DNA of 64,000 bases from Pseudomonadota bacterium (GTDB lineage: Bacteria > Pseudomonadota > Gammaproteobacteria > Acidiferrobacterales > UBA6901): positions 783,640 through 847,639 of the forward strand of contig JAJYEX010000001.1 of the NCBI GenBank assembly GCA_021785515.1. The letters are read 5' to 3'. A program made the translations under genes and the position numbers. Under the pieces are notes generated by a model. That model ran no database searches and was not told the origin of the DNA. It saw only the letters and a list, made by a program, of their open reading frames with translations. This document shows, piece after piece, positions 1 through 64,000 of this stretch (positions are counted from its first letter, which is position 1; each line of letters opens with the position of its first letter).

Positions 1-2
1 TC

Positions 3-404
3 AAGGCCGCCGGGGCTCAAGTAATCGGCAAGGGCCGGTTTGTACTGAACGCCACTAACGCCGGCGGTTCGACCTATCCGGAGATGCTATTGGGGGCAAC
101 GACTGGCTCGGCGGAACTGTTGGTGCCGCGATCAGTAGTCGCCAATCTTGCTACGGATGAGATCCGCCAACAGCTGGATCAGTACAAGTCTGACGGCACA
201 TTGACACCGACCGAGGCCGGGCAACTTACAAGAAAGCGGGTGAGGGCCATTGTTCGTAATGCACTGCCCATGTACATGAATCGCGTCGCGTCGCGCTGGC
301 ATCTGGTATCGGCGGGCGCGGATTACATGCTTACCGCCACCGTCAGACAAGACAAGCTTTTCATCAACGGCCAGCCGGCGGGTCCGGGCGAGACCGGACA
401 CTGA
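3..404 (+). CDS. DUF945 (YdgA-like) family protein, C-terminal part
   Basis: The reading frame is open from the left edge of the window (first full codon at base 3) to the stop at 404, so only about the last 133 residues are present and the start lies outside. The tail has helical, charged segments (LATDEIRQQLDQYKSDG, LTRKRVRAIVRNALPMYMN) and ends with a strand-turn, DKLFINGQPAGPGE. This resembles the LTVNGKP-type ending of DUF945/YdgA proteins, which are periplasmic or membrane-attached and poorly characterised. The ATG at 84 in the ORF track is internal. The family call is from memory of the C-terminal pattern; no function is assigned. Confidence 0.55.
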   Translation, partial: KAAGAQVIGKGRFVLNATNAGGSTYPEMLLGATTGSAELLVPRSVVANLATDEIRQQLDQYKSDGTLTPTEAGQLTRKRVRAIVRNALPMYMNRVASRWHLVSAGADYMLTATVRQDKLFINGQPAGPGETGH

Positions 405-1005
405 CTGCTTGAAAATTTCCGGGGAGCCCAGCGGCGGGCTACGGATGGAAAGCACTTCGGATCCAGCTTTGCGCGGGTCGTTGCGCTTTTGCAGAACCCG
501 ACAGGGGCGGGGGCGGATAACCCGGTTTGGCAGTGGTTCTGCGGAATCCTGGATCTGATTCGGCCGTGATCCTGCAACCGGGGCGACGGGGGCCGTCGTT
601 AGAGTCAGGTTCCGCTTCGGGTTGATCCCGGCTTGCTGAAGCGGGACAACCGGCAGATTCAGGTTCGGGACCGACGCGGGCCATGTTGCGGTGGATTGGG
701 ATAGGGGCGCTCTGGGTACCTGACCGAATTCACACACATTTGGCATGCCGGTTTGCACTGGACGGTTTGAGCCGTTCAGGTCAAGGGAGCGGGCACGCCA
801 AGCCAGTCGAAACAGGCGATGGGCAGGGCGCGCTTCAAAGACACGTGGCTTTTCGGTTACCCGGACCGGTTGGCTGTGGCTCCCTCGCGGGCGTCTACGT
901 CCGATGTGCTTTGCGCGAACAACTCCGATATTTTGTCGGTTTGTTGCATCTACACGGCTTTGCTATGCGCTTTTTTCGCACTTAGTCACTCTTTGTGCGG
1001 GGTGC
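405..1005. other. Intergenic stretch, no gene recognised
   Basis: About 600 bases between the DUF945 stop and the amtB terminator. Several ORFs of 75-200 codons cross it on both strands, but none has a convincing ribosome binding site, a recognisable motif or a plausible protein composition. No tRNA-like or repeat structure is visible. Confidence 0.5.
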
Positions 1006-1033
1006 AAAAAAAAGCGGGCGCCGAAGCGCCCGC
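1006..1033 (-). terminator. Rho-independent terminator of the porin-glnK-amtB operon
   Basis: On the minus strand a perfect 8-bp stem (GCGGGCGC with GCGCCCGC, tetraloop UUCG) is followed by eight T residues. It lies about 30 bases past the amtB stop codon. This is a canonical intrinsic terminator and marks the 3' end of the nitrogen operon. Confidence 0.92.
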
Positions 1034-1063
1034 AAATGCAACCTCATTCTGATGACTGGAACG

Positions 1064-2506
1064 TCATTCCCCGTAGGCACGCTCCCCGTGCTGGGAGATG
1101 TCGAGACCTTCGCGTTCCTCTTCCTCGGTCGGACGCAGACCGACAATCATGTCCACGACCTTGAGGATGATGTAGGTCATTACCGCGTCATAAACCAGCA
1201 CTGCGCCGACGTCGATGAACTGTAACGTCAACTGGTGGAAGTTGCCCTCCAGCACACCGGCCGTGCCACCGATGGCCTTTACCGCAAACACGCCGGTAAG
1301 GATAGCACCGAGCGCTCCACCGACAGCGTGTACGCCGAATGCATCCAACGCATCGTCATAGCCAAACATGTTTTTCATGTAGGTCGCGGTCCAGAAGCAG
1401 ACGACGCCGCCGGCGATTCCGATGATGAGAGCGCCGGTCGGATCAACGAAACCCGAAGCCGGCGTGATCGCCACCAGCCCGGCTACCGCACCTGACGCCA
1501 TGCCCAGGACGCTCGGCTTACCGCGCGCCATCCACTCGGCGAACATCCAGGCCATTGCCGCGGCGGCGGTAGCAATCTGCGTGGTCGCCATAGCCATGCC
1601 CGCACGTCCGCCGGAGGAGACGGCGCTACCGGCATTGAAGCCGAACCAGCCGACCCACAGCAGCGAGGCTCCGATCACGGTAAGCACCAGGTTGTGGGGC
1701 GCCATAGGCTCTTTCTTGTAACCGACACGCTTGCCGATTACGAGCGCGGTCACCAGGCCCGCGACACCAGCGTTCAGGTGCACCACGGTTCCACCCGCGA
1801 AGTCCAGGGCACCGAGCTTTGCGAGCCAGCCGTTAGCAGACCAGACCCAGTGGGCCACTGGTGAGTACACCAGCACCAGCCACAGCGTCATGAACCACAG
1901 CACCGCCGAGAACTTGATGCGCTCTGCGAAAGAGCCGGAGATCAGGGCCGGAGTGATGATGGCGAAAGTCATCTGGAAAGCCATGTATACCGATTCCGGC
2001 ACGGCCCCCGACAGGTCGGACACCGTCGTTTTCCCCATGCCGTGCAGGAACAGCCGGCTTAGATTGCCGATAAAGGCGTTGCCGTCGGTAAAGGACAGGC
2101 TGTAGGCGATGACATACCACAGAACTGTCACCAGACAGGTGGTGGCAAAACTGTGGGCCAGGGTGCTCAGGACGTTCTTGTTTCGCACCATGCCGCCGTA
2201 GAACAGTGCCAGACCCGGAACCGTCATCATCAATACCAGCGCCATGGACGTAAGCATCCACGCGGTATCACCGGGATTGATTTTCGGGTTCGGATCCGAA
2301 CTTATTGCTTCGGTGGGTGCAGGAGCTGCTGGGGCAGCGGCGACCGGGGCAGCCGGAGCGGCGGCCGGGGTCGCAGCGGTGGCCGCGGCGGCAGGCGGTG
2401 CCGTCGGTGTCGTGCCCTCGTCGCTGAACGCCAGCATCGGAGCCGACAAGAGCAGCAGGGCTAGGACGATCCCGAAGAACGTCTTGGTACGGAATTGGTT
2501 GCGCAT
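1064..2506 (-). CDS. amtB: Ammonium transporter AmtB
   Basis: Inner-membrane ammonium channel of the Amt/Mep/Rh family, normally a trimer gated by GlnK. Family landmarks are visible: the FYGGMVR stretch after the first membrane helix, the pore histidine segments HLNAGVAGL and HAVGGALGAILTG, the FAIITPALI segment, and a charged cytoplasmic tail rich in Glu. I chose the ATG at 2506 (MRNQFRTK) over the track start at 2566: a GGGGGA ribosome site precedes it, it lies just downstream of the glnK stop, and it begins a clear signal peptide. About 480 residues. Odd: between the signal peptide and the first helix there is an Ala/Pro-rich, low-complexity linker of about 35 residues. Last gene of the operon, with a terminator directly downstream. 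Confidence 0.95.
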   Translation of the reverse strand: MRNQFRTKTFFGIVLALLLLSAPMLAFSDEGTTPTAPPAAAATAATPAAAPAAPVAAAPAAPAPTEAISSDPNPKINPGDTAWMLTSMALVLMMTVPGLALFYGGMVRNKNVLSTLAHSFATTCLVTVLWYVIAYSLSFTDGNAFIGNLSRLFLHGMGKTTVSDLSGAVPESVYMAFQMTFAIITPALISGSFAERIKFSAVLWFMTLWLVLVYSPVAHWVWSANGWLAKLGALDFAGGTVVHLNAGVAGLVTALVIGKRVGYKKEPMAPHNLVLTVIGASLLWVGWFGFNAGSAVSSGGRAGMAMATTQIATAAAAMAWMFAEWMARGKPSVLGMASGAVAGLVAITPASGFVDPTGALIIGIAGGVVCFWTATYMKNMFGYDDALDAFGVHAVGGALGAILTGVFAVKAIGGTAGVLEGNFHQLTLQFIDVGAVLVYDAVMTYIILKVVDMIVGLRPTEEEEREGLDISQHGERAYGE

Positions 2507-2522
2507 CAAAGTTTCCCCCATA

Positions 2523-2915
<393 letters not shown>

Positions 2916-4061
2916 TTAAAATTTATACAAAGCTTCGACGCCGAACGAAGACTGGTTGTCCTTGTAAGTTCCATCAACCATCTGGAACACGTTTGCGTTT
3001 GACTTGTCGTAGCGTACTTCGCCGCGCAGCTCCATTTGCGTCGTGGGCATGTAGGCAAGCGTTACAGTACCTTCATCCCATTTTTGGATGTTTCCGGTCG
3101 TGAACCCGTTTTTGTCATCGAAATACTCGAGCCGACCGGCTATCCGCCACAGACTGTTGATGTCGTAATTGATGTAACCAGCGACACCATCCCACTTGGC
3201 CGAAGATCCGCCGGCCATTGCATCCTGCTGCTGGCCTTCATCACCCTCGGCCGCCAGCGTCAGCGCGCTTGTGACACTGTAGCTGGCTACGAGATCGAGC
3301 AGGTCACGGCGCCCCACCAAGCCGGAAGGTGCCGAAGTGCCGCTCGTGAAGCCGCCGGCATCACCGCTGTAGATGTCTGCAGTAATTGAGAGCGGCTTGA
3401 CCGGTGTCGCCAGAAGACCGAGTTCAATGGTCTTGCCGTATCCGCTGGTTGCGGTCGGGGTGACAACGTTCCAGCCGTTGTTGATGCCCACAACCACCTT
3501 GTAGTCGTCATTTATGGCGTAATTGGCGCGCACGCCAGTGTGGGTTGAGGGTATTGCATAGCCGAAGAGAATTCCTCGGGTGAAGTTGTAATCCTCGGGA
3601 CTGGTGATTACCTCTTCGCCGGCCAGCGTGTCGTATTTGCCGCCCATCACGGTCAGAGGTCCGGTCGCGTACTGGAAGTAGGCCTGTTGCACATCGACTT
3701 CAGTGGCGCCGCTACCAGCAGTTCCGGAAGGCAAACCGGCTGAACTGTCCACGGTGGCGTCCGTGCCATAGTCGAGCTCCGTCATGCCGCCGAAGCCGCT
3801 GGTGGGGAGATAAGCTGCTGACAGATCGATCGTGTGCAGATCGAAACCGTTGTGTTGCGCGTCATAGACGCGATTGGGAGTTCCGCCTTTAAACAGCCCG
3901 GTCCCGGTCAGGTAGCTGTAGGAAGTATCGATATACCCACTGAACGTAATGCCTGAAGCCTGCAGAACGTCTCCCAGGGTAGGGGTTTTGTCCGCCCCCC
4001 ACACAGTCGCGGTGCACATCGCCATGCTGGTCGCAATGACGGTTTTGCTGAAGCGGTTCAT
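2916..4061 (-). CDS. Outer-membrane porin, BBP2 (OmpL-like) type
   Basis: Predicted outer-membrane beta-barrel of 381 residues. It has a signal peptide (MNRFSKTVIATSMAMCTATVWG) followed by GYIDTSYSY, a Gly/aromatic-rich pattern of alternating strands, and a terminal Phe (ALYKF) typical of barrels recognised by the BAM complex. The pattern around GYIDTSY and FDLHTIDLSAAY resembles the putative beta-barrel porin-2 family. It is first in an apparent operon with glnK (54-bp gap) and amtB, under a sigma-54/NtrC promoter, so I infer a role in letting ammonium or another small nitrogen compound through the outer membrane during nitrogen limitation. The substrate is not shown by sequence. Confidence 0.8.
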   Translation of the reverse strand: MNRFSKTVIATSMAMCTATVWGADKTPTLGDVLQASGITFSGYIDTSYSYLTGTGLFKGGTPNRVYDAQHNGFDLHTIDLSAAYLPTSGFGGMTELDYGTDATVDSSAGLPSGTAGSGATEVDVQQAYFQYATGPLTVMGGKYDTLAGEEVITSPEDYNFTRGILFGYAIPSTHTGVRANYAINDDYKVVVGINNGWNVVTPTATSGYGKTIELGLLATPVKPLSITADIYSGDAGGFTSGTSAPSGLVGRRDLLDLVASYSVTSALTLAAEGDEGQQQDAMAGGSSAKWDGVAGYINYDINSLWRIAGRLEYFDDKNGFTTGNIQKWDEGTVTLAYMPTTQMELRGEVRYDKSNANVFQMVDGTYKDNQSSFGVEALYKF

Positions 4062-4201
4062 CAGTTTTCCCTCGCGTAAAGTTTTGGTTCAGTCCGAAGA
4101 TCGTCGGCCGGAACCGGTTTGGTCTTCGCCCTGCATATGGGTCATTTCCACATTTAGCTAATCACTGCCACTGATACCTCGACCCATTGCAGGCACGCCG
4201 G

Positions 4202-4217
4202 AGCAGAATCTATGCCA
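4202..4217 (-). promoter_or_regulatory. Sigma-54 (-24/-12) promoter of the porin-glnK-amtB operon
   Basis: On the minus strand the sequence TGGCATAGATTCTGCT matches TGGCAC-N5-TTGCW at 5/6 and 4/5 positions, with the GG and GC doublets exactly 10 bases apart. The implied transcription start is near 4191, giving a leader of about 130 bases before the porin ATG. Confidence 0.8.
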
Positions 4218-4236
4218 AATGCACAAATACAATGAT

Positions 4237-4249
4237 AATCAAATGGATA
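4237..4249. promoter_or_regulatory. Possible IHF site between enhancer and promoter
   Basis: AATCAAATGGATA matches WATCAANNNNTTR at all but one fixed position and sits in an AT-rich stretch centred about 52 bases upstream of the predicted start. The position is where IHF commonly bends DNA in sigma-54 promoters; the match alone is weak. Confidence 0.35.
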
Positions 4250-4281
4250 CGAGTGATTATGAAGATTATGGCCGATTTAGT

Positions 4282-4330
4282 TGCACTGATTTGGAGCTAT
4301 CTGAAATCAGTTTTGCCTGGTATTGGTGCA
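4282..4330. promoter_or_regulatory. Two tandem NtrC-type enhancer sites
   Basis: Two 17-bp elements resemble TGCACC-N5-GGTGCA: TGCACTGATTTGGAGCT (4282-4298) and TGCCTGGTATTGGTGCA (4314-4330), each matching 9 of 12 fixed bases. Their centres are 32 bp apart, three helical turns, the spacing of the two strong NtrC sites at E. coli glnAp2. They lie about 99 and 131 bp upstream of the predicted sigma-54 start. The remaining bases up to 4620 hold nothing I recognise. Confidence 0.7.
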
Positions 4331-4620
4331 ACGGGATATCGTTTTGTTTGGGGTAATGCATTTGCGGGTTTTTGATTGGCTGTATAAACCACCGGATCGT
4401 GCAGTATTTTTTTTATGGCGGGAGGAGAATTTGGGAAACCCGCAGAGCACGGACACGCTGCCACGCGTAGTGGAAACAAAACTCAGAGCGCATCAGAAAG
4501 GGCTGCGGGCACGATCCTGGGTCAGGGTGTTCCCGAACTACCCAGCACGGCAAAGACCTGCCGCAGCTTGGGCCGTCGCCGACAATGGCGGGCTCGGTGA
4601 ATGGCAACCGAGTCTGATTT

Positions 4621-5385
4621 TTAAAGCTGCAACGTAAACCCGGGCCCAATCTCGGCAACCCGCCAGCGGCGAAATGCAGACGGAATCTGAACTTGCTGGC
4701 GCCATTCGGACGGGGACACGGGTTCCGGTAGTCCGTGCGCCGCGAGCAAAGACTGGCCTTCGCGGTAGGGGAGGGTGGAGCGCTGAATCTCCCAGGAGAC
4801 GCGCCCATGCCGGACACCGAAACTGATCTCGGGATCGAGGCGGAAAACCGCGAACGTGCGCTGTTGCGGCTTTGCGGCTCTGCCGCCACCGGCAAGGCAC
4901 AAGCTGCGGTCGAGCGCAAGAACAAAATGTTCGCCAAACACCGCAAACAGTCCACGGCGTGAGCGCCAATCTCCATAGGCGGAGCATTCGTCTTGCAGCA
5001 CCAGTGCCAGCCGGTCGTCGGTCGGGGGCGTCACTCGCTCCCAGATCTCGAGTCCCGAGGTCCTGGCGCTCTGGGTTATCAGCTTTTGCCCCTCAAGCCA
5101 CACATGTCCGCAGTCGCCGATGTCGGTAGGGGCGAGGTTGGCGAACCAGCTCTGCCAAGTAAGCATATCTCCCTGCATCTGCAGTTCCCCCGCAACGCCG
5201 CGGCGAAGTCCTATTCGACCGGAATCCGACGACGACAGATGCAGGTCGGCGTACAGCTGGCCGGTCTGCAGCCTCCAGACTTCCGAGTCTGTATCGTGCA
5301 GAATTTCAGTCTCCAGCAAACGGCGGCGCCAGAGCCCCACGAATCCTTCTGGAATCGCAACGAGACTGGACGGCTCGCTAATCAC
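4621..5385 (-). CDS. Uncharacterised protein, HRI1-like
   Basis: A 254-residue soluble protein with no signal peptide. Its features (GFVGLWRRRLLE near the N-terminus, VWRLQTGQLYADLHL, DIGDCGHVWLEG, GLEIWERV) resemble a family of bacterial proteins often labelled as related to yeast HRI1, with a repeated beta-strand fold and no known activity. The family link is from memory and the biochemical role is unknown. It stands alone: about 470 bases separate it from the TorF porin upstream and about 560 from the porin start downstream. The start is the first ATG of the frame; no strong ribosome site was identified. Confidence 0.55.
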   Translation of the reverse strand: MISEPSSLVAIPEGFVGLWRRRLLETEILHDTDSEVWRLQTGQLYADLHLSSSDSGRIGLRRGVAGELQMQGDMLTWQSWFANLAPTDIGDCGHVWLEGQKLITQSARTSGLEIWERVTPPTDDRLALVLQDECSAYGDWRSRRGLFAVFGEHFVLALDRSLCLAGGGRAAKPQQRTFAVFRLDPEISFGVRHGRVSWEIQRSTLPYREGQSLLAAHGLPEPVSPSEWRQQVQIPSAFRRWRVAEIGPGFTLQL

Positions 5386-5462
5386 GTTTGCAGATCCGGA
5401 ACGGCACAGGGTATTCCCGCTGGTTTAGGGTGTCGGGTACGCCTGGCGTCGATTCTGCCGTT

Positions 5463-5488
5463 CGTGTCGCACGGTGCCGTGCGACACG
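5463..5488. repeat. Perfect 12-bp inverted repeat, 2-bp spacer
   Basis: CGTGTCGCACGG-TG-CCGTGCGACACG lies about 80 bases upstream of the HRI1-like start. Such a long perfect palindrome could be an operator or a transcript hairpin. There is no T run on either side, so it is not a standard terminator. Confidence 0.6.
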
Positions 5489-5856
5489 CATCGAGCTGGT
5501 CTTTGTGATGAGCGGAATCCACACGCAACGCTGCACCTAGTCCTGTGCCTGGAGGTACCCGCTGACTTTGGCATCGGGTCCCGACCCAGAGATTTTCCTA
5601 ACTGATCAGAAGGCAAGCACCGTGCCAGCGTATTCAGGAACCATGGCCGGTGCGGATGGACAGGAATATTTATAACATTAACAGTCGGTTGTAACTTATA
5701 AGGCGCGGACCGATGGAGACGCGGGGATCGGCTCCACCATTCGCCGTGTCCGCGAATGATTCACCCCGGTGGCGTTTTGCACCGACCTGGTGCGCACGGT
5801 TAGGTTCGGGGAATCAGCGCCCGCACTTCAACGGTAACTGTCTGAGACGTCCCGTG
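5489..5856. other. Intergenic stretch, nothing recognised
   Basis: About 370 bases between the inverted repeat and the 3' end of the TorF-type porin gene. It includes a short AT-rich patch near 5670-5700 (TATTTATAACATTAACAG). No gene, RNA or repeat can be supported. Confidence 0.45.
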
Positions 5857-6528
5857 CTAAAACCGGTAGTCCCCCGAGATAACGAGGGTGGCATCGTTCA
5901 GTTTGCTCGTCGGAGTCTGTGTCGTATCGGTCACCGCGATTGCTGCATCCAGATCCCCAAACATGCGGCTGAAGCCTACGCTGCCGTCGGAGTAGTCACC
6001 GCCCATGGTCGGGTCAGTCAGAAAATAGTGCCCGGCATGAAGGTTAAGCTTTACACCGCTGCCGATGTCATACCGGAGCGCCCCTTCTATGTAATCGTCA
6101 TGATGCTCGAAATCATGCGACCACTTCACGGATGCCGGGCCAAAGAATAGCCGGCCATAGGCCTCCCAGAAGGCACCACGGTCCTGGCCCGGGAAAACGA
6201 ACGCATTGGAATAGGCGTGCGCACCGACATCGAACCCCAGACCGGAACTGCCCTCGTAGGCGACACCCGCATAGGCGTCGCCGCGCAGGTTCGCGCCACT
6301 GTTCGGGATGTTCTGCGTGGTGCCCCAAAGTCCGGCGTAGAACCCGCCAGGATGCTTGATTTCAACGCCACCCTGGAGGGCCGGCTGATTGTTGCTCTGG
6401 GAAATTCCGCGAAAGACGTAGTTGCTGACTACGCCAATGTTGTAGGTCGGTGGTTCGAAGCTTTGCGCCCATGCCGTACCGCTGGCAAACAGACCCGTTA
6501 CCAAGACTGCAAGAGCTAATTTCTGCAT
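5857..6528 (-). CDS. TorF family putative porin (TIGR02001-type)
   Basis: Predicted outer-membrane protein of 223 residues. The start at 6528 gives a clean signal peptide (MQKLALAVLVTGLFASGTAWA) behind an AGAGGGG ribosome site; the track start at 6750 adds a basic, Cys-rich extension that does not look coding. The mature part opens with NIGVVSNYVFRGISQS, a hallmark of this proteobacterial family, followed by GGVEIKHPGGFYAGLWGT and alternating strands ending in DYRF. Homologues are often found beside glnK-amtB. Here the glnK-amtB operon carries a different porin, and this gene sits about 1.8 kb upstream of that operon on the same strand. Substrate unknown. Confidence 0.8.
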   Translation of the reverse strand: MQKLALAVLVTGLFASGTAWAQSFEPPTYNIGVVSNYVFRGISQSNNQPALQGGVEIKHPGGFYAGLWGTTQNIPNSGANLRGDAYAGVAYEGSSGLGFDVGAHAYSNAFVFPGQDRGAFWEAYGRLFFGPASVKWSHDFEHHDDYIEGALRYDIGSGVKLNLHAGHYFLTDPTMGGDYSDGSVGFSRMFGDLDAAIAVTDTTQTPTSKLNDATLVISGDYRF

Positions 6529-6756
6529 GGATCCCCTCTGGTCCACAACGTTGAATGCTGGTCGGTGGGCTCCAGCCCGCATGCGCCGTTGCGATTTTAA
6601 GGGATCGACTCGGCAAAATGAATGCCGTCCGGCGGGCCGGCAGCACATTTCGCCGCCGCGAATCGGGTCCAAGCCCATGACGGCCGCATATGCTATTATC
6701 CCCGTCAATTCCCTGCTGCAGGCAGGACGACCGGCTCGACCTCCCATCAAGGCGAC

Positions 6757-7005
6757 ATGATCATGTCAGATACTAGTCCCATCGACCAGATCTTGGCTGC
6801 GCTGCGTGGCGCGCTGCCACAAAACATTGTGGCCGACGCCGAACGCAATCTCCGGGCAGCGCTAAACTCGGCATTCGAGCGCCTGGACTTGGTGACGCGG
6901 GAAGAACTAGATGTCCAGGCGGCGGTTCTCGGGCGCGCGCGCGCCAAGCTGGCAGATCTGGAAAAGCGGATCGCAGAGCTGGAACAAAAATCCACCAAGC
7001 CCTGA
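6757..7005 (+). CDS. ubiK: Ubiquinone biosynthesis accessory factor UbiK (YqiC/BMFP family)
   Basis: An 82-residue protein with an amphipathic N-terminal helix (IDQILAALRGALP) and a C-terminal coiled coil (LGRARAKLADLEKRIAELEQK), the standard architecture of UbiK/YqiC. In E. coli UbiK works with UbiJ in the soluble Ubi complex for the late steps of ubiquinone synthesis. Two ATGs are possible (6757 and 6763); AAGGCG lies just before the first. The much longer track ORF from 6622 is an upstream extension with no family support. Single gene, closed by a strong hairpin terminator about 65 bases after the stop, divergent from the TorF-type gene. Confidence 0.85.
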   Translation: MIMSDTSPIDQILAALRGALPQNIVADAERNLRAALNSAFERLDLVTREELDVQAAVLGRARAKLADLEKRIAELEQKSTKP

Positions 7006-7066
7006 CCGTTGTCGCCGGCGCGAGGTTTGTGTCAGCGCCTCTCTGGCGTCGGACAACTGCAGCAAC

Positions 7067-7095
7067 AAAAAGCGGCCCGAAGGCCGCTTTTTTTT
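7067..7095. terminator. Bidirectional terminator between ubiK and the cytochrome gene
   Basis: Stem AGCGGCC / GGCCGCT with loop CGAA, followed by eight T residues on the plus strand and preceded by five A residues, so it can end ubiK on the plus strand and the convergent cytochrome gene on the minus strand. Confidence 0.9.
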
Positions 7096-7111
7096 AGCTC
7101 CTGCGGACTGC

Positions 7112-7603
7112 CTACTTGCCGTGGGCAACCATGTATCGTACCGCCGCCTCTACGTCGGCATTCGACAAGGCCATGTTGCCACCCTTGGCCGGCATCGTGC
7201 CAGCCTTCCCGGTAAACCCATGGAGCGCGTGCTTGTACAGGGTGGGCAGGCCCTTGGCAATATGGGGCGCCCATGCCGCCTTATCGCCGAATTTCGGTGC
7301 GCCAGCAATACCGGGGCCATGGCAAGCCATACACGTCGACTGGAATGTGCTCTTGCCAACATTGTCCGCTGCGTTCGCTGCCGGAATCAGGTTGCTTACG
7401 GCCAGCGTGCTGCCGACTGTCACTTCGCCAACTGGCTGGATGCGGGCGGCAATGGCGGCCTGATTCTGGACCATCGACTGCTTGTGCCCGTTCATATTCA
7501 GCCCGCTGGTTACCATCTGGGCAACCACGAAAATCACCACGGTCACCGCAACCAGGGCGGCGACCAGCGCTGTAAACGCCTTGAACACCTTGCGATCGTT
7601 CAT
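7112..7603 (-). CDS. Membrane-anchored cytochrome c5-type protein
   Basis: A 163-residue class I c-type cytochrome. One N-terminal membrane helix (residues about 8-31) acts as an uncleaved anchor; a linker follows, then the haem motif CMACH at residues 91-95, the c5-type GIAGAPKFGDKAAWAPHIAKG stretch, and the axial Met in GTMPAKGG (near 137). The fold ends with the AAVRYMVAH helix. It carries electrons between quinol-oxidising and terminal oxidase complexes on the periplasmic side; the exact partner is not shown. AGGAG lies 6 bases before the ATG, and a TATAAT element is found about 95 bases upstream. Confidence 0.88.
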   Translation of the reverse strand: MNDRKVFKAFTALVAALVAVTVVIFVVAQMVTSGLNMNGHKQSMVQNQAAIAARIQPVGEVTVGSTLAVSNLIPAANAADNVGKSTFQSTCMACHGPGIAGAPKFGDKAAWAPHIAKGLPTLYKHALHGFTGKAGTMPAKGGNMALSNADVEAAVRYMVAHGK

Positions 7604-7696
7604 TGTTTGCTCCTGTTAATTTTCCAAAATCTTCTGAAATTCCGAAATCGCTTGCCGCCGCAGTGGTGGCAAACCCCAAAATATGTAGACCGCAGG

Positions 7697-7702
7697 ATTA
7701 TA
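7697..7702 (-). promoter_or_regulatory. Candidate -10 element for the cytochrome c5 gene
   Basis: Minus-strand TATAAT about 95 bases upstream of the cytochrome ATG. No good -35 hexamer is seen at 16-18 bases, so the promoter is likely but its strength is uncertain. The other bases from 7604 to 7992 hold no recognised gene. Confidence 0.45.
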
Positions 7703-7992
7703 GGCACAACGCCCCCAAATTGCACATTGCGGTGCACCGTTTAGCTGATCTCCGGATTAGAATAACTCTGCCAAAAAGACAACGAGGTGTGTCGACGTGG
7801 CGCGCGCCAGCGGGATTCGAGGTCATAAAGGGGGGGCCGATACTGCGGTGGACGCTGGCACCGCATAACGGTATTCTTGCGCCACCGTGGGGCGTGCAGC
7901 AGGTGTTAGCTTTACCCGCCCAGATGCTGCGGCTCCACTGCATTCCGAGCAGGCAAAGCCAGACGGCTTGGAGCTCATATAGCTCGCATCAC

Positions 7993-8069
7993 GCGCCCTT
8001 AGCTCAGCTGGATAGAGCGTTGGATTCCGATTCCAAAGGTCAGAGGTTCGAATCCTCTAGGGCGCGCCA
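7993..8069 (+). tRNA. tRNA-Arg (anticodon CCG)
   Basis: A full 77-nt cloverleaf: acceptor GCGCCCT pairs with AGGGCGC, discriminator G, and CCA is encoded. The D arm is AGCTC-AGCTGGATA-GAGC; the anticodon stem TTGGA/TCCAA holds the loop TTCCGAT, so the anticodon is CCG and reads CGG (Arg). The T arm is AGAGGTTCGAATCCTCT. The long plus-strand ORF 7603-8652 that crosses it is not a gene. I see no integrase or repeated attachment site next to it. Confidence 0.96.
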
Positions 8070-8378
8070 ATCTATTGATTATCTGTGTGTTTCAGATTTG
8101 CTTGACTGCCCCCTGAGCGTCGGTCCGGCTTGCCAACACTCCAGTCATCCTGGGTGTGCAACTGACGCTCCTGAGCGTTGGCTGGAAACCGCCGATGTGC
8201 CCAAGTTCCGGCGCGTGCCCACATGGTACCCGTTGGGCGCCCAGAGCTCCCGGGGCGACCATCGACAGCCGCCCTCAAATGAGCATTGGCCCCCCAGCCT
8301 GTTGGCGCTTATCGCGCGATCACGGGGCGCACAGGCAAAGGACACCGGCGGCAGGGACTTATGCCCTGGGGAGGGCCG
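8070..8378. other. Intergenic stretch downstream of tRNA-Arg
   Basis: About 310 bases with no supported gene. A small hairpin is possible at ACGCTC-CT-GAGCGT near 8165, without a T tract. Nothing marks an integration event. Confidence 0.4.
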
Positions 8379-8774
8379 TCAGCCCTTGGCCTTGCGCCAG
8401 CAGTCCACGCTCCAGGCCCCGGGACCGTTGACGACCAACATGATCAGTCCGCCGGTGAAGCCCAGCTCGGCGAGCAGGATGATTTGTGACGTCTCGTCGG
8501 TCACGGTATGGTGGAAGATGACGATGGCCGCCAGCGAGAACAGCGCCAGCGCCCCGGCGGCGACGCGGGTAAACAGGCCGATGATCACCGCAATCCCCCC
8601 GAGGAGTTCGCACGCAATGACCAGCGGCAGCAGTGCGCCCGGCACCCCATAGGCCTGCATGTAGCCCTGAGTACCCGCGTAATTGTTGATCTTGCCAATC
8701 GCCGCGATCACGAATATCGCGGCAAGTAACACCCGTCCGATCAGATCCAGTGCAGCCTCAGTCTGCTTGTTCAT
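8379..8774 (-). CDS. DoxX family membrane protein
   Basis: A 131-residue inner-membrane protein with four hydrophobic helices. The family pattern is visible: LDLIGRVLLAAIFVIAAIGKI in helix 1, GALLPLVIACELLGGIAVIIGLFTR in helices 2-3, and a last helix containing LAELGFTGGLIMLVV. DoxX-type proteins occur in respiratory and oxidative-stress settings (in Acidianus, DoxX-like subunits belong to thiosulfate:quinone oxidoreductase), but most bacterial members have no proven role. The ATG at 8774 follows GGAG at 10 bases and starts a typical N-terminus; the track start at 8837 adds 21 unrelated residues. Confidence 0.8.
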   Translation of the reverse strand: MNKQTEAALDLIGRVLLAAIFVIAAIGKINNYAGTQGYMQAYGVPGALLPLVIACELLGGIAVIIGLFTRVAAGALALFSLAAIVIFHHTVTDETSQIILLAELGFTGGLIMLVVNGPGAWSVDCWRKAKG

Positions 8775-9275
8775 AGGTCGACGTCTCCAGGTGGAGTTGG
8801 ATGTCTTGTTGTTCCAATACGCGTGGCCGGCCAGCATTGCCGGTTGGCGTTTATTCTTGCGTCAACCGTTCGCGAATGCAAGCGCTTCTGCACGGTTGCG
8901 CTGTCGGCCACCGGAATGCGCGCACCGTTTATATCGTGCGACGGGGCGCTGTTCGGGCCTGGCGGTTTTAAGCGGGCAGTCTTTTCCAATTCCTTTCGAG
9001 CATGACCGACTTTGCCGGATCACTTGTCGCAAACCCGTTTACGCTGCTTTGCATAGACCTTGAGCGTCTGCCCACTCGCGCCGGCTTGGTGCAGATGTTC
9101 AAGCCAAAAGTGTTCTGTTCGGTCAGCACATCGATCATCACTTCATTGCAGTTGTCGGAGCGCCGAGAGTGACGAAGGCAACGGGACAGCGGATGAATGC
9201 GGATTTTGGGGTGCTTATCTTCCATCGTTTCTGTAACTCGGGGAAATTGCCAGACTTTGACCGCCGTTGAGTGTC
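8775..9275. other. Intergenic stretch between doxX and the vapC remnant
   Basis: About 500 bases without a gene I can support. The only sizeable minus ORF (8968-9225) has no motif, no ribosome site and an unusual composition. Possibly decayed DNA of the same accessory pocket as the vapC remnant. Confidence 0.4.
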
Positions 9276-9639
9276 CTAAAGCCCGGCGGGATTCCTGTCG
9301 AAGCTACCGAGCGGGATGTGTCCGCTCTTGCGGGCAATCCCACGAACGAGGATGTCTGAGAAGGTTGCGCGCTCGTACTTAACGGAATTTCTCGACAGCA
9401 GCCTCAACGACATCCTGACCTTGAACGGTCAGGCGCTCGTCGTTGAGCAACATCTTGATTGCTTTGGCGATCTGTTCACGAGTGCGGTCGTATACAGAAT
9501 CGAGTACCCAGGATGTCTCCGCCAACACCAGGTGAGACATCCACGCGCCCTTGGAGGCAAACTTGTCGGCGGACTCGACCTGTTTCTTGTCATCCGGTGC
9601 GATGAGCCGAACCAAGACATCGGTATCAACTGCGCGCAT
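9276..9639 (-). pseudogene. Frameshifted VapC-type PIN-domain toxin
   Basis: The first frame begins MRAVDTDVLVRLIAPDD (first PIN acidic residue), continues through LAETSWVLDSVYDR (conserved Glu) and stops at 9379 after AAVEKFR. The next frame continues the same domain: YERATFSDILVRGIARKSG, then LGSFDRNPAGL, with the third and fourth acidic positions, ending at 9276. Removing one T at about 9380 (CGTTAAG to CGTAAG) joins the two into one domain of about 120 residues. Just upstream, a short frame reading KEEIRELMRKRHARS and overlapping the toxin start by 14 bases could be the end of its antitoxin, but no complete antitoxin gene remains. Either a decayed toxin-antitoxin pair or a sequencing error. 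Confidence 0.7.
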
Positions 9640-10357
9640 GCCGTTTGCGCATAAGCTCCCGGATTTCTTCCTTACTCTAACACCGGGCATGACCCTTCTC
9701 GATGCTGGGCAGATCAGGTAGATTGCGACCGGCGCCACGCACGGGCATAAGAGCCGTCAGCGTCCCGCACCGACAAGCTTACGGCGTTTTTGTCCGGCAG
9801 ACGCTACGACCATGGACTATTTCGGGCGAGATGGAAAAAATTGAGATTGTGTCCTAAAGATAGAGAGGAATCCCAAGATAACATCTTGGCCTGGTGGGCC
9901 TTTCGGTACCAGGGATTGCACTGGGCGACGGTTCGAAGCGTATGTCGTGACCGGGTTGCGCACAACGGATTTGTGAGAGGACCTTATGACCCGAAAGCTG
10001 CCCGCAGCGCGAACAGGCGTTCCGATGCTATCGGGGCATGATTACGGCCATGCGGTATCGGGTTTTCTTGAGATATTTTTCGTTTCTGCCAGTGGCGTGG
10101 GACGCCGGCGCAAGGAGCCACGTCGGTCGGTTAGCGGCGCGCCTTCAGCATGCGGGCCCGATGGGTCTTATTTGCCGACGTGTCGACCATCCGGTTTCCT
10201 CTGCACGCCCTATGGAACGATTCAGGGGTTTCATTGCGGGTTTTACTGCCCGGGGTGATACGTGGAAGCGGAAACCAGGCACGCGGGCCATACAGGTCAA
10301 GTGCAAGCCGCGTGGCGCCCGAGCCGACTCCGCGTCGATAGCCTCAAGGGAAATGTA
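9640..10357. other. Gene-poor stretch, nothing recognised
   Basis: About 720 bases. ORFs of 60-106 codons exist (for example 9790-10041 and 10038-10358) but show no family motif, ribosome site or membrane pattern. One hairpin is seen at about 9883 (CCAAGAT-AAC-ATCTTGG), without a T tract. Confidence 0.4.
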
Positions 10358-10566
10358 ATGCAGCGATTGACCTATTTCGGCGGCATGGCCTTAATTTTTT
10401 TCTGCTGCTTATGGCGCATCGTGCGGCGCGCGCAGACCAGTCCTTTATCAACAGGCTGCTTTCCGGCGCCGACTATCACGGCGATTTCGGCCGATACAGG
10501 CCGCTTGCAGTCCTTCCTGGCCGAGTTTCCGAAACGATTCGGACCTGCAGCGGCCATGCCCTTTGA
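10358..10566 (+). pseudogene. Possible small secreted protein split at a T7 homopolymer
   Basis: From the ATG at 10358 (AGGGAAA shortly upstream) the frame reads MQRLTYFGGMALIFF and then leaves sense after a run of seven T (10395-10401). If the run had eight T, the reading continues as FLLLMAHRAARA-DQSFINRLLSGADYHGDFG and stops at 10566, only 19 bases before the beta-barrel start. That 69-residue product would have a canonical signal peptide (basic N-terminus, hydrophobic core, A-R-A cleavage) and a short polar mature part with no family I know. It could be a genuine frameshift, a phase-variable tract or a sequencing artefact. Confidence 0.4.
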
Positions 10567-10585
10567 CGCCAAACCGGGAGTCACG

Positions 10586-11407
10586 ATGCACATGAAAAAT
10601 GCGCTTTCCATTCTTCTGGCGGTCCTGGTTCCGGCGGCGGCGCATGCCGATACGCTGGCCGTCCTGAACGGTGTCTCTGTTTCCTACCTTTCGCTCCGGC
10701 AGAACTATTCTGAAACCTACAACGGCGCCACCTTGGACGGCGAGTCCGGGTCCATTCCCGGACTCGGGGTGACGGCCCGCGCAACCGGCCGTCGCGGAGC
10801 ATACGGGCAGATCGGAATGCGCTATTTCAGCGGCAATGATACCTACACAGGCCAGTTGCAGAACGGCACACCGGCCGTTGGCCTGACCGGAAATCGTATT
10901 CTGGTGCTTGAGGCCCGCATGGGGCAGGTGTTTCCCGCGGCGCGGGATCTGACCGTCCTGCCCTTTACTGAGTTTGGATTCAGAACCTGGAGGCGCGACC
11001 TTGGTGGTCAGGAGCCTTACACCGAAACGTACCGCAATGCCTGGCTGGGAACAGGCGTCAGCGAACTGTATGCGCCGGCCTGGGCCGGCGCATCTCGCCC
11101 TCTAGTGGTTTCGGCATCCGCCTCGGCTTCCGAGACCTTCGACGCCAGCATGGCCACCTCCGGCCTTTCCGCGTACGGGACACCGGATGAGAGCTTCGGT
11201 CTCGGTCACAAGTTTCGCTATTCGCTGGCACTTGCCGCAGATTACGCGATGACCCGTCGCTTATATCTGCGGTTTGGGGTGCGCTACGAGCAGTTTGGGT
11301 ACGGCGCTTCGGCGCCTGTGCCAATTGGTGGCGGTTATGCGATGCTGGAGCCAAACAGCACGACTCGCGAGACCACACTGCACGCGGGTATTGTCGGGTC
11401 CTTTTAG
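10586..11407 (+). CDS. Predicted outer-membrane beta-barrel protein
   Basis: The track ORF starts at 10262, but the real gene most likely starts at 10586: GGGAG lies 5 bases before ATG CAC ATG, and the protein then opens with a signal peptide (MHMKNALSILLAVLVPAAAHA). The 273-residue product has alternating-strand segments (GVSVSYLSLRQNYSET, AYGQIGMRYFSG, PFTEFGFRTWRRDL, RLYLRFGVRYEQFGYG) and ends in VGSF with a terminal Phe, as in outer-membrane barrels. I do not recognise a specific family, and no substrate can be inferred. Directly upstream is the T7-split small secreted ORF, which may be cotranscribed. Confidence 0.65.
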   Translation: MHMKNALSILLAVLVPAAAHADTLAVLNGVSVSYLSLRQNYSETYNGATLDGESGSIPGLGVTARATGRRGAYGQIGMRYFSGNDTYTGQLQNGTPAVGLTGNRILVLEARMGQVFPAARDLTVLPFTEFGFRTWRRDLGGQEPYTETYRNAWLGTGVSELYAPAWAGASRPLVVSASASASETFDASMATSGLSAYGTPDESFGLGHKFRYSLALAADYAMTRRLYLRFGVRYEQFGYGASAPVPIGGGYAMLEPNSTTRETTLHAGIVGSF

Positions 11408-11812
11408 CTACGCAAGAGATGGCGCGCCCATTATTGCTTGCGCTTCCGGTCTTTCGGGCGGTCAACCATGAATTATGATATGGAGCGGTCCGTCTAGTAC
11501 CTGGTAATTTGTTCATTTTATTGTCGTGTTGCCAGGCGCCAGCGGCTTGCAGCCGGGACATCCGTTGTCGACAACCGATTCCTCTGATATTTGTGGATAG
11601 AAAGCGGGTAATCGCCATCATGGTCGTCGTTCGCCGGGGGCTGTCTCGGGCTAAGACTGCAGGCGGATCCGTCGAGGGCGTGCCGCACAGGGTCCACGAG
11701 ATGTGGGCCAAATTTGGCCACAACTTGACAATCGCCCGTTGGATTTTGGTTTGCTTCCGGTCATCTTTTCGCCACACAATGATCTTTTTTTGCAAGACCA
11801 TAGGGGCCCACC
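11408..11812. other. Intergenic stretch before yaiI
   Basis: About 405 bases with no recognisable gene or terminator. ORFs crossing it on the minus strand overlap the beta-barrel or yaiI and lack motifs. Confidence 0.4.
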
Positions 11813-12250
11813 ATGCACATCTGGGTCGATGCTGACGCCTGCCCCGGCGTGATCAAGGACATCCTGTTCCGCGCAGCGGAGCGCACCAAACATCCACTGA
11901 CCCTGGTTGCAAACCAGTACCTGCGCGTGCCGACCTCCCCGTTGATCCGGATGGTCCAGGTACCAGGAGGTTTTGACGAGGCCGACAAATATATTGCTGC
12001 TCACGTTGAGCCCGGGGACCTGGTCATCACCGCAGATATTCCGCTTGCTGCCGACATTGTGGCAAACGCTGCCCACGCGCTGTCACCCAGAGGCCAGCTC
12101 TACGACAAGGAGAACATTCGCGAACTGCTCAACATTCGCGACTTCATGGACACCTTGCGCAGCACAGGCGTGCAGACCGGTGGCCCCGCGGCATTCAGTA
12201 CCGCGGATCGGCAAGCATTTGCGAATCGGCTTGATCGGCTGCTGCGGTAG
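11813..12250 (+). CDS. yaiI: YaiI/YqxD family protein (DUF188)
   Basis: A 145-residue cytoplasmic protein that begins [24 protein letters not shown], the diagnostic start of the DUF188/UPF0178 family, which has a PIN-like fold. Other family segments are [30 protein letters not shown] and the C-terminal FANRLDRLL. The length matches E. coli YaiI (about 150). The acidic residues in VDADACP and TADIPLA could form a nuclease-type metal site, but activity has not been shown to my knowledge. TAGGGG precedes the ATG by about 6 bases. Monocistronic, convergent with the GDSL hydrolase gene. Confidence 0.88.
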
Positions 12251-12527
12251 GCAAAACTGGCTTGCACACCCGCTTCTACTTCAATTGGGATCGAAGTGCC
12301 AAGGTAGGTTTGCGGTGTTCCACGTAATGGACAGGGGGCGGTCATTTCATTAACAGCCCGAAGAATCCGCACCGCACCGTCGTCAGCCGGCTGCGTTTCT
12401 TGCAAACGCACCCTGCCGAGACAGCTTATGCGGCCGAAGATTCTGGCTTGCTGCCTAGTAAATGCCGGCCTGGCGTGTGCATCGACACGATGCCGGCATC
12501 CAGTCTATACACGTCGCGGAAGGGATT

Positions 12528-13127
12528 TCAGGTATCGGGTGGACCGGAGGAGAACCACCATTGTGGCGACAGGCCGATGATCCGTGCCATCTTGGCGTAA
12601 CCAGCGCTTCCAGGATGCGCGCCATCACCCGTCAGAAGTTCATTCCTGTAATCTTCGTCCGCAACAAGGGGCGTAAAAAGATCTATGTACGGTACGCCCT
12701 GCGCATCGGCCGCGCGGGCGATCAGGGCGGCTACCACCCGGATTCTCGCATTCCATTCTTCATCGCTGACCGGCGGCGGGCCGACAACGAGCACACGATA
12801 GCTGCGCGCTGCGCGCAGAATCTTCTGCATGTTGGCACCGGACTCTTCAGAGTCCACCCGAACCCTGCCACCCTCGATTGCCGCGTCGTTGACGCCACCG
12901 GAAAAGACCAAACGACCGTCGAACGGTCCGGACAGCCTGGGGACACATTCGCGCTCCCAGCGCAGCAGAATGTCACGTGTCGTGTCACGCCGAATCCCGA
13001 GGTTGTAGCCGGTAACCGGCACGCCGGCCACGGTGCACAAACGTCCCGTCCATCCAAGGAAGGTTTCATCCCCGGTGCCGTTCACGAAGGAATCCCCCAC
13101 AAAGCAGATCCTTGTGTCCCGAGTCAT
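12528..13127 (-). CDS. SGNH/GDSL family hydrolase
   Basis: A 199-residue esterase or lipase-like enzyme. The SGNH blocks are visible: CFVGDSFVNGTGD (block I, catalytic Ser in GDS), the Gly in NLGIRRDTT (block II), VFSGGVNDA (block III, Asn in GVND), and GDGAHPGSAGY (block V, Asp and His). There is no signal peptide, so it is probably cytoplasmic. The substrate cannot be told; members deacylate or deacetylate esters. The ATG at 13127 is favoured because the protein then opens directly with MTRDTRICFVGDS; the ribosome site (GGCGGG) is modest. It follows dsbA by 73 bases on the same strand and may be cotranscribed. Confidence 0.82.
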   Translation of the reverse strand: MTRDTRICFVGDSFVNGTGDETFLGWTGRLCTVAGVPVTGYNLGIRRDTTRDILLRWERECVPRLSGPFDGRLVFSGGVNDAAIEGGRVRVDSEESGANMQKILRAARSYRVLVVGPPPVSDEEWNARIRVVAALIARAADAQGVPYIDLFTPLVADEDYRNELLTGDGAHPGSAGYAKMARIIGLSPQWWFSSGPPDT

Positions 13128-13200
13128 ATTGAACCCGCCTGCGCCATTCAAGTCCTGATCACGGGTGGGCGGTATTCCCCACACGGGTCATAACCACCAG

Positions 13201-13830
13201 CTACTTCCCTGCGTGCTTCGCGGCGGACTTCTCAATCAGGTAGGAAACAATCCTCAGGCAGCGCCTCTGGCCACCCGCAATCTCCGGGTTGGTGACATAG
13301 CGTCCGTCGACCACAAACGTTGGTACCGAGTCGATGCCGTACGGCACCTCCATGGATTGGGTGCGGCGCAGGTCGGCATCAACGCTGAAGGAATTGTAGG
13401 TGCTCAGGGCGGTTTTGCGGCTGATGCCGTATTTCTCCAGAAATGTGGCCACGTTTGCTGGGTTGTTCATGTTCTCGTGCTGGACGTGTATGGCGCGAAA
13501 GAATGCGTCATGCACCTTTTCGGTGATGCCCAAGGCCTGAAAGGTGAAAAAGGCGCGCGCCGCCGGAGCCCATGCCGGATTGAATATGGCGGGTGTACGG
13601 ACAAATTGGGCATCCCGCGGCATGGTCTTGAGCCACTTATTCAGAACCGGCTCCATGTGAAAACAGTGCGGGCAGCCATACCAGAAGAATTCGCGAACCT
13701 CGACCCTGGGGCCGGTCACGACGGGCTGTTGTGGGATAACCCGGTAATCTATGTCGCGCATGTAACCCGCGTACGCAATCCCAGGAACGACAACCACCAG
13801 AAGCAGTAGCGCCCGCATGACTTGTTTCAT
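13201..13830 (-). CDS. dsbA: Thiol:disulfide interchange protein DsbA
   Basis: Periplasmic oxidase that introduces disulfide bonds into exported proteins and is re-oxidised by DsbB. The 209-residue precursor has a signal peptide (MKQVMRALLLLVVVVPGIAYA), the thioredoxin-type active site CPHC at about residues 53-56 within FFWYGCPHCFHMEP, an inserted helical domain, and the cis-proline loop SVPTFVVDG. Length and the active-site dipeptide PH are typical of DsbA. In many proteobacteria DsbA sits behind a c-type cytochrome; here its upstream neighbour is a divergent cyclic-nucleotide-binding gene, with a gap of about 145 bases that must hold both promoters. Confidence 0.92.
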   Translation of the reverse strand: MKQVMRALLLLVVVVPGIAYAGYMRDIDYRVIPQQPVVTGPRVEVREFFWYGCPHCFHMEPVLNKWLKTMPRDAQFVRTPAIFNPAWAPAARAFFTFQALGITEKVHDAFFRAIHVQHENMNNPANVATFLEKYGISRKTALSTYNSFSVDADLRRTQSMEVPYGIDSVPTFVVDGRYVTNPEIAGGQRRCLRIVSYLIEKSAAKHAGK

Positions 13831-13976
13831 TGTGTGCTTTCCTCCTGTCCCGTTTTCACACCGGCGCGGCCGAGGTTAGTGAAAAACGGTCTGGTATGCA
13901 ACGGCTATTTTGTTTTCCGAGACCGATTTCAGTATGCTAGATCGCATTGCCGCGTGCGTCGCGCGAGGACCATAAC

Positions 13977-14468
13977 GTGCCGACTACCTCGAAGATCGAG
14001 TTGACACAGTTTCTGAACCAACAGTACCTGTGCGAGTCCCTGACCGTACGGGAAATCGAGACACTGCTCGATTTTACCGAGCTGACCCACTTTGCGCGCG
14101 GACAGATCATCGCCGACGTTGGCGAGGTGGGCGAAGCGCTTTTTTTCGTGATCAAGGGCGAGGCGGCGCTATACTATGACGACCGCGGCACGGAACACGA
14201 GATCGGCCGGGTTGGCGAAGGCGAACTGATGGGCGAGATGTCGTTTTTCGACCGCGAGCCTCGTTCCGCCCGTATCCGTGCGCGTGCCGATGATACACAA
14301 ATTCTGGTGCTGACGCGGACCATGTACGACCGCCTGCGGGTCGAACATCCGTATATCGCAGTAAACCTTCTGGAACACGCCATCATCAGCCTGGATCACC
14401 TGTTCCGCAGACTTTCCAACGACATCGCCACATTCTCGCGTTACATATTCGGCGTCGGCAAGAAATGA
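13977..14468 (+). CDS. Cyclic nucleotide-binding domain protein
   Basis: A 163-residue protein that is almost entirely one cNMP-binding (CRP-like) beta-barrel: LTHFARGQIIADVGEVGEALFFVIKGEAALYY, followed by GEGELMGEMSFFDREPRSARIRA, the phosphate-binding cassette region (GEMSFFDREPRSA). There is no helix-turn-helix DNA-binding domain and no catalytic domain, so it is a stand-alone sensor or adaptor. The GTG at 13977 is preferred over the track ATG at 13947: GAGG lies about 8 bases upstream. Canonical cassettes have R-S/T-A after the loop, and RSA is present here, so ligand binding is plausible. Partner unknown. Confidence 0.8.
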   Translation: MPTTSKIELTQFLNQQYLCESLTVREIETLLDFTELTHFARGQIIADVGEVGEALFFVIKGEAALYYDDRGTEHEIGRVGEGELMGEMSFFDREPRSARIRARADDTQILVLTRTMYDRLRVEHPYIAVNLLEHAIISLDHLFRRLSNDIATFSRYIFGVGKK

Positions 14469-14481
14469 ACGTCGACCGCGC

Positions 14482-15114
14482 TCAAGACAGCTTGTCCGCC
14501 GCCCAGGGCTGCACCAGGGTCTGCGCTATCCCCAGGTGATCCAGCACCCGGGCAACCACGAAGTCCACAAGATCGGATACGCCTTGCGGCTGGTGGTAAA
14601 AACCCGGGCTTGCGGGGAAGATCAGGACGCCCAGGCGGGCCAACCTGAGCATGTTCTCCAGGTGGATTGCTGAAAGCGGCATTTCACGCACTACCAGGAT
14701 CAGCTTGTGCTGCTCCTTCAGGGCAACGTCCGCCGCCCGCTCAATCAGACTGTCGCTGGCACCATTGGCAATCGCCGAGAGCGTCCCGCTGGTGCAGGGA
14801 CACACGACCATCGCCCGGGGAGCGCTTGAGCCGCTCGCGGGTGGCGAGTGCCACTGGTCGCGCGCCAGCACACGGAGCTGTCCGGGCGCCGCGCGATAGC
14901 GCTCCCCCAAGTAGTCCTGCATCTCCGCCGGGCGACCCGGAAGCCGCAAATCGGTTTCCTGCGAGATCACGACCAGGGCCGGAGCTGAAACCATCAGATA
15001 GACGGTTTTACCCGCCGCAATCAGACACTCGAGGAGACGCAAGCCATAGAGTGCGCCCGAGGCGCCGGTCATGGCCAGCGCAATTGAGTCGGATCCGGGA
15101 TGGTCTGCGTTCAT
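14482..15114 (-). CDS. ubiX: Flavin prenyltransferase UbiX
   Basis: Makes prenylated FMN, the cofactor of the UbiD decarboxylase in ubiquinone synthesis. The 210-residue protein shows the N-terminal flavoprotein motif LAMTGASGALYGLRLLECL, the central VVCPCTSGTLSAIANGASDSLIERAADVALKE, and RLILVVREMPLSAIHLENMLRLARLGVLIFPASPGFYH-type segments, all diagnostic of UbiX/Pad1. Its ATG overlaps the stop codon of mpl by 4 bases (ATGA), so the two are translationally coupled at the end of a four-gene minus-strand run. Its stop is 13 bases from that of the convergent cyclic-nucleotide-binding gene. Confidence 0.95.
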   Translation of the reverse strand: MNADHPGSDSIALAMTGASGALYGLRLLECLIAAGKTVYLMVSAPALVVISQETDLRLPGRPAEMQDYLGERYRAAPGQLRVLARDQWHSPPASGSSAPRAMVVCPCTSGTLSAIANGASDSLIERAADVALKEQHKLILVVREMPLSAIHLENMLRLARLGVLIFPASPGFYHQPQGVSDLVDFVVARVLDHLGIAQTLVQPWAADKLS

Positions 15115-16511
15115 GTCTTGGCCTGCCGCAGTTGGTCCAAAAGCCTTTGGTGAATATTGTCGAAGCTGCCGTTGCTCATTATCAGCACATGATCATCGGG
15201 GCATGTTTCGTCAGCCAAGTTGGCAACAATCTCTTCCACCGACCGAAACACCCGGGCACGTACCGTCCCACGCGGCGTCCCTCCGGCAGACGGCTGCCGC
15301 CGGTTTATTTCCGTGGCGACCAGCTGCAAGTCCCACTTAACATCGGGCCCCTGATACAGCAGCACTCTGTCTGCAGCATCCAGCGCCGCCGCAAGCTGGT
15401 CCCGGTGGACACCCAGACGCATGGTGTTCGAGCGCGCCTCGAGGACGGCGATAAGGCGTCGCGACCCTATGTGTGCGCGCAGCGCACCAACTGTTGCCGC
15501 AATGGCGGTAGGATGATGGGCAAAATCGTCGTAAACGGTGACTCCGGCAACGGATCCGCGCACCTCGAGACGTCGTCTCGCGCTGCGGAAACCGAATAGT
15601 GCGCCCAACGCTACCTGCGGCGGCACACCGGCATGTCGGGCTGCGGCAATCGCCGCCTGCGCATTGAGCACATTGTGTGTCCCGATCAGCGACCATGATG
15701 CCTCGCCCACTTCGGTCTCGGCGTACCGCACCCGGAAACGGCTGCCGTCGCTTTCCAGCAACTGGGCGTTCCAACCGCTACTATCGTCGAAGCGCTCCAC
15801 TGGAGTCCAGCATCCGCGGCTCAAAGTATCTTGCAGGTTGGGGTCGGCACCGTTGACCACAAGCAGACCGGTCCCCGGGACGGTCCGGATCAGGTGGTGA
15901 AACTGCAGTTTGATCGCCTCGAGGTCCGGGAAAATATCGGCATGATCATATTCGAGGTTATTGAGCACCGCCGTGCGTGGCCGATAGTGGACAAATTTCG
16001 AGCGTTTATCGAAGAAAGCCGTATCATACTCATCGGCCTCCACGACAAAAAATGCCGTGGAGCCGAGGCGCGCCGAAACACCGAAATTCTGGGGCACCCC
16101 CCCAATCAGGAAGCCGGGCGCCAGGCCGGCGCTCTCGAGGATCCACGCCAGCAGACTGGCAGTGGTCGTTTTGCCGTGGGTCCCTGCGACCGCCAGCACC
16201 CAGCGATGGGCCAGCACGTGCTCCGCCAGCCACTGCGCACCGGACGTATACGGGATGTTCCGGTCCAGAACGGCTTCCACTTCCGGGTTGCCGCGAGACA
16301 GGGCATTGCCGATTACCACCAGGTCGGGCGTGTCGTCAAGATTGCCGGGGCTGTAGCCCTCGAACAGTTCGATACCGCACTGGGCGAGCTGGGTACTCAT
16401 CGGCGGATACACCTTCGAATCCGAACCGGTAACTTCGTGCCCCAGTTCCCGCGCCAGCACCGCCAAACCGCCCATGAAACTGCCCCCTACCCCCAGAATA
16501 TGTACATGCAT
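15111..16511 (-). CDS. mpl: UDP-N-acetylmuramate:L-Ala-gamma-D-Glu-mDap ligase Mpl
   Basis: Murein tripeptide ligase that attaches recycled L-Ala-gamma-D-Glu-meso-diaminopimelate directly to UDP-MurNAc in peptidoglycan recycling. The 466-residue protein begins MHVHILGVGGSFMGGLAVLAREL (Rossmann-like UDP-sugar domain), has the Mur-ligase P-loop AVAGTHGKTTTASLLAW near residues 108-124, the central VVEADEYDTAFFDKRSKF with the Mpl-type acidic motif, and the C-terminal domain VYDDFAHHPTAIAATV. Length agrees with E. coli Mpl (457). It overlaps the upstream membrane-protein gene by one base (TGATG) and ubiX by four. Confidence 0.95.
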   Translation of the reverse strand: MHVHILGVGGSFMGGLAVLARELGHEVTGSDSKVYPPMSTQLAQCGIELFEGYSPGNLDDTPDLVVIGNALSRGNPEVEAVLDRNIPYTSGAQWLAEHVLAHRWVLAVAGTHGKTTTASLLAWILESAGLAPGFLIGGVPQNFGVSARLGSTAFFVVEADEYDTAFFDKRSKFVHYRPRTAVLNNLEYDHADIFPDLEAIKLQFHHLIRTVPGTGLLVVNGADPNLQDTLSRGCWTPVERFDDSSGWNAQLLESDGSRFRVRYAETEVGEASWSLIGTHNVLNAQAAIAAARHAGVPPQVALGALFGFRSARRRLEVRGSVAGVTVYDDFAHHPTAIAATVGALRAHIGSRRLIAVLEARSNTMRLGVHRDQLAAALDAADRVLLYQGPDVKWDLQLVATEINRRQPSAGGTPRGTVRARVFRSVEEIVANLADETCPDDHVLIMSNGSFDNIHQRLLDQLRQAKT

Positions 16512-17026
16512 CAGGGCACAATCCGTATCGGAAACAGCAGCAGGAGCAACAAACCCGCAACCATCATGCAGGCAATACTGATGAGCGCGCTGCGTCCGAT
16601 GGGCAGTTCAAGCGCATGGTGCATGACATTGGTCATGATCGCCAGAAACCAAGCCGTCATTACGACCCCCAGGAACAGCGCCCAGGTACCGCTAGCGGGT
16701 GCATTCGGCATGATCACCAGCGTGAACAGCGGCCACGCGAGAAAATTGATCAGCGCACCGCCAGCGTACAGCGGCGTAATGGTCTGCATCCACCGCTGTG
16801 GGAAGCCGCGCAACCTCAGCGCACCCCACACTACGGCCCCGAGCAGTACCGACTGCGCAGCAGCAAATATCACGCGCATCACGCCATTCGGATGGAGGTC
16901 GTCGATGGCAAAATTGCTCGCGACCGCCAACAAGGCTGCCTTCCAGACCAGGGAGCGGTCAGCTGGCAGGTCCTGCGGTTTACCGCGCAGCAGAAATATG
17001 TCAATCAGCGTTTGAATAGTCGACAT
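16511..17026 (-). CDS. Integral membrane protein of unknown function
   Basis: A 171-residue protein with four to five predicted membrane helices (roughly residues 28-42, 50-70, 84-104, 112-136 and 146-168) and short loops. The general look (LYAGGALINFLAWPLFTLVI and an Ala/Gly/Leu-rich core) resembles YIP1-like or related small membrane proteins, but I cannot assign a family firmly. It overlaps mpl by one base and follows the lipoprotein gene by 32 bases, so it lies inside the lipoprotein-membrane protein-mpl-ubiX run, which suggests a cell-envelope role. No catalytic residues stand out. Confidence 0.6.
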   Translation of the reverse strand: MSTIQTLIDIFLLRGKPQDLPADRSLVWKAALLAVASNFAIDDLHPNGVMRVIFAAAQSVLLGAVVWGALRLRGFPQRWMQTITPLYAGGALINFLAWPLFTLVIMPNAPASGTWALFLGVVMTAWFLAIMTNVMHHALELPIGRSALISIACMMVAGLLLLLLFPIRIVP

Positions 17027-17058
17027 GTAGGACTCGCGGCGTGATTTCGACTGATAGT

Positions 17059-17472
17059 TTATTCGGCCGACACCGCCGTGACCAGCCAGCCGCGGCCGGG
17101 TACACTCCGAAGCGCGACGCGAAATGACACCGCGTTGCGGCCCTTGCCCCCGGCGCGGTAGACCCGAACCGTGACAATCCGGACTGCCGGTCCATCCGGT
17201 CGCACCGCGTTAGCGGTGAAGTCCTGCTTCTCTCCCTGACGCTCGCGCGTCTGGAGGTAATTGACAGCGACGTCGGTCGACAGACCGTGCAGCACGTTCG
17301 TCGGATCCTGACCGGCCGGGACGTCGGTGAAATTGCGCAGGCTGTCGACGTTCCGCGGCTCCGCCACCAGTACCCTGATGAACCGGGTTGCGGTGGTTTC
17401 CGGAGCGTTATTAGCGAGACTGCATGCGCTGAGCAGCAGCAGACAGATCACAGAACTGGTCGCCCTCGTCAA
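17059..17472 (-). CDS. Small lipoprotein of unknown function
   Basis: A 137-residue predicted lipoprotein. The best start is the TTG at 17472: GGAGGGG lies five bases before it and it gives a short basic start followed by a hydrophobic core and a lipobox (MTRATSSVICLLLLSAC). The track ATG at 17499 would add nine Gly-rich residues. The mature domain (ATRFIRVLVAEPRNVDSLRNF and VTVRVYRAGG to WLVTAVSAE) could be an NTF2-like or small alpha+beta fold, but no family is recognised. It heads the run with the membrane protein, mpl and ubiX, so an envelope function is plausible. Confidence 0.6.
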   Translation of the reverse strand: MTRATSSVICLLLLSACSLANNAPETTATRFIRVLVAEPRNVDSLRNFTDVPAGQDPTNVLHGLSTDVAVNYLQTRERQGEKQDFTANAVRPDGPAVRIVTVRVYRAGGKGRNAVSFRVALRSVPGRGWLVTAVSAE

Positions 17473-17586
17473 ATCCGCCCCTCCGGCCATGCGCGTCATT
17501 GGATGATAGCATGCTCATGGCGGTGACCGGTTACCCGGAGACATGGGGCGGATAATTTCACTCGGCTGATCTGGTAAACTGTTTGC

Positions 17587-18777
17587 ATGACCGATAAGTT
17601 TATTGCCACGCATTCTGATCTTGTGGAAGCTTGCGCGGAACTTCGCCGCGAGAAATGGATTGCGCTCGATACCGAGTTTATGCGCGAGCGGACTTACTAC
17701 GCCAAGCTGTGCCTGGTGCAGATCGGCACACCGCAGTCGATTCTCTGCATTGATCCCCTGGCGATTGATGACCTGACACCGTTGCTCGAGCTGGTTTGCG
17801 ATCCGGCGGTTCTTAAGGTGATGCATGCTGCGCGTCAGGACATGGAGGTCTTCTACGACCTGTGGCGGGTACGTCAGTCTGCGTCTGGCCCAAACGGGGA
17901 CGAAGGAAGGGTTCCAGGTCCGGTATTTGACACACAGGTGGCAGCCGCCTATCTCGGTTACGACGACCAGATCGGGTATGCGGCGCTGGTAAAGGCCATA
18001 ACCGGCACGGAGCTGGACAAGGCTCATACGCGCACCGACTGGTCGGCACGCCCTTTGAGTCCAGAGCAGGTTCGGTATGCGGAAGACGATGTCCGCTATC
18101 TGCGTGATATCTATCAAGCCCTGACAAAGGCGCTGGAAGCGGCCGGTCGGAGTCGGTGGCCACAACAGGACTTTGACCGACTCGGCGACAGCCGGACGTA
18201 CGAGTCCGACCCCGACGTTGCATGGCAGCGCGTCCGGAACGCACAGCAGCTTGATTCGAAAGCGCGCAGAGCGCTCATGCAACTAGCCGCCTGGCGGGAA
18301 CTTGCCGCCCGGTCGAGCAACCTGCCGCGCAGCTGGGTGCTTAACGACTCTGCCCTGTTAGAACTTGCTCGAAAGCGCCCGGTCACTTCAGCGGGTCTCG
18401 AAGCGGCGATCAGCATGACGCCGCGAGCTGTACATCGATGGGGAACGGAAATTCTTGAGGCCATTGCAGCAGCCGAAAGCTCCGACAGCCTAGATGCGAG
18501 GTTGCCACGGCAGACGCTCGATTCAGAGCAGATGGAGCTCTACCGGAGGCTGACTGCGGAAATCGACCGGGTAGCCCGCGAACTTGGCATCAGTTCTGCG
18601 CTTCTTGGGCCGCGACGCGATATTCAGCGTTTGGTTTGCGGCGACCGCGACCTGCCTCTGCTCGGTGGCTGGCGCCGGGAAATGGTCGGGGAACGCCTGC
18701 TGACCATGCTGGAACCGGATGGAACACTGCAGTCAGACATACCCGGGAAATCCGGGGCCGAAATCGGTTCTTCGTAA
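17587..18777 (+). CDS. rnd: Ribonuclease D
   Basis: A 3'-5' exoribonuclease that trims tRNA precursors and other small RNAs. The 396-residue protein has a DEDDy exonuclease domain: ALDTEFMRERTYY (first Asp and Glu), VMHAARQDMEVFYDLW (third acidic residue), FDTQVAAAYLGYDDQIGYAALV, and YAEDDVRYLRDIY with the Tyr-Asp final motif. HRDC-type helical domains follow (RRALMQLAAWRELAARSSNLPRSWVLNDSALLELA). Compared with E. coli RNase D (375) it carries an insert of about 10 residues (SASGPNGDEG) in the exonuclease domain. The start is the ATG at 17587; the ribosome site is weak. Confidence 0.93.
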   Translation: MTDKFIATHSDLVEACAELRREKWIALDTEFMRERTYYAKLCLVQIGTPQSILCIDPLAIDDLTPLLELVCDPAVLKVMHAARQDMEVFYDLWRVRQSASGPNGDEGRVPGPVFDTQVAAAYLGYDDQIGYAALVKAITGTELDKAHTRTDWSARPLSPEQVRYAEDDVRYLRDIYQALTKALEAAGRSRWPQQDFDRLGDSRTYESDPDVAWQRVRNAQQLDSKARRALMQLAAWRELAARSSNLPRSWVLNDSALLELARKRPVTSAGLEAAISMTPRAVHRWGTEILEAIAAAESSDSLDARLPRQTLDSEQMELYRRLTAEIDRVARELGISSALLGPRRDIQRLVCGDRDLPLLGGWRREMVGERLLTMLEPDGTLQSDIPGKSGAEIGSS

Positions 18778-18831
18778 CAGGGGTAACAACTTCGATTTTG
18801 CGGAATCTGGTGACGCACAAGGGGGCAGCTA

Positions 18832-19704
18832 ATGGCCCGGTCGGTGTTCGGGAATCTGGGTCGCGCATTTCTGCTGGTCGGGGCGGCGGGACTTTTGATG
18901 TTCGCCGTGAAGCACCGGCTGCGGGAGCGCGATCCGCTCACGTGCATAGCGGGTAGCGTTCAGGCGCGCGCCCGAGCTATCGTTCCGGTTTCGCTGGCTA
19001 CCCGTTATCTTGATGCCCAGCGCATCCGCTTCGGGATCGGGGATGGCGCGGTCGGCGGTTGGAAGGATCTCGGCGACGCAGTTGTTGCCGGGGGGCTGGT
19101 GTGGCTCAGATCCACCGACACCACGTCGCCCGATTATTATCACTTGGTTACGAGCCGGTACTTTCAGACCAGCTATCTCGCGTACGTTCCGGCCGGAACA
19201 CAACCGAGCGCGACCCATGTCATGCCTCCAGGCGAGACAGTGGACCAGATCTGGCGACAACTGGCCAGCCGGTACCCGCAAGGAGTCATGGTGGAGGGGT
19301 ATGCGAAGATGCGGATGCTTGCCACCATTGCGATTTCCCGCCCGCCGTTCAGCGGCTTGGCGATCGCGAGCGATACTCCATTTTACTATACTGAACCGAT
19401 GGAATCGGCCAATGACGTCTGGGTATATTTGATTGGAATCACCGGCCAGCTGACTCCCGCGCGCGCGTGGACGCGGAAGCGCAGCCTTATCAACCTCGTC
19501 CCGCGTGCCCAGATGCACAACGCGAGCGGGCTGGCGGACGCGCTGCTGTTGCGGGGATCTCCACAGAACACGGATTTGCCGCCACCTGCCGATACGGTCC
19601 GCAACCTGGGACAGGTGGTTGGATATTCGACGGTTGCGCGCGGGCAAATGCGTATTTACCCGATACGCCGGATTTCGGGCTGCTCGAGCGCCTGGCTAAG
19701 ATGA
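18832..19704 (+). CDS. Hypothetical protein with one N-terminal membrane helix
   Basis: A 290-residue protein with one hydrophobic segment near residues 11-25 (AFLLVGAAGLLMFAV) that could be a membrane anchor or uncleaved signal; the rest looks soluble and periplasmic, with many Tyr and Trp. I do not recognise a family or catalytic motif. It starts 54 bases after rnd on the same strand and ends just before the convergent mltA gene (stops 7 bases apart). Start and frame are plausible: codon composition looks coding and competing ORFs are shorter. Function not assigned. Confidence 0.55.
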   Translation: MARSVFGNLGRAFLLVGAAGLLMFAVKHRLRERDPLTCIAGSVQARARAIVPVSLATRYLDAQRIRFGIGDGAVGGWKDLGDAVVAGGLVWLRSTDTTSPDYYHLVTSRYFQTSYLAYVPAGTQPSATHVMPPGETVDQIWRQLASRYPQGVMVEGYAKMRMLATIAISRPPFSGLAIASDTPFYYTEPMESANDVWVYLIGITGQLTPARAWTRKRSLINLVPRAQMHNASGLADALLLRGSPQNTDLPPPADTVRNLGQVVGYSTVARGQMRIYPIRRISGCSSAWLR

Positions 19705-19711
19705 CCCGGAT

Positions 19712-20881
19712 CTAGCCGGCTTCATGACCGTTTCCGGTGTAGGGTAATAGTACATACAGGCGCCCCCGTTCCTTCATGCTGCCGGCAAGCTGCTCCGCAC
19801 GCTGTCCGCGCCCGAAAAATATATCTGCCCTGACCGGGCCTTTGATGGCGCCCCCCGTATCCTGCGCCAGCATCAGCCGTTGGTAGGGCTTGCCTCCCTG
19901 CGAAAGGGTCGTGTCCAGCCACACCGGCATGCCTAGTGGAATATAGGCCGGATCAACCGCGATGCTGCTCTGTGGCGTAAGCGGCACCTGCAATGCCCCT
20001 TTAGGTCCGGAGCTTGACGCGCAGTGCAACCGGAAAAACACATAGCTTGGATTGCTGTCCAGCACTGATTCCGCTTCGTTCGGATGATCGTGCAGCCACT
20101 GACTTATCGTCTGGAGTGAAACGTCCCCCGGTTTGAGCGCGCGCATCTGCACCAGGCTCTGACCGATGGCGACATAGGGGTAGCCGTTCTGGTCCGCGTA
20201 GCCGACAGCAAGCAGGCTGCCGTCCGGCAGGCGCACCAGGCCGGACCCCTGGACCTGCAGCATGAATAATGCCACCGGGTTGTCCACCCATAACAGCTCC
20301 TGTCCGCGCAGAGGATCGGCGGAGTCCGTGATCTGGCTGCGACTGTAATAAGGGATTACGCGGTTACCATCCAGCCGTCCGCGCAACATTTTTCCCCTGA
20401 GATCAGGATACAGTGATCCCAGGTCGATCCGGACGAGGTTATCCGGGCGGCGGTACAGTGGGTACCGAAACCGGGCCGTACGCACAAGGCTGCCATTGAG
20501 GATGGGCTCGTAATACCCGGTGATCAGCCCACGGCGGTGATCCCCTGGACCGATCATTTCGTGTGCACGAAAATGCTGTTCGAAGAATTGTCGCGCTTGC
20601 GCCGCGTCCGGTGCGGCCGGAAGGATTGCTGCCGCCCGGCAGATTGCCGCCCAGGCAGCATCCCGGCCGGGCAACCTCTGACAGTCCTGCATCAGCGCCG
20701 GCCATGCCCTGGCTTGGTCACCACTGGACCATCCGGGAAGTGCAGACCAGGCGACTTCGCGTCCGATGCCCGGGGGAACGGGAACCAGCCACGCACAGCT
20801 CGACAGTGTGGCGGCCACCCAGATCATAATAATCGTGCGCGTCACGCCACACCCTATTCGTACGGTCCTGCTGCTACGCAT
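19712..20881 (-). CDS. mltA: Membrane-bound lytic murein transglycosylase A
   Basis: Outer-membrane lipoprotein that cleaves peptidoglycan glycan strands to form 1,6-anhydroMurNAc ends. The 389-residue precursor has a lipobox (AATLSSC) and the MltA domain: GLITGYYEPILNGSL, QGSGLVRLPDGSLLAVGYADQNGYPYVAIG, NPSYVFFRL, and the C-terminal 3D domain with VDPAYIPLGMPVWLD and LAQDTGGAIKGPVRADIFFG, whose Asp residues include the catalytic acid. Two starts are possible: the ATG at 20881 (AGGA 8 bases before) or a GTG at 20845 with AGGG 6 bases before, which would give a more compact signal peptide (MTRTIIMIWVAATLSSC). Confidence 0.93.
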   Translation of the reverse strand: MRSSRTVRIGCGVTRTIIMIWVAATLSSCAWLVPVPPGIGREVAWSALPGWSSGDQARAWPALMQDCQRLPGRDAAWAAICRAAAILPAAPDAAQARQFFEQHFRAHEMIGPGDHRRGLITGYYEPILNGSLVRTARFRYPLYRRPDNLVRIDLGSLYPDLRGKMLRGRLDGNRVIPYYSRSQITDSADPLRGQELLWVDNPVALFMLQVQGSGLVRLPDGSLLAVGYADQNGYPYVAIGQSLVQMRALKPGDVSLQTISQWLHDHPNEAESVLDSNPSYVFFRLHCASSSGPKGALQVPLTPQSSIAVDPAYIPLGMPVWLDTTLSQGGKPYQRLMLAQDTGGAIKGPVRADIFFGRGQRAEQLAGSMKERGRLYVLLPYTGNGHEAG

Positions 20882-21085
20882 TCAGCGAATCCTGATTGCG
20901 CCCGGTGCGGCGCGCTGAGGTTCTACCATGACTTCTTCGATATTGCCATCTGCGGTCTTCACGTTCTGTAAGGACATGCCGGTGAAGTACGCTGAGCTGA
21001 AACACGTTGGACACCTGGTGGCAGGACCATCGCGACCCTGCTGGCACGTCGGGCCGAAGGGGACTTTCTCGCACGGACATGGCAC
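20882..21085 (-). CDS. Possible small zinc-ribbon protein
   Basis: A frame whose TGA stop touches the mltA ATG. From a GTG at 21085 it would encode about 67 residues: MPCPCEKVPFGPTC, then a CPTC pair, then SLQNVKTADGNIEEVMVEP. The four or five cysteines (CPC...C...CPTC) could bind zinc, and the C-terminal part looks like ordinary protein sequence. Against it: the start is not supported by a ribosome site, no family is recognised, and no neighbour explains it. If real it would be cotranscribed with mltA. Confidence 0.3.
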   Translation of the reverse strand: MPCPCEKVPFGPTCQQGRDGPATRCPTCFSSAYFTGMSLQNVKTADGNIEEVMVEPQRAAPGAIRIR

Positions 21086-21209
21086 AATGCCGGCGTGCCC
21101 GAGTAGCGCGAACTCACCTCCTTCACGGTCACGGGAGTCCCGTCCCCGACGGAGCTCTCCGGCAGTCCGCTGATTGCCGTGACTAAATTGCAACAACTGA
21201 GATCCTGCC

Positions 21210-21692
21210 ATGCAGATTGCAGATGGAACCGTGGTAAGCATCAATTACACCCTCACCGACGACGGAAACAATGTCATTGACAGCTCAGTCGGCGGCGAAC
21301 CGCTCGCCTATATTCAAGGCGCTAACAATATTATTCCTGGTTTGGAGAAAGCCCTGGCCGGCAAGGTTTCGGGCGATCGCCTGGACGTATCGGTGCTACC
21401 CCAGGAAGCCTACGGCCTGAGGGATGAATCGTTGTCCCAGGTCATTCCACGCGACCGCTTCGAGTCAGCCGAGGATATCGAAGTCGGAATGCAGTTCCAG
21501 ACTCCGGTAGCGGACGGCTTCAGCGTGGTAACTGTCACGGCGATTGACGAGGACGGCATCACCGTGGACGCCAACCATCCCCTCGCCGGGATGACGCTGC
21601 ACTTCGCGGTGGAAGTGATTGCGGTCAGACCCGCAACCGCCGAGGAGCTCGATCACGGACACGTGCACGGAGCCGGCGGACACCACCACTGA
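21210..21692 (+). CDS. slyD: FKBP-type peptidyl-prolyl isomerase SlyD
   Basis: Cytoplasmic prolyl isomerase and chaperone, also a metal-handling protein in some bacteria. The 160-residue product has the split FKBP domain (VVSINYTLTDDGNNVIDSS, GEPLAYIQGANNIIPGLEKALAG, NHPLAGMTLHFAVEVIAVRPAT) with the insert-in-flap chaperone domain between them (DESLSQVIPRDRFESAEDIEVGMQFQTP). The C-terminus is a short His-rich tail (DHGHVHGAGGHHH), much shorter than in E. coli SlyD (196 residues) but still able to bind metal. A hairpin terminator follows within 15 bases. Convergent with topA. Confidence 0.93.
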   Translation: MQIADGTVVSINYTLTDDGNNVIDSSVGGEPLAYIQGANNIIPGLEKALAGKVSGDRLDVSVLPQEAYGLRDESLSQVIPRDRFESAEDIEVGMQFQTPVADGFSVVTVTAIDEDGITVDANHPLAGMTLHFAVEVIAVRPATAEELDHGHVHGAGGHHH

Positions 21693-21703
21693 CGGACCGG
21701 CGG

Positions 21704-21746
21704 CCTGGCGCTTACCCGGAACCGGCCTAGGTAGCGCCAGGGTTTT
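21704..21746 (+). terminator. Terminator of slyD overlapping the topA 3' end
   Basis: Perfect 9-bp arms CCTGGCGCT / AGCGCCAGG enclose about 20 bases (an inner ACC/GGT pairing is possible) and are followed by GTTTT on the plus strand. The downstream arm reads through the last codons of topA on the other strand. Confidence 0.65.
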
Positions 21747-24033
21747 CGGTCCCCGGCACCTCGCCCTCGTAAGGCTCGGCATATCCGCACTCCTTCTGCG
21801 AACAGACCTTTTCCGTGCCCCGCCGCTTGGTCGTCTTGATCGTGAGAATCGGAAATCCGCACTTGGGACAGGGCTCGGGAATTGGCAGATTCCAAACCGC
21901 GAATTTGCAGTCGGGGTAACGCGAACAGGAATAAAAGATCTTGCCATAGCGTGACTTGCGCTTGAGCATCGTGCCTTGCTTGCATTCCGGGCACTGCACA
22001 CCGGTGTCGGCCGGTTTTTCCAGCGGCTCCATGTGCTTGCAGTTCGGATAATTGCTGCAGCCGATGAATTTTCCGTAGCGACCGCGCTTGATCACCAGTG
22101 CCGATCCGCACTTCGGACACGTGCGGCCCTCAACAATCTGGGGCTCGTTGGCTGCACCTGCTTCGTCGTCAACGTTGCGCGTGTAATCGCATTCGGGATA
22201 GCCGGTACACCCAATGAAGTACCCGTTGCGGCCTAAACGCTTGGAAAGCTGTTTGCCACACTTCGGGCACTTCTCATCCAGAAGCTCCACCCCCGGCCGC
22301 TCAGCACCTTCCTTGGTCGTTACCTGCTCCTTGAACTCGTCCCAGAAGTCCTGCAACAGTGGTTTCCACGCCCTTTCGCCGCGGGAAACCGCGTCCAGGT
22401 CATCCTCGAGGCGGGCGGTGAAATCGTAGTCGACATATTTTCGAAAGTGTTCCGAGAGAAACTTGTTCACAACACGGCCGACATCCGTCGGCTGAAACCG
22501 GCGCTTGTCCAGCGTCACGTACTCGCGCTGCTCGAGCGTCGATATGATGGTAGCGTAGGTCGACGGGCGACCGATGCCATAGGCTTCAAGGGCCTTCACC
22601 AGGCTTGCCTCGGTGTAGCGGGGCGGCGGTTCGGTGAAATGCCGTTCCTTGCGAACGCCTTGAAGATCCACATATTCGCCCTTGACCATAGCCGGCAGGA
22701 TCGCCTCGCCCTCATCTTCTGCCTTCTTTTCGTCTGTACCCTCCTGGTATACGGCCATAAAACCGGGCTTGACCACGGTCGATCCGGTAGCCCGCGACAC
22801 ATTTCCCTCGCCAGCCACAAGGTCCACCGCGACCGTATCCAGTACAGCCTGAATCATCTGGCACGCAACCGTACGTTTCCACACCAGTTCGTAGAGCTTG
22901 TGCTGGTCCGGCGTTAGATGTTTTTTCATCTGCTCCGGAATGCGTTCGGCCGACGTCGGACGAATTGCCTCATGTGCCTCCTGGGCGTTTTTGGATTTCG
23001 TCTTGTAAGTCAGAGGCTCGGCCGGCAGATTGTCGTCACCATAGCGTGTTGCGATGAGCGCGCGTATCTCATTCAGCGCCTCCGCAGCAAGATTCACTGA
23101 ATCAGTGCGCATGTAGGTAATGAGACCCACAGTCTCGCCACCGATATCAATGCCCTCGTACAGCTGCTGCGCGGTGCGCATCGTCCGCTGCGCCGTAAAC
23201 CCGAGCTTGCGCGACGCTTCCTGCTGCAGGGTCGAGGTGGTAAAGGGCGGTGAAGGATTGCGTCGTTTCTGCTTCTTTTCGACGGCGGCGACAAGATAGC
23301 GGCCCTGTGCCTGCTTGAGCAGCTCCGCTTCGACTTCCGCAGCCCGGCCCTCGTTCTCGATGGAAAATTGTTCCAGCTTGGCGCCCTGGAAATGCACGAG
23401 CTTGGCAACAAAATTCTGGCCCTTGGCCGACAGATCCGATTCGATCGTCCAGTATTCGCGCGACTTGAACCGCTCAATTTCCTCTTCGCGCTCTACGATC
23501 AACCTCAGCGCCGGACTCTGAACCCGTCCGGCCGAAAGTCCACGCCGGACCTTCTTCCACAGCAGGGGCGACAGATTGAATCCGACCAGATAGTCCAGGG
23601 CGCGCCGTGCCTGTTGCGCATTGATGAGATTGACAGATAATTCCCGCGGCTCGTGGATGGCGCGCTGAATGGCCTGTTTTGTGATTTCATAGAACTCGAC
23701 ACGGTGTACCGGCTTGGAGTCGAGCGCCCCGCGGTCCTTCAAGATCTCGTAAAGGTGCCAGGAAATCGCTTCGCCTTCGCGGTCCGGATCCGTTGCCAGA
23801 TACAGTGCGTCGGCTCCGGCCATCGCCTTGATTATCGCATCAAGATGTTTTTTGTTCTTCTCTATCAGCTGATATTTCAGCTCGAATTCGTGGTCGGTAT
23901 CCACGGCACCTTTCTTCGGCACGAGATCACGCACGTGGCCATAGGATGCAAGCGCCGTGAACTCCTTGCCAAGATACTTGGACATCGTCTTGGCCTTGGC
24001 AGGAGATTCGACAATGATGAGGTTCTTAGGCAT
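21727..24033 (-). CDS. topA: DNA topoisomerase I
   Basis: Type IA topoisomerase that relaxes negatively supercoiled DNA. The 768-residue protein starts MPKNLIIVESPAKAKTMSKYLG (TOPRIM domain), has YLATDPDREGEAISWHLYEIL, the active-site block ETVGLITYMRTDSVNL containing the nucleophilic Tyr, and FVHPPPRYTEASLVKALE-like segments (here TEPPPRYTEASLVKALEAYGIGRPSTYA). The C-terminus carries zinc ribbons of the CPKCG type (CPKCGKQL, CPKCGSALV, CPECKQG, CPKCGFPIL), ending with a cysteine pair in KVCSQKECGY. The start at 24033 matches the family; the track ATG at 24063 adds 10 residues. Follows smg by about 150 bases. Confidence 0.96.
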   Translation of the reverse strand: MPKNLIIVESPAKAKTMSKYLGKEFTALASYGHVRDLVPKKGAVDTDHEFELKYQLIEKNKKHLDAIIKAMAGADALYLATDPDREGEAISWHLYEILKDRGALDSKPVHRVEFYEITKQAIQRAIHEPRELSVNLINAQQARRALDYLVGFNLSPLLWKKVRRGLSAGRVQSPALRLIVEREEEIERFKSREYWTIESDLSAKGQNFVAKLVHFQGAKLEQFSIENEGRAAEVEAELLKQAQGRYLVAAVEKKQKRRNPSPPFTTSTLQQEASRKLGFTAQRTMRTAQQLYEGIDIGGETVGLITYMRTDSVNLAAEALNEIRALIATRYGDDNLPAEPLTYKTKSKNAQEAHEAIRPTSAERIPEQMKKHLTPDQHKLYELVWKRTVACQMIQAVLDTVAVDLVAGEGNVSRATGSTVVKPGFMAVYQEGTDEKKAEDEGEAILPAMVKGEYVDLQGVRKERHFTEPPPRYTEASLVKALEAYGIGRPSTYATIISTLEQREYVTLDKRRFQPTDVGRVVNKFLSEHFRKYVDYDFTARLEDDLDAVSRGERAWKPLLQDFWDEFKEQVTTKEGAERPGVELLDEKCPKCGKQLSKRLGRNGYFIGCTGYPECDYTRNVDDEAGAANEPQIVEGRTCPKCGSALVIKRGRYGKFIGCSNYPNCKHMEPLEKPADTGVQCPECKQGTMLKRKSRYGKIFYSCSRYPDCKFAVWNLPIPEPCPKCGFPILTIKTTKRRGTEKVCSQKECGYAEPYEGEVPGTENPGAT

Positions 24034-24186
24034 TGATCTGAAAGCCCTCTCGGACCGGCTCACCCGGAAGTCACTGGGTTACCGGCGGTGATTCCCAGCG
24101 CGCATTGTGGACGGCAAGCCGTGCGACTTGTCAAGTATCCGGGTGGGATGGATGCGGCAAAGCGGCGATTATCAAGGACTCAGCGT

Positions 24187-24669
24187 TCAGTGAAGGTGTT
24201 CTTGCGTCCCATCAAAAATCAGGTCTTCCATCCACGCGTAGGCCTGTTCGTGGCCAGGCTGATTGAACAGCACCATAAGAATGACCCACTTGACCTGCTC
24301 CAGGCCGATTTCTTCGGTTTCGAGCGCCATCACACGATCGACTACCAGCTCGCGCGTCAGCGAATCCAGCACTTCACTCTGTTCCAGAAACTGTATGAAC
24401 CCGCGAGCCGACAGACCAATCTTCTTCTGCTCCGCCGCCGAGTAGCAACGCAGCGATAAGGACTTGGCCGCGGCGGGCACACTGGCGTTCTGCTCGCGCA
24501 AACTGGACAGACCTTCGAGCCACGAAAAGGCCTTCTTGATTTCGCCCCTCGGGAAACCCGCCTGATAAAGTTCCGTCAGCAAGGTTTCCTGGTCGGGACT
24601 GAATTCGGGGCCCTCATCCATGTAGTTCTCGAACAAATACATGAGCACATCCAGCATGTTTTCTTTCAT
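24187..24669 (-). CDS. smg: Smg protein (DUF494)
   Basis: A 160-residue cytoplasmic protein of the Smg family, found next to topA or dprA in many gamma- and betaproteobacteria. Diagnostic features are MKENMLDVLMYLFENYMDEG at the start, ELYQAGFPRGEIKKAFSWLEGL in the middle, and the C-terminal LVVDRVMALETEEIGLEQVKWVILMVLFNQPGHE. Length agrees with E. coli Smg (157). The start at 24669 is set by the conserved N-terminus; the track ORF begins 9 residues earlier. The molecular role is unclear; a role in transformation or DNA processing has been proposed from gene neighbourhood. Confidence 0.92.
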   Translation of the reverse strand: MKENMLDVLMYLFENYMDEGPEFSPDQETLLTELYQAGFPRGEIKKAFSWLEGLSSLREQNASVPAAAKSLSLRCYSAAEQKKIGLSARGFIQFLEQSEVLDSLTRELVVDRVMALETEEIGLEQVKWVILMVLFNQPGHEQAYAWMEDLIFDGTQEHLH

Positions 24670-25009
24670 CGCAAGGCCTTTTGGAGACTCCGGCACACCC
24701 TGCCGCGTCGAAACCCGAGCGTCTCGGCGGAGGTATGGGCTGACGACAGCATGGAGGAATTGCCATTTGCCGTCAATCCGGTACAGAGCGACCCCGCTCC
24801 GAGGCGTTCGGTCCGGGGCACCGTGGCCTTAGCAAGCTACCCCGACAACCCGGGCAGCACGGCCCGACCGGTGGTCGCGGAGCAGCGATGGGCCCCAGAG
24901 TGAACGGCCTTGCCTCTTTCGACCAAGAACCGAAACCGATCGGAGGAAGGTCCTGCGGACCGCTCGGCATCTGCCGCCGAAAGCCGTCTGCGCCTGTGGG
25001 GCAAGCGGT
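24670..25009. other. Gap where dprA is usually found
   Basis: About 340 bases between the LysM gene and smg on the same strand. In many relatives dprA sits here. No DprA motif is seen in any minus-strand frame, and the ORFs present are short and without ribosome sites. Confidence 0.45.
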
Positions 25010-26143
25010 TCAGGGAGAAGTGACTTTGTCTCCAATGTCTACCGGACCTGTAGCCGACATGATCAACGCGTAGCTGACTTTGTCGAAAACCCGAAACACC
25101 ATCAGCAAGCCTGCCGACTCGTCCGGCGTGCGATAATATTTCCGGGTCACCGGATCAACGCTCCGTGTACCGGGATGCAGGATCCGCAGAACATCGCCAT
25201 CCTTCATCCCATCATGGCTCCCGATATCGACAGCAACCACGGTCAACGGACCGACGTCGGCGACGTTGTTAGGCTCCAATACGATGCGTCCGTGCACCAT
25301 GCGCCCGGGGGGATGGGGAAAATAATACGGCAGGGGTGTCCGCACTCGCGGCGCTGCTACCAGACGGTCTCCGGCGAAAATTTCCTGGCGCGCGCTGATG
25401 ATCACCAGTTTTGCAGGATTACCCGCCCGAAGAAGCCGGGCCCGACCGAGATATTGAGCCTGATAGCCGAGCAATTCCCCGGAATCTGGGTTCCGGAGCG
25501 GTTTCGCCGGCCGGTAAATATCGTAGTAATGGGCCGGATGGGGGCCCATTCCACGCGCATAGCACTTGCTCGCCGTCCCGAGCACAACGTGGCTGTCCAG
25601 GCCCTTTACGATGTACGGATCCCGGTGCAGCTCGGCGCGACTTACTATCAGGGGACGCGTGAGAAACGGTCCGATAACACTGGGACTGATCGTCGGAATG
25701 GCCTGGTTGAGCGGCTCCGAGCGCACCTGCGGCTCCAGTTTCACGACCGTAAGCCCCGACGAAGGACCGGCCCCGGCGGCGGGCGACATCGACTCTGTCG
25801 ACTCCGCCGACGCGGCAACGGATGCGCCACCCGGCAGGGGCGCCAAGGTCTTGTTGCGCAACAGGATGAGTTCCGGTTTGCCGTGCACATAAGAAAGGGC
25901 GATGACATCGCCAGGGTAAATCAGATCCGGATTCTTGATCTGGGGGTTAATTGTCCACACTTTGGCCCATTGCCACGGATCCTCCAGAAAGCGGGTGGAA
26001 ATTCCCCAGAGTGTGTCGCCACGCACGACGGTGTAGCGCTGCGGATGATTGGGGTTCAACGCAACCGTGTCCGCGCTCGCGCAAAGCGGCACGGACAGCA
26101 TGAGGCCTACTACCGCCGCGGATGAAAGGATTCTTCGAACCAT
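25010..26143 (-). CDS. LysM-domain exported protein
   Basis: A 377-residue exported protein. The signal peptide (MVRRILSSAAVVGLMLSVPLCASA) follows AGGAA at the start at 26143; the track ORF adds 19 residues. The mature N-terminus is one LysM module (RYTVVRGDTLWGISTRFLEDPWQWAKVW, ending LIYPGDVIAL), which binds peptidoglycan. The long C-terminal region with segments such as LRNPDSGELLGYQAQYLG and DGDVLRILHPGTRSVDPVTRKYY is typical of the LysM proteins encoded next to dprA/smg or def. Function unknown, probably cell-wall-associated. Divergent from def with a gap of about 160 bases. Confidence 0.85.
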   Translation of the reverse strand: MVRRILSSAAVVGLMLSVPLCASADTVALNPNHPQRYTVVRGDTLWGISTRFLEDPWQWAKVWTINPQIKNPDLIYPGDVIALSYVHGKPELILLRNKTLAPLPGGASVAASAESTESMSPAAGAGPSSGLTVVKLEPQVRSEPLNQAIPTISPSVIGPFLTRPLIVSRAELHRDPYIVKGLDSHVVLGTASKCYARGMGPHPAHYYDIYRPAKPLRNPDSGELLGYQAQYLGRARLLRAGNPAKLVIISARQEIFAGDRLVAAPRVRTPLPYYFPHPPGRMVHGRIVLEPNNVADVGPLTVVAVDIGSHDGMKDGDVLRILHPGTRSVDPVTRKYYRTPDESAGLLMVFRVFDKVSYALIMSATGPVDIGDKVTSP

Positions 26144-26302
26144 GGGCACGTTCCTGGTGGTCTTTTGACCGAGTGTAGTCCATTGGGGAGGGCGCGCCAA
26201 CTCGGTGCGGCCAAATTCCGCTTGTTATTCAGGATCATTCAATTCAATGATAGACTGGTTCCCGGTCGCCGCTGCTGACGCCCGTGACCGGGGGCACCGT
26301 CC

Positions 26303-26806
26303 ATGCCGATACTTAATATTCTTCGCTATCCAGACCCGCGCCTGCGCCGCGTTGCCGAACCCGTCACCGAGGTCGATGGTCGGGTACGAACGCTTCTAGA
26401 CAGCATGGCCGAAACCATGTACCGCGCGCCGGGAATCGGTCTGGCGGCCATCCAGGTGGACACGCCGCTGCGGGTCATCGTGGTCGACGTGTCGGATCAC
26501 CGCAACAACCTGTTGGCCTTCATCAACCCGCGCATAGTTGAATACGAAGGAATGCAGGTCATGGAGGAGGGCTGCCTGTCTGTACCGGGAATCTTTGAGC
26601 CTGTCGAGCGCTCTCGCCGCATACTGGTGCGGGCGCTGGACCGGGACGGGCAGGAATTTGAGCGCGAAGCCGAGGGACTTTTGGCCGTGTGTATCGCGCA
26701 CGAAATCGATCATTTGGATGGCAAGGTCTTCGTCGACTACCTGTCCCGGCTGAAGCAAAACCGCATCCGCAAGAAGCTCGAAAAACAGGACAAGCTGGCA
26801 ATGTAA
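26303..26806 (+). CDS. def: Peptide deformylase
   Basis: Removes the formyl group from the N-terminal methionine of new proteins. The 167-residue enzyme has all three metal-site motifs: [10 protein letters not shown] (motif 1), EEGCLSVPG with the metal-ligand Cys (motif 2), and [13 protein letters not shown] with the two ligand His and the catalytic Glu (motif 3). The N-terminus [21 protein letters not shown] and the Lys/Arg-rich tail are standard for type 1 enzymes. Start supported by family alignment. First gene of the def-fmt-rsmB-DUF4390-ntrYX run. Confidence 0.97.
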
Positions 26807-26852
26807 CGTTGCCGGCCGGCGGCGTCACCGCAACCACGTGGAAAGTCGGGCC

Positions 26853-27791
26853 GTGAACCTCATTTTTGCCGGGACCCCGGAATTTGCTGTACCGTCGTTG
26901 CGCGCCCTGGTCACGGCGGGACACCGCCTTCTGGCTGTCTACACGCAGCCTGACCGGCCGGCCGGTCGCGGGCGGCGGGTTGCGGAAAGCGCGGTGAAAC
27001 AATTCGCGACACTTCATGGACTTGAGGTGACGCAGCCACCGACCCTTAGGTCTGAGACAGAGATTGCCGGCCTGCGCGCCCTGGCCCCGGAAGCACTGGT
27101 GGTAGTCGCCTACGGACTGATTCTGCCCGCCGCCGTACTTGAGATTCCGCGCTACGGCTGCATCAACGTGCACGCGTCTTTGCTGCCGCGCTGGCGCGGA
27201 GCGGCGCCCATTCAACGGGCGGTTGAGGCTGGTGACCCCACGACAGGCATCACCATCATGCAGATGGACACCGGCCTGGATACGGGGGAGATTTTGGATC
27301 GCACAGAAACGGCGATTGCCGATACGGACACCACCCAAATTCTGCATGACCGCCTGGCACAGCTCGGCGCGGAGGCGCTGGTCGACACCCTGTCGAAACT
27401 TGCGCGTGGCTCCGTGACACGCCGGGCCCAGGATTCTGCCGGGGTTACCTACGCCGCAAAGCTGAGCAAGGAAGAGGCGCGTATTGACTGGCGTCAACCA
27501 ACACAGATGCTGCACCGCAAGATTCGTGCATTTAATCCGTGGCCGGTGGCGCATACGGTGTGGGGAAACCAGATGTTGCGACTTTGGGAGGTGGGTCCGC
27601 TAGACCGGCTTACCGGGGCGCAGGCCGCTCCCGGAACTGTAGTCGCCGCAGATAGCACGGGCATACGAATACAGACGGGAGATGGGCTGTTGTGCGTCAC
27701 GCGACTGCAGATCGAGGGTGGGCGGCCACTTGCAGCAGCGGACTTCCTGCGCGGGCACCCATTGCGCGCAGGCGCGCTCATGGGTGGGTAG
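26853..27791 (+). CDS. fmt: Methionyl-tRNA formyltransferase
   Basis: Formylates Met-tRNAfMet for translation initiation. The protein starts with (M)NLIFAGTPEFAVPSLRAL and has the family motif YGLILPAAVLEIPRYGCINVHASLLPRWRGAAPIQRAV (Asn, His and Asp catalytic positions), followed by TGITIMQMDTGLDTG and a C-terminal OB-like tRNA-binding domain (LWEVGPL, GTVVAADSTGIRIQTGDGLLCVTRLQ). Two GTG starts are possible: 26838 in the track and 26853, which has GGAAAG upstream and matches the usual N-terminus better; I use the latter (312 residues). 46 bases after def. Confidence 0.95.
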   Translation: MNLIFAGTPEFAVPSLRALVTAGHRLLAVYTQPDRPAGRGRRVAESAVKQFATLHGLEVTQPPTLRSETEIAGLRALAPEALVVVAYGLILPAAVLEIPRYGCINVHASLLPRWRGAAPIQRAVEAGDPTTGITIMQMDTGLDTGEILDRTETAIADTDTTQILHDRLAQLGAEALVDTLSKLARGSVTRRAQDSAGVTYAAKLSKEEARIDWRQPTQMLHRKIRAFNPWPVAHTVWGNQMLRLWEVGPLDRLTGAQAAPGTVVAADSTGIRIQTGDGLLCVTRLQIEGGRPLAAADFLRGHPLRAGALMGG

Positions 27792-27798
27792 AAATCCA

Positions 27799-29139
27799 AT
27801 GGCCTCTGGGATTTCAGCGGGCGCTGCACGTGGTACAGCCGCGACCGCCGTACACGAAGTTATGGGTCATGGACGGTCTTTGGATACCGTTCTGGACCGT
27901 ACACTCGCAGGTCTGGATCCGGAGTTGCGTGAACGCAATGCCCTTATCCAGGAGCTGGCCTACGGCACTGTCCGCTGGGCACGCCAGCTCGTGGCGGTGC
28001 TGGGCCTGCTTTTGGACCAGCCACTGAAGCGCAAGGACAGCGACGTCGAAGCGCTGCTGCTTGTGGGACTGTACCAGCTGATCCATATGCGCACGCCCCC
28101 GCACGCGGCGGTAGCTGAGACCGTGGCCGCAACCCGATATATTGGAAAACCGTGGGCGCGGGGCCTGGTCAACGCGGTACTGCGCCAATTTCTACGGTCA
28201 GGCGCCGCACTTGTGGCAAAGATGGCGGATGACCCGGATTTTGTCTTCAGCCATCCGCCCTGGCTTCTGCGGCATCTGCAACGATCCTGGGCCCACTGCT
28301 GGCAGGAGATCTGCACCCGTAATAATACGCGACCGCCGCTGGCGCTGCGCGTGAACTGCCAACGTGGCACACGTGCAGATTATCTGTCCGATCTGGCGCG
28401 GCACAAGATCGCTGCGCGACCGGCTGCTCACTCAGATTGCGGGATAATCCTCGAGCACTCGCGCCCGGTCACACGGCTGCCTGGTTTTGCCGATGGAAGG
28501 GTTTCAGTTCAGGACAGCGGCGCACAGCTTGCGGCACTACTCCTCGATGCACAGTCGGGCGAGGACGCGCTGGATGCCTGCGCGGCTCCCGGCGGCAAGG
28601 CCGCGCACATCGTGGAGCGCACACCGTCTGTCCGCCTTACGGCGGTTGACATCGACGACAAACGGCTGGATCGCCTGCGCGAAAACTTTCTCCGACTGGG
28701 GCTGCGGGCCACGATCTGTGCCGGGGATGCCGCTGACCCTGCTGGGTGGTGGGATGGGCGCGCGTTTCACCGGATTCTGCTCGACGCGCCGTGTTCCGGC
28801 ACCGGTGTTATCCGCAGACATCCTGACATCAAGCTGCACCGTACCGAGGCCGATCTGGCCAGACTTTGCGGGCTCCAGAGGCGCCTGCTGGACGGCCTGT
28901 GGCCCTTACTCCGTCCTGGGGGTAAGCTGTTGTACGTCACCTGTTCGATTCTGCCCGAGGAAAACTCCGGCCAGATTACCAGGTTCCTGGAACGTACGGG
29001 GGATGCGGCCGTGGTCGCACTGCCGCTGTCCTGTGGCCATCCCGATGTGACGGGAACCCAGATTTTGCCCGGGGAGCATGAGATGGACGGCTTTTACTTC
29101 TCCTGTCTTGAGAAACGCCTGACGGGGCGTGGGCCGTGA
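27799..29139 (+). CDS. rsmB: 16S rRNA (cytosine-967-C5)-methyltransferase RsmB
   Basis: Methylates C967 of 16S rRNA using SAM. The N-terminal NusB-like RNA-binding domain is seen in RNALIQELAYGTVRWARQL and AVAETVAATRYIGKPWARGLVNAVLRQF. The methyltransferase domain has SVQDSGAQLAALLLD, the SAM site DACAAPGGKAAHI, LTAVDIDDKRLDRL, the DAPCSGTGVIRRHPDIK motif, and the VTCSILPEEN motif with the catalytic Cys. The ATG at 27799 lies 8 bases after the fmt stop; the longer track ORF from 27682 overlaps fmt. About 446 residues. The stop overlaps the next GTG start by 4 bases. Confidence 0.95.
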   Translation: MASGISAGAARGTAATAVHEVMGHGRSLDTVLDRTLAGLDPELRERNALIQELAYGTVRWARQLVAVLGLLLDQPLKRKDSDVEALLLVGLYQLIHMRTPPHAAVAETVAATRYIGKPWARGLVNAVLRQFLRSGAALVAKMADDPDFVFSHPPWLLRHLQRSWAHCWQEICTRNNTRPPLALRVNCQRGTRADYLSDLARHKIAARPAAHSDCGIILEHSRPVTRLPGFADGRVSVQDSGAQLAALLLDAQSGEDALDACAAPGGKAAHIVERTPSVRLTAVDIDDKRLDRLRENFLRLGLRATICAGDAADPAGWWDGRAFHRILLDAPCSGTGVIRRHPDIKLHRTEADLARLCGLQRRLLDGLWPLLRPGGKLLYVTCSILPEENSGQITRFLERTGDAAVVALPLSCGHPDVTGTQILPGEHEMDGFYFSCLEKRLTGRGP

Positions 29140-29708
29140 AGTACCCGCTGATTGCTGTGACCACAATCCTGGCGCTGCTGGCTGCCGGCGTCCGGACCGC
29201 GGCGGCGGCCGACTTCAACGTTCGCGGCGTACATACGCAGTTCAGCGCACACTCCCTCGGCCTGAGCGCCCGCCTGCGACTGAAATTGACCCGGAGGGCG
29301 GAACAGGCTCTGGACAAGGGCATTCCCCTGGACGTGGTGATCGATGTCGACCTGCTCCGGCACAGGCGCGTCCTGTGGGACGATACCGTTTCGAGCTGGA
29401 GTCTGCATCGGATTCTGCGGTTTCACGCCCTCTCGCGGCAATATCTGGTGAGTGGTGCCGGTGTCGCAGGCGGCGGTTATGACAATTTTTCCTCGCTTTC
29501 GGACGCGCTCGGCAACCTCGGACACATTCACGACCTGCGGCTGCCCTTCACGGCGCATGAACCGCTGGTGGCTGACGGCAATTACCGCGTACGCCTGCGT
29601 GTGTATCTCGACATCGGGGCACTGCCGTCGCCGCTTCAGCCACTGGCGTATGCGTTGCCGGCCTGGCATCTCAACAGCGGCTGGACCACATGGTCCGTAG
29701 AACCCTGA
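29136..29708 (+). CDS. DUF4390 domain protein
   Basis: A 190-residue exported protein that starts with GTG inside the rsmB stop (GTGA overlap). The signal peptide (MKYPLIAVTTILALLAAGVRTAAA) is followed by one domain with the pattern RAEQALDKGIPLDVVIDVDLLRHR, LHRILRFHALSRQYLV, DALGNLGHIHDLRLP, typical of DUF4390, nearly always found between rsmB and ntrY in proteobacteria. The conserved location suggests a link to the NtrY sensor, perhaps in the periplasm, but no function is known. It overlaps ntrY by 19 bases. Confidence 0.88.
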   Translation: MKYPLIAVTTILALLAAGVRTAAAADFNVRGVHTQFSAHSLGLSARLRLKLTRRAEQALDKGIPLDVVIDVDLLRHRRVLWDDTVSSWSLHRILRFHALSRQYLVSGAGVAGGGYDNFSSLSDALGNLGHIHDLRLPFTAHEPLVADGNYRVRLRVYLDIGALPSPLQPLAYALPAWHLNSGWTTWSVEP

Positions 29709-31903
29709 GCCAATACGCCACGGAGGTAGCACCGCTGGCGGTGCTATCGGTGCTGCTAATCGTAGCCCTGGCGATGATGGGCGCCGCTACGCAGAATTCG
29801 GCGATATTTGGTCACCTCTACTGGCTGCTGCTTGTAATCAATGTGAGCGGGATCGTTGTTCTGCTCGCGTTTATCTTGTTCAACCTGTGGCGCCTGATTG
29901 TGCAGGTACGGACCGGCGTCATGGGCTCCCGCCTGACCCTGAGGCTTCTCGGATTCTTTGTCGTGCTGGCGGTGGTACCGGTATCGGTCGTTTACTTTTT
30001 TTCAGTGGAGGCCTTCAGCCGCGGCATCGACAACTGGTTTCACGTGAAAATCGAGCGCGCGCTGAATGACGCGCTGGCACTTGGGCGCGCGTCGCTTGAT
30101 ATGCGTGAGCGCGACCTTCAGCGGACGGCCGGAAACATGGCCAGGAGACTCGCGCGTGCACCGCGACGACGGGTCAAGCCGCTGCTTCGGGAACTGATGG
30201 CGCGCGACAGAATTTCCGATGCGGCCCTCTATGGCCGGCACGGAGAGATCATTGCAGCGGAAGGTAGCCTGGCGGGCCCGGTTGCGGATTCAGCCCGTGG
30301 ACCTGCCCCCAGTCTGCTTGCGGAGGTCCGGCGCGGCAAGGCGGTCTCGGATCTTGATCCCCTTCCGCACGGTGGCCTTAGGCTGCGGGTCTTGGCACCG
30401 GTTGTTTCACCGGATGGCCACTCTGGTGCGCGCGTGCTTCAGGTTCTGCAGCGCGTACCATTCCGCTACAGCCGGCTTGGCGCCAGCATTCAGAGCGCCT
30501 ACGCCCAGTATGAGAAGCTCACCTACATGCGTGGTCCCCTGAAATTTGGGATGCTGCTCACCTTGACCCTGGTGGCGCTCGTGACACTGCTCATTGCCAC
30601 CTGGGCCGCTTTGTTTTCGGCAAAAAGGCTGGCGACACCGCTGCGCGAACTTGCGGAGGGAACCCGAGCAGTTGCGCAGGGCAACTATAGCAAACAGCTG
30701 CCGGTAACTGCGGCGGACGAGCTTGGTGTGCTCGTTAGCTCGTTTAATGAGATGACCCGCCGCATCCGGCATGCACGCAACCAGATCCGCCGCAGCCAGC
30801 GCGAAGCCGAGGAGGAGCGAACCTACCTGGAGACGGTTCTGACCCATCTCTCCTCCGGGGTCTTATCGTTCGATACGCGCCAACGGTTGCGCACCCACAA
30901 CACCAGCGCCTCGCAGATTCTCGGGGCCGACCTGACGGAAGGTGCCGGTAGAACCCTGCGGTGGCTTGCCGCCAAGCATTCCCAGCTCGAGCGCTTTTTT
31001 GAGGCGGTAGAGCGCGCCGCTCAGAACGGACATTCAGAGTGGCACGATCAGGTTACTGTTCCGGGCTTTTCGGGCCAGCGCGTTTTGATCGTCCGGGGCA
31101 CTATGCTTCCCGGGCTCGGCACGCGGCGCGGTGGTCACGTGGTTGTATTTGACGACATTACCACGCTTATCCAGGCGCAACGCGACGCGGCCTGGGCGGA
31201 GGTGGCGCGCCGCCTGGCTCATGAAATCAAGAATCCGCTGACACCAATCCAGCTTTCGGCTGAACGTATCCGGCACAAGTGTATGGACGGCCTGCCGGAC
31301 GCAGGACGGGAAACCATCGACCGCGCAACACGCATTATTGTGCAACAGGTGGAGGCGATGAAATCGATGGTTAACGCCTTTTCCGACTACGCGCGGCCGG
31401 TACGGATTCGGCCGCAGGCAACCGACCTTAATGTGTTGGTGCGTGACGTGACCGAACTTTATCTCGGCCGGCCGCGTTCAATAAGGATTGAGACCGATTT
31501 GGATTCGGATTTGCCGCGGGCCGGCACCGACGCTGATGGCATGCGTCAGGTGCTTCACAATCTGCTCTTGAATGCACAGGAAGCCTTGACCACGACGCCC
31601 CGCCCAAGGATTGGCATCTGTACACGTCAGGTGCGGCTTGAGGGAAGTTTTTTTGTTGAGCTGTGCATTTCGGACAACGGCCCGGGGATTGCACAGTCGG
31701 TCAGGAACCGGCTATTTGAGCCCTACGTGACCACCAAGAAGAAAGGCACGGGTATCGGGCTTGCGATCGTGAAGAAGATTGTGGAGGAGCACGGGGGCAC
31801 TATCACGGTCGAAAGCCCGGAAGGGTCCGGGACCAGCGTAACCATCCGGATCCCGGCGATGGGACAGTCGCACGCCCGGACCCGGAAGGAGGGGACTGCG
31901 TGA
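29690..31903 (+). CDS. ntrY: Sensor histidine kinase NtrY
   Basis: Membrane-bound sensor kinase of the NtrY/NtrX pair. The 737-residue protein has N-terminal membrane helices (about 16-31, 42-68, 84-104), a periplasmic loop, another helix near 287-309, a HAMP domain (RLATPLRELAEGTRAVAQGNYSKQLP), a PAS-like domain (about 380-480), and a transmitter: H box LAHEIKNPLTPIQLSAERI with the phosphorylated His at about residue 511, then N, G1 and G2 boxes (LHNLLLNAQEAL, CISDNGPGIA, KGTGIGLAIVKKIVEEHGG). The start ATG lies inside the DUF4390 gene; the end overlaps ntrX by 4 bases. The signal is unknown; related systems respond to nitrogen or redox state. Confidence 0.93.
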   Translation: MVRRTLSQYATEVAPLAVLSVLLIVALAMMGAATQNSAIFGHLYWLLLVINVSGIVVLLAFILFNLWRLIVQVRTGVMGSRLTLRLLGFFVVLAVVPVSVVYFFSVEAFSRGIDNWFHVKIERALNDALALGRASLDMRERDLQRTAGNMARRLARAPRRRVKPLLRELMARDRISDAALYGRHGEIIAAEGSLAGPVADSARGPAPSLLAEVRRGKAVSDLDPLPHGGLRLRVLAPVVSPDGHSGARVLQVLQRVPFRYSRLGASIQSAYAQYEKLTYMRGPLKFGMLLTLTLVALVTLLIATWAALFSAKRLATPLRELAEGTRAVAQGNYSKQLPVTAADELGVLVSSFNEMTRRIRHARNQIRRSQREAEEERTYLETVLTHLSSGVLSFDTRQRLRTHNTSASQILGADLTEGAGRTLRWLAAKHSQLERFFEAVERAAQNGHSEWHDQVTVPGFSGQRVLIVRGTMLPGLGTRRGGHVVVFDDITTLIQAQRDAAWAEVARRLAHEIKNPLTPIQLSAERIRHKCMDGLPDAGRETIDRATRIIVQQVEAMKSMVNAFSDYARPVRIRPQATDLNVLVRDVTELYLGRPRSIRIETDLDSDLPRAGTDADGMRQVLHNLLLNAQEALTTTPRPRIGICTRQVRLEGSFFVELCISDNGPGIAQSVRNRLFEPYVTTKKKGTGIGLAIVKKIVEEHGGTITVESPEGSGTSVTIRIPAMGQSHARTRKEGTA
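30036..30051. other. Weak parS-like 16-mer within ntrY
   Basis: GGTTTCACGTGAAAAT matches TGTTNCACGTGAAACA at 13 of 16 positions with an intact CACGTG core. It lies over 20 kb from the two strong parS sites and encodes WFHVK, so it may be chance. Confidence 0.25.
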
Positions 31904-33255
31904 AGCGTGGCTGCGTGTTGATCGTCGATGACGAACCCGAGATCCGTCGTCTGGTACAGGAAATTCTGGAGGATGAGAACTATCAGGCAGTGGTGGCGGC
32001 AAGCGCCGGGGCGGCACGTACTGCACTGAGCAAGTATCGACCAGACCTGGTTCTTCTGGATATCTGGATGCCAGATTGCGATGGCATCACGCTGCTGAAG
32101 GAATGGATAAACGGGGGCGGCGCGATTCCACCGGTTGTCATGATTTCCGGGCACGGCACGATTGAAACTGCGGTGGAGGCGATTCGCATCGGGGCGAGCG
32201 ACTTTATCGAGAAGCCGCTCTCCACTGCCAGGCTGTTGGGGGTTGTGGAGCAGACGCTGCGCCGCGCGCCGGGAGGGCGGCTTGCGGACGTGCAGCTGCG
32301 TCCGACCTTGATCGGTCGCAGTCAGGAAATGGCGGTACTGAGGGCAGAAATCGGGCACGTTGGGGCACTCGATGCTCCGGTACTGATTTCAGGTGAGCGC
32401 GGCAGCGGGCGGAGTCTGGCGGCACGCCTGGTTCATTCTCAGGGAATTGGTCACAACGGCCCGGTAATTGCGGTCAACGTGGCGGCGGTCGCCAAGGAAG
32501 CCTTGATGGCACAGCTGTTCGGTGTTGAGCAGAATGGCCAGATCATTCCTGGCTGTCTGGAGCAAGCGCGCAGCGGGAGCGTCGTACTGGAAGAGATCAC
32601 CGGTATGGGCGCCGAAGCTCAGGACATGTTTCGCGGCGCTTTGGAGCGCAACTGGTTTCGGCGTCATGGCGGGGAACAATTCGTATCGATCGACTGCCGC
32701 ATACTTGTCACCACCAGCCGCGACCTGGAATCTGAGGTTGCTGCGGGCCGCTTTGACGAGGATCTCTGGAACCGGCTGAGCCTGCTGTCGCTATACGTGC
32801 CAGCGCTGCGTGAACACCGCCAGGATATTCCGGAACTCATTGCGTACTTTCAGCGCCGCGTGGTGGATGTTGAGCGGTTTACGCACCGGCGGTTTTCGAC
32901 AGCGGCGCTTAACATGTTGCGTAATTACGCATGGCCGGGAAATGTTGCCGAGCTTAAAGCTGTGGTTCAGCGGTTGTTGCTGGTCAGGAAGCGGGGCGAC
33001 GTTTCAGAGGCGGAGGTGCGGGAAACGTTGCAGCGACAAAAGCGGCTAGCCTCGGTGGCGTTGCCGGAGGCACTCTACAACATGCCGTTGCGCGAGGCGC
33101 GCGATCGCTTTGAGCGCGCCTACCTGCTATATCATCTCGAGCGCGCGGAGGGCAACATCGGTGAACTCGCGCGGATTGCGGAACTGGAGCGTACCCACCT
33201 GTACCGCAAACTGAAGGGCCTCGGTATTGGTTTGCGTCGCGACAAGGGCAAATAG
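31900..33255 (+). CDS. ntrX: Response regulator NtrX with degenerate AAA+ domain
   Basis: A 451-residue partner of NtrY. The receiver domain is intact (VLIVDDEPEIRRLV; phosphoacceptor Asp54 in LVLLDIWMPDCDG; KPL signature near 106). The central AAA+ domain is altered: Walker A reads GERGSGRS with Arg in place of the Lys, the usual GAFTGA loop is replaced by EQNGQIIPG, and Walker B is VVLEEI instead of LFLDEI. The sensor region (SIDCRILVTTSRDL, DLWNRLSLLSLYVPALREHRQDI) and the Fis-type helix-turn-helix (GNIGELARIAELERTHLYRKLKGL) are present. It should therefore bind DNA but not activate sigma-54. GTG start overlapping the ntrY stop. Confidence 0.92.
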   Translation: MKRGCVLIVDDEPEIRRLVQEILEDENYQAVVAASAGAARTALSKYRPDLVLLDIWMPDCDGITLLKEWINGGGAIPPVVMISGHGTIETAVEAIRIGASDFIEKPLSTARLLGVVEQTLRRAPGGRLADVQLRPTLIGRSQEMAVLRAEIGHVGALDAPVLISGERGSGRSLAARLVHSQGIGHNGPVIAVNVAAVAKEALMAQLFGVEQNGQIIPGCLEQARSGSVVLEEITGMGAEAQDMFRGALERNWFRRHGGEQFVSIDCRILVTTSRDLESEVAAGRFDEDLWNRLSLLSLYVPALREHRQDIPELIAYFQRRVVDVERFTHRRFSTAALNMLRNYAWPGNVAELKAVVQRLLLVRKRGDVSEAEVRETLQRQKRLASVALPEALYNMPLREARDRFERAYLLYHLERAEGNIGELARIAELERTHLYRKLKGLGIGLRRDKGK

Positions 33256-33279
33256 GGGAATGGCGCGCGAGACGCTGGC

Positions 33280-33597
33280 ATGGAGCTAATCGACAATTTT
33301 GAGGCCATGCTGGCCAGAGGCCAGGACAGCGCCCTGCTTCGCTTCGGTTTGGGCTCGGAGTATCTGAAGCAAGGACAGTTTGAGCCGGCGGTGACGCATC
33401 TGCGCGCTGCGCTGCGGTTTGACGAACGGTACTCCGCTGCGTGGAAACTATTGGGACAGGCTTTAACTGGAGCGGGCCGGCGGGAAGAGGCGGTGCAGGC
33501 CTACCGGGACGGCATCGGGCACGCCACCGGGAAAGGAGATCTTCAGGCGGCCAAGGAAATGCAGGTGTTTCTCAGGCGTCTGGAGCGGCAGCCGTGA
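33280..33597 (+). CDS. Small TPR protein
   Basis: A 105-residue cytoplasmic protein made of two to three tetratricopeptide-like helical pairs: LLRFGLGSEYLKQGQFEPAVTHLRAALRFDERY and SAAWKLLGQALTGAGRREEAVQAYRDGIGHA, with the small-large residue spacing typical of TPR. It starts 25 bases after ntrX on the same strand and may be cotranscribed. TPR proteins act as protein-protein adaptors; the partner is unknown, and the location suggests but does not prove a link with NtrYX. Confidence 0.8.
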   Translation: MELIDNFEAMLARGQDSALLRFGLGSEYLKQGQFEPAVTHLRAALRFDERYSAAWKLLGQALTGAGRREEAVQAYRDGIGHATGKGDLQAAKEMQVFLRRLERQP

Positions 33598-33630
33598 GAC
33601 GGGGCCCGCACAGCGGCATCGTATCGCCGA

Positions 33631-34560
33631 TCAGTAAAGTGGCGGCTGGCCGGGCGGACGCGTCTTGAATCGGCGGTGTGCCCAGAAGTACTGCTCGGGC
33701 ATTTCGCGCACCCCGGCCTCGATCTCCTGATTCATGCGCTGTGCGTCGACGACATCGTTACCGCTGGGATAGTGCGTCATCGGCGGTCGGAAAAAGACCT
33801 CATAGCCGCGGCCATAGGGAAGCTGGCGGCTGAAACAGGGCAGCACGATGGCGCCGGTCAGCTGTGCGAGCCTGCCGAGCGACGTCAGGGTCGCGGCCGG
33901 CACCCCGAAAAACGGCGCAAATACCGCACCATGGACACCCTGATCCTGATCGGGAAGATAATAAAATGCGAGACCATGCCTGAGACTGCGGACCGCTGGC
34001 CGCAGCCCTTCCATCCGCTCAATCATGACGCCGCCGAAGCGCGTGCGCCCCTGGGAAATTAGGTAGTCCAGCAAGGCGTTTTTCGGCCGTTTGTAGAAAC
34101 TCGCGAAAGACGCGTGCCGACTGCTCGCCAGATAGATGCCTCCGATTTCCAGGCTCACAAAGTGCGGAGCCAGCAGAATGATGCGGCGGCCAGCGGCAAG
34201 CGCGTCGTCCAGATAATGGCAGTTGCGGCAACGCACCAGCCGATTCAGGCGTCTGACCGAACCCCACCAAGCGATGGGCACGGTCAGCGTGGCACGCATG
34301 AATTCGCGGAAGTGGCGTCGTGCGAGGATCTTGCAGGCGCGATCATCAAGCTCGGGAAAACACAGGCGCAGGTTTACGCGGGTGATATGACGACGTTCCG
34401 CATGCAGCATATAGAACAGCGTCCCGATCACACCGCCCAGCGCCCAGATGACCGGCAGGGGAAGCAGTGCAGCCGCCCGCAGGAATCCGTATCCCAGCCA
34501 GCTGGGCCAGAAGCGGGGATGGAGAAAAAGGCGCCCAGGTTTCCGCTCAGGCTCGGTCAT
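33631..34560 (-). CDS. Lipid A biosynthesis acyltransferase, paralogue 1 of 3
   Basis: Member of the LpxL/LpxM/HtrB family that transfers a secondary acyl chain to lipid A on the inner face of the inner membrane. The 309-residue protein has an N-terminal membrane segment (YGFLRAAALLPLPVIWALGGVIGTLFYML), the catalytic HX4E motif in LAPHFVSLEIGG, an RFGGVMIER block, and YYLPDQDQGVHGAVFAPFFGVPAATLTSLGRLAQLTGA, where the family keeps a conserved Asp. It is the last of three tandem minus-strand paralogues. Start at 34560, 5 codons after the track ATG: it places the ATG in the same 14-bp overlap found between paralogues 2 and 3. It ends QPPLY and lacks the YD tail of the other two. Confidence 0.88.
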   Translation of the reverse strand: MTEPERKPGRLFLHPRFWPSWLGYGFLRAAALLPLPVIWALGGVIGTLFYMLHAERRHITRVNLRLCFPELDDRACKILARRHFREFMRATLTVPIAWWGSVRRLNRLVRCRNCHYLDDALAAGRRIILLAPHFVSLEIGGIYLASSRHASFASFYKRPKNALLDYLISQGRTRFGGVMIERMEGLRPAVRSLRHGLAFYYLPDQDQGVHGAVFAPFFGVPAATLTSLGRLAQLTGAIVLPCFSRQLPYGRGYEVFFRPPMTHYPSGNDVVDAQRMNQEIEAGVREMPEQYFWAHRRFKTRPPGQPPLY

Positions 34561-35470
34561 AATAGCTAGGCGCATCGCCTGGTCTTGTCTTGAAACGCTT
34601 GTAGGTCCACAGATATTGTTCCGGTATCTCGCGCACCGCGTCCTCGATTGCGGCGTTGAGGCGGCTTGCGTCCCCGAGGGCGTCGGAGGTAGGGAAGTCC
34701 CGAATCGGCGGCTTCATGATCACCTCATAGCCACGACCAAACGGCAGCAGGCGCGTGTAGCACGGAATCACGATTGCCTGCGCCAGCCGCGCCATGCGAC
34801 TGGGGGCGGTGAGCGTAGCGGCCGGCACACCGAAAAACGGCGCGAACACATAGCCTGCGTTACCAGGCTCCTGGTCCGGGAGGTAGTAGAATGGCAGGCC
34901 CTGGCGCAACAACCGGATCAGGGGAAGCAGATCGGAGCTGCGCTCGATCATCACACCACCGAAACGCGACCGGCTGCGCCGCATGACGTGATCGAAAACC
35001 GGATTGCGGGGGCTTTTGTACATGCTTACCATCGGCCGTTCCTGCGACAGCCGCAGGCCGGCGATCTCAAGCACCGCGAAGTGCGGAGCCAGAAGAATGA
35101 CGTGCTTCCCAGCGGCAATGGCGGCATCGAAAATCCCGCGGTCGCGAAATTGCACCAATCGCTGCAGGCGGGCGCGCCGCCCCCACAGCGAAACCCCCAT
35201 GCCGACGAAGGCCTGAGCCAGCGTCCGGAATGTGGCACGCCGCAATCGCCGGCGTGCCGCCGTGCTGAGCTCCGGAAGGCACAACGCCAGGTTCACGTCG
35301 GCTGTGCGACGCGCCCGGCTGGGAAAGAACGAGACCAGTTGCCCGATGACAGCACCCAGCACCCACAGCAGCGGCAGCGGCAGGACACCGAGGGCGCGCA
35401 AAATCGCAACGCCAGCCCAAGATGGCCAGTATCGCGGATGACCGAGAACTGACAACTCACTTCGAGTCAT
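34547..35470 (-). CDS. Lipid A biosynthesis acyltransferase, paralogue 2 of 3
   Basis: The 307-residue middle copy. Same layout as its neighbours: membrane segment (VAILRALGVLPLPLLWVLGAVIG), HX4E motif in LAPHFAVLEIAG, RFGGVMIERSSDL, and FYYLPDQEPGNAGYVFAPFFGVPAATLTAPSRMARLAQAIV. The start at 35470 (MTRSELSVLGHPRYWPSW) matches the N-terminus of paralogue 1 and gives a 14-base overlap with the stop of paralogue 3; the track start at 35566 would overlap far more. The C-terminus ends APSYYDRA. Closest in sequence to paralogue 1. Which lipid A position it acylates cannot be told. Confidence 0.88.
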   Translation of the reverse strand: MTRSELSVLGHPRYWPSWAGVAILRALGVLPLPLLWVLGAVIGQLVSFFPSRARRTADVNLALCLPELSTAARRRLRRATFRTLAQAFVGMGVSLWGRRARLQRLVQFRDRGIFDAAIAAGKHVILLAPHFAVLEIAGLRLSQERPMVSMYKSPRNPVFDHVMRRSRSRFGGVMIERSSDLLPLIRLLRQGLPFYYLPDQEPGNAGYVFAPFFGVPAATLTAPSRMARLAQAIVIPCYTRLLPFGRGYEVIMKPPIRDFPTSDALGDASRLNAAIEDAVREIPEQYLWTYKRFKTRPGDAPSYYDRA

Positions 35471-36503
35471 AGGGCGACGCACTGCCGTCGGGACGCGTCC
35501 TAAAATACTTAAATGTCCACATGTACTGCTCTGGTGCCTCCAAAACGTGACGTTCCAGCTCGACATTCATCCGACGAGTATCAGCTTCGAGGTCTCCACT
35601 CGGGAATCCGTCCAGAGCCGGGCCAAGGCGAACCTCGTAACCGCGGCCACGCGGCAACCGGTAGGTAAAGCATGGCACGACCACCGCGTCGCAGATCTGG
35701 GCGAGGCGGCCAAGCGTCGTCAGGCGCGCCACCTGGGTACCGAGGAAGGGCACGAACATCGAACCCTGTGCACCGAAATCCTCGTCCGGCAGGTAATAGA
35801 AACCTAAGCCGCTCTGGATTTCCCGGATGACGGGTCGCAGGCCCCGCTCCCGCTGTAGCATACGGCCCCGCGGGTCAAACCGCTTGCGCCCGGAAGCCAT
35901 GAACCAGTCGACCAGGGGGTTCTTCATGGGCTTGATCATGCCTAGCAGGGGAAAACGCGATGACATGGCTGCGGCCCCGAATTCCAGCGCCACGAAATGG
36001 GCCGTAAGAAGAATCATCCGGCGGCCCTGGTCGTACGGAACCTGATAGTGATTGAGGCCAGTTATGCGCACCAACCGATTGATTCGAGCTGGGCTTCCAA
36101 ACCACAACAACGGAAAATCCAGCAAACATCGCCCATAGACCCGAAAGTACCGCCGCACCAGTCGCGCCCGCTCACGGTTGTTCAGCTCCGAAAAGCACAT
36201 GGCCACGTTGATATTCGCGATACGCCACCGTTTGCGGTTTAAAAGCCGGTAGCTGTCGCCGGCGAGCCCACCGAGCAGCTCGCGGACCGGCCACGGCAGC
36301 AACGAGATCGCGCGCAGCAAACCGACACCCAGCCACACCCCCCAATATGCAGGAAGGAGGTAGGACGTATGAAATCGGGGAGCATGATAAGACGGGTCGT
36401 CGGTGCGCGGCGCCTCGTCAGGTCCAGGTGCGGCGCTCCGTGCAGACCCAATTATCGCCACTATGGCCCGCTTTATTAGCAAAATGTGGGGCGTATATAG
36501 CAT
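35457..36503 (-). CDS. Lipid A biosynthesis acyltransferase, paralogue 3 of 3
   Basis: First gene of the tandem set, 348 residues. It has the same family blocks: membrane segment (GVGLLRAISLLPWPVRELLGG), catalytic HX4E motif in LTAHFVALEFGA, FYYLPDEDFGAQGSMFVPFLGTQVARLTTLGRLAQI. It is the most divergent copy (KRFDPRGRMLQRERGLRP replaces RFGGVMIER) and carries an N-terminal extension of about 45 residues before the conserved YWGVWLG region; no better start codon is evident. Downstream it overlaps paralogue 2 by 14 bases. The promoter is expected in the AT-rich stretch just upstream. Confidence 0.85.
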   Translation of the reverse strand: MLYTPHILLIKRAIVAIIGSARSAAPGPDEAPRTDDPSYHAPRFHTSYLLPAYWGVWLGVGLLRAISLLPWPVRELLGGLAGDSYRLLNRKRWRIANINVAMCFSELNNRERARLVRRYFRVYGRCLLDFPLLWFGSPARINRLVRITGLNHYQVPYDQGRRMILLTAHFVALEFGAAAMSSRFPLLGMIKPMKNPLVDWFMASGRKRFDPRGRMLQRERGLRPVIREIQSGLGFYYLPDEDFGAQGSMFVPFLGTQVARLTTLGRLAQICDAVVVPCFTYRLPRGRGYEVRLGPALDGFPSGDLEADTRRMNVELERHVLEAPEQYMWTFKYFRTRPDGSASPYDSK

Positions 36504-36676
36504 ATAGACACCACGAATATCGGCATACCGACAAAATTGTATTCCATTACTCCCACTTTGTTATAAAATGCCTTGGAAAGGCGCTAACCATGCTTGTGTA
36601 ATAACTTATGACCAAAATTTAACCGTATTATTGGCTAAATAATCTACTTTTTCCCAAAAGCATGCGTTCTGTGCAC
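36504..36676. promoter_or_regulatory. AT-rich leader of the acyltransferase set
   Basis: About 170 bases clearly richer in A+T than the surroundings (for example TTATAAAATGCC and AAATTTAACCGTATTATTGG), between the acyltransferase start and the ttcA stop. Probably the promoter region of the three genes; no specific hexamer pair or operator can be set with confidence. Confidence 0.4.
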
Positions 36677-37456
36677 TTAATTACCGCTATTTGTGGGGGA
36701 GTAAAAAAATTCGCCGGACTGCATTATCGGTCGCATAGTGTGCAGCAGATTCTCGAACAGTCGCGGATGAAGGTGCTCCTCCCGCGCCAGCAATTCCTTC
36801 ATGTGCTGGCGCTGACTAGGCATCCGGAAACAGGCCGGACAGTTGTCCGCGATAACGGGTAGCTGCGCAGCCGCAGCGAAGTCACGGAGCTGGCGTTCTC
36901 GGACGTAAATGAAAGGCCGGATGACGCGCAGGTCCCCGGCATCATTGAGATAGTGGGCTTTCATGGTCCGCAGGCTGCCCCCATGAAAGGCGCTCATCAG
37001 GAAGGATTCCGCCAGGTCATCCAGGTGCTGGGCAAGAACCAACACGTTACAGCCATGCTCGCGGGCAGTCGCATAGAGAATTCCGCGACGCATGCGTGCA
37101 CAGTAAGCGCAGAACGACTTCCCGCGCATATTCAGCAGTGCCCGTTCCACAATCAGCTGGCGGCGATAATAATACGGTATGCCAAGCGCCGGTACATAGT
37201 CGCGCAGGGCCGTGGGGTCAAAACCCGCTATCCCGGGGTCGACGGTGGCCGCAGCGAGCGTGAACGGAATCGGCGCCTTGTTCCGCAGATGCAGGAGGGT
37301 GTGCAGCATGCTCATGCTGTCCTTGCCACCGGACAGCCCCAGCAACAAGCGGTCACCGGGCTGGATCATGTCGTAATCGGCGATCGCACCGCCCGCAGCG
37401 CGAAGCACTGCGCGTGGGGGGTGGCGGGCAAGGGACGGTGCGGTAGCGGCAACCAT
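36677..37456 (-). CDS. ttcA: TtcA-family tRNA 2-thiocytidine biosynthesis protein
   Basis: A 259-residue PP-loop enzyme of the TtcA family, which thiolates C32 of some tRNAs with an iron-sulfur cluster. Visible are the PP-loop SGGKDS (about residues 42-47), the CxxC pair CAYC (116, 119) in SFCAYCARMRRGILY, the LAQHLDDLAESFLM segment, and the CPAC pair (206, 209) near the C-terminus. E. coli TtcA is about 311 residues; this one is shorter at the N-terminus. It stands alone, divergent from the rhodanese gene. Rhodaneses can feed sulfur to tRNA thiolation, so the neighbourhood may be functional. Confidence 0.87.
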   Translation of the reverse strand: MVAATAPSLARHPPRAVLRAAGGAIADYDMIQPGDRLLLGLSGGKDSMSMLHTLLHLRNKAPIPFTLAAATVDPGIAGFDPTALRDYVPALGIPYYYRRQLIVERALLNMRGKSFCAYCARMRRGILYATAREHGCNVLVLAQHLDDLAESFLMSAFHGGSLRTMKAHYLNDAGDLRVIRPFIYVRERQLRDFAAAAQLPVIADNCPACFRMPSQRQHMKELLAREEHLHPRLFENLLHTMRPIMQSGEFFYSPTNSGN

Positions 37457-37527
37457 GGCAGCGGTATTATGCCTTAAACGCGCACGAAATGGCCGGCAGC
37501 TCGGCTGCCGGCTCAGGAGATGACTAA

Positions 37528-37935
37528 ATGAGTCAGGTCAGGACGTTGCAGCCAAAGGAGGCCTGGGATCTGATCCAGGGGCACCCGAATGCCCTGTTCA
37601 TCGACACCCGGTCGTTGATGGAACATCTTTTTATCGGACATCCGGTGGGCTGTATTCACATAGCCTGGATCGATGAACCGGATTGGACGATAAATCCGGA
37701 ATTTGCGACTGAGGTCCGTCGGGCGATTCTCGGCGGTGTGGGCGTGGGCGCCCCCGTGGTGCTGATCTGCCGTAGTGGCGTACGCTCCCTGGAGGCTGCC
37801 GAATGCCTGGTACAGGCCGGATTTCGGAACATTTACAACATCGCGGATGGGTTCGAAGGGCCGCTTGACGATCACCACCACCGCAGCACTCTCGGCGGCT
37901 GGCGCTATCACGATTTGCCTTGGGAACAGTCCTGA
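37528..37935 (+). CDS. Rhodanese-like sulfurtransferase
   Basis: A 135-residue single-domain rhodanese. The catalytic cysteine lies at about residue 81 in the active-site loop LICRSGVRS, and the CH2-type motif near the N-terminus is LFIDTRSLMEHLFIGHPVGCIHIAW. The C-terminal IYNIADGFEGPLDDHHH is typical of proteobacterial rhodaneses. No signal peptide, so cytoplasmic. It carries persulfide sulfur to an acceptor that sequence does not identify; divergent ttcA and downstream metK are possible physiological links. ATG at 37528 behind AGGAG. Confidence 0.88.
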   Translation: MSQVRTLQPKEAWDLIQGHPNALFIDTRSLMEHLFIGHPVGCIHIAWIDEPDWTINPEFATEVRRAILGGVGVGAPVVLICRSGVRSLEAAECLVQAGFRNIYNIADGFEGPLDDHHHRSTLGGWRYHDLPWEQS

Positions 37936-38053
37936 CGCGCGCCATCGATGATCCGGGCAGGCTGCCTGGGTGGGTGACCATGTCAATTTGGAGCCGGGTT
38001 GGGTACACTGCCTTGCGCAATTATCAAGATTGAAAATCCGCAGTGGGGTCGTC

Positions 38054-39247
38054 ATGGGAAATAGCTATCTCTTTACTTCGGAATCGGTATCAGAGGGTCA
38101 CCCGGACAAGGTGTGTGACCAGATATCCGATGCGGTGCTTGACGCGATACTGGCGCAGCACAAGGAGGCACGGGTTGCCTGCGAAACCCTGGTAAAAAAT
38201 AATCTCGTGGTTTTGGCCGGCGAGATAACGACCAGCGCCAACGTCGATTTCGACCAGGTAGCGCGGAATGTGATCCGGCAGATCGGGTACTCAGATGAGA
38301 TGGGGTTCGGCCCCGACAGCTGTACCGTACTCACCGTCATTGGTAAACAGTCGGCACACATTGCGCAGGGGGTGAACGCGGGGAGCGGTTTGGACCTGGA
38401 ACAGGGTGCCGGCGATCAGGGCCTGATGTTCGGCTATGCCGCCAACGAAACGGACGTACTTATGCCGATGCCGATTTCCCTGGCGCACCGCCTGGTGGAA
38501 CGCCAGATGCGGGTACGCAAGGACGGCGGACTCACCTGGCTGCGCCCAGATGCCAAATCGCAGGTCACGGTCAGATACGTTAACGACAAGCCTGTCGGAA
38601 TTGACACGGTCGTTCTTTCCACCCAGCACGCGCCGGGCGTAAAACACGAGACGATTACCGAGGCGGTGATCGAGGAAATCATCAGGCCGGTGCTGCCCAA
38701 GGAGTGGCTTGGCAAAGAGACCAAGTTTTTTATAAACCCGACGGGTGCGTTTGAAATCGGCGGCCCGGTAGGCGATGCCGGAGTAACCGGACGCAAGATC
38801 ATAGTTGACACCTACGGTGGCATGGCCAGACATGGCGGCGGGGCGTTTTCGGGCAAGGATCCTTCCAAGGTAGACCGCTCGGCAGCCTACGCCGGGCGTT
38901 ACGTTGCAAAAAATGTGGTGGCCGCAGGACTTGCTGACCGCTGCGAAATCCAGATTGCCTACGCGATCGGCATCGCCCGACCGGTGTCCGTACATATCAA
39001 TACTTTTGGTACCGGCAAACTGCCGGACGATAGGATTGCGGAGCTGGTCGTTTCGCACTTTGATCTGCGCCCCAAGGGCATCATCGAGATGCTCGATTTG
39101 CTGCGCCCCATCTATCTCGGCACGGCAGCATACGGTCATTTCGGGCGCAGCGATCCGTCCTTCAGCTGGGAGCGGACAGACCGGGCGGAACTGCTGCGGG
39201 ATGCGAGCGGCATCAAGCCTGGCAACCGCAGTGCAGTGGGGACCTGA
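38054..39247 (+). CDS. metK: S-adenosylmethionine synthase
   Basis: Makes SAM from methionine and ATP. The 397-residue protein has [33 protein letters not shown] (ATP-binding N-terminus), [12 protein letters not shown] (the family hexapeptide block), and [27 protein letters not shown] (phosphate-binding loop). The start at 38054 follows GGGG at 6 bases; the track ORF from 37970 is an upstream extension. The next gene, ahcY, lies about 190 bases downstream across an SAH riboswitch, so metK heads a methyl-cycle operon but is not itself under that riboswitch. The 118 bases before it hold its promoter; no SAM riboswitch is seen. Confidence 0.97.
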
Positions 39248-39340
39248 CCCTTTCTGGCTTGCGCTACCAACACGCGAGGATCAGGTCGACACCAACATGA
39301 AGCACAACAGGTTTCGCTGCGTCGGCAGCGGGCCTTTGCC

Positions 39341-39417
39341 CCTCCAAGGAGCGTTGCGACCCCCACCGAGACGTTGGGGCCAGGCTTGGAGGCGGCAACA
39401 CCGGTAAAACGGCGCTC
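39341..39417 (+). promoter_or_regulatory. SAH riboswitch controlling ahcY-metF
   Basis: The RNA between metK and ahcY has the SAH riboswitch core: P1 CCTCCAAG (39341-39348) pairs with CTTGGAGG (39385-39392); GAGCGTTGCGAC follows; P2 CCCCA/TGGGG (39361-39365 with 39375-39379); then CCAGGCTTGG, and a pseudoknot GAGCG (39349-39353) with CGCTC (39413-39417) after AAAACGG. All pairs are perfect. The class binds S-adenosylhomocysteine and usually turns on ahcY. The riboswitch ends about 20 bases before the ahcY ATG, where it could expose the ribosome site (TTGGAG). Confidence 0.9.
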
Positions 39418-39422
39418 GTTGA

Positions 39423-40859
<1,437 letters not shown>

Positions 40860-40930
40860 TTCGCGGCGTGCACCAGTTGCGCTGTTGCAGCCAGGCGGAA
40901 CCCGGCTGCGGCAGCCAGAGTTGTGGCTCC

Positions 40931-41776
40931 ATGGAATCCCAGAAAAAGCTTAGCAGGACATTCAGTTTCGAGTTTTACCCGCCCAAGACGGCCGAGGGCA
41001 GGGGCAGTCTGGCCCAGACCTGCGCCCAGCTCGGTCAGCTCGGGCCGCGTTTCATGTCGGTGACGTTCGGGGCCGGGGGAAGTACTCGTGAGGGGACGTT
41101 CGAAACCGTCCGGGAGATTATGGCGCACGGTTTCGATGCGGCGCCCCATATTTCCTGTGTCGGCTCGTCGCGGGACCAGTTGCGGCAGATTCTGCGCAGC
41201 TATATGGCACTGGGAGTCCGGCATTTGGTGGCGCTGCGCGGCGATCTGCCTTCGGGTGCGGTCGCCGCGGGTGAGCTGCGGTACGCCAATGAGCTGGTGG
41301 AGTTTATACGCGCGGAGACGGGTTCCCATTTTCATATTGAAGTGGCTGCCTATCCCGAAACCCATCCGCAAGCAAAAAGCGCTGCGGCCGACCGGATTAA
41401 CTTCCGGCGCAAGGTTTTCGCGGGCGCGAATTCGGCCATTACGCAATACTTTTACAATGCGGATTCGTATTTTCGTTTCGTGGAGGACTGCGAGGACCTG
41501 GGCCTGGACATCGCCATTGTGCCCGGAATCATGCCGATTACGAATTTCAAGCAGCTCGCCCGTTTTTCGGATGCGTGTGGCGCAGAAATTCCGCGCTGGA
41601 TCCGCAGACGCCTGGAAGACTACGGGGAAGATCTTGAGGCCATTCGCGCCTTCGGTCTGGATGTGACGACCGAGCTCTGCGACCGCCTGCTTGCCGCCGG
41701 AGCCCCGGGGCTGCATTTTTATACACTTAACCGCGCCGGCCCGACAAACACGATCTGGGAACGGCTTGCGCTCTGA
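40931..41776 (+). CDS. metF: 5,10-methylenetetrahydrofolate reductase
   Basis: Flavoenzyme that reduces 5,10-methylene-THF to 5-methyl-THF for methionine synthesis. The 281-residue TIM-barrel shows FSFEFYPPKTAEGRGSLAQTC (substrate and FAD loop with the catalytic Glu), FMSVTFGAGGSTREGTFETV, LVALRGDLPSG, AAYPETHPQAKS, and AVITQYFYNAD (here AITQYFYNAD). The ATG at 40931 matches the family N-terminus; the track start adds 21 Cys-rich residues. Last gene of the metK-ahcY-metF group, so SAM use, SAH removal and methyl supply are linked. About 235 bases separate it from the next gene. Confidence 0.96.
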   Translation: MESQKKLSRTFSFEFYPPKTAEGRGSLAQTCAQLGQLGPRFMSVTFGAGGSTREGTFETVREIMAHGFDAAPHISCVGSSRDQLRQILRSYMALGVRHLVALRGDLPSGAVAAGELRYANELVEFIRAETGSHFHIEVAAYPETHPQAKSAAADRINFRRKVFAGANSAITQYFYNADSYFRFVEDCEDLGLDIAIVPGIMPITNFKQLARFSDACGAEIPRWIRRRLEDYGEDLEAIRAFGLDVTTELCDRLLAAGAPGLHFYTLNRAGPTNTIWERLAL

Positions 41777-42011
41777 AAGGCCTTATCGGATGCGTGCGGG
41801 CGGCGTTTTTGCGGGACGACGCAGGCAGCCGTTGACGCTGGTCTGATATCAGCCGCCCATGGGCACGCGTCACCAAAACCAGCCCTCTTCGTTGCCCTTG
41901 CGCAGAATCCCCTTATTTACTGTATTCTTAACGGGCGGACATTTTTGAGCACAGTGCCGCCCAGCGTCGGCACCCGCTTTAACTTACATGGTGAGATAGG
42001 CGTCGAAGCAG

Positions 42012-42533
42012 ATGGAATCGGGTCGTTACAAGCTTCTTCTGGTGGTAATCATCGTGCTTCAGATCGCCGGATTCACGGTGTTGTGGCTGCGAATTCCGTC
42101 CCGGCCGCCGGGGTCTGTCGCATCTGTTCCGGGGCTCCCCCCAGCCAACGCTGACAGCTCCGAATTCACCGCCAAGCTTCCGCAAGACCGGATATTGAGA
42201 GAAGCGGTTGCCTCTGTTTTGAGGCAGGAGCTTGCGCCCTACTTAGCGAAACTCGGCAAGGCGTCGCGCGCTGGGGATTTGCCCGGCGGGACAGCCAGCA
42301 CCGGTGCGCTTCCAACCCCCGACAGCGCCGCAAGAGAGCTGGCGGCACATCGTTCTAGGGCAGTTGTGGACCGGGCACTTGCCAGCGGGGTGTGGACTGA
42401 CGCGGACAGCAGTGCGTTGCTGCGGGTTGCCCCCATGCTGTCGGAACGGCAGCGGGAATCGCTGCTCAACAAGATCTTCGGGGCTATTAACAATCAGCAG
42501 CTTAAGCCGGTGGGATCCCTGCCATCGTTGTAA
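42012..42533 (+). CDS. Membrane-anchored hypothetical protein
   Basis: A 173-residue protein with one N-terminal membrane helix (YKLLLVVIIVLQIAGFTVLWL, about residues 6-26) and a soluble, Ala/Ser/Pro-rich remainder facing the periplasm. The C-terminal part is helical (RAVVDRALASGVWTDADSSALLRVAPMLSERQRESLLNKIFGAIN). No family recognised. It is followed 42 bases later by a small secreted protein gene on the same strand, and the two may form an operon. Confidence 0.6.
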   Translation: MESGRYKLLLVVIIVLQIAGFTVLWLRIPSRPPGSVASVPGLPPANADSSEFTAKLPQDRILREAVASVLRQELAPYLAKLGKASRAGDLPGGTASTGALPTPDSAARELAAHRSRAVVDRALASGVWTDADSSALLRVAPMLSERQRESLLNKIFGAINNQQLKPVGSLPSL

Positions 42534-42575
42534 AACGGGGGCGTGGACATTACCAGGATGCTGAGGAGGAGATGC

Positions 42576-42971
42576 ATGAAATCCGCCTTGTTGGCATTGG
42601 CGCTGTTCGGTACTGTCGCGTCGAACCCGGCACTTGCTCAGGGAGACTACGTGCCCGGGTATGTCTATATCGGCCCCAACAGCGATTACATGTACGGCAC
42701 CTTCAATAACCGCTTCAGCACCACCCCAACCCAAACCAAGACGTATATTGGTGCCGGTGGCTATGCGAACGGACTGCTCTATTTCTATGGCGAGGACGCC
42801 GACGGTCATTACTTTTACTGCTACATTCCTCCCAGCAGCCCCATCTACCAAGCGTCCGTGCAGATCAAGAACACGCTGGGGGACGGATCGCTGCTGGCCG
42901 TTGAGCGCACCCCGCCTTCAAGCGAATGCACCTCGGTGTACTCTGCAAAGGCATCACACTACCTCGATTGA
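42576..42971 (+). CDS. Small secreted hypothetical protein
   Basis: A 131-residue exported protein. A strong GAGGAG site precedes the ATG at 42576, which opens a signal peptide ([22 protein letters not shown]). The mature part is rich in Tyr and Gly ([40 protein letters not shown]) and has two cysteines ([14 protein letters not shown]) that may form a disulfide. No family recognised. The aromatic, repeat-like strands suggest a small beta-structured periplasmic or surface protein. Confidence 0.65.
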
Positions 42972-43267
42972 TCTGCGCGACCGGCGCACCGGCACGCGTT
43001 GTGGGTGTTCCGACACCACATTCGGCTGCGTTCCGGTGGCGATCCCCTATCCCGACCGATGGCTTACCTGCTTGCGCTGCCCGCGGGATGCCGGGCAGGA
43101 AATTGTCGGCCGTTCCAGTTTCTGTAATATAGACCGGCTCATGATGATGGCCGTCTCGCTCGGGGAACAACGGACCCGGGCGGGTCGGGCGACGAACCCG
43201 GGTAGCGCAGCCTTTCTGGCTACATCGGCCCCGCGGAGCGGAATCTCGGGTTTTTCGGACATTCGTG
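42972..43267. other. Intergenic stretch before typA
   Basis: About 300 bases with no supported gene. An ACCCGGGT palindrome occurs twice (43174-43181 and 43196-43203). No terminator with a T run is seen. Confidence 0.4.
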
Positions 43268-43273
43268 TATAAT
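43268..43273 (+). promoter_or_regulatory. Candidate -10 element of typA
   Basis: A perfect TATAAT lies 36 bases before the proposed TTG start of typA. No clear -35 hexamer is seen. Transcription would start near 43280, after the GTG at 43265 that opens the track ORF, which argues against that longer start. Confidence 0.5.
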
Positions 43274-43309
43274 GCGCGGCCGTTTTCGCAGCTACGCCGG
43301 GATATTATC

Positions 43310-45130
43310 TTGATCCAGAAATTACGGAACATCGCCATCATCGCGCACGTGGACCACGGCAAGACAACGCTTGTGGATAAACTGCTGCAACAGTCCGGAA
43401 CCTTTGCGCCGCACCAGCAGGTCGGAACGCGGGTTATGGATTCTAACGACCTGGAAAAGGAGCGCGGCATCACCATTCTGGCCAAGAACACGGCCATACG
43501 CTGGCGCGATTACCGCATTAATATTATCGATACACCCGGACATGCCGATTTCGGAGGAGAAGTTGAGCGGGTGCTGTCAATGGTGGACTCGGTGCTGCTT
43601 TTGGTTGACGCAATGGACGGGCCGATGCCCCAAACCCGGTTTGTGACCCGCAAGGCCTTTGCGCAGGGTCTGAAACCCATCGTGGTTATCAACAAGATCG
43701 ACCGTCCCGGGGCCCGACCAGGATGGGTGCTTGACCAGACTTTTGACCTTTTTGACAAACTCGGCGCGACCGAGGAACAGCTCGATTTTCCGGTCGTCTA
43801 TGCCTCGGCGCTGAATGGCTATGCCGGACTTGAGCCGGGTGTGTCCTCCGGCGATATGACGCCGCTGTTTGAGACTGTCATTACCCATGTATCGGCGCCC
43901 GACGTGGATCTTGATGGGCCACTTCAGATGCAGGTTTCGAGCCTGGACTATTCGAGCTACGTCGGTGCCATAGCGATCGGAAGAATCAAACGGGGCCGGA
44001 TTCGCCCCAACCAGCCGATTGCGGTTGTTGACCGGCTCGGGAAAACGCGCGCTGCCCGGGTGCTGCAGGTCCTTGGCTTTCTTGGGTTGGAGCGCTCGGA
44101 GGTTACCGAGGCTGCTGCGGGTGACATTGTCGCCATTACCGGCGTTGATTCGCCGCACATATCCGATACGTTTTGCGATCCGGCGTGTGTGGAGGCGCTG
44201 CCACCTTTATCTGTTGACGAGCCGACGGTTACCATGTCGTTTGAGGTGAACAATTCGCCCTTTGCGGGACAGGACGGGAAGTACGTGACCAGCCGCCAGC
44301 TGCGCGAGCGGCTGGAACGGGAACTGATTACGAACGTGGCACTGCGGGTGGAGGACACCGGCAGTCCCGACAAGTTTCGCGTATCCGGACGCGGGGAACT
44401 GCATCTCGGCATCCTTATTGAAAACATGCGCCGGGAGGGTTATGAACTTGGCGTTTCGCGCCCCCAGGTGATTATCAAGGAGGTTGACGGCGAGCGGCAG
44501 GAACCGTACGAGCTGGTCAGCATAGATGTCGAGAGCCAGCACCAGGGAACGGTGATGGAGAAGCTTGGTGCCCGCAAGGGGGAACTGCTCAATATGGAGG
44601 CCGATGGCAAGGGACGGGTACGTCTTGAGTACATGGTGCCAGCGCGCGGTTTGATCGGATTCCAGACCGAGTTTCTTACCGCGACCGCCGGCAGCGGTCT
44701 GCTTTACCACGTGTTCGATCACTACGGTCCTGTGAAAAAGGGCGATGCCGGCCGGCGCACCAACGGCGTGCTTATTTCAAACGGCGTGGGCACAAGCGTG
44801 GCTTACGCACTGTGGAATCTGCAGGAGCGCGGACGGCTGTTTATTGCGCCTGGCGAGGAGCTTTACGAAGGCATGATCGTGGGAATGCACTCCCGCGACA
44901 ATGACCTGGTGGTCAACGCCATGAAGGGCAAGCAGCTTACCAACATCCGCGCGTCGGGCTCTGACGATGCCATTTTGCTCACACCGCCGATCCAGCTTAC
45001 TTTGGAGCGCGCCTTGGAATTCATCGAGGATGACGAGCTGGTCGAGGTAACTCCCAATCACATCCGCCTGCGCAAACGGCACCTGAAGGAAACTGACCGC
45101 AAGCGGGCGGAACGCAGCGCTGCCGGCTGA
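43310..45130 (+). CDS. typA: Ribosome-associated GTPase TypA/BipA
   Basis: Translational GTPase that helps 50S assembly at low temperature and stress adaptation. About 606 residues, as in E. coli (607). The N-terminus [31 protein letters not shown] is nearly identical to known TypA and carries the P-loop HVDHGKTT, then [14 protein letters not shown] and [10 protein letters not shown]. The start is a TTG at 43310 (GGGAT 7 bases before), supported by the TATAAT element inside the longer track ORF. C-terminal EF-G-like domains and the BipA tail ([18 protein letters not shown]) are complete. Convergent with prfC. Confidence 0.95.
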
Positions 45131-45153
45131 GGCTTGCTCCGGGGCGGGCGGGC

Positions 45154-46737
45154 TTAGGACTGCTCGCGCGTTGTGCGGAACTCAATTTGGGGCCAGCGCT
45201 CCATCGTGAGCTGTAGATTGACGCGCGACGGAGCGAGGTAGGCAAGCTCGCCTGCGCTGTCCCGGGCCAGGTTGTCCTGGAGTTTGCGCTCAAAATCGGC
45301 CAGAACTTTCGGGTCCTGGCATGTTATCCAGCGGGCGTTGTATACACCAACCGGCTCGAAAAGCGCATCGACTCCGTATTCGTTCTGAAGGCGATGGGCA
45401 ACCACGTCGAACTGCAGAGTTCCCACGGCACCCAGGATCAGGTCGTTTGAACTTAGCGGCCGGAACAGTTGCGTGGCCCCCTCCTCGGTCAGCTGATCAA
45501 GCCCCTTCTGAAGGGCTTTGGCTTTTAGTGGATTGCGGATCTGCGCGCGCCGGAAAATTTCCGGAGCGAAATTTGGAACGCCCGTGAACTTGAGCACTTC
45601 TTTCTGGGTAAAGGTATCCCCGATCCGCATGGTACCGTGGTTGTGAAGCCCGATGATATCGCCGGCATAGGCCTCAGCCACGGCGGCCCGTTCCTGGGCC
45701 ATGAAGGTAATGGCGTTGGAGACGGTCACCTCGCGTCCGAGACGGACATGATAGAGCTTCATGCCCGGCACATATTTCCCCGAACACACCCGCAGAAAGG
45801 CGATGCGATCACGGTGATTTGGATCCATGTTTGCCTGAATCTTGAACACGAATCCCGTGAAGGCATCCTCGTCAGCATTTACTAGTCGGCCTCCGTCCCG
45901 GGGCTGCGGTCCCGGCGCAATATCCACGAACGTATCGAGCAGTTCCTGCACTCCGAAGTTGTTGATTGCCGACCCAAAGAAAACGGGCGTGAGGTGCCCG
46001 GCCAGATAGGCAGCGCGATCGAAAGTGTGGCTGGCGCCCTGTACCAGGGTCACTTCGGTGCGCAGCTCACCGGCTTGGTCGCCCAGCAGGGTATCCAGGC
46101 GTGGGTTGTCGAGTCCGTCTATGGTTTCGCCGGCATTGATACGGCCACCATGGTTTGGCGAATAAAGGTGCGTGGATTTTTCGTGCAGATGATAGATCCC
46201 GCGGAAGCGCTTGCCCATTCCGATCGGCCAGGTGACAGGGGCGCATCGTATTTGTAGGACCCGCTCTACCTCGTCCAGCACTTCCATGGGATCACGCCCT
46301 TCGCGATCCAGCTTGTTGATGAACGTGGTGATGGGCGTATTTCGTAGGCGACATACTTCCATAAGCTTGATGGTCCGCTCTTCGACGCCCTTGGCGGCGT
46401 CGATGACCACGAGGGCAGAATCGACTGCGGTAAGCGTGCGGTACGTGTCTTCGGAAAAGTCCTCATGACCAGGCGTATCGAGCAGATTGACGATGCGCTC
46501 ATGGTAGGGAAACTGCATCACCGAGGAAGTGACCGAGATCCCGCGTTGCTTTTCCAGTTCCATCCAGTCGGAGGTGGCATGGCGGGCGGCCTTGCGGCCC
46601 TTCACGGTACCGGCTAGCTGTATGGCCCCTCCGAATAGCAGGAGCTTTTCGGTCAGGGTGGTTTTGCCAGCATCCGGATGGGAAATGATGGCGAAGGTTC
46701 GCCGGCGGGACGCTTCGCGGCGGATTTCTGCTGACAT
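45154..46737 (-). CDS. prfC: Peptide chain release factor 3
   Basis: GTPase that recycles RF1/RF2 from the ribosome after termination. The start at 46737 ([37 protein letters not shown]) matches E. coli RF3 (529 residues; here 527); the track ORF adds 39 residues. Motifs: P-loop [34 protein letters not shown], and the C-terminal domain [12 protein letters not shown]. The stop lies 23 bases from that of typA on the other strand, so two translational GTPases converge here. Confidence 0.96.
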
Positions 46738-46939
46738 GGCTAAGCTGGCGTTCAAAAAAGGTGCGAAGCATAACTCGAATCGGGGCCGGCGACCAGCTGA
46801 ATGGGGCGGCCGTGGATTTCGGTGTGGGCACCGGTATACTGGCGCGCAGTCCACTGCCGCCTGCCTCAGAGGCGGTCAGTTGGGGGCGATGCGCCGGGTT
46901 AGCCCCGGTTCGAACAACGGGGACGCTGAAAACTCGGTT

Positions 46940-47896
46940 ATGCATGGTTTATACCCTGAAATCAGGCCGTACGCCGAACACAATTTGGCAGTATCAGACG
47001 GCCATGTGCTTTACGTCGAGGAATCCGGCAATCCCGACGGATTGCCGGTTGTGTTTGTGCATGGCGGGCCCGGGGCAGGCTGCGAGAGCTACCATCGGCA
47101 ATTTTTTGACCCGTTGATTTACCGGATTATTCTGTTTGACCAGCGCGGCGCCGGACGCTCGCGCCCTCATGCATCGCTCGACGGCAACACGACCGGGAAG
47201 CTGGTGGAGGACATGGAGGCGTTAAGACAGCATCTTGGTGTACATCGCTGGGTCTTGTTTGGCGGGTCCTGGGGTTCCACCCTGAGCCTTGTGTACGCCG
47301 AGGCTTATCCCGAGACGGTACTGGGGCTGATATTGCGCGGCATATTTTTGTGCCGGCAATGGGAGATCGACTGGTTTTATCGGCAGGGTGCGAACCGGAT
47401 ATTTCCGGACTATTGGGAGGAGTTTATTGCACCGGTTGCGCAGGCGGATCGGCATGATCCGGTTGGTGCGCACCACCGCCTTCTTACAGGCAGCGATGAG
47501 GTCGCACGGATGGTTTCGGCCAAGGCCTGGTCAGTTTGGGAAGGACGAACGGCCACGCTGGCGCCGCGACAGGCCGTGGTCGATTTTTTTGGGGATCCGC
47601 GTCTTGCGCTCGCGCTGGCGCGCATTGAGGCTCACTATTTTGTTCACAACAGCTTTCTTGAGCCGGATCAGATTTTGCGTGACGTCGGGCGTTTGCAGGG
47701 GATTCCGGGCATTCTTGTTCAGGGCCGCTATGACATGGCCTGTCCGCTGCAGAGCGCCTGGGAACTGCATAGGGCTTGGGTCGGCTCCGAACTTGAGATC
47801 ATACCTGCGGCCGGTCATTCGGGGCGTGAACCGGGAATTACGGACGCTTTGGTTCGGGCCACCCGGAAATTTCAGCGCCTGGCGCTGGCGGGTTAG
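46940..47896 (+). CDS. pip: Proline iminopeptidase
   Basis: Alpha/beta-hydrolase of peptidase family S33 that removes N-terminal proline. The 318-residue enzyme has the oxyanion-hole motif VFVHGGPGAG, the DQRGAGRSRPHASL segment, the nucleophile elbow LFGGSWGSTLSLVYA with the catalytic Ser, and the C-terminal GRYDMACPL (Asp) and AAGHSG (His) parts of the triad. The start at 46940 (MHGLYPEIRPYAEHNLAVSDGHVLYVEESG) is set by the family N-terminus; the track ORF from 46529 runs back across prfC. Cytoplasmic. Six bases separate its stop from apaH. Confidence 0.93.
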   Translation: MHGLYPEIRPYAEHNLAVSDGHVLYVEESGNPDGLPVVFVHGGPGAGCESYHRQFFDPLIYRIILFDQRGAGRSRPHASLDGNTTGKLVEDMEALRQHLGVHRWVLFGGSWGSTLSLVYAEAYPETVLGLILRGIFLCRQWEIDWFYRQGANRIFPDYWEEFIAPVAQADRHDPVGAHHRLLTGSDEVARMVSAKAWSVWEGRTATLAPRQAVVDFFGDPRLALALARIEAHYFVHNSFLEPDQILRDVGRLQGIPGILVQGRYDMACPLQSAWELHRAWVGSELEIIPAAGHSGREPGITDALVRATRKFQRLALAG

Positions 47897-47902
47897 GTCG
47901 CC

Positions 47903-48730
47903 ATGGGGGTTTATGCGATCGGGGACATCCAGGGCTGTGCGGGGGCCCTGTACGCGTTGCTGGACCGCTTAGACTTTCGGAGCGAGCGCGACGAGCTGTG
48001 GTTTACGGGAGATCTTGTCAATCGCGGACCGGCGTCTGCGGAGGTGTTGCGGTTTGTCCGGGGCTTGGGAGACGGCGCGCGGGTCGTTTTGGGGAACCAC
48101 GACTTGCATCTGCTGGCGGTGGCCGCCGGCCGTGGCCGCAGCCACCGGCAGGATACGCTTGAGGATGTGCTGCAGGCACGCGATCGCGATGAGCTGTTGG
48201 ACTGGCTGCGGACGAGACCGCTGCTACATCATGACGCCGATCTTGGTTTTACGCTTGTGCATGCAGGGTTGCTGCCTTCGTGGGATCTTGCGCGGGCGGT
48301 GAATTTGGCCACGGAGGCCGAAGCAGTGATTAGGTCGCCCGCCAATACCGCATTTTTCGATCACATGTATGGCAACTCGCCCGATCACTGGAGCGAAGAT
48401 CTCAGGGGGTGGGAGCGACTGCGTGTGGTGGTGAACGCCTTTACGCGTTTGCGCTATTGCGATGTCGCGGGCAGGATGGACCTGCGACAGAAGGGTGCTC
48501 CAGGAACACAACCTGCCGGGCTGCTGCCTTGGTTTGAGGTACCGGGACGCGCGAGCCACGACCTTCAGATCGTGTTTGGCCACTGGTCCACACTGGGCTT
48601 GTGGCACGGGGGCGGAGTAGTCGGGCTGGATACGGGTTGCCTTTGGGGTGGTGAGCTTTCGGCGGCGCGACTGGATGGGAAGCTGTCATTTTTCAGCGTC
48701 CCGTGTGGGGCGCAGCAGCCCCCCGCTTAG
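47903..48730 (+). CDS. apaH: Bis(5'-nucleosyl)-tetraphosphatase (symmetrical) ApaH
   Basis: Hydrolyses Ap4A to two ADP. The 275-residue metallophosphatase has the calcineurin-like motifs VYAIGDIQGCAGALYALLDRL, ELWFTGDLVNRGPASAEVLRFV, ARVVLGNHDLHLLAV and LVHAGLLPSW, plus FGHWSTLGLW and GLDTGCLWGGELSAARL near the C-terminus. Length agrees with E. coli ApaH (280). It follows pip by 6 bases and is followed by apaG, the usual partner, though the common order is apaG-apaH. Confidence 0.95.
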   Translation: MGVYAIGDIQGCAGALYALLDRLDFRSERDELWFTGDLVNRGPASAEVLRFVRGLGDGARVVLGNHDLHLLAVAAGRGRSHRQDTLEDVLQARDRDELLDWLRTRPLLHHDADLGFTLVHAGLLPSWDLARAVNLATEAEAVIRSPANTAFFDHMYGNSPDHWSEDLRGWERLRVVVNAFTRLRYCDVAGRMDLRQKGAPGTQPAGLLPWFEVPGRASHDLQIVFGHWSTLGLWHGGGVVGLDTGCLWGGELSAARLDGKLSFFSVPCGAQQPPA

Positions 48731-48815
48731 TATTGCCACACGGGGTTTAGGGTCACACCAAAGAGATGAGAAATTGGTATTATGGGCGCAACTGATATGG
48801 AGCTGGGAGCCGGAC

Positions 48816-49190
48816 GTGGCTAAACATCACATCGACGTCTCGGTTAAGTCCGCTTATGTCGAAGGGCAATCTGCCCCTGAATCCAACCGCTACGTGTTCG
48901 CGTATACGGTGCGGATCACGAATCACGGCAGCGTCGCGGCGAAGCTTCGGACGCGTCACTGGATCATCACGGACGCAAACAACAAGGTCCAGGAAGTTCA
49001 CGGTCCTGGTGTGGTTGGCGAGCAGCCCTACCTGCCGCCGGGAAAGAGTTTTGAGTACACCAGCGGCGCCATACTGGAGACGCCTTTCGGAAGTATGCGA
49101 GGCAGCTATCAGATGGTCGCCGACGATGGCGTGGAGTTCAACGCCGATATTCCCGCTTTCGTGCTCACTATCCCACGCACTTTGCACTAG
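48816..49190 (+). CDS. apaG: ApaG protein
   Basis: A 124-residue protein of the ApaG family, with an immunoglobulin/fibronectin-like fold and no settled activity. The sequence KHHIDVSVKSAYVEGQSAPESNRYVFAYTVRITNHG and YTSGAILETPFGSMRGSYQM closely match E. coli ApaG (125 residues). The GTG at 48816 behind GGGAG gives the right length; the track start at 48648 lies inside apaH in another frame. Linked to Ap4A metabolism by its association with apaH. Confidence 0.93.
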   Translation: MAKHHIDVSVKSAYVEGQSAPESNRYVFAYTVRITNHGSVAAKLRTRHWIITDANNKVQEVHGPGVVGEQPYLPPGKSFEYTSGAILETPFGSMRGSYQMVADDGVEFNADIPAFVLTIPRTLH

Positions 49191-49372
49191 GGCCGGTTGT
49201 AGCCCCCGTGGGTGAGGGATTAGCAGCTGACGGAGTCATGCCGAGGACCGTCCCTGTTGCGGGGTCATATCCGGGCGACGTCGGTACTCCTCGCAACCTG
49301 ATACGCTCGCCACGGAAGACTGCGGCGGCTTGGTATTCGGGAAGCGCACCTACCGAGGGCTATGCGCCAGAA

Positions 49373-51811
<2,439 letters not shown>

Positions 51812-51834
51812 TTAGTCTAACATTTTCATAGGCA

Positions 51835-52935
51835 TTAGTTCTGATTTCTTTGCATCAATTTGGGTGTGCGTCCCGACAGCAGCTGTCCATGTTCCACGTG
51901 AAACACTTTGGCATCAGCATTGGGATTGACCCCCAACTGGTCTGTCAAAGCGGTCATGAAAACCTGCGCTCCGACGCCTTCAAGCCCTGCCAGGATCCGT
52001 TGTTGATGGGCACTATCCAGCTCAGCCGCCAGATCATCGGCCAAAAGAACACAGGGCCGATCGGCGTGTTGAATGAATAGCCGAAGCTGAGCAAGTCGCA
52101 GGGCGATAACCAGAACCTTCTGCTGACCGTGTGATGGTAGCGATGGGCTACCATCCAAATGCAGGGTCAGGCGCAGGTCTGCATGGTGGGGGCCGTGACC
52201 GGTATAGCCACGACGCAGATCCATTGGCTGACTGGCACGAAAAACGTCTTGTAACCGCTCACCCCGGTCCCAGCCGCTTTCAAACGCTAAATTTGGATCG
52301 GTATCAGGGAGCAGTTGTGTAGCGATTTCACGAAATTCTGGTTCGAGCCGACGGAAAAATTCTCGGCGCGACCGATCCAACCCCTCACCACAGCTGGAAA
52401 GTTGCTCATCCCAAACTTGATGAAGTAACGAATGTTGGCGTAGTGCCGCATTTCGTTGCATCAGCATCCTCCGGTAGCGGAGCCACTCGGGGTAAAAGTT
52501 TGGTTCCACGTGAAACAACCACCAGTCCAAAAGCCCTCTTCGGTACCGACTACTCCGCAGGAACTCGTAATGGAGTTCGGGGGTGATCGCTAACAATGGA
52601 ATATACTGTGCGAGCGCGGCGGGGCTTCGTACTCCCCGCCCATCTACCCGCATAGTCCGATCTTGTCCGTTTAAACCAAATCCCAAACGGTGCTCAACAT
52701 CATCCCTGTCAACCACCGCTGCGTGGACCACAAACTCCTGACTTCCACGCCGCCTTAATTCTGCCAACCGCTGCGTTCGAAACGATCTTCCTGTACCCAG
52801 TACATGAATCGCTTCGATAATGCTCGTTTTGCCGGCCGCATTGGGCCCAACAAAAATATTCAGCCTTTCGTGGGGCTCCAGGACGACATTTTCAAAAAGA
52901 CGGAAGTCCCGAATCTCTAGGTGTTCTAGCGGCAT
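51835..52935 (-). CDS. recF: DNA replication and repair protein RecF
   Basis: SMC-like ATPase that helps RecOR load RecA at gaps. The 366-residue protein has LEIRDFRLFENVVLEP, the Walker A NIFVGPNAAGKTSIIEAIHVLGTGRSFR, the signature region GYTGHGPHHADLRLTLHLDG with SHGQQKVLVIALRLAQL, and the Walker B CVLLADDLAAELDSAHQQRIL. Length is close to E. coli (357). Two parS sites lie within its coding sequence, both encoding FHVE. The gaps to dnaN and gyrB are about 30-50 bases, consistent with one transcript. Confidence 0.95.
   Translation of the reverse strand: MPLEHLEIRDFRLFENVVLEPHERLNIFVGPNAAGKTSIIEAIHVLGTGRSFRTQRLAELRRRGSQEFVVHAAVVDRDDVEHRLGFGLNGQDRTMRVDGRGVRSPAALAQYIPLLAITPELHYEFLRSSRYRRGLLDWWLFHVEPNFYPEWLRYRRMLMQRNAALRQHSLLHQVWDEQLSSCGEGLDRSRREFFRRLEPEFREIATQLLPDTDPNLAFESGWDRGERLQDVFRASQPMDLRRGYTGHGPHHADLRLTLHLDGSPSLPSHGQQKVLVIALRLAQLRLFIQHADRPCVLLADDLAAELDSAHQQRILAGLEGVGAQVFMTALTDQLGVNPNADAKVFHVEHGQLLSGRTPKLMQRNQN
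51890..51905. other. parS site 1 (ParB-binding centromere)
   Basis: TGTTCCACGTGAAACA is a perfect match to the parS consensus TGTTNCACGTGAAACA. It is within recF, about 3.8 kb from the dnaA start, and parA-parB are in the same window. Confidence 0.9.
52502..52517. other. parS site 2 (ParB-binding centromere)
   Basis: GGTTCCACGTGAAACA matches parS at 15 of 16 positions (first base G instead of T), with the inner 14-mer GTTCCACGTGAAAC intact. It lies about 610 bp from site 1, also within recF. Confidence 0.85.
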
Positions 52936-52966
52936 ACCCCCGCCTACACCACTCTCTGATGCGAGC

Positions 52967-54067
52967 TCACAGACGCATCGGCATTACCACATACCGGTTA
53001 CTGGCGTCACCCGGCGCATGCAGCACACAACTGCTGTTCGAATCAGTCAGCCCCAGCTCGACCTCATCACCGTCGATAGCCCCCACGGCTTCCATGATGT
53101 AGTTAACATTAAATCCGATCTCCAGCTCGTCTCCGCTGTACTCAACCGCCACCTCTTCTTGCGCTTCCTCCTGTTCCGGATTGTGCGCGGTCAATTTCAT
53201 TACCCCTCTGGCCAGCGCCATCCGCACCCCCCGGTACTTCTCATTCGATAGGATCGCCACCCGATTTAACGATTCCCGAAACAGATCCCGGCCAACGCGT
53301 ACCCGAATCTGTTGTCCTTGCGGGATCACTTTGTGGTAGTCCGGAAAGCGTCCATCAATGAGCTTCGAAGTGAACGTCAAGTCCTTCCTTACGAATCGGA
53401 TGTGGTTTGCGCCCCCCTTCATCTCGATCTCGTCGTCCACATCATCCAAAAAACGCGTCACCTCCAGCACGCCCTTCCTGGGTATGATCCCTTGGCGCGT
53501 CCCACCCACCCCGCTCACTAGCGTGGTTTCGCCCAGCGCCATCCGGTGCCCATCGGTCGCGACTGCGGTAAGTTTTCCTTCGCTAACCTCTAACAATAAC
53601 CCATTCAGATAATATCTAACATCTTGTTGCGCCATGCAAAACTGCGTCTTCTGAAATAACCGCCCCAAGGTCCGCTGCGGTACGTTTAGCATCCAGTCCC
53701 ATTGCGCTGTCTCGATGCTCGGAAAGTCGCCAGCAGACATCGTCAACAGTGAAAACCGGCTGCGTCCAGAGCGTACCAACAACTTTGCCTTATCAAGACG
53801 CAAATCCAACACGGCCTCCGATGGCAAAGCTCGACAGATATCGAGTAACTTCCGTGCCGGTGCAGTGAACTCCCCTTCGCTTGCATTCGCAGTTTCTACA
53901 TTAACGATAACCTCTACCTCGAGGTCGGTACCGGTTAGTGTCAAAACGCCCTCCCGATACCGCAATAACACATTCGACAAAATGGGTAAGGTCTGCCGAC
54001 GCTCTGCCACCCCTGCCACCAAACTGAGCGGCTTTAACAGCTGATCGCGTTGTATCGTCATCTGCAT
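52967..54067 (-). CDS. dnaN: DNA polymerase III beta subunit (sliding clamp)
   Basis: Ring-shaped processivity clamp. The 366-residue protein starts MQMTIQRDQLLKPLSLVAGVAERRQTLPILSNVLL and ends NYIMEAVGAIDGDEVELGLTDSNSSCVLHAPGDASNRYVVMPMRL, both diagnostic. The three tandem clamp domains are full length (E. coli 366). GAG lies about 8 bases before the ATG at 54067; an ATG two codons later is an alternative. It follows dnaA across a 271-bp gap that carries DnaA boxes, unusually wide for this gene pair. Confidence 0.97.
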   Translation of the reverse strand: MQMTIQRDQLLKPLSLVAGVAERRQTLPILSNVLLRYREGVLTLTGTDLEVEVIVNVETANASEGEFTAPARKLLDICRALPSEAVLDLRLDKAKLLVRSGRSRFSLLTMSAGDFPSIETAQWDWMLNVPQRTLGRLFQKTQFCMAQQDVRYYLNGLLLEVSEGKLTAVATDGHRMALGETTLVSGVGGTRQGIIPRKGVLEVTRFLDDVDDEIEMKGGANHIRFVRKDLTFTSKLIDGRFPDYHKVIPQGQQIRVRVGRDLFRESLNRVAILSNEKYRGVRMALARGVMKLTAHNPEQEEAQEEVAVEYSGDELEIGFNVNYIMEAVGAIDGDEVELGLTDSNSSCVLHAPGDASNRYVVMPMRL

Positions 54068-54084
54068 AACGTGTTCTCGGTGTA

Positions 54085-54338
54085 ATTCCCAATCTATGTC
54101 AGTTCATTGCAATAATGTTATTAGTAAACATAACCCAGTAATTGATACTACTAGTCGCCTGCCTTTCTGGGGTTAAGTCCAATAATTCCTCTGTATATCG
54201 GTACTTACCAGTACTCCTAGCCTGTGAATAACCCTGGCTGAGCACCATGGAAAACTCTTTAAGAACTGTGAATAAGCGGGTTCCATTTCTCCTGGCCTGA
54301 TTCCTTGGCTTGGATATCCACAGCCCCGCACAAGATAT
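54085..54338. other. Candidate replication origin (oriC) between dnaA and dnaN
   Basis: This gap contains two perfect DnaA boxes, TGTGAATAA, at 54223-54231 and 54267-54275 (the complement of TTATTCACA), a near match ATATCCACA at 54314-54322, and an AT-rich stretch (54106-54155, including AATAATGTTATTAGTAAACATAA) that could unwind. The short rpmH-dnaA gap on the other side of dnaA has no DnaA box. Inference: oriC lies here, or the boxes serve dnaN or dnaA regulation. Confidence 0.55.
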
Positions 54339-55691
54339 TCATGAGGACAGGATGCGCAGCAGATTCCCGTAATCCTCTTTCACGCGGATATCACTGCGCG
54401 TCAGTTCGCCAATTTTCCGACAGGCATGAATGACCGTGGTATGGTCCCGTCCCCCAAATGCATCGCCGATCTCCGGCAAACTATGATTCGTCAACTCCTT
54501 GGCGAGAGCCATGGCAACCTGGCGGGGACGGGCCACTTGGCGGGCACGGCTCTTGGAATGCAGGTCCCCAACACGAATTTTGTAGTACTCCGCTACCGTC
54601 TTCTGGATGTTGTTGATGGTGACCAGCCGCTCGTGAAATGCCAACAGATCCTTAAGGCTCTCAGTGGCCAATTCAATGCTGATCGGCTGTCCGGTAAAGT
54701 GAGCATTTGCTATCACTCTCCGTAGCGCCCCCTCGAGCTCGCGCACATTAGACCGAACTCTCTTTGCCACAAAAAACGCAACATCCTCCTGTAATTCGAC
54801 GCCCTCGTGTTGTGCCTTCTTCATCAGAATGGCCACCCGCGTTTCCAGTTCCGGCGGGTCAATTGATACAGTAAGACCGCTGCCGAACCGCGAAATAAGG
54901 CGTTCCTCAACACCTACCAGTTCCTTCGGGAAGCGGTCTGCCGTAATAATTACCTGGCGTTGACCCTCCATCAGGTTATTGAAAGTATGGAAGAATTCCT
55001 CCTGCGATCGTTCTTTACCCACAAAAAACTGAATGTCGTCAATCAACAACGCATCGAGCGTCCGGTAATGCTTTTTGAATTCATTTATCGCATTGTGCTG
55101 CAAGGCTTTAACCATATCGGCGACAAAACGTTCAGAATGCACATACGCCACTCGTCCTTCGGGTGCGCGCTCCAACATCAGGTGGCCCGCAGCCTGCATG
55201 AGGTGTGTCTTTCCTAACCCCACACCCCCATAGATAAACAAAGGATTATATGCGCCACCCGGATTCTCCCCGACCTGACGTGCCGCCGCCCGTGCAAGCT
55301 GGTTGGACTTCCCTTCAATATGGGTTTCAAAAGTAAACTCCGGATTCAATCTCCCTGGCATGGTCGCTGCGCGTTTTCCAGGCCGCTCTCCGCCAGCCCG
55401 CGATGTTTCGCTACCCCCCTCGGTAGCCTGTCCACCCACTTCGATGACCACATCCACCACCCGCTTGCCATATTGCGTGGCCAACTCCGCGATCCGCCCC
55501 AAAAACCGCTCCTTCACCCAATCCACCACGAAGCGATTAGGTGCCAACAAATGCAGAGAGGGTGTCTCCCGGATGGCGCGCAACGGCCTAATCCAGGTGT
55601 TAAACTGCTGGGGTGAAAGTTCCTCCTCCAGGCGTTCCAGACACTTTTTCCACAGTGGCGATTGTCCGACCTCAGGTTCCACTGCTTGCAT
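54339..55691 (-). CDS. dnaA: Chromosomal replication initiator DnaA
   Basis: AAA+ initiator protein that binds DnaA boxes and opens the origin. The 450-residue protein has domain I ([28 protein letters not shown]), a short linker, the AAA+ core with Walker [15 protein letters not shown] and Walker [26 protein letters not shown], the arginine-finger region, and domain IV with the DnaA-box recognition signature [16 protein letters not shown]. The ATG at 55691 is favoured over 55697: AGGAG lies 9 bases before it but only 3 before the other. Heads the dnaA-dnaN-recF-gyrB cluster. Confidence 0.97.
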
Positions 55692-55874
55692 AATCATTCT
55701 CTCCTAGGAACCGGGCAGTCTAGCCCCTTGCTGCCCCGTGATCCATAACCTGATCACCAACCGCCAGGCTTCAGAGACGGGGCGGTTGACAAGCTGCCGC
55801 CAAAGGCAGTAACTTTGCCGCCCCTTGCACCAACAAACGTGTGATCCGGTTACCAAACCGCTAGGCGAAAGGCT

Positions 55875-56009
55875 ATGAAGAGAACTTACCAACCGAGCGT
55901 GCTAAAACGCAAACGTACCCACGGATTCCGTGCCCGCATGAGTACGGCTGGCGGCCGCGCTGTCATCAGCGCCCGGCGCGCCCGTGGCCGCGCCCGGCTA
56001 AGCGCCTGA
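55875..56009 (+). CDS. rpmH: 50S ribosomal protein L34
   Basis: The 44-residue product [44 protein letters not shown] is a full-length L34, too short for the ORF track. It lies on the strand opposite dnaA, with a gap of about 180 bases that must hold both promoters. GAAAGG precedes the ATG by about 4 bases. First gene of the rpmH-rnpA-yidD-yidC-mnmE-mnmG run. Confidence 0.97.
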
Positions 56010-56056
56010 CTTCTGCGACGACGGCCGGACAGGGGCTGCCGAAAACCTTCCGAATT

Positions 56057-56371
56057 TTGGCAAGTGTTGATTATCGCCGAACGTTGCGCGCCGGAAAGCG
56101 GTACAGCGACCAGTACTTTACAATCTACACGGCTCCCAACACGCTTGGTCATCCCCGTCTGGGCATCACCGTCGCCCGCAAAGTCTCCGCAAAATCGGTC
56201 GTGCGCAACCTCATTAAACGCCAAATCCGCGAATCCTTCCGCCTCGTTCGTGGGCCGATTCCGGACCTCGACGTCGTTGTCGTTGCGCGTTCTGCCGCGG
56301 CAATAGAATCGCGGGTCGCGCTGCGGGCATCCCTGCAGCGCCATTGGAAAAAGATGCTTCCTTCATCATGA
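56057..56371 (+). CDS. rnpA: Ribonuclease P protein component
   Basis: Protein subunit of RNase P, which matures tRNA 5' ends. The conserved core is present: [43 protein letters not shown], with the RNR-like signature [12 protein letters not shown], and a C-terminal helix. The start is doubtful: the track begins at a TTG (56057), but the frame is open upstream and reads [23 protein letters not shown], and family members need the LPKTFR part. No ATG, GTG or TTG exists in frame between that part and the upstream rpmH region; CTG at 56036 or 56006 is possible. The stop overlaps yidD by 4 bases. Confidence 0.9.
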
Positions 56372-56613
56372 AGAAGCCCCTTCTTTGGGCTATACGCGCC
56401 TACCGCTATGCGGTCAGCCCGTTGCTCGGCAACCACTGCCGCTTCTATCCCAGTTGTTCATGTTATGCCCTTGAGGCCATCGAAACCCATGGGGCCATTA
56501 GGGGTAGCTGGTTAGCGGTGCGCCGCTTGCTTCGCTGTCACCCGTGGCACCCGGGCGGTCTTGACCCGGTGCCCCACAGTCCGCTCGATTCCGCGAAAGG
56601 CCACCATGGATAA
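56368..56613 (+). CDS. yidD: Membrane protein insertion efficiency factor YidD
   Basis: An 81-residue protein of the YidD family. Features: [62 protein letters not shown], with the conserved cysteines and the HPWHPGG motif. It helps YidC-dependent insertion of inner-membrane proteins. The ATG at 56368 overlaps the rnpA stop (ATGA); the track ORF adds 8 residues. It overlaps yidC by 8 bases. Confidence 0.95.
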
Positions 56614-58255
56614 CCAGCGCCTATTTCTAATTGTCATACTTTCGGCCATCCTGTTGCTGATATGGCAGTCGTGGGAAAAACAACATCCTGCGACCACAGC
56701 ATCCTCTGTTACCGCAACCCGCGTCACTCCCGCTGGGGCTGCACCGGCAACGCCGCCTGCTCCACCAACACCATCGGCTGCGCCGGCCGTCAAGGCGGCT
56801 TCTGCCACCCAGACGAGCGGCAGCCCTGTCTATGTGACGACCGATCTCTTCAAGGCCGAACTCACAACCTCCGGCGCAGATCTGCGCCGCCTCTACCTGA
56901 AAGCCTATCCGGTAAAGGTGACCGAACCCCACAAGCCGCTTGAGCTAATGCGGAACCAGGGTTCGTACGTGTTCTATGTCGAGTCTGGGCTCATTGGCCA
57001 CAGTTCCCAATGGCCCAACCATGAAACGCTCTATCATGCTGCCGCTACCCACTATGCGCTCGCACCAGGCGAAGACGTCCTGCAGATACCCTTCACCTGG
57101 GCGGGCCCGCATGGTTTGCGGGTAACCAAGACCTATATCTTCCACCGCGGCAGTTACGTTATTGACGTTCGCTATGCGATCACCAACGGCGGAACGGCCA
57201 CCCGCGACGCTTATCTTTATGCCCAACTTCTGCGCAGCTACATTCCGCCCCCGCACCATCTGTTTGGCGCCAAACCGAGCTACGTCGGAGCTGCTGTCTA
57301 CACCCCTTCCAAGAAGTATCGGAAGATTTCCTTCGGCGACCTGAAGCATAAACCGCTGGCGATCAAGAGCAGTGGCGGATGGGTGGCCGTGTTGCAACAG
57401 TACTTTGTCAGTGCCTGGGTCCCTGCGCGCAACGCTACCACGCAGTTCTACTCGGAGAATCTCGGCGACCATCATTACGTCGTCGGCTACAAGACCCTTA
57501 CCCCCACTGCAATTGCGCCAGGCGCTACCGCTACACTCGGCGCGCGCCTGTATGCCGGCCCAACCAACCCGACCTTGCTGCACAAGGTCACCCCCGGGCT
57601 TGATCTCGCGGTTGATTATGGATGGCTCACCTTCATTGCGTCTCCACTCTATTGGCTCCTGTCCCACATCCACAACGTCGTCGGAAACTGGGGTTGGGCG
57701 ATCATCCTGCTCACCGTGCTGATCAAGCTGGTCTTCTACCCGCTGTCAGCCACCAGCTACCGTTCCATGGCGCAGTTGCGACGGGTCCAGCCCAAGCTTG
57801 CGAGTCTCAAGGAACGCTACGGCGACGATCGCGAAAAACTCAACAAGGCAATGATGGAGATCTACAAGACCGAGAAGATCAACCCCCTTGGGGGCTGTCT
57901 GCCGGTGGTGGTCCAGATTCCGGTCTTCATCGCGCTGTACTGGGTACTCCTGCAGAGCGTTGCCTTGCGTCAGGCCCCGTTCATCTTCTGGATACACGAC
58001 CTTTCGGCGAAGGATCCGTATTTCATCCTGCCCGTCTTGATGGGTGCTTCGATGCTGATACAGCAGCTCATCAGCCCCCAGATGACCGACCCGTTGCAGC
58101 GCAAAGTCATGCTGGTAATGCCCGTTCTGTTCACGTTCTTCTTTGCGTTCTTTCCATCCGGGCTTGTGCTTTACTGGGTCTGCCAGAACATTCTTTCCAT
58201 CGCGCAGCAATGGTGGATCATGCGGCGCTTCAATATTGCCAAGCCCGCGAAGTAA
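56606..58255 (+). CDS. yidC: Membrane protein insertase YidC
   Basis: Inner-membrane insertase, working alone or with SecYEG. The 549-residue protein has an N-terminal helix ([23 protein letters not shown]), an Ala/Pro/Thr-rich linker, the large periplasmic beta-sandwich domain of Gram-negative YidC, and the conserved core: [77 protein letters not shown] and [22 protein letters not shown]. The start at 56606 matches the family; the track ORF from 56561 runs back into yidD. Confidence 0.97.
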
Positions 58256-58273
58256 GGCCCACGGTGTACCGCC

Positions 58274-59653
58274 ATGGACACACCACGCCGCGCTGGCCCT
58301 AGCGGCGACACGATAGTCGCCATCGCGACTCCGGCAGGGAGGGGCGGTATCGGGGTGGTGCGCGTTTCAGGTCCGCAAACCGCCGCCATCGCGATGGCAC
58401 TGTTCGGTGCGCTGCCACCACCACGCTATGCGTCTTTGCGGGTCTTTCGTGATGCCGAAAACCAGCCCCTCGACGAGGGACTGATCCTGTACTTCCCAAA
58501 ACCGAATTCCTTCACCGGCGAGGACGTCCTCGAATTTCACGGTCACGGTGGCCCGATCGTCATGGATCTTCTCATTGCGCGCTTCCTTGAATTGGGCGCG
58601 CGGCCAGCACGCCCTGGTGAGTTTTCTGAACGGGCCTTCCTTAACGGAAAGATTGATCTTGTTCAAGCCGAAGCGGTCGCCGACCTCATTGCCAGCAGCT
58701 CCGCCAGCGCGGCCAGAGCTGCTATGCGTTCACTGCAAGGAGAGTTCTCGCGTCGGACAAACGACATCGTTTCCGACCTCGTTCGCCTGCGCGCCCAGGT
58801 CGAAGCGGCAATCGATTTCCCCGATGAGGAGATTGACGTTCATACCGACCACCGGCTGGAGCGAGACTGCGGCGCCATCCGGACCTCGATCGCCACACTG
58901 CTGATATCAGCCCGCGAAGGTTGCCTGCTCCACGAAGAAATGACCGTGGCGCTTATTGGCCGACCCAATTCCGGAAAATCCAGCCTGCTCAACGCACTGG
59001 CCCGCCATGACCGCGCTATCGTCAGCGCGGTTCCAGGCACCACCCGCGATGTGCTTCGGGAACAAATTGACCTGGACGGCATGTCGCTGCACCTCATTGA
59101 CACGGCCGGACTGCGCGAGAGCGGCGACGAGATCGAACGCGAGGGTGTGCGCCGCGCGCGCGCCGCCGCCGCCCAGGCCGATTACCTCCTGCTCGTTATC
59201 GATGATGCCGATGGCGATGATGCCGTAAATGGACTTCCCGGAATTCCGATATTGCCAGCCCGATATACCCTGGTGCGCAACAAGATCGATCTCACGGGCC
59301 GGTCACCCGGACTGCTCTTGGCGCCAGAGACCGACTCAGGGCAGGCAGCAGAAGTCGCCATTTCTGCTCGCACCGGAACCGGTGTCGATGCCTTGCGCGC
59401 TCACCTGCGGTCCTTGCGGGCCCACGAACTCGCTGCCGAAACCCCCTTCAGCGCGCGCCGTCGTCATGTCGACGCCCTCCATCGGGCCGACCGCGCGCTG
59501 GAGTCCGCCTGTCGCGAACTTTGGCTGCGACGGGGAGAGCTGGCGGCGGAAGAGCTGCGCTTGGCTCAGCGCACGCTTGGGGAGATTACGGGCGAATTCA
59601 CGCCGGAGGATCTTCTCGGACAGATATTCAGCAGTTTTTGCATCGGCAAATGA
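58274..59653 (+). CDS. mnmE: tRNA modification GTPase MnmE
   Basis: Works with MnmG to make the 5-(carboxymethylaminomethyl) group on wobble U34 of tRNA. The 459-residue protein has the N-terminal folate-binding domain (DTIVAIATPAGRGGIGVVRVSG), a helical domain, the G domain (GRPNSGKSSLLNAL, DTAGLRESGDEIEREGV, NKIDL), and ends with the CxGK motif FCIGK, whose Cys is needed for activity. 18 bases after yidC. About 120 bases separate it from mnmG. Confidence 0.97.
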   Translation: MDTPRRAGPSGDTIVAIATPAGRGGIGVVRVSGPQTAAIAMALFGALPPPRYASLRVFRDAENQPLDEGLILYFPKPNSFTGEDVLEFHGHGGPIVMDLLIARFLELGARPARPGEFSERAFLNGKIDLVQAEAVADLIASSSASAARAAMRSLQGEFSRRTNDIVSDLVRLRAQVEAAIDFPDEEIDVHTDHRLERDCGAIRTSIATLLISAREGCLLHEEMTVALIGRPNSGKSSLLNALARHDRAIVSAVPGTTRDVLREQIDLDGMSLHLIDTAGLRESGDEIEREGVRRARAAAAQADYLLLVIDDADGDDAVNGLPGIPILPARYTLVRNKIDLTGRSPGLLLAPETDSGQAAEVAISARTGTGVDALRAHLRSLRAHELAAETPFSARRRHVDALHRADRALESACRELWLRRGELAAEELRLAQRTLGEITGEFTPEDLLGQIFSSFCIGK

Positions 59654-59775
59654 CGCGTTGGGCAAAACCATGCCGTGCAAGGGGCCGCGCGATCACGCCG
59701 GTGCGTGGCGTCGCTTGTGCTGAACCTGTGACGTGCTAGGATTTCCGGTTTTCGAGAACCAGTTGCAGATGCATT

Positions 59776-61632
59776 ATGCGGTATCCCGATAAATACGACG
59801 TTTTGGTCGTCGGCGGCGGTCACGCCGGCACCGAAGCCGCTATGGCCGCCGCACGGATGGGCTGCCGCACGCTGCTGCTCACGCACAACGTCGAGACCAT
59901 CGGCCAGATGTCTTGCAACCCGGCCATAGGCGGCATCGGCAAGGGGCATCTGGTGAAAGAAATCGACGCGCTCGGGGGCGTCATGGCGCGGGCAGCGGAC
60001 CGCGCGGGTATTCAGTTTCGCATTCTCAACGGACGCAAGGGACCGGCGGTGCGCGCCACACGCGCCCAGATCGATCGCCAGCTGTACAAAGCAGCGGTGC
60101 GCTACCTGCTCGGACAAGCGCAAAATCTGTCGGTCTTTCAGCAGGCGGTGGATGGTCTGATCATGGAGGGCGATCGCGCCGCAGGAGTCATTACCCAGTC
60201 TGGGATCGAGTTCCGCGCGCGCACCATCGTGCTCACCGCCGGCACGTTCCTTGCCGGACGCATACACCTTGGCCTGTCAAACTACCAAGGTGGCAGGGCA
60301 GGGGATCCGCCCGCCAACGTACTGGCGACGCGCCTGCGCGAGTGCGGACTGCGGGCAGGACGCCTGAAGACCGGGACGCCACCACGCATCGATCGGCGGA
60401 CCGTAGATTATGGGCCGATGCAGGAACAGCCTGGAGACGAACCGACACCGCGGTTCTCGGTCTGGGATGAAGATGTAGAGCGGCCGCGCCAGGTATCCTG
60501 CCATATTACCCATACCAATTCCGGCACTCATGATCTGATCCGTGAAAGCCTGGACCGATCGCCGTTGTTCACCGGGGTCATCGAAGGTGTTGGCCCACGT
60601 TACTGCCCCTCCATTGAAGACAAGGTGGTGCGGTTTGCCGGCAAGGATTCGCACCAGATTTTCGTTGAGCCGGAAGGACTGGATTCGGATGAGGTCTACC
60701 CGAACGGGATTTCCACCAGCTTGCCGTTCGACGTACAGTTGGCCATGGTGCGCTCTATCCGGGGTTTTGAGAAAGCCCACATTACCCGACCTGGCTATGC
60801 CATCGAGTACGATTACTTCGACCCGCGCGATCTGGCGCCAACACTGGAAACGAAAGCGCTGAAGGGGCTGTATTTTGCCGGGCAGATCAACGGCACCACG
60901 GGCTACGAGGAGGCTGCCGCGCAAGGCATTGTGGCTGGAATCAATGCCGCGCTGTCTGCGGCAGACCGCGAGCCCTGGTGGCCGAGACGCGACCAGGCCT
61001 ATATCGGAGTGTTGATCGACGACCTGATTACCCGCGGGGTAACCGAACCCTACCGCATGTTCACTTCCCGGGCAGAGTACCGTCTCGTGTTGCGCGAGGA
61101 CAATGCCGATCTGCGTCTTACCGAGCTGGCCCACCGGATCGGCCTGGTGGGGGACGAGCTGGAGCGCCGTATTGTGGCTAAGCGCGATGCGATCGAACGC
61201 GAGCGCCGGCGACTGGAACGGACTTGGTTGCGTCCGGAAGCGGCATCCGCGTTGACCCAGATACCTGGACGCGAATGCACGTTGATCGAGCTCCTGCGTC
61301 GCCCTGAAATGAACTATGGTGCCGTGGTGTCATTGCCGGGCGCAGGACCCGGAGTTCAGGATGCACGCATTGCCGAGCAGGTGGAGATTCAGGCGAAGTA
61401 TGCCGGATACATCGAACGTCAGGCGCTCGAGATCGAGCGTCAGTTGCGGCACGAAGAGACGCCGTTGCCATCGGAACTCGATTACTCGAGCGTCACCGGG
61501 CTGTCGGTCGAGGTCAGGCAGACGCTCACCCGTTACCGTCCTGCAACCTTAGGTCAGGCAGCCCGCCTTTCAGGCGTTACGCCGGCCGCAATCTCGCTGC
61601 TGTTGGTCCACCTCAAGCGTCGGCGGGCTTGA
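59776..61632 (+). CDS. mnmG: tRNA uridine 5-carboxymethylaminomethyl modification enzyme MnmG
   Basis: FAD-dependent partner of MnmE. The 618-residue protein begins [29 protein letters not shown] (FAD-binding Rossmann motif) and has [77 protein letters not shown] and [19 protein letters not shown]. Length fits E. coli MnmG (629). Gap of about 120 bases after mnmE, so it may have its own promoter. In E. coli oriC is next to this gene, but no DnaA box is visible here. Confidence 0.97.
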
Positions 61633-61657
61633 CCCAGACTGCAGTTCCCGGGGCGCT

Positions 61658-62188
61658 TTAGTTCGGGGCCGGTGCTGCCGAACTCTTGGTTTGCGGGGCA
61701 GCGACATATTCAAACGTGCTCACGCCGAGGGTGACGCCGCTCGCGTCCACCACCGAGACCTGCCACTCGCCGAGCCACGCCGGGTTCAGGGTTTTCCGCG
61801 AGAACACGCGCCAGCGCGGTCCACCAACCTTGAATGCCACCTGTGCCATCACCTTGTTGTGGTAGATCCAGCGGTGCGTTACTGTCTCGCCGGTCATGTG
61901 GCGCAGATCGGTGAAAAAGTAGATATGCGTATGGTCATTGGAGAGGACGCCAACGTTGTCGACCGGCTCATGATCCTTTATGCCGGTCGTAAAAACCGCC
62001 TTCGTCACCTCACCAGGCTGGTTCCGGGCAACTGGGGTTGTCCCGGATGCCGTGTTCGCAGGGGGTGTGATCGCGGTTGCAGCGGTCGGCGACCCGGCGG
62101 CAGCAGCCAGGCCGATAGTCTGTGCGGCCAACAGAAACATCAGGGCAAACGACGCAAGATTGCGGATGTGTCCACAGGCGCGTCCCAC
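61658..62188 (-). CDS. DUF2914 domain protein, exported
   Basis: A 176-residue protein with a hydrophobic N-terminus (LASFALMFLLAAQTIGLAAAAGS) that acts as a signal peptide or anchor, an Ala/Thr/Pro linker, and a C-terminal DUF2914-like domain: LRHMTGETVTHRWIYHNKVMAQVAFKVGGPRWRVFSRKTLNPAWLGEWQVSVVDASG. The domain is usually linked to envelope proteins, with no proven activity. It is on the minus strand, interrupting the otherwise plus-strand run between mnmG and rsmG, and is transcribed towards mnmG. Confidence 0.75.
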   Translation of the reverse strand: MGRACGHIRNLASFALMFLLAAQTIGLAAAAGSPTAATAITPPANTASGTTPVARNQPGEVTKAVFTTGIKDHEPVDNVGVLSNDHTHIYFFTDLRHMTGETVTHRWIYHNKVMAQVAFKVGGPRWRVFSRKTLNPAWLGEWQVSVVDASGVTLGVSTFEYVAAPQTKSSAAPAPN

Positions 62189-62444
62189 GGATATCCTCCT
62201 TAAAAAACCGGATTCATTTAGTTTACAACCAGCTTAGTTCACCCACGCCCCCGGTGCCAGTAGGCTGTTCGCTGCACCGTGATGTATCCAGCTGGCAACG
62301 CCGGTTCCGGCCTTCCCCGGGAGAACAGCAAAAGGGATTTTGTTATGCTTGGTGCCCGCCATTCATGGCAGTCCGTCCCATGCGCACTGAGTTCGACCAG
62401 AAATCCAAGCGGTGGCCCACGCCGTTTCCCGACCGGGGTTGGCC

Positions 62445-63092
62445 GTGTTGAGTCAGGAAATACGCGACGGCGCCCAAGCCATGGGCCTCGATCTGGACCC
62501 AGATTCGGTCCAGAAGCTGGCGGATTATGTGGCGTTACTGCATAAGTGGAACCAAGCGTACAACCTGACGGCCGTCCGCGATCCCGAGCAGATGGTGTAC
62601 CGCCACATCCTCGACAGCCTTTCAATTGTTCCATATCTGCAGGGGCGGCGGATACTGGATATCGGCACAGGAGCAGGATTACCCGGGATCCCGCTGGCCG
62701 TGGCGTGTCCGCAGCGGGAATTTATTTTGCTGGACAGCAATGCCAAGAAAATCCGGTTCGTAACCCAGGCCATCGCCACGCTGGGCTTGACTAATGCGCG
62801 TGCAGTCGTAGCGCGGGTCGAAAAGCTTGTCGTCCCGGACAGGTTCGATACCCTGATCTCTCGCGCGCTTGGAGGCATTGCTGATATGCTGGCGCTGGCC
62901 GGACATCTATGTTCTCCCGGGGGGCGGTTTCTTGCGATGAAAGGGGTCTATCCACAGGAAGAGCTGGCCGCAATACCGCCGGACTACCACGTGCTGGCGG
63001 TGGAAGCCCTATCGGTCCCCGGACTCGATGGGAAGCGTCATGTTGTAGTGATATCTGCCGGGACTTCCGGGCACCCGGAAGTTTCCACCTGA
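62445..63092 (+). CDS. rsmG: 16S rRNA (guanine-527-N7)-methyltransferase RsmG
   Basis: Methylates G527 of 16S rRNA with SAM. The protein has KWNQAYNLTAVRDPEQMVYRHILDSLSIVPYL, the SAM site ILDIGTGAGLPGIPLAV, FILLDSNAKKIRFV and ISRALGGIADMLALAGHL, then GGRFLAMKG. The GTG at 62445 (GGGG 6 bases upstream) gives 215 residues, close to E. coli (207); the track GTG at 62412 lacks a ribosome site. Seven bases before parA, so the rsmG-parA-parB order is as in many gammaproteobacteria. Confidence 0.95.
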   Translation: MLSQEIRDGAQAMGLDLDPDSVQKLADYVALLHKWNQAYNLTAVRDPEQMVYRHILDSLSIVPYLQGRRILDIGTGAGLPGIPLAVACPQREFILLDSNAKKIRFVTQAIATLGLTNARAVVARVEKLVVPDRFDTLISRALGGIADMLALAGHLCSPGGRFLAMKGVYPQEELAAIPPDYHVLAVEALSVPGLDGKRHVVVISAGTSGHPEVST

Positions 63093-63099
63093 GCAGGCC

Positions 63100-63879
63100 A
63101 TGGCAAAGATACTCGCGGTTGCCAATCAGAAAGGCGGGGTCGGAAAGACCACCACCAGCATTAATCTTGCGGCATCGCTCGCGAAAACCCGCCGGCGGGT
63201 GCTTCTGATCGATATCGACCCTCAGGGCAACGCGACCATGGGCAGCGGCATTGCCAAGGAATCCGCTCATCCCACCACCTATGAAATCCTTATCGGAACG
63301 GCTTCAGTCGCTCAGGCGAAAATCAGTGTCGAGGCCGACTATGATGTCATACCGGCCAACGCCAATCTGTCGGGCGCAGAGATAGAATTGATCAGCCTTG
63401 ACCACCGGGAACGCCGTCTGCATGACGCGCTCGGAGCCAACGCCAACCAGTACGATTTCGTACTTATAGATTGTCCGCCGTCACTCAACCTGCTTACCGT
63501 CAATGCCCTGGTGGCGGCGCAGTCGGTGCTCATCCCGATGCAATGCGAGTATTATGCGCTGGAAGGCCTAACCGCGCTCGTCAACACCATCCGCCGAATC
63601 CGCGAAACACTCAATCCGGATCTGCAGATAGAGGGCCTGTTGCGCACAATGTTTGATCCGAGGAATACTTTGGCCAATGAAGTATCGGCCCAGCTGAGCC
63701 GGCATTTTGGCGAAAAGCTATATCGCACAATCATTCCGCGCAATGTGCGGTTGGCGGAGGCGCCGAGTTACGGAAAACCGGTAATCTCCTACGATATGCA
63801 GTCCCGCGGCGCGCAGGCCTACTTGGCCCTGGCGGGAGAGATTCTGCGCCGTGAGCAGTCCGGGGCAGTCGCCCCATAA
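63100..63879 (+). CDS. parA: Chromosome partitioning ATPase ParA
   Basis: Walker-type ATPase that moves ParB-parS complexes and thus segregates the origins. The 259-residue protein has the deviant Walker A VANQKGGVGKTTTSINLAASL, the IDIDPQGNATMGSG motif (Walker A'), DFVLIDCPPSLNLLTVNAL (Walker B) and SYGKPVISYDMQSRGAQAYLALAGEIL. No N-terminal DNA-binding extension, so it is the chromosomal (Soj-like) type. parB follows after about 40 bases, and parS sites are in recF. Confidence 0.97.
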   Translation: MAKILAVANQKGGVGKTTTSINLAASLAKTRRRVLLIDIDPQGNATMGSGIAKESAHPTTYEILIGTASVAQAKISVEADYDVIPANANLSGAEIELISLDHRERRLHDALGANANQYDFVLIDCPPSLNLLTVNALVAAQSVLIPMQCEYYALEGLTALVNTIRRIRETLNPDLQIEGLLRTMFDPRNTLANEVSAQLSRHFGEKLYRTIIPRNVRLAEAPSYGKPVISYDMQSRGAQAYLALAGEILRREQSGAVAP

Positions 63880-63919
63880 ACGATTTTTGCGCGCGATGAG
63901 GCGCGCCAGGGGGGCGAGG

Positions 63920-64000
63920 ATGAACACGACAACGAAAAAACCCAGACTGGGCCGTGGCCTAGACGCACTGCTGGGAAGCGCGCTGGAGGCTCAGTCGTCC
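63920..64000 (+). CDS. parB: Chromosome partitioning protein ParB, 5' part
   Basis: The first 27 residues (MNTTTKKPRLGRGLDALLGSALEAQSS) carry the conserved N-terminal KPRLGRGLDALLG box of chromosomal ParB, which stimulates ParA. The gene runs off the right edge of the window. The ATG at 63920 follows GGCGAGG; an in-frame ATG at 63896 would add eight residues. Confidence 0.9.
   Translation, partial: MNTTTKKPRLGRGLDALLGSALEAQSS

Follow-up and report, generated by a model that had tools for sequence, protein, structure and literature searches.

The porin-glnK-amtB operon and its promoter

Three genes follow one another on the minus strand of the window, by which we mean the whole stretch of 64,000 nucleotides that was analysed. 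The first (2916-4061) encodes a porin of 381 residues, assigned by its Pfam profile to the BBP2 (OmpL-like) family PF07642 with a match of 199.4 bits against a cut-off of 26.2, extending along the barrel from residue 38 to 381. Its predicted structure is a trimeric-porin-like β-barrel of moderate confidence (pLDDT 70.5), for which the best Foldseek matches were OmpT, DcaP and Omp32; a search of PDB sequences with the porin alignment returned no match. The P-II gene glnK (2523-2861, 112 aa) follows after a gap of 54 bp, and lies directly before the ammonium transporter gene amtB (1064-2506, 480 aa, with an Ala/Pro-rich N-terminal extension), from which it is separated by 16 bp. Both were identified by family searches. 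On the same strand, 3' of amtB, there is a strong intrinsic terminator of 8 G-C pairs and then eight T residues (1014-1033).

Read 5' to 3' along the minus strand, the region upstream of the porin contains a distal NtrC-like site, a proximal NtrC-like site, an IHF-like site and a σ54 -24/-12 element. The -24/-12 element (TGGCATAGATTCTGCT, 4202-4217) has the correct GG-N10-GC spacing and, counting from the -12 C at 4203, predicts a start at 4191. The promoter-proximal NtrC-like 17-mer (AGCTCCAAATCAGTGCA, 4282-4298) is centred at 4290, about -99, and the distal one (TGCACCAATACCAGGCA, 4314-4330) at 4322, about -131; they stand 81 and 113 bp upstream of the -24/-12 element and, being exactly 32 bp apart, form a helically phased pair. 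The -24/-12 element and the two 17 bp sites had been reported in a preliminary description of this DNA, and on re-reading the sequence all of its coordinates and distances proved correct, including the positions of the site centres relative to the predicted start. That description called the architecture complete, which holds for the σ54 element and the NtrC pair but overlooked a conserved IHF-like site between the enhancer and the promoter (TATCCATTTGATT, 4237-4249, minus strand; one mismatch to YAANNNNYTGATW).

The predicted 5' leader is 130 nt long (4062-4191, minus strand), with a GAGGG ribosome-binding-like sequence ahead of the porin ATG, and an Rfam search of positions 900-7000 gave no match to a known leader RNA. 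A σ70 promoter was not favoured: where 1.8 promoter-like sites were expected there was a single one, located on the other strand. Upstream of glnK we saw no convincing internal promoter.

The geometry is a familiar one. At E. coli glnAp2, two NtrC sites 32 bp apart lie ∼100-140 bp upstream of the start and are accompanied by a -24/-12 element, and the window likewise has a 32 bp NtrC pair with a -24/-12 element, the glnAp2 figures being quoted from general knowledge. Unlike the E. coli glnK-amtB operon, which has no porin gene, the operon in the window includes one; its NtrC-like sites are the weaker ones, and it has an IHF-like site between enhancer and promoter.

Chance expectation, conservation and regulators

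The matrices used to score σ54 and NtrC sites were approximate, written from the consensus as generally known and not from a curated compilation. On this scale the single NtrC-like sites are imperfect, at 12.5 and 11.6 of 14.8, and it is therefore conservation that makes the case. The position-weight-matrix scan proposed in the preliminary description scored both kinds of element in place. Amongst 3000 dinucleotide shuffles of the 559 bp intergenic region, an equal σ54 score arose in 15 and two NtrC sites with the 32 bp spacing in one, and a 32 bp pair at that score is unique within the whole 64 kb window. Although the window has other single sites with comparable scores, the idea that the motifs are chance matches can be dismissed, as σ54 element and NtrC pair appeared together in 0/3000 shuffles and the spacing is conserved in dozens of relatives. 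Genome-wide pattern searches, compared with reversed-pattern controls, gave 57 σ54 matches (control, 24) and 27 NtrC sites (control, 9), an enrichment of two- to threefold for both patterns.

Orthologues of the porin with glnK and amtB downstream are found in the same genus at 72-75% identity, and the porin-glnK-amtB order recurs in other families and in more distant members of the class, with porin identities of about 36-51%. The preliminary description would have counted a lack of the two NtrC-like sites in relatives against its reading; instead, the sites, their spacing and the gene order are all conserved. The -24/-12 element is intact in 10/10 aligned orthologue upstream regions; in the same alignment the GTGCA half-site of the proximal NtrC-like site hardly varies, and most members have the two NtrC-like sites at a spacing of 30-32 bp. 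A common layout was seen in 43 glnK-amtB promoters with three gene arrangements. One promoter set had been selected for an upstream GTGCA-like half-site; the same elements were met without that condition in other sets, including the ten-orthologue alignment.

Between the enhancer and the promoter, a block TAA-N4-TTG-TTT occupies a fixed position. In 26/31 promoters of BBP2 or TorF porin genes an IHF-like motif (≤2 mismatches) is found with its start 31 or 32 bp upstream of the -24 element, and no other offset showed a concentration of the motif in these 31. Shuffled sequences often hold an IHF-like match somewhere, such matches being cheap in A+T-rich DNA, so the evidence for this site is its position and not its presence.

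The genome encodes one rpoN, himA (IHF-α) and a single NtrC above the curated cut-off (731 bits against 559). The genes glnA and ntrBC are expected NtrC targets, and in this genome each promoter has an NtrC site and a -24/-12 element (L140, C17:21500-26500). The sites lie 110 and 79 bp upstream of these elements, which compares well with 113 and 81 bp for the distal and proximal sites in the window. About ten proteins of the genome match much of the NtrC model, any of which might be imagined to act with σ54 in place of NtrC. An enhancer-binding protein other than NtrC is nevertheless very improbable here, since the 17-mers are of the NtrC type, glnA and ntrBC have sites of that type at comparable distances, and classical NtrC targets lie downstream. 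At a separate locus of the genome (L143, C3:67500-70500), divergent ORFs, named by eye as nifV-like and nifA-like, are accompanied by two strong σ54 elements and an NtrC-like site; judging from these ORFs, the organism may be able to fix nitrogen.

We consider it highly probable (roughly 0.88), on sequence evidence, that an NtrC-activated σ54 promoter drives a three-gene operon of the BBP2 porin, glnK and amtB. The elements, spacing, conservation, gene order and terminator are read directly from the DNA. From them we infer binding by NtrC, IHF and σ54, and a start site. Under nitrogen limitation, phosphorylated NtrC on the two 32 bp-spaced sites would act as the enhancer, IHF probably bends the DNA between enhancer and promoter, and the NtrC ATPase would then open the σ54 polymerase at 4202-4217, giving transcription from near 4191. 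Porin, GlnK and AmtB would be made together, with transcription ending at 1014-1033.

An exchangeable first gene

In the taxonomic order to which this bacterium belongs, we found three arrangements behind the same promoter layout: BBP2 first, TorF/Gcw_chp first, and glnK directly. The TorF family was confirmed by Pfam in ten proteins. The locus is one and the same, as each of the three arrangements has examples in which the promoter adjoins a divergent ubiK-like gene. Two TorF-first promoters have NtrC sites that are placed differently, one with an altered layout in which the stronger site is proximal (L129) and one with shifted sites (L126). When the identity of the first gene is mapped on a tree of 35 AmtB proteins, it switches at least 10 times, in some cases between sister operons, a number that transfer of amtB itself could inflate. 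Within one genus, the DNA of G021 (BBP2) and of G012 and G032 (TorF) is ∼75-90% identical over a stretch that opens at ubiK or at the enhancer and extends ∼25 bp beyond the predicted start, drops to background identity across the pore gene, and is 86-88% identical again from the glnK start codon. The simplest reading of this pattern is that the pore gene alone was replaced.

In a class sample of 52 glnK-amtB loci, TorF stood in front at 8 and BBP2 at 1-2. Most of the 52 had no recognised pore gene in front, although a few of these had little upstream sequence, which indicates that ammonium uptake does not as a rule depend on the porin. Ammonium in any case passes general porins. With many relatives carrying the promoter directly before glnK, and with an inserted gene that varies between lineages, the promoter might serve glnK-amtB and the porin be a passenger between the two, having no role in nitrogen uptake. 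We think this unlikely. Every recognised gene in the slot encodes an outer-membrane protein, drawn from one of two unrelated families, and the porin is intact in relatives diverged to about 40-50% protein identity. Moreover, BBP2 porins have σ54/NtrC-like promoters of their own in other settings: five BBP2 genes with neither glnK nor amtB in the nearest ∼3.5 kb are preceded by a -24/-12 element and NtrC-like sites, and the distant BBP2/DUF3138 porins L045 and L046 have σ54 and NtrC-like sites upstream, the gene after the porin at L045 being the urea-binding gene urtA. The BBP2 family is thus tied to nitrogen-type promoters beyond the glnK-amtB operon.

The stand-alone BBP2 porins that carry σ54/NtrC-like promoters are those at L028-L032. 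At L030-L032 there are ABC transporter genes nearby on the other strand, with a permease of the sulfonate/taurine/nitrate type at L031.

As far as comparison of these loci allows, then, the outer-membrane gene behaves as the exchangeable first position of a nitrogen-controlled transport operon. In the window's genus the gene order is ubiK / TorF / ORF 4621-5385 / BBP2 / glnK / amtB. The divergent ubiK-like gene (6763-7005, plus strand), which we take to be ubiK, marks the conserved locus. The TorF/Gcw_chp porin gene (5857-6528, minus strand), which heads the operon in other lineages, is here separated from glnK, and its upstream region has no σ54 site scoring >10. The promoter is carried by BBP2 instead, and in this genus TorF may have lost its nitrogen control through displacement.

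The ORF at 4621-5385 (minus strand, 254 aa, of no known family) is conserved beside the operon in the genus. Upstream of it, and all on the minus strand, are a second σ54-like element (5612-5627), an IHF-like site (5679-5691) and, ∼165 bp upstream of the σ54-like element, the best-scoring NtrC-like site in the window (CGCACCAGGTCGGTGCA, 5778-5794). The σ54 and NtrC-like sites of this promoter are conserved in G002, G003, G004 and G033. A further σ54-like site at 4994-5009 was judged to be a chance match, as it is inside the ORF, and a lipocalin/FABP-like fold for the product was not used, the model having a pLDDT of 56 and weak matches (E >0.002).

The porin and nitrogen uptake

The closest known counterpart is the nlmA(orf1)-glnK-amtB operon of Herbaspirillum seropedicae, which is NtrC-dependent and expressed 21-fold higher under nitrogen limitation; NlmA is described as membrane-associated and probably periplasmic, with no function assigned (PMC3023670). 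There, as in the window, the gene of a membrane or envelope protein comes first, followed by glnK and amtB. The first gene in the window, unlike that of H. seropedicae, encodes a BBP2 β-barrel, and NlmA is likened to it by description only. Together with the conserved sites and gene order, the presence of rpoN and ntrC and the same geometry at glnA and ntrBC, this precedent makes it very likely that the porin is co-regulated with ammonium uptake by NtrC and σ54, as the preliminary description had proposed.

Nitrogen-regulated porins are known from other bacteria. In Burkholderia cenocepacia the porin BCAL3473 responds to nitrogen and lets amines through (PMC10117139), and NtrC-dependent porins have been described there as well (PMC5491218). 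In these cases too a porin gene is under nitrogen and σ54/NtrC influence. Unlike the porin in the window, they are not reported in a glnK-amtB operon, and their -24/-12 elements have an extended spacer. FmdC of Methylophilus methylotrophus is reported to be a urea and short-amide porin (cited in PMC11064514 and PMC5877670). FmdC resembles the window's porin as an outer-membrane porin tied to the uptake of a nitrogen source, with distant BBP2 porins found before urtA, and differs in that it is reported to be linked to amides and urea whereas the porin here is linked to ammonium genes; the two are likened by role and not by sequence.

We infer that the porin is a route by which ammonium, or some other small compound of nitrogen, reaches the periplasm. 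The FmdC and BCAL3473 precedents, and the distant BBP2 porins that precede urtA, favour the possibility that it imports a nitrogen source other than ammonium (urea, short amides, nitrate or amines), and that the operon is shared as the same starvation signal suits both. We would put this somewhat short of an even chance. Among the close relatives studied, linkage is to amtB and not to urea or nitrate genes, the substrate is not readable from the sequence, and the porin model is of only moderate confidence.

In the literature searched, with most subscription journals outside it, we found no description of BBP2 in the first position of a glnK-amtB operon, or of pore exchange. The same search, directed at glnK together with a porin of the BBP2 or TorF family, gave only the Herbaspirillum precedent and nitrogen-regulated porins in general. 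The concept is already known from H. seropedicae; what is new is that, in this taxonomic order, the same promoter, often beside divergent ubiK, is followed by BBP2, by the unrelated TorF or by glnK. The promoter itself is an ordinary, good NtrC promoter. It is the exchangeable pore position that deserves a second look.

We suggest tentatively, and with rather more doubt than confidence, that the outer-membrane slot has been refilled repeatedly with unrelated β-barrels behind an unchanging NtrC/IHF/σ54 promoter, as high-affinity uptake by starved cells is limited by how ammonium or a related nitrogen compound passes the outer membrane; in the lineage of the window, BBP2 would have retaken the slot, leaving an older TorF without nitrogen control. 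The more general proposal of the preliminary description, that nitrogen limitation also remodels the outer membrane, is reasonable and plausible. In the textbook account, ammonium uptake ends at AmtB in the inner membrane, and here a conserved nitrogen switch would add an outer-membrane pore. That two unrelated pore families swap in one position suggests that the outer membrane is under selection when cells starve for nitrogen, and a single genus in which this promoter is followed by BBP2, by TorF or by no pore provides a natural comparison for asking whether the outer membrane limits ammonium supply.

Follow-up and report, generated by a model that had tools for sequence, protein, structure and literature searches.

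The locus lies in a window of 64,000 nucleotides (the whole stretch of DNA that was analysed) and comprises three intact genes arranged head-to-tail on the minus strand. We letter them in the order of transcription, A, then B, then C, so that A starts at position 36503 and C ends at 33631. The features of the locus and of its upstream side are:

33631..34560, minus strand: gene C, late acyltransferase of 309 aa (PF03279, 235.6 bits)
34547..34560, minus strand: B/C junction, 14-bp overlap, with the ATG of C inside the TAT codon of the C-terminal Tyr of B
34547..35470, minus strand: gene B, late acyltransferase of 307 aa, the extra middle gene (PF03279, 216.4 bits)
35457..35470, minus strand: A/B junction, 14-bp overlap, with the ATG of B inside the TAT codon of the C-terminal Tyr of A
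35457..36503, minus strand: gene A, late acyltransferase of 348 aa (PF03279, 216.7 bits)
36536..36564, minus strand: sigma-70-like promoter match upstream of A (ATAACA-17-TACAAT, 9 of 12 matches), weak evidence
36677..37456, minus strand: upstream neighbour, a TtcA-like PP-loop protein (PF01171 and synteny)

The three proteins match PF03279 at 216–236 bits, against a curated cut-off of 22.3, and cover nearly the whole profile, which bears out, coordinates included, the sequence-only reading of three tandem late acyltransferase paralogues at 33631–36503. The HX4E motif, as that reading had also stated, is kept in all three (HFVALE, HFAVLE and HFVSLE), and each protein retains the residues equivalent to His132, Glu137, Arg169 and Asp200 of E. 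coli LpxL, which are needed for the function of that enzyme (PMC6286764). Protein identity is 51% between B and C, 45% between A and C and 39% between A and B; hence the earlier statement that paralogues 1 and 2 are the closest pair holds when the genes are numbered by coordinate, but in the order of transcription the pair is the second and the third. Identity to E. coli LpxL, LpxP and LpxM is 30–36% throughout, and gene A carries an N-terminal extension of about 40 aa that is common to the genus.

Both junctions overlap by 14 bp, ATGACTCGAAGTGA at A/B and ATGACCGAGCCTGA at B/C, and in both the ATG of the next gene (at 35470 and 34560) lies within an upstream Tyr codon, as had been described from the sequence. 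These two starts are backed by relatives; longer alternatives are a GTG for B, at an overlap of 26, and an ATG for C, at an overlap of 29. The equal lengths had been taken to indicate a tandem duplication that included the junction, an argument which the relatives do not sustain. The five genomes of the genus all have a 14-bp A/B overlap, while B and C overlap by 8 bp in three of them and by 14 bp in this genome only. Thus, the equality of the two lengths is a coincidence private to this genome: the junction reads TATGACTGA in G001, G002 and G004 and TATGACCGAGCCTGA here, where CGA replaces the TGA of the three relatives, so that B runs to the next in-frame TGA and its stop is displaced by 6 bp. 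The remaining relative (G003, locus L115) has TAC for Tyr and TAA as the stop and so lacks the embedded ATG; its start of C has apparently shifted to an ATG 15 bp upstream, giving an overlap of 23.

The position of the start codon is a different matter from the length of the overlap. Across the order, the ATG of the following gene lies within the TAT codon of the conserved C-terminal Tyr of the upstream protein at 58 of 74 internal junctions, and TAT followed by G occurs at only three of the 46 gene ends that close a cluster, where no further gene follows; the difference gives a Fisher p of 1e-15, a value that is not a true probability because the sequences are related. Overlap lengths are most commonly 8 bp (44 junctions), followed by 14 (8), 23 (7) and 11 (4). 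The start-in-Tyr-codon arrangement therefore exceeds chance, whereas the equality of two overlap lengths does not. Since the register is kept while the lengths vary, it is the stop that has moved and the start codon that has been conserved, which makes these junctions a neat case of an overlap that changes in length around a fixed start.

The order to which the genome belongs (probably Acidiferrobacterales) was surveyed through 57 genomes, this one included. Three adjacent copies are present in 27 of them and two in 20; the others have one copy or none, many of them on short contigs. Three-gene clusters occur in families f1, f2, f4, f5 and f7, and pairs in f1, f2, f4, f6 and f7. At E<=1e-45, three adjacent genes were found in none of 82 genomes sampled elsewhere in the class. 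The copy-number survey proposed with the sequence-only reading thus agrees with its view that three adjacent late acyltransferases are unusual, although within the order the arrangement is frequent. Moreover, the surroundings recur across families, with ahcY-metK-(rhodanese)-ttcA at one end of the cluster and tpr-ntrX-ntrY at the opposite end, and the TtcA-like upstream neighbour is retained in many genomes of the order; the recurring flanks point to one ancestral locus.

Profile comparisons place the three proteins close to the lipid A enzymes, and all score far higher for LpxL and LpxM models than for lysophospholipid acyltransferase models. The best NCBIfam model for A is the LpxM-type PRK08943 (266 bits, under its cut-off of 337), and A reaches 247.8 bits with the LpxM equivalog TIGR02208 (curated cut-off 336). 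B scores 256.5 bits with the LpxL-type PRK05646, again under the cut-off; with the LpxL/LpxP subfamily model TIGR02207, B obtains 242.7 and C 270.3 bits, both under 297.8, and for C this compares with at most 229 bits for LpxM-type models. None of A, B and C reaches the curated cut-off of the NCBIfam models for either LpxL or LpxM, and so these names denote resemblance here and not an established activity. We dropped the assignment of gene A as a plain LpxM, given the missed cut-off and the long branch of E. coli LpxM. In family f5, gene A scores slightly higher for LpxL. The AlphaFold models of A (pLDDT 87.8) and B (pLDDT 93.2) both have LpxM of A. baumannii (5KNK/5KN7) as their top match among solved structures, with probability 1.00; the best match for A is 5KNK, and B matches 5KNK/5KN7 at 2.3 A over about 253 columns. 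Gene C is tied to the same structure by sequence (phmmer to 5KN7, E=1.5e-21).

Collectively, we favour, at a probability of roughly two in three, the reading that A, B and C are an old operon of late acyltransferases which finish Kdo-lipid A and occupy one fixed locus in the order. Judging from the overlaps, the genes probably form a translation-linked operon, in which ribosomes ending one gene would restart on the next (termination-reinitiation), and the three enzymes would consequently be made in fixed proportion. Most likely, Kdo-lipid A receives two or three secondary acyl chains from these products, with each enzyme presumably taking its chain from acyl-ACP and attaching it to a hydroxyl carried by a primary acyl chain. 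A would carry out an LpxM-like step and C the LpxL step, and together they may represent the basic pair, as in two-gene clusters; B would be an extra LpxL-type enzyme, probably derived from an order-level duplication, that acts at another position or with another chain, by analogy with HtrB1 of Pseudomonas, which acts at position 2. The suggestion that the locus could produce a distinctive lipid A accords with this, in that we are probably dealing with an unusual set of lipid A enzymes. Our literature search found no lipid A structure or biochemistry for the order, and in it we recognised no paper describing tandem late acyltransferase triples or the lipid A of Acidiferrobacter. Lipid A acylation governs the tightness of the outer membrane, and a conserved three-gene operon offers a clean, testable set of paralogues for asking how late acyltransferases gain positions or chains.

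The feature is an order-level variant of a known tandem arrangement of late acyltransferases. In Bordetella pertussis, the adjacent lpxL homologues lpxL1 and lpxL2 share one operon with dapF (PMC7712016), which resembles the present locus in its adjacent paralogues but has two genes instead of three. The betaproteobacterial pairs that we examined show the same two-adjacent-gene arrangement; however, the upstream gene encodes a divergent type belonging to a different clade, and their junctions are mostly overlaps of 1–4 bp or gaps, without the TATG register. Vc0212 (LpxN) and Vc0213 (LpxL) of Vibrio cholerae (PMC3178793), an LpxM-like enzyme that uses a different chain and an LpxL-type enzyme encoded under neighbouring locus tags, correspond to one enzyme of each type, but only two genes are involved and the middle LpxL-type gene is missing. 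For the sharing of work between B and C, the model is Pseudomonas aeruginosa, whose paralogues HtrB1 and HtrB2 act at lipid A positions 2 and 2' (PMC10865791), although these are encoded at separate loci and one is thought to be horizontally acquired. E. coli LpxL, LpxP and LpxM belong to the same family and have the same catalytic residues, except for Asp in place of Glu in LpxM, but their genes lie at three separate loci.

The strongest alternative concerns B alone, which might serve under other conditions, as LpxP does relative to LpxL, by acylating the site of C with a different chain, for example at low pH or another temperature. B and C are each other's closest relatives among the three and both stand on the LpxL side, as do E. 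coli LpxL and LpxP, and the loss of the catalytic Arg or Glu from B or C in other families would fit overlapping roles. Overlapping and apparently co-translated genes, on the other hand, suit constitutive co-expression better than a condition-specific switch, and no promoter of its own was established for B or C, loose consensus matches being all that was seen. We therefore give this alternative about one chance in four. A fuller version of the preferred reading, for which we would claim only slightly better odds than that, has B filling a third acylation site of a translationally coupled operon of three enzymes; the resulting lipid A, for instance hepta-acylated or acylated at position 2, would suit acidic and metal-rich water. 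On this version the members have so divided their work in sister families that one could dispense with its canonical catalytic residues and yet be kept: A there shows HX4N, and C shows Arg replaced by Ile, either alone or together with Glu replaced by Lys.

The altered residues themselves are distributed by family. In families f6 and f7 and in part of f2, gene A has HX4N instead of HX4E/D while His and Asp are kept (L119, L123, L124, L128, L129, L132, L133, L137, L138, L142, L146, L148, L153, L155 and L161), and the Arg is also kept in all of these proteins except that of L133; the change appears to be conserved and to reflect an early loss of the catalytic acid. In family f4, Arg169 of gene C is replaced by Ile (Leu in L145), with Glu137 additionally changed to Lys in g18, and in family f5 the Arg position is occupied by Cys in C and by Met or Thr in B. 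The loci altered at Arg or Glu are L121, L131, L147, L139, L143 and L158 (third gene), L145 (second gene), and L122 and L127 (second and third). Which member of the operon degenerates thus appears to differ between families. The sister families with HX4N (as at cluster loci L123 and L124, in f6 or f7) or HX4K (as at L139) provide a natural experiment on which dyad residues the enzymes cannot do without.

With regard to the origin of the copies, our careful tree comprised 88 proteins (among them cluster genes, E. coli LpxL, LpxP and LpxM, and betaproteobacterial LpxL). A branch supported at 99/98 separates the first genes and E. coli LpxM from a side of 55 rows that holds the second and third genes together with LpxL, LpxP and betaproteobacterial LpxL, G005 and G006 being the exceptions. 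B and C accordingly fall with E. coli LpxL and LpxP, and A with E. coli LpxM, the branch of which is so long (3.3) that its placement beside A is unsure. A quick tree that included a distant acyltransferase clade had put that clade among the B genes, probably a long-branch effect, and the clade was left out of later trees. All middle genes of the order group at 88/88 in a lean tree, and in a wider tree they form a single clade at equal likelihood. Two-gene clusters mostly lack B; G005 and G006 lack A instead. The history is best read as that of an ancient A/C pair to which B was added once, at the level of the order, and losses followed. An old duplication on the LpxL side likely gave B and C, and it possibly included an ancestral TATG junction.

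A recent origin, by two successive duplications of one gene in this lineage that each carried the 14-bp junction along, is by comparison very improbable. Both junctions of this genome do share the TATG register and the length, and B and C are 51% identical, but the B/C overlap varies in length among sister genomes and triples stand at the same locus in five families of the order. Forcing A, B and C of the genus into one clade lowers the log-likelihood by 101 (AU p=0.0008), which rejects a recent triplication and already refutes a recent origin for A. When only the B and C genes of the genus are constrained to one clade, the log-likelihood falls by 19–23 units, at p-AU of 0.165 and 0.186; a genus-level B/C duplication is therefore disfavoured, and the AU tests do not reject it. 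The phylogenetic check of the sequence-only reading against LpxL, LpxM and LpxP thus went against a recent triplication, with A on the LpxM side, and left an old B/C duplication on the LpxL side as likely, not demonstrated. In two genera of the family of this genome (G005, locus L117; G006, locus L118), the cluster consists of two genes of the B/C side, gene A having apparently been lost.

Returning to the preferred reading of an old lipid A operon, its substrate is consistent with the rest of the genome, in which LpxK and the Kdo transferase have one strong match each, so that Kdo-lipid A is to be expected. Searches for LpxO were silent in this genome and likewise in control genomes, and the absence is thus uninformative. 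A, B and C are the only strong PF03279 genes in the whole genome and hence likely its complete set of lipid A late acyltransferases. That at least one of them has a substrate outside lipid A (a phospholipid, an ornithine lipid, or a capsule or polyene anchor), as had also been suggested, is highly unlikely: the fold does serve other substrates, PatA being matched by the models, and the genome does encode one distant PF03279 protein in another setting, but there is no further lipid A-type late acyltransferase, the three proteins score as reported above, and their neighbour genes hint at no other lipid. The setting outside lipid A belongs to that fourth protein:

L172:2921-8520, own genome, contig C1: distant PF03279 protein with an AMP-binding ligase and an MMPL exporter

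It scores only 27 bits, and its neighbours led us to reject it as a lipid A enzyme; its surroundings resemble what we take to be an aryl-polyene-type cluster.
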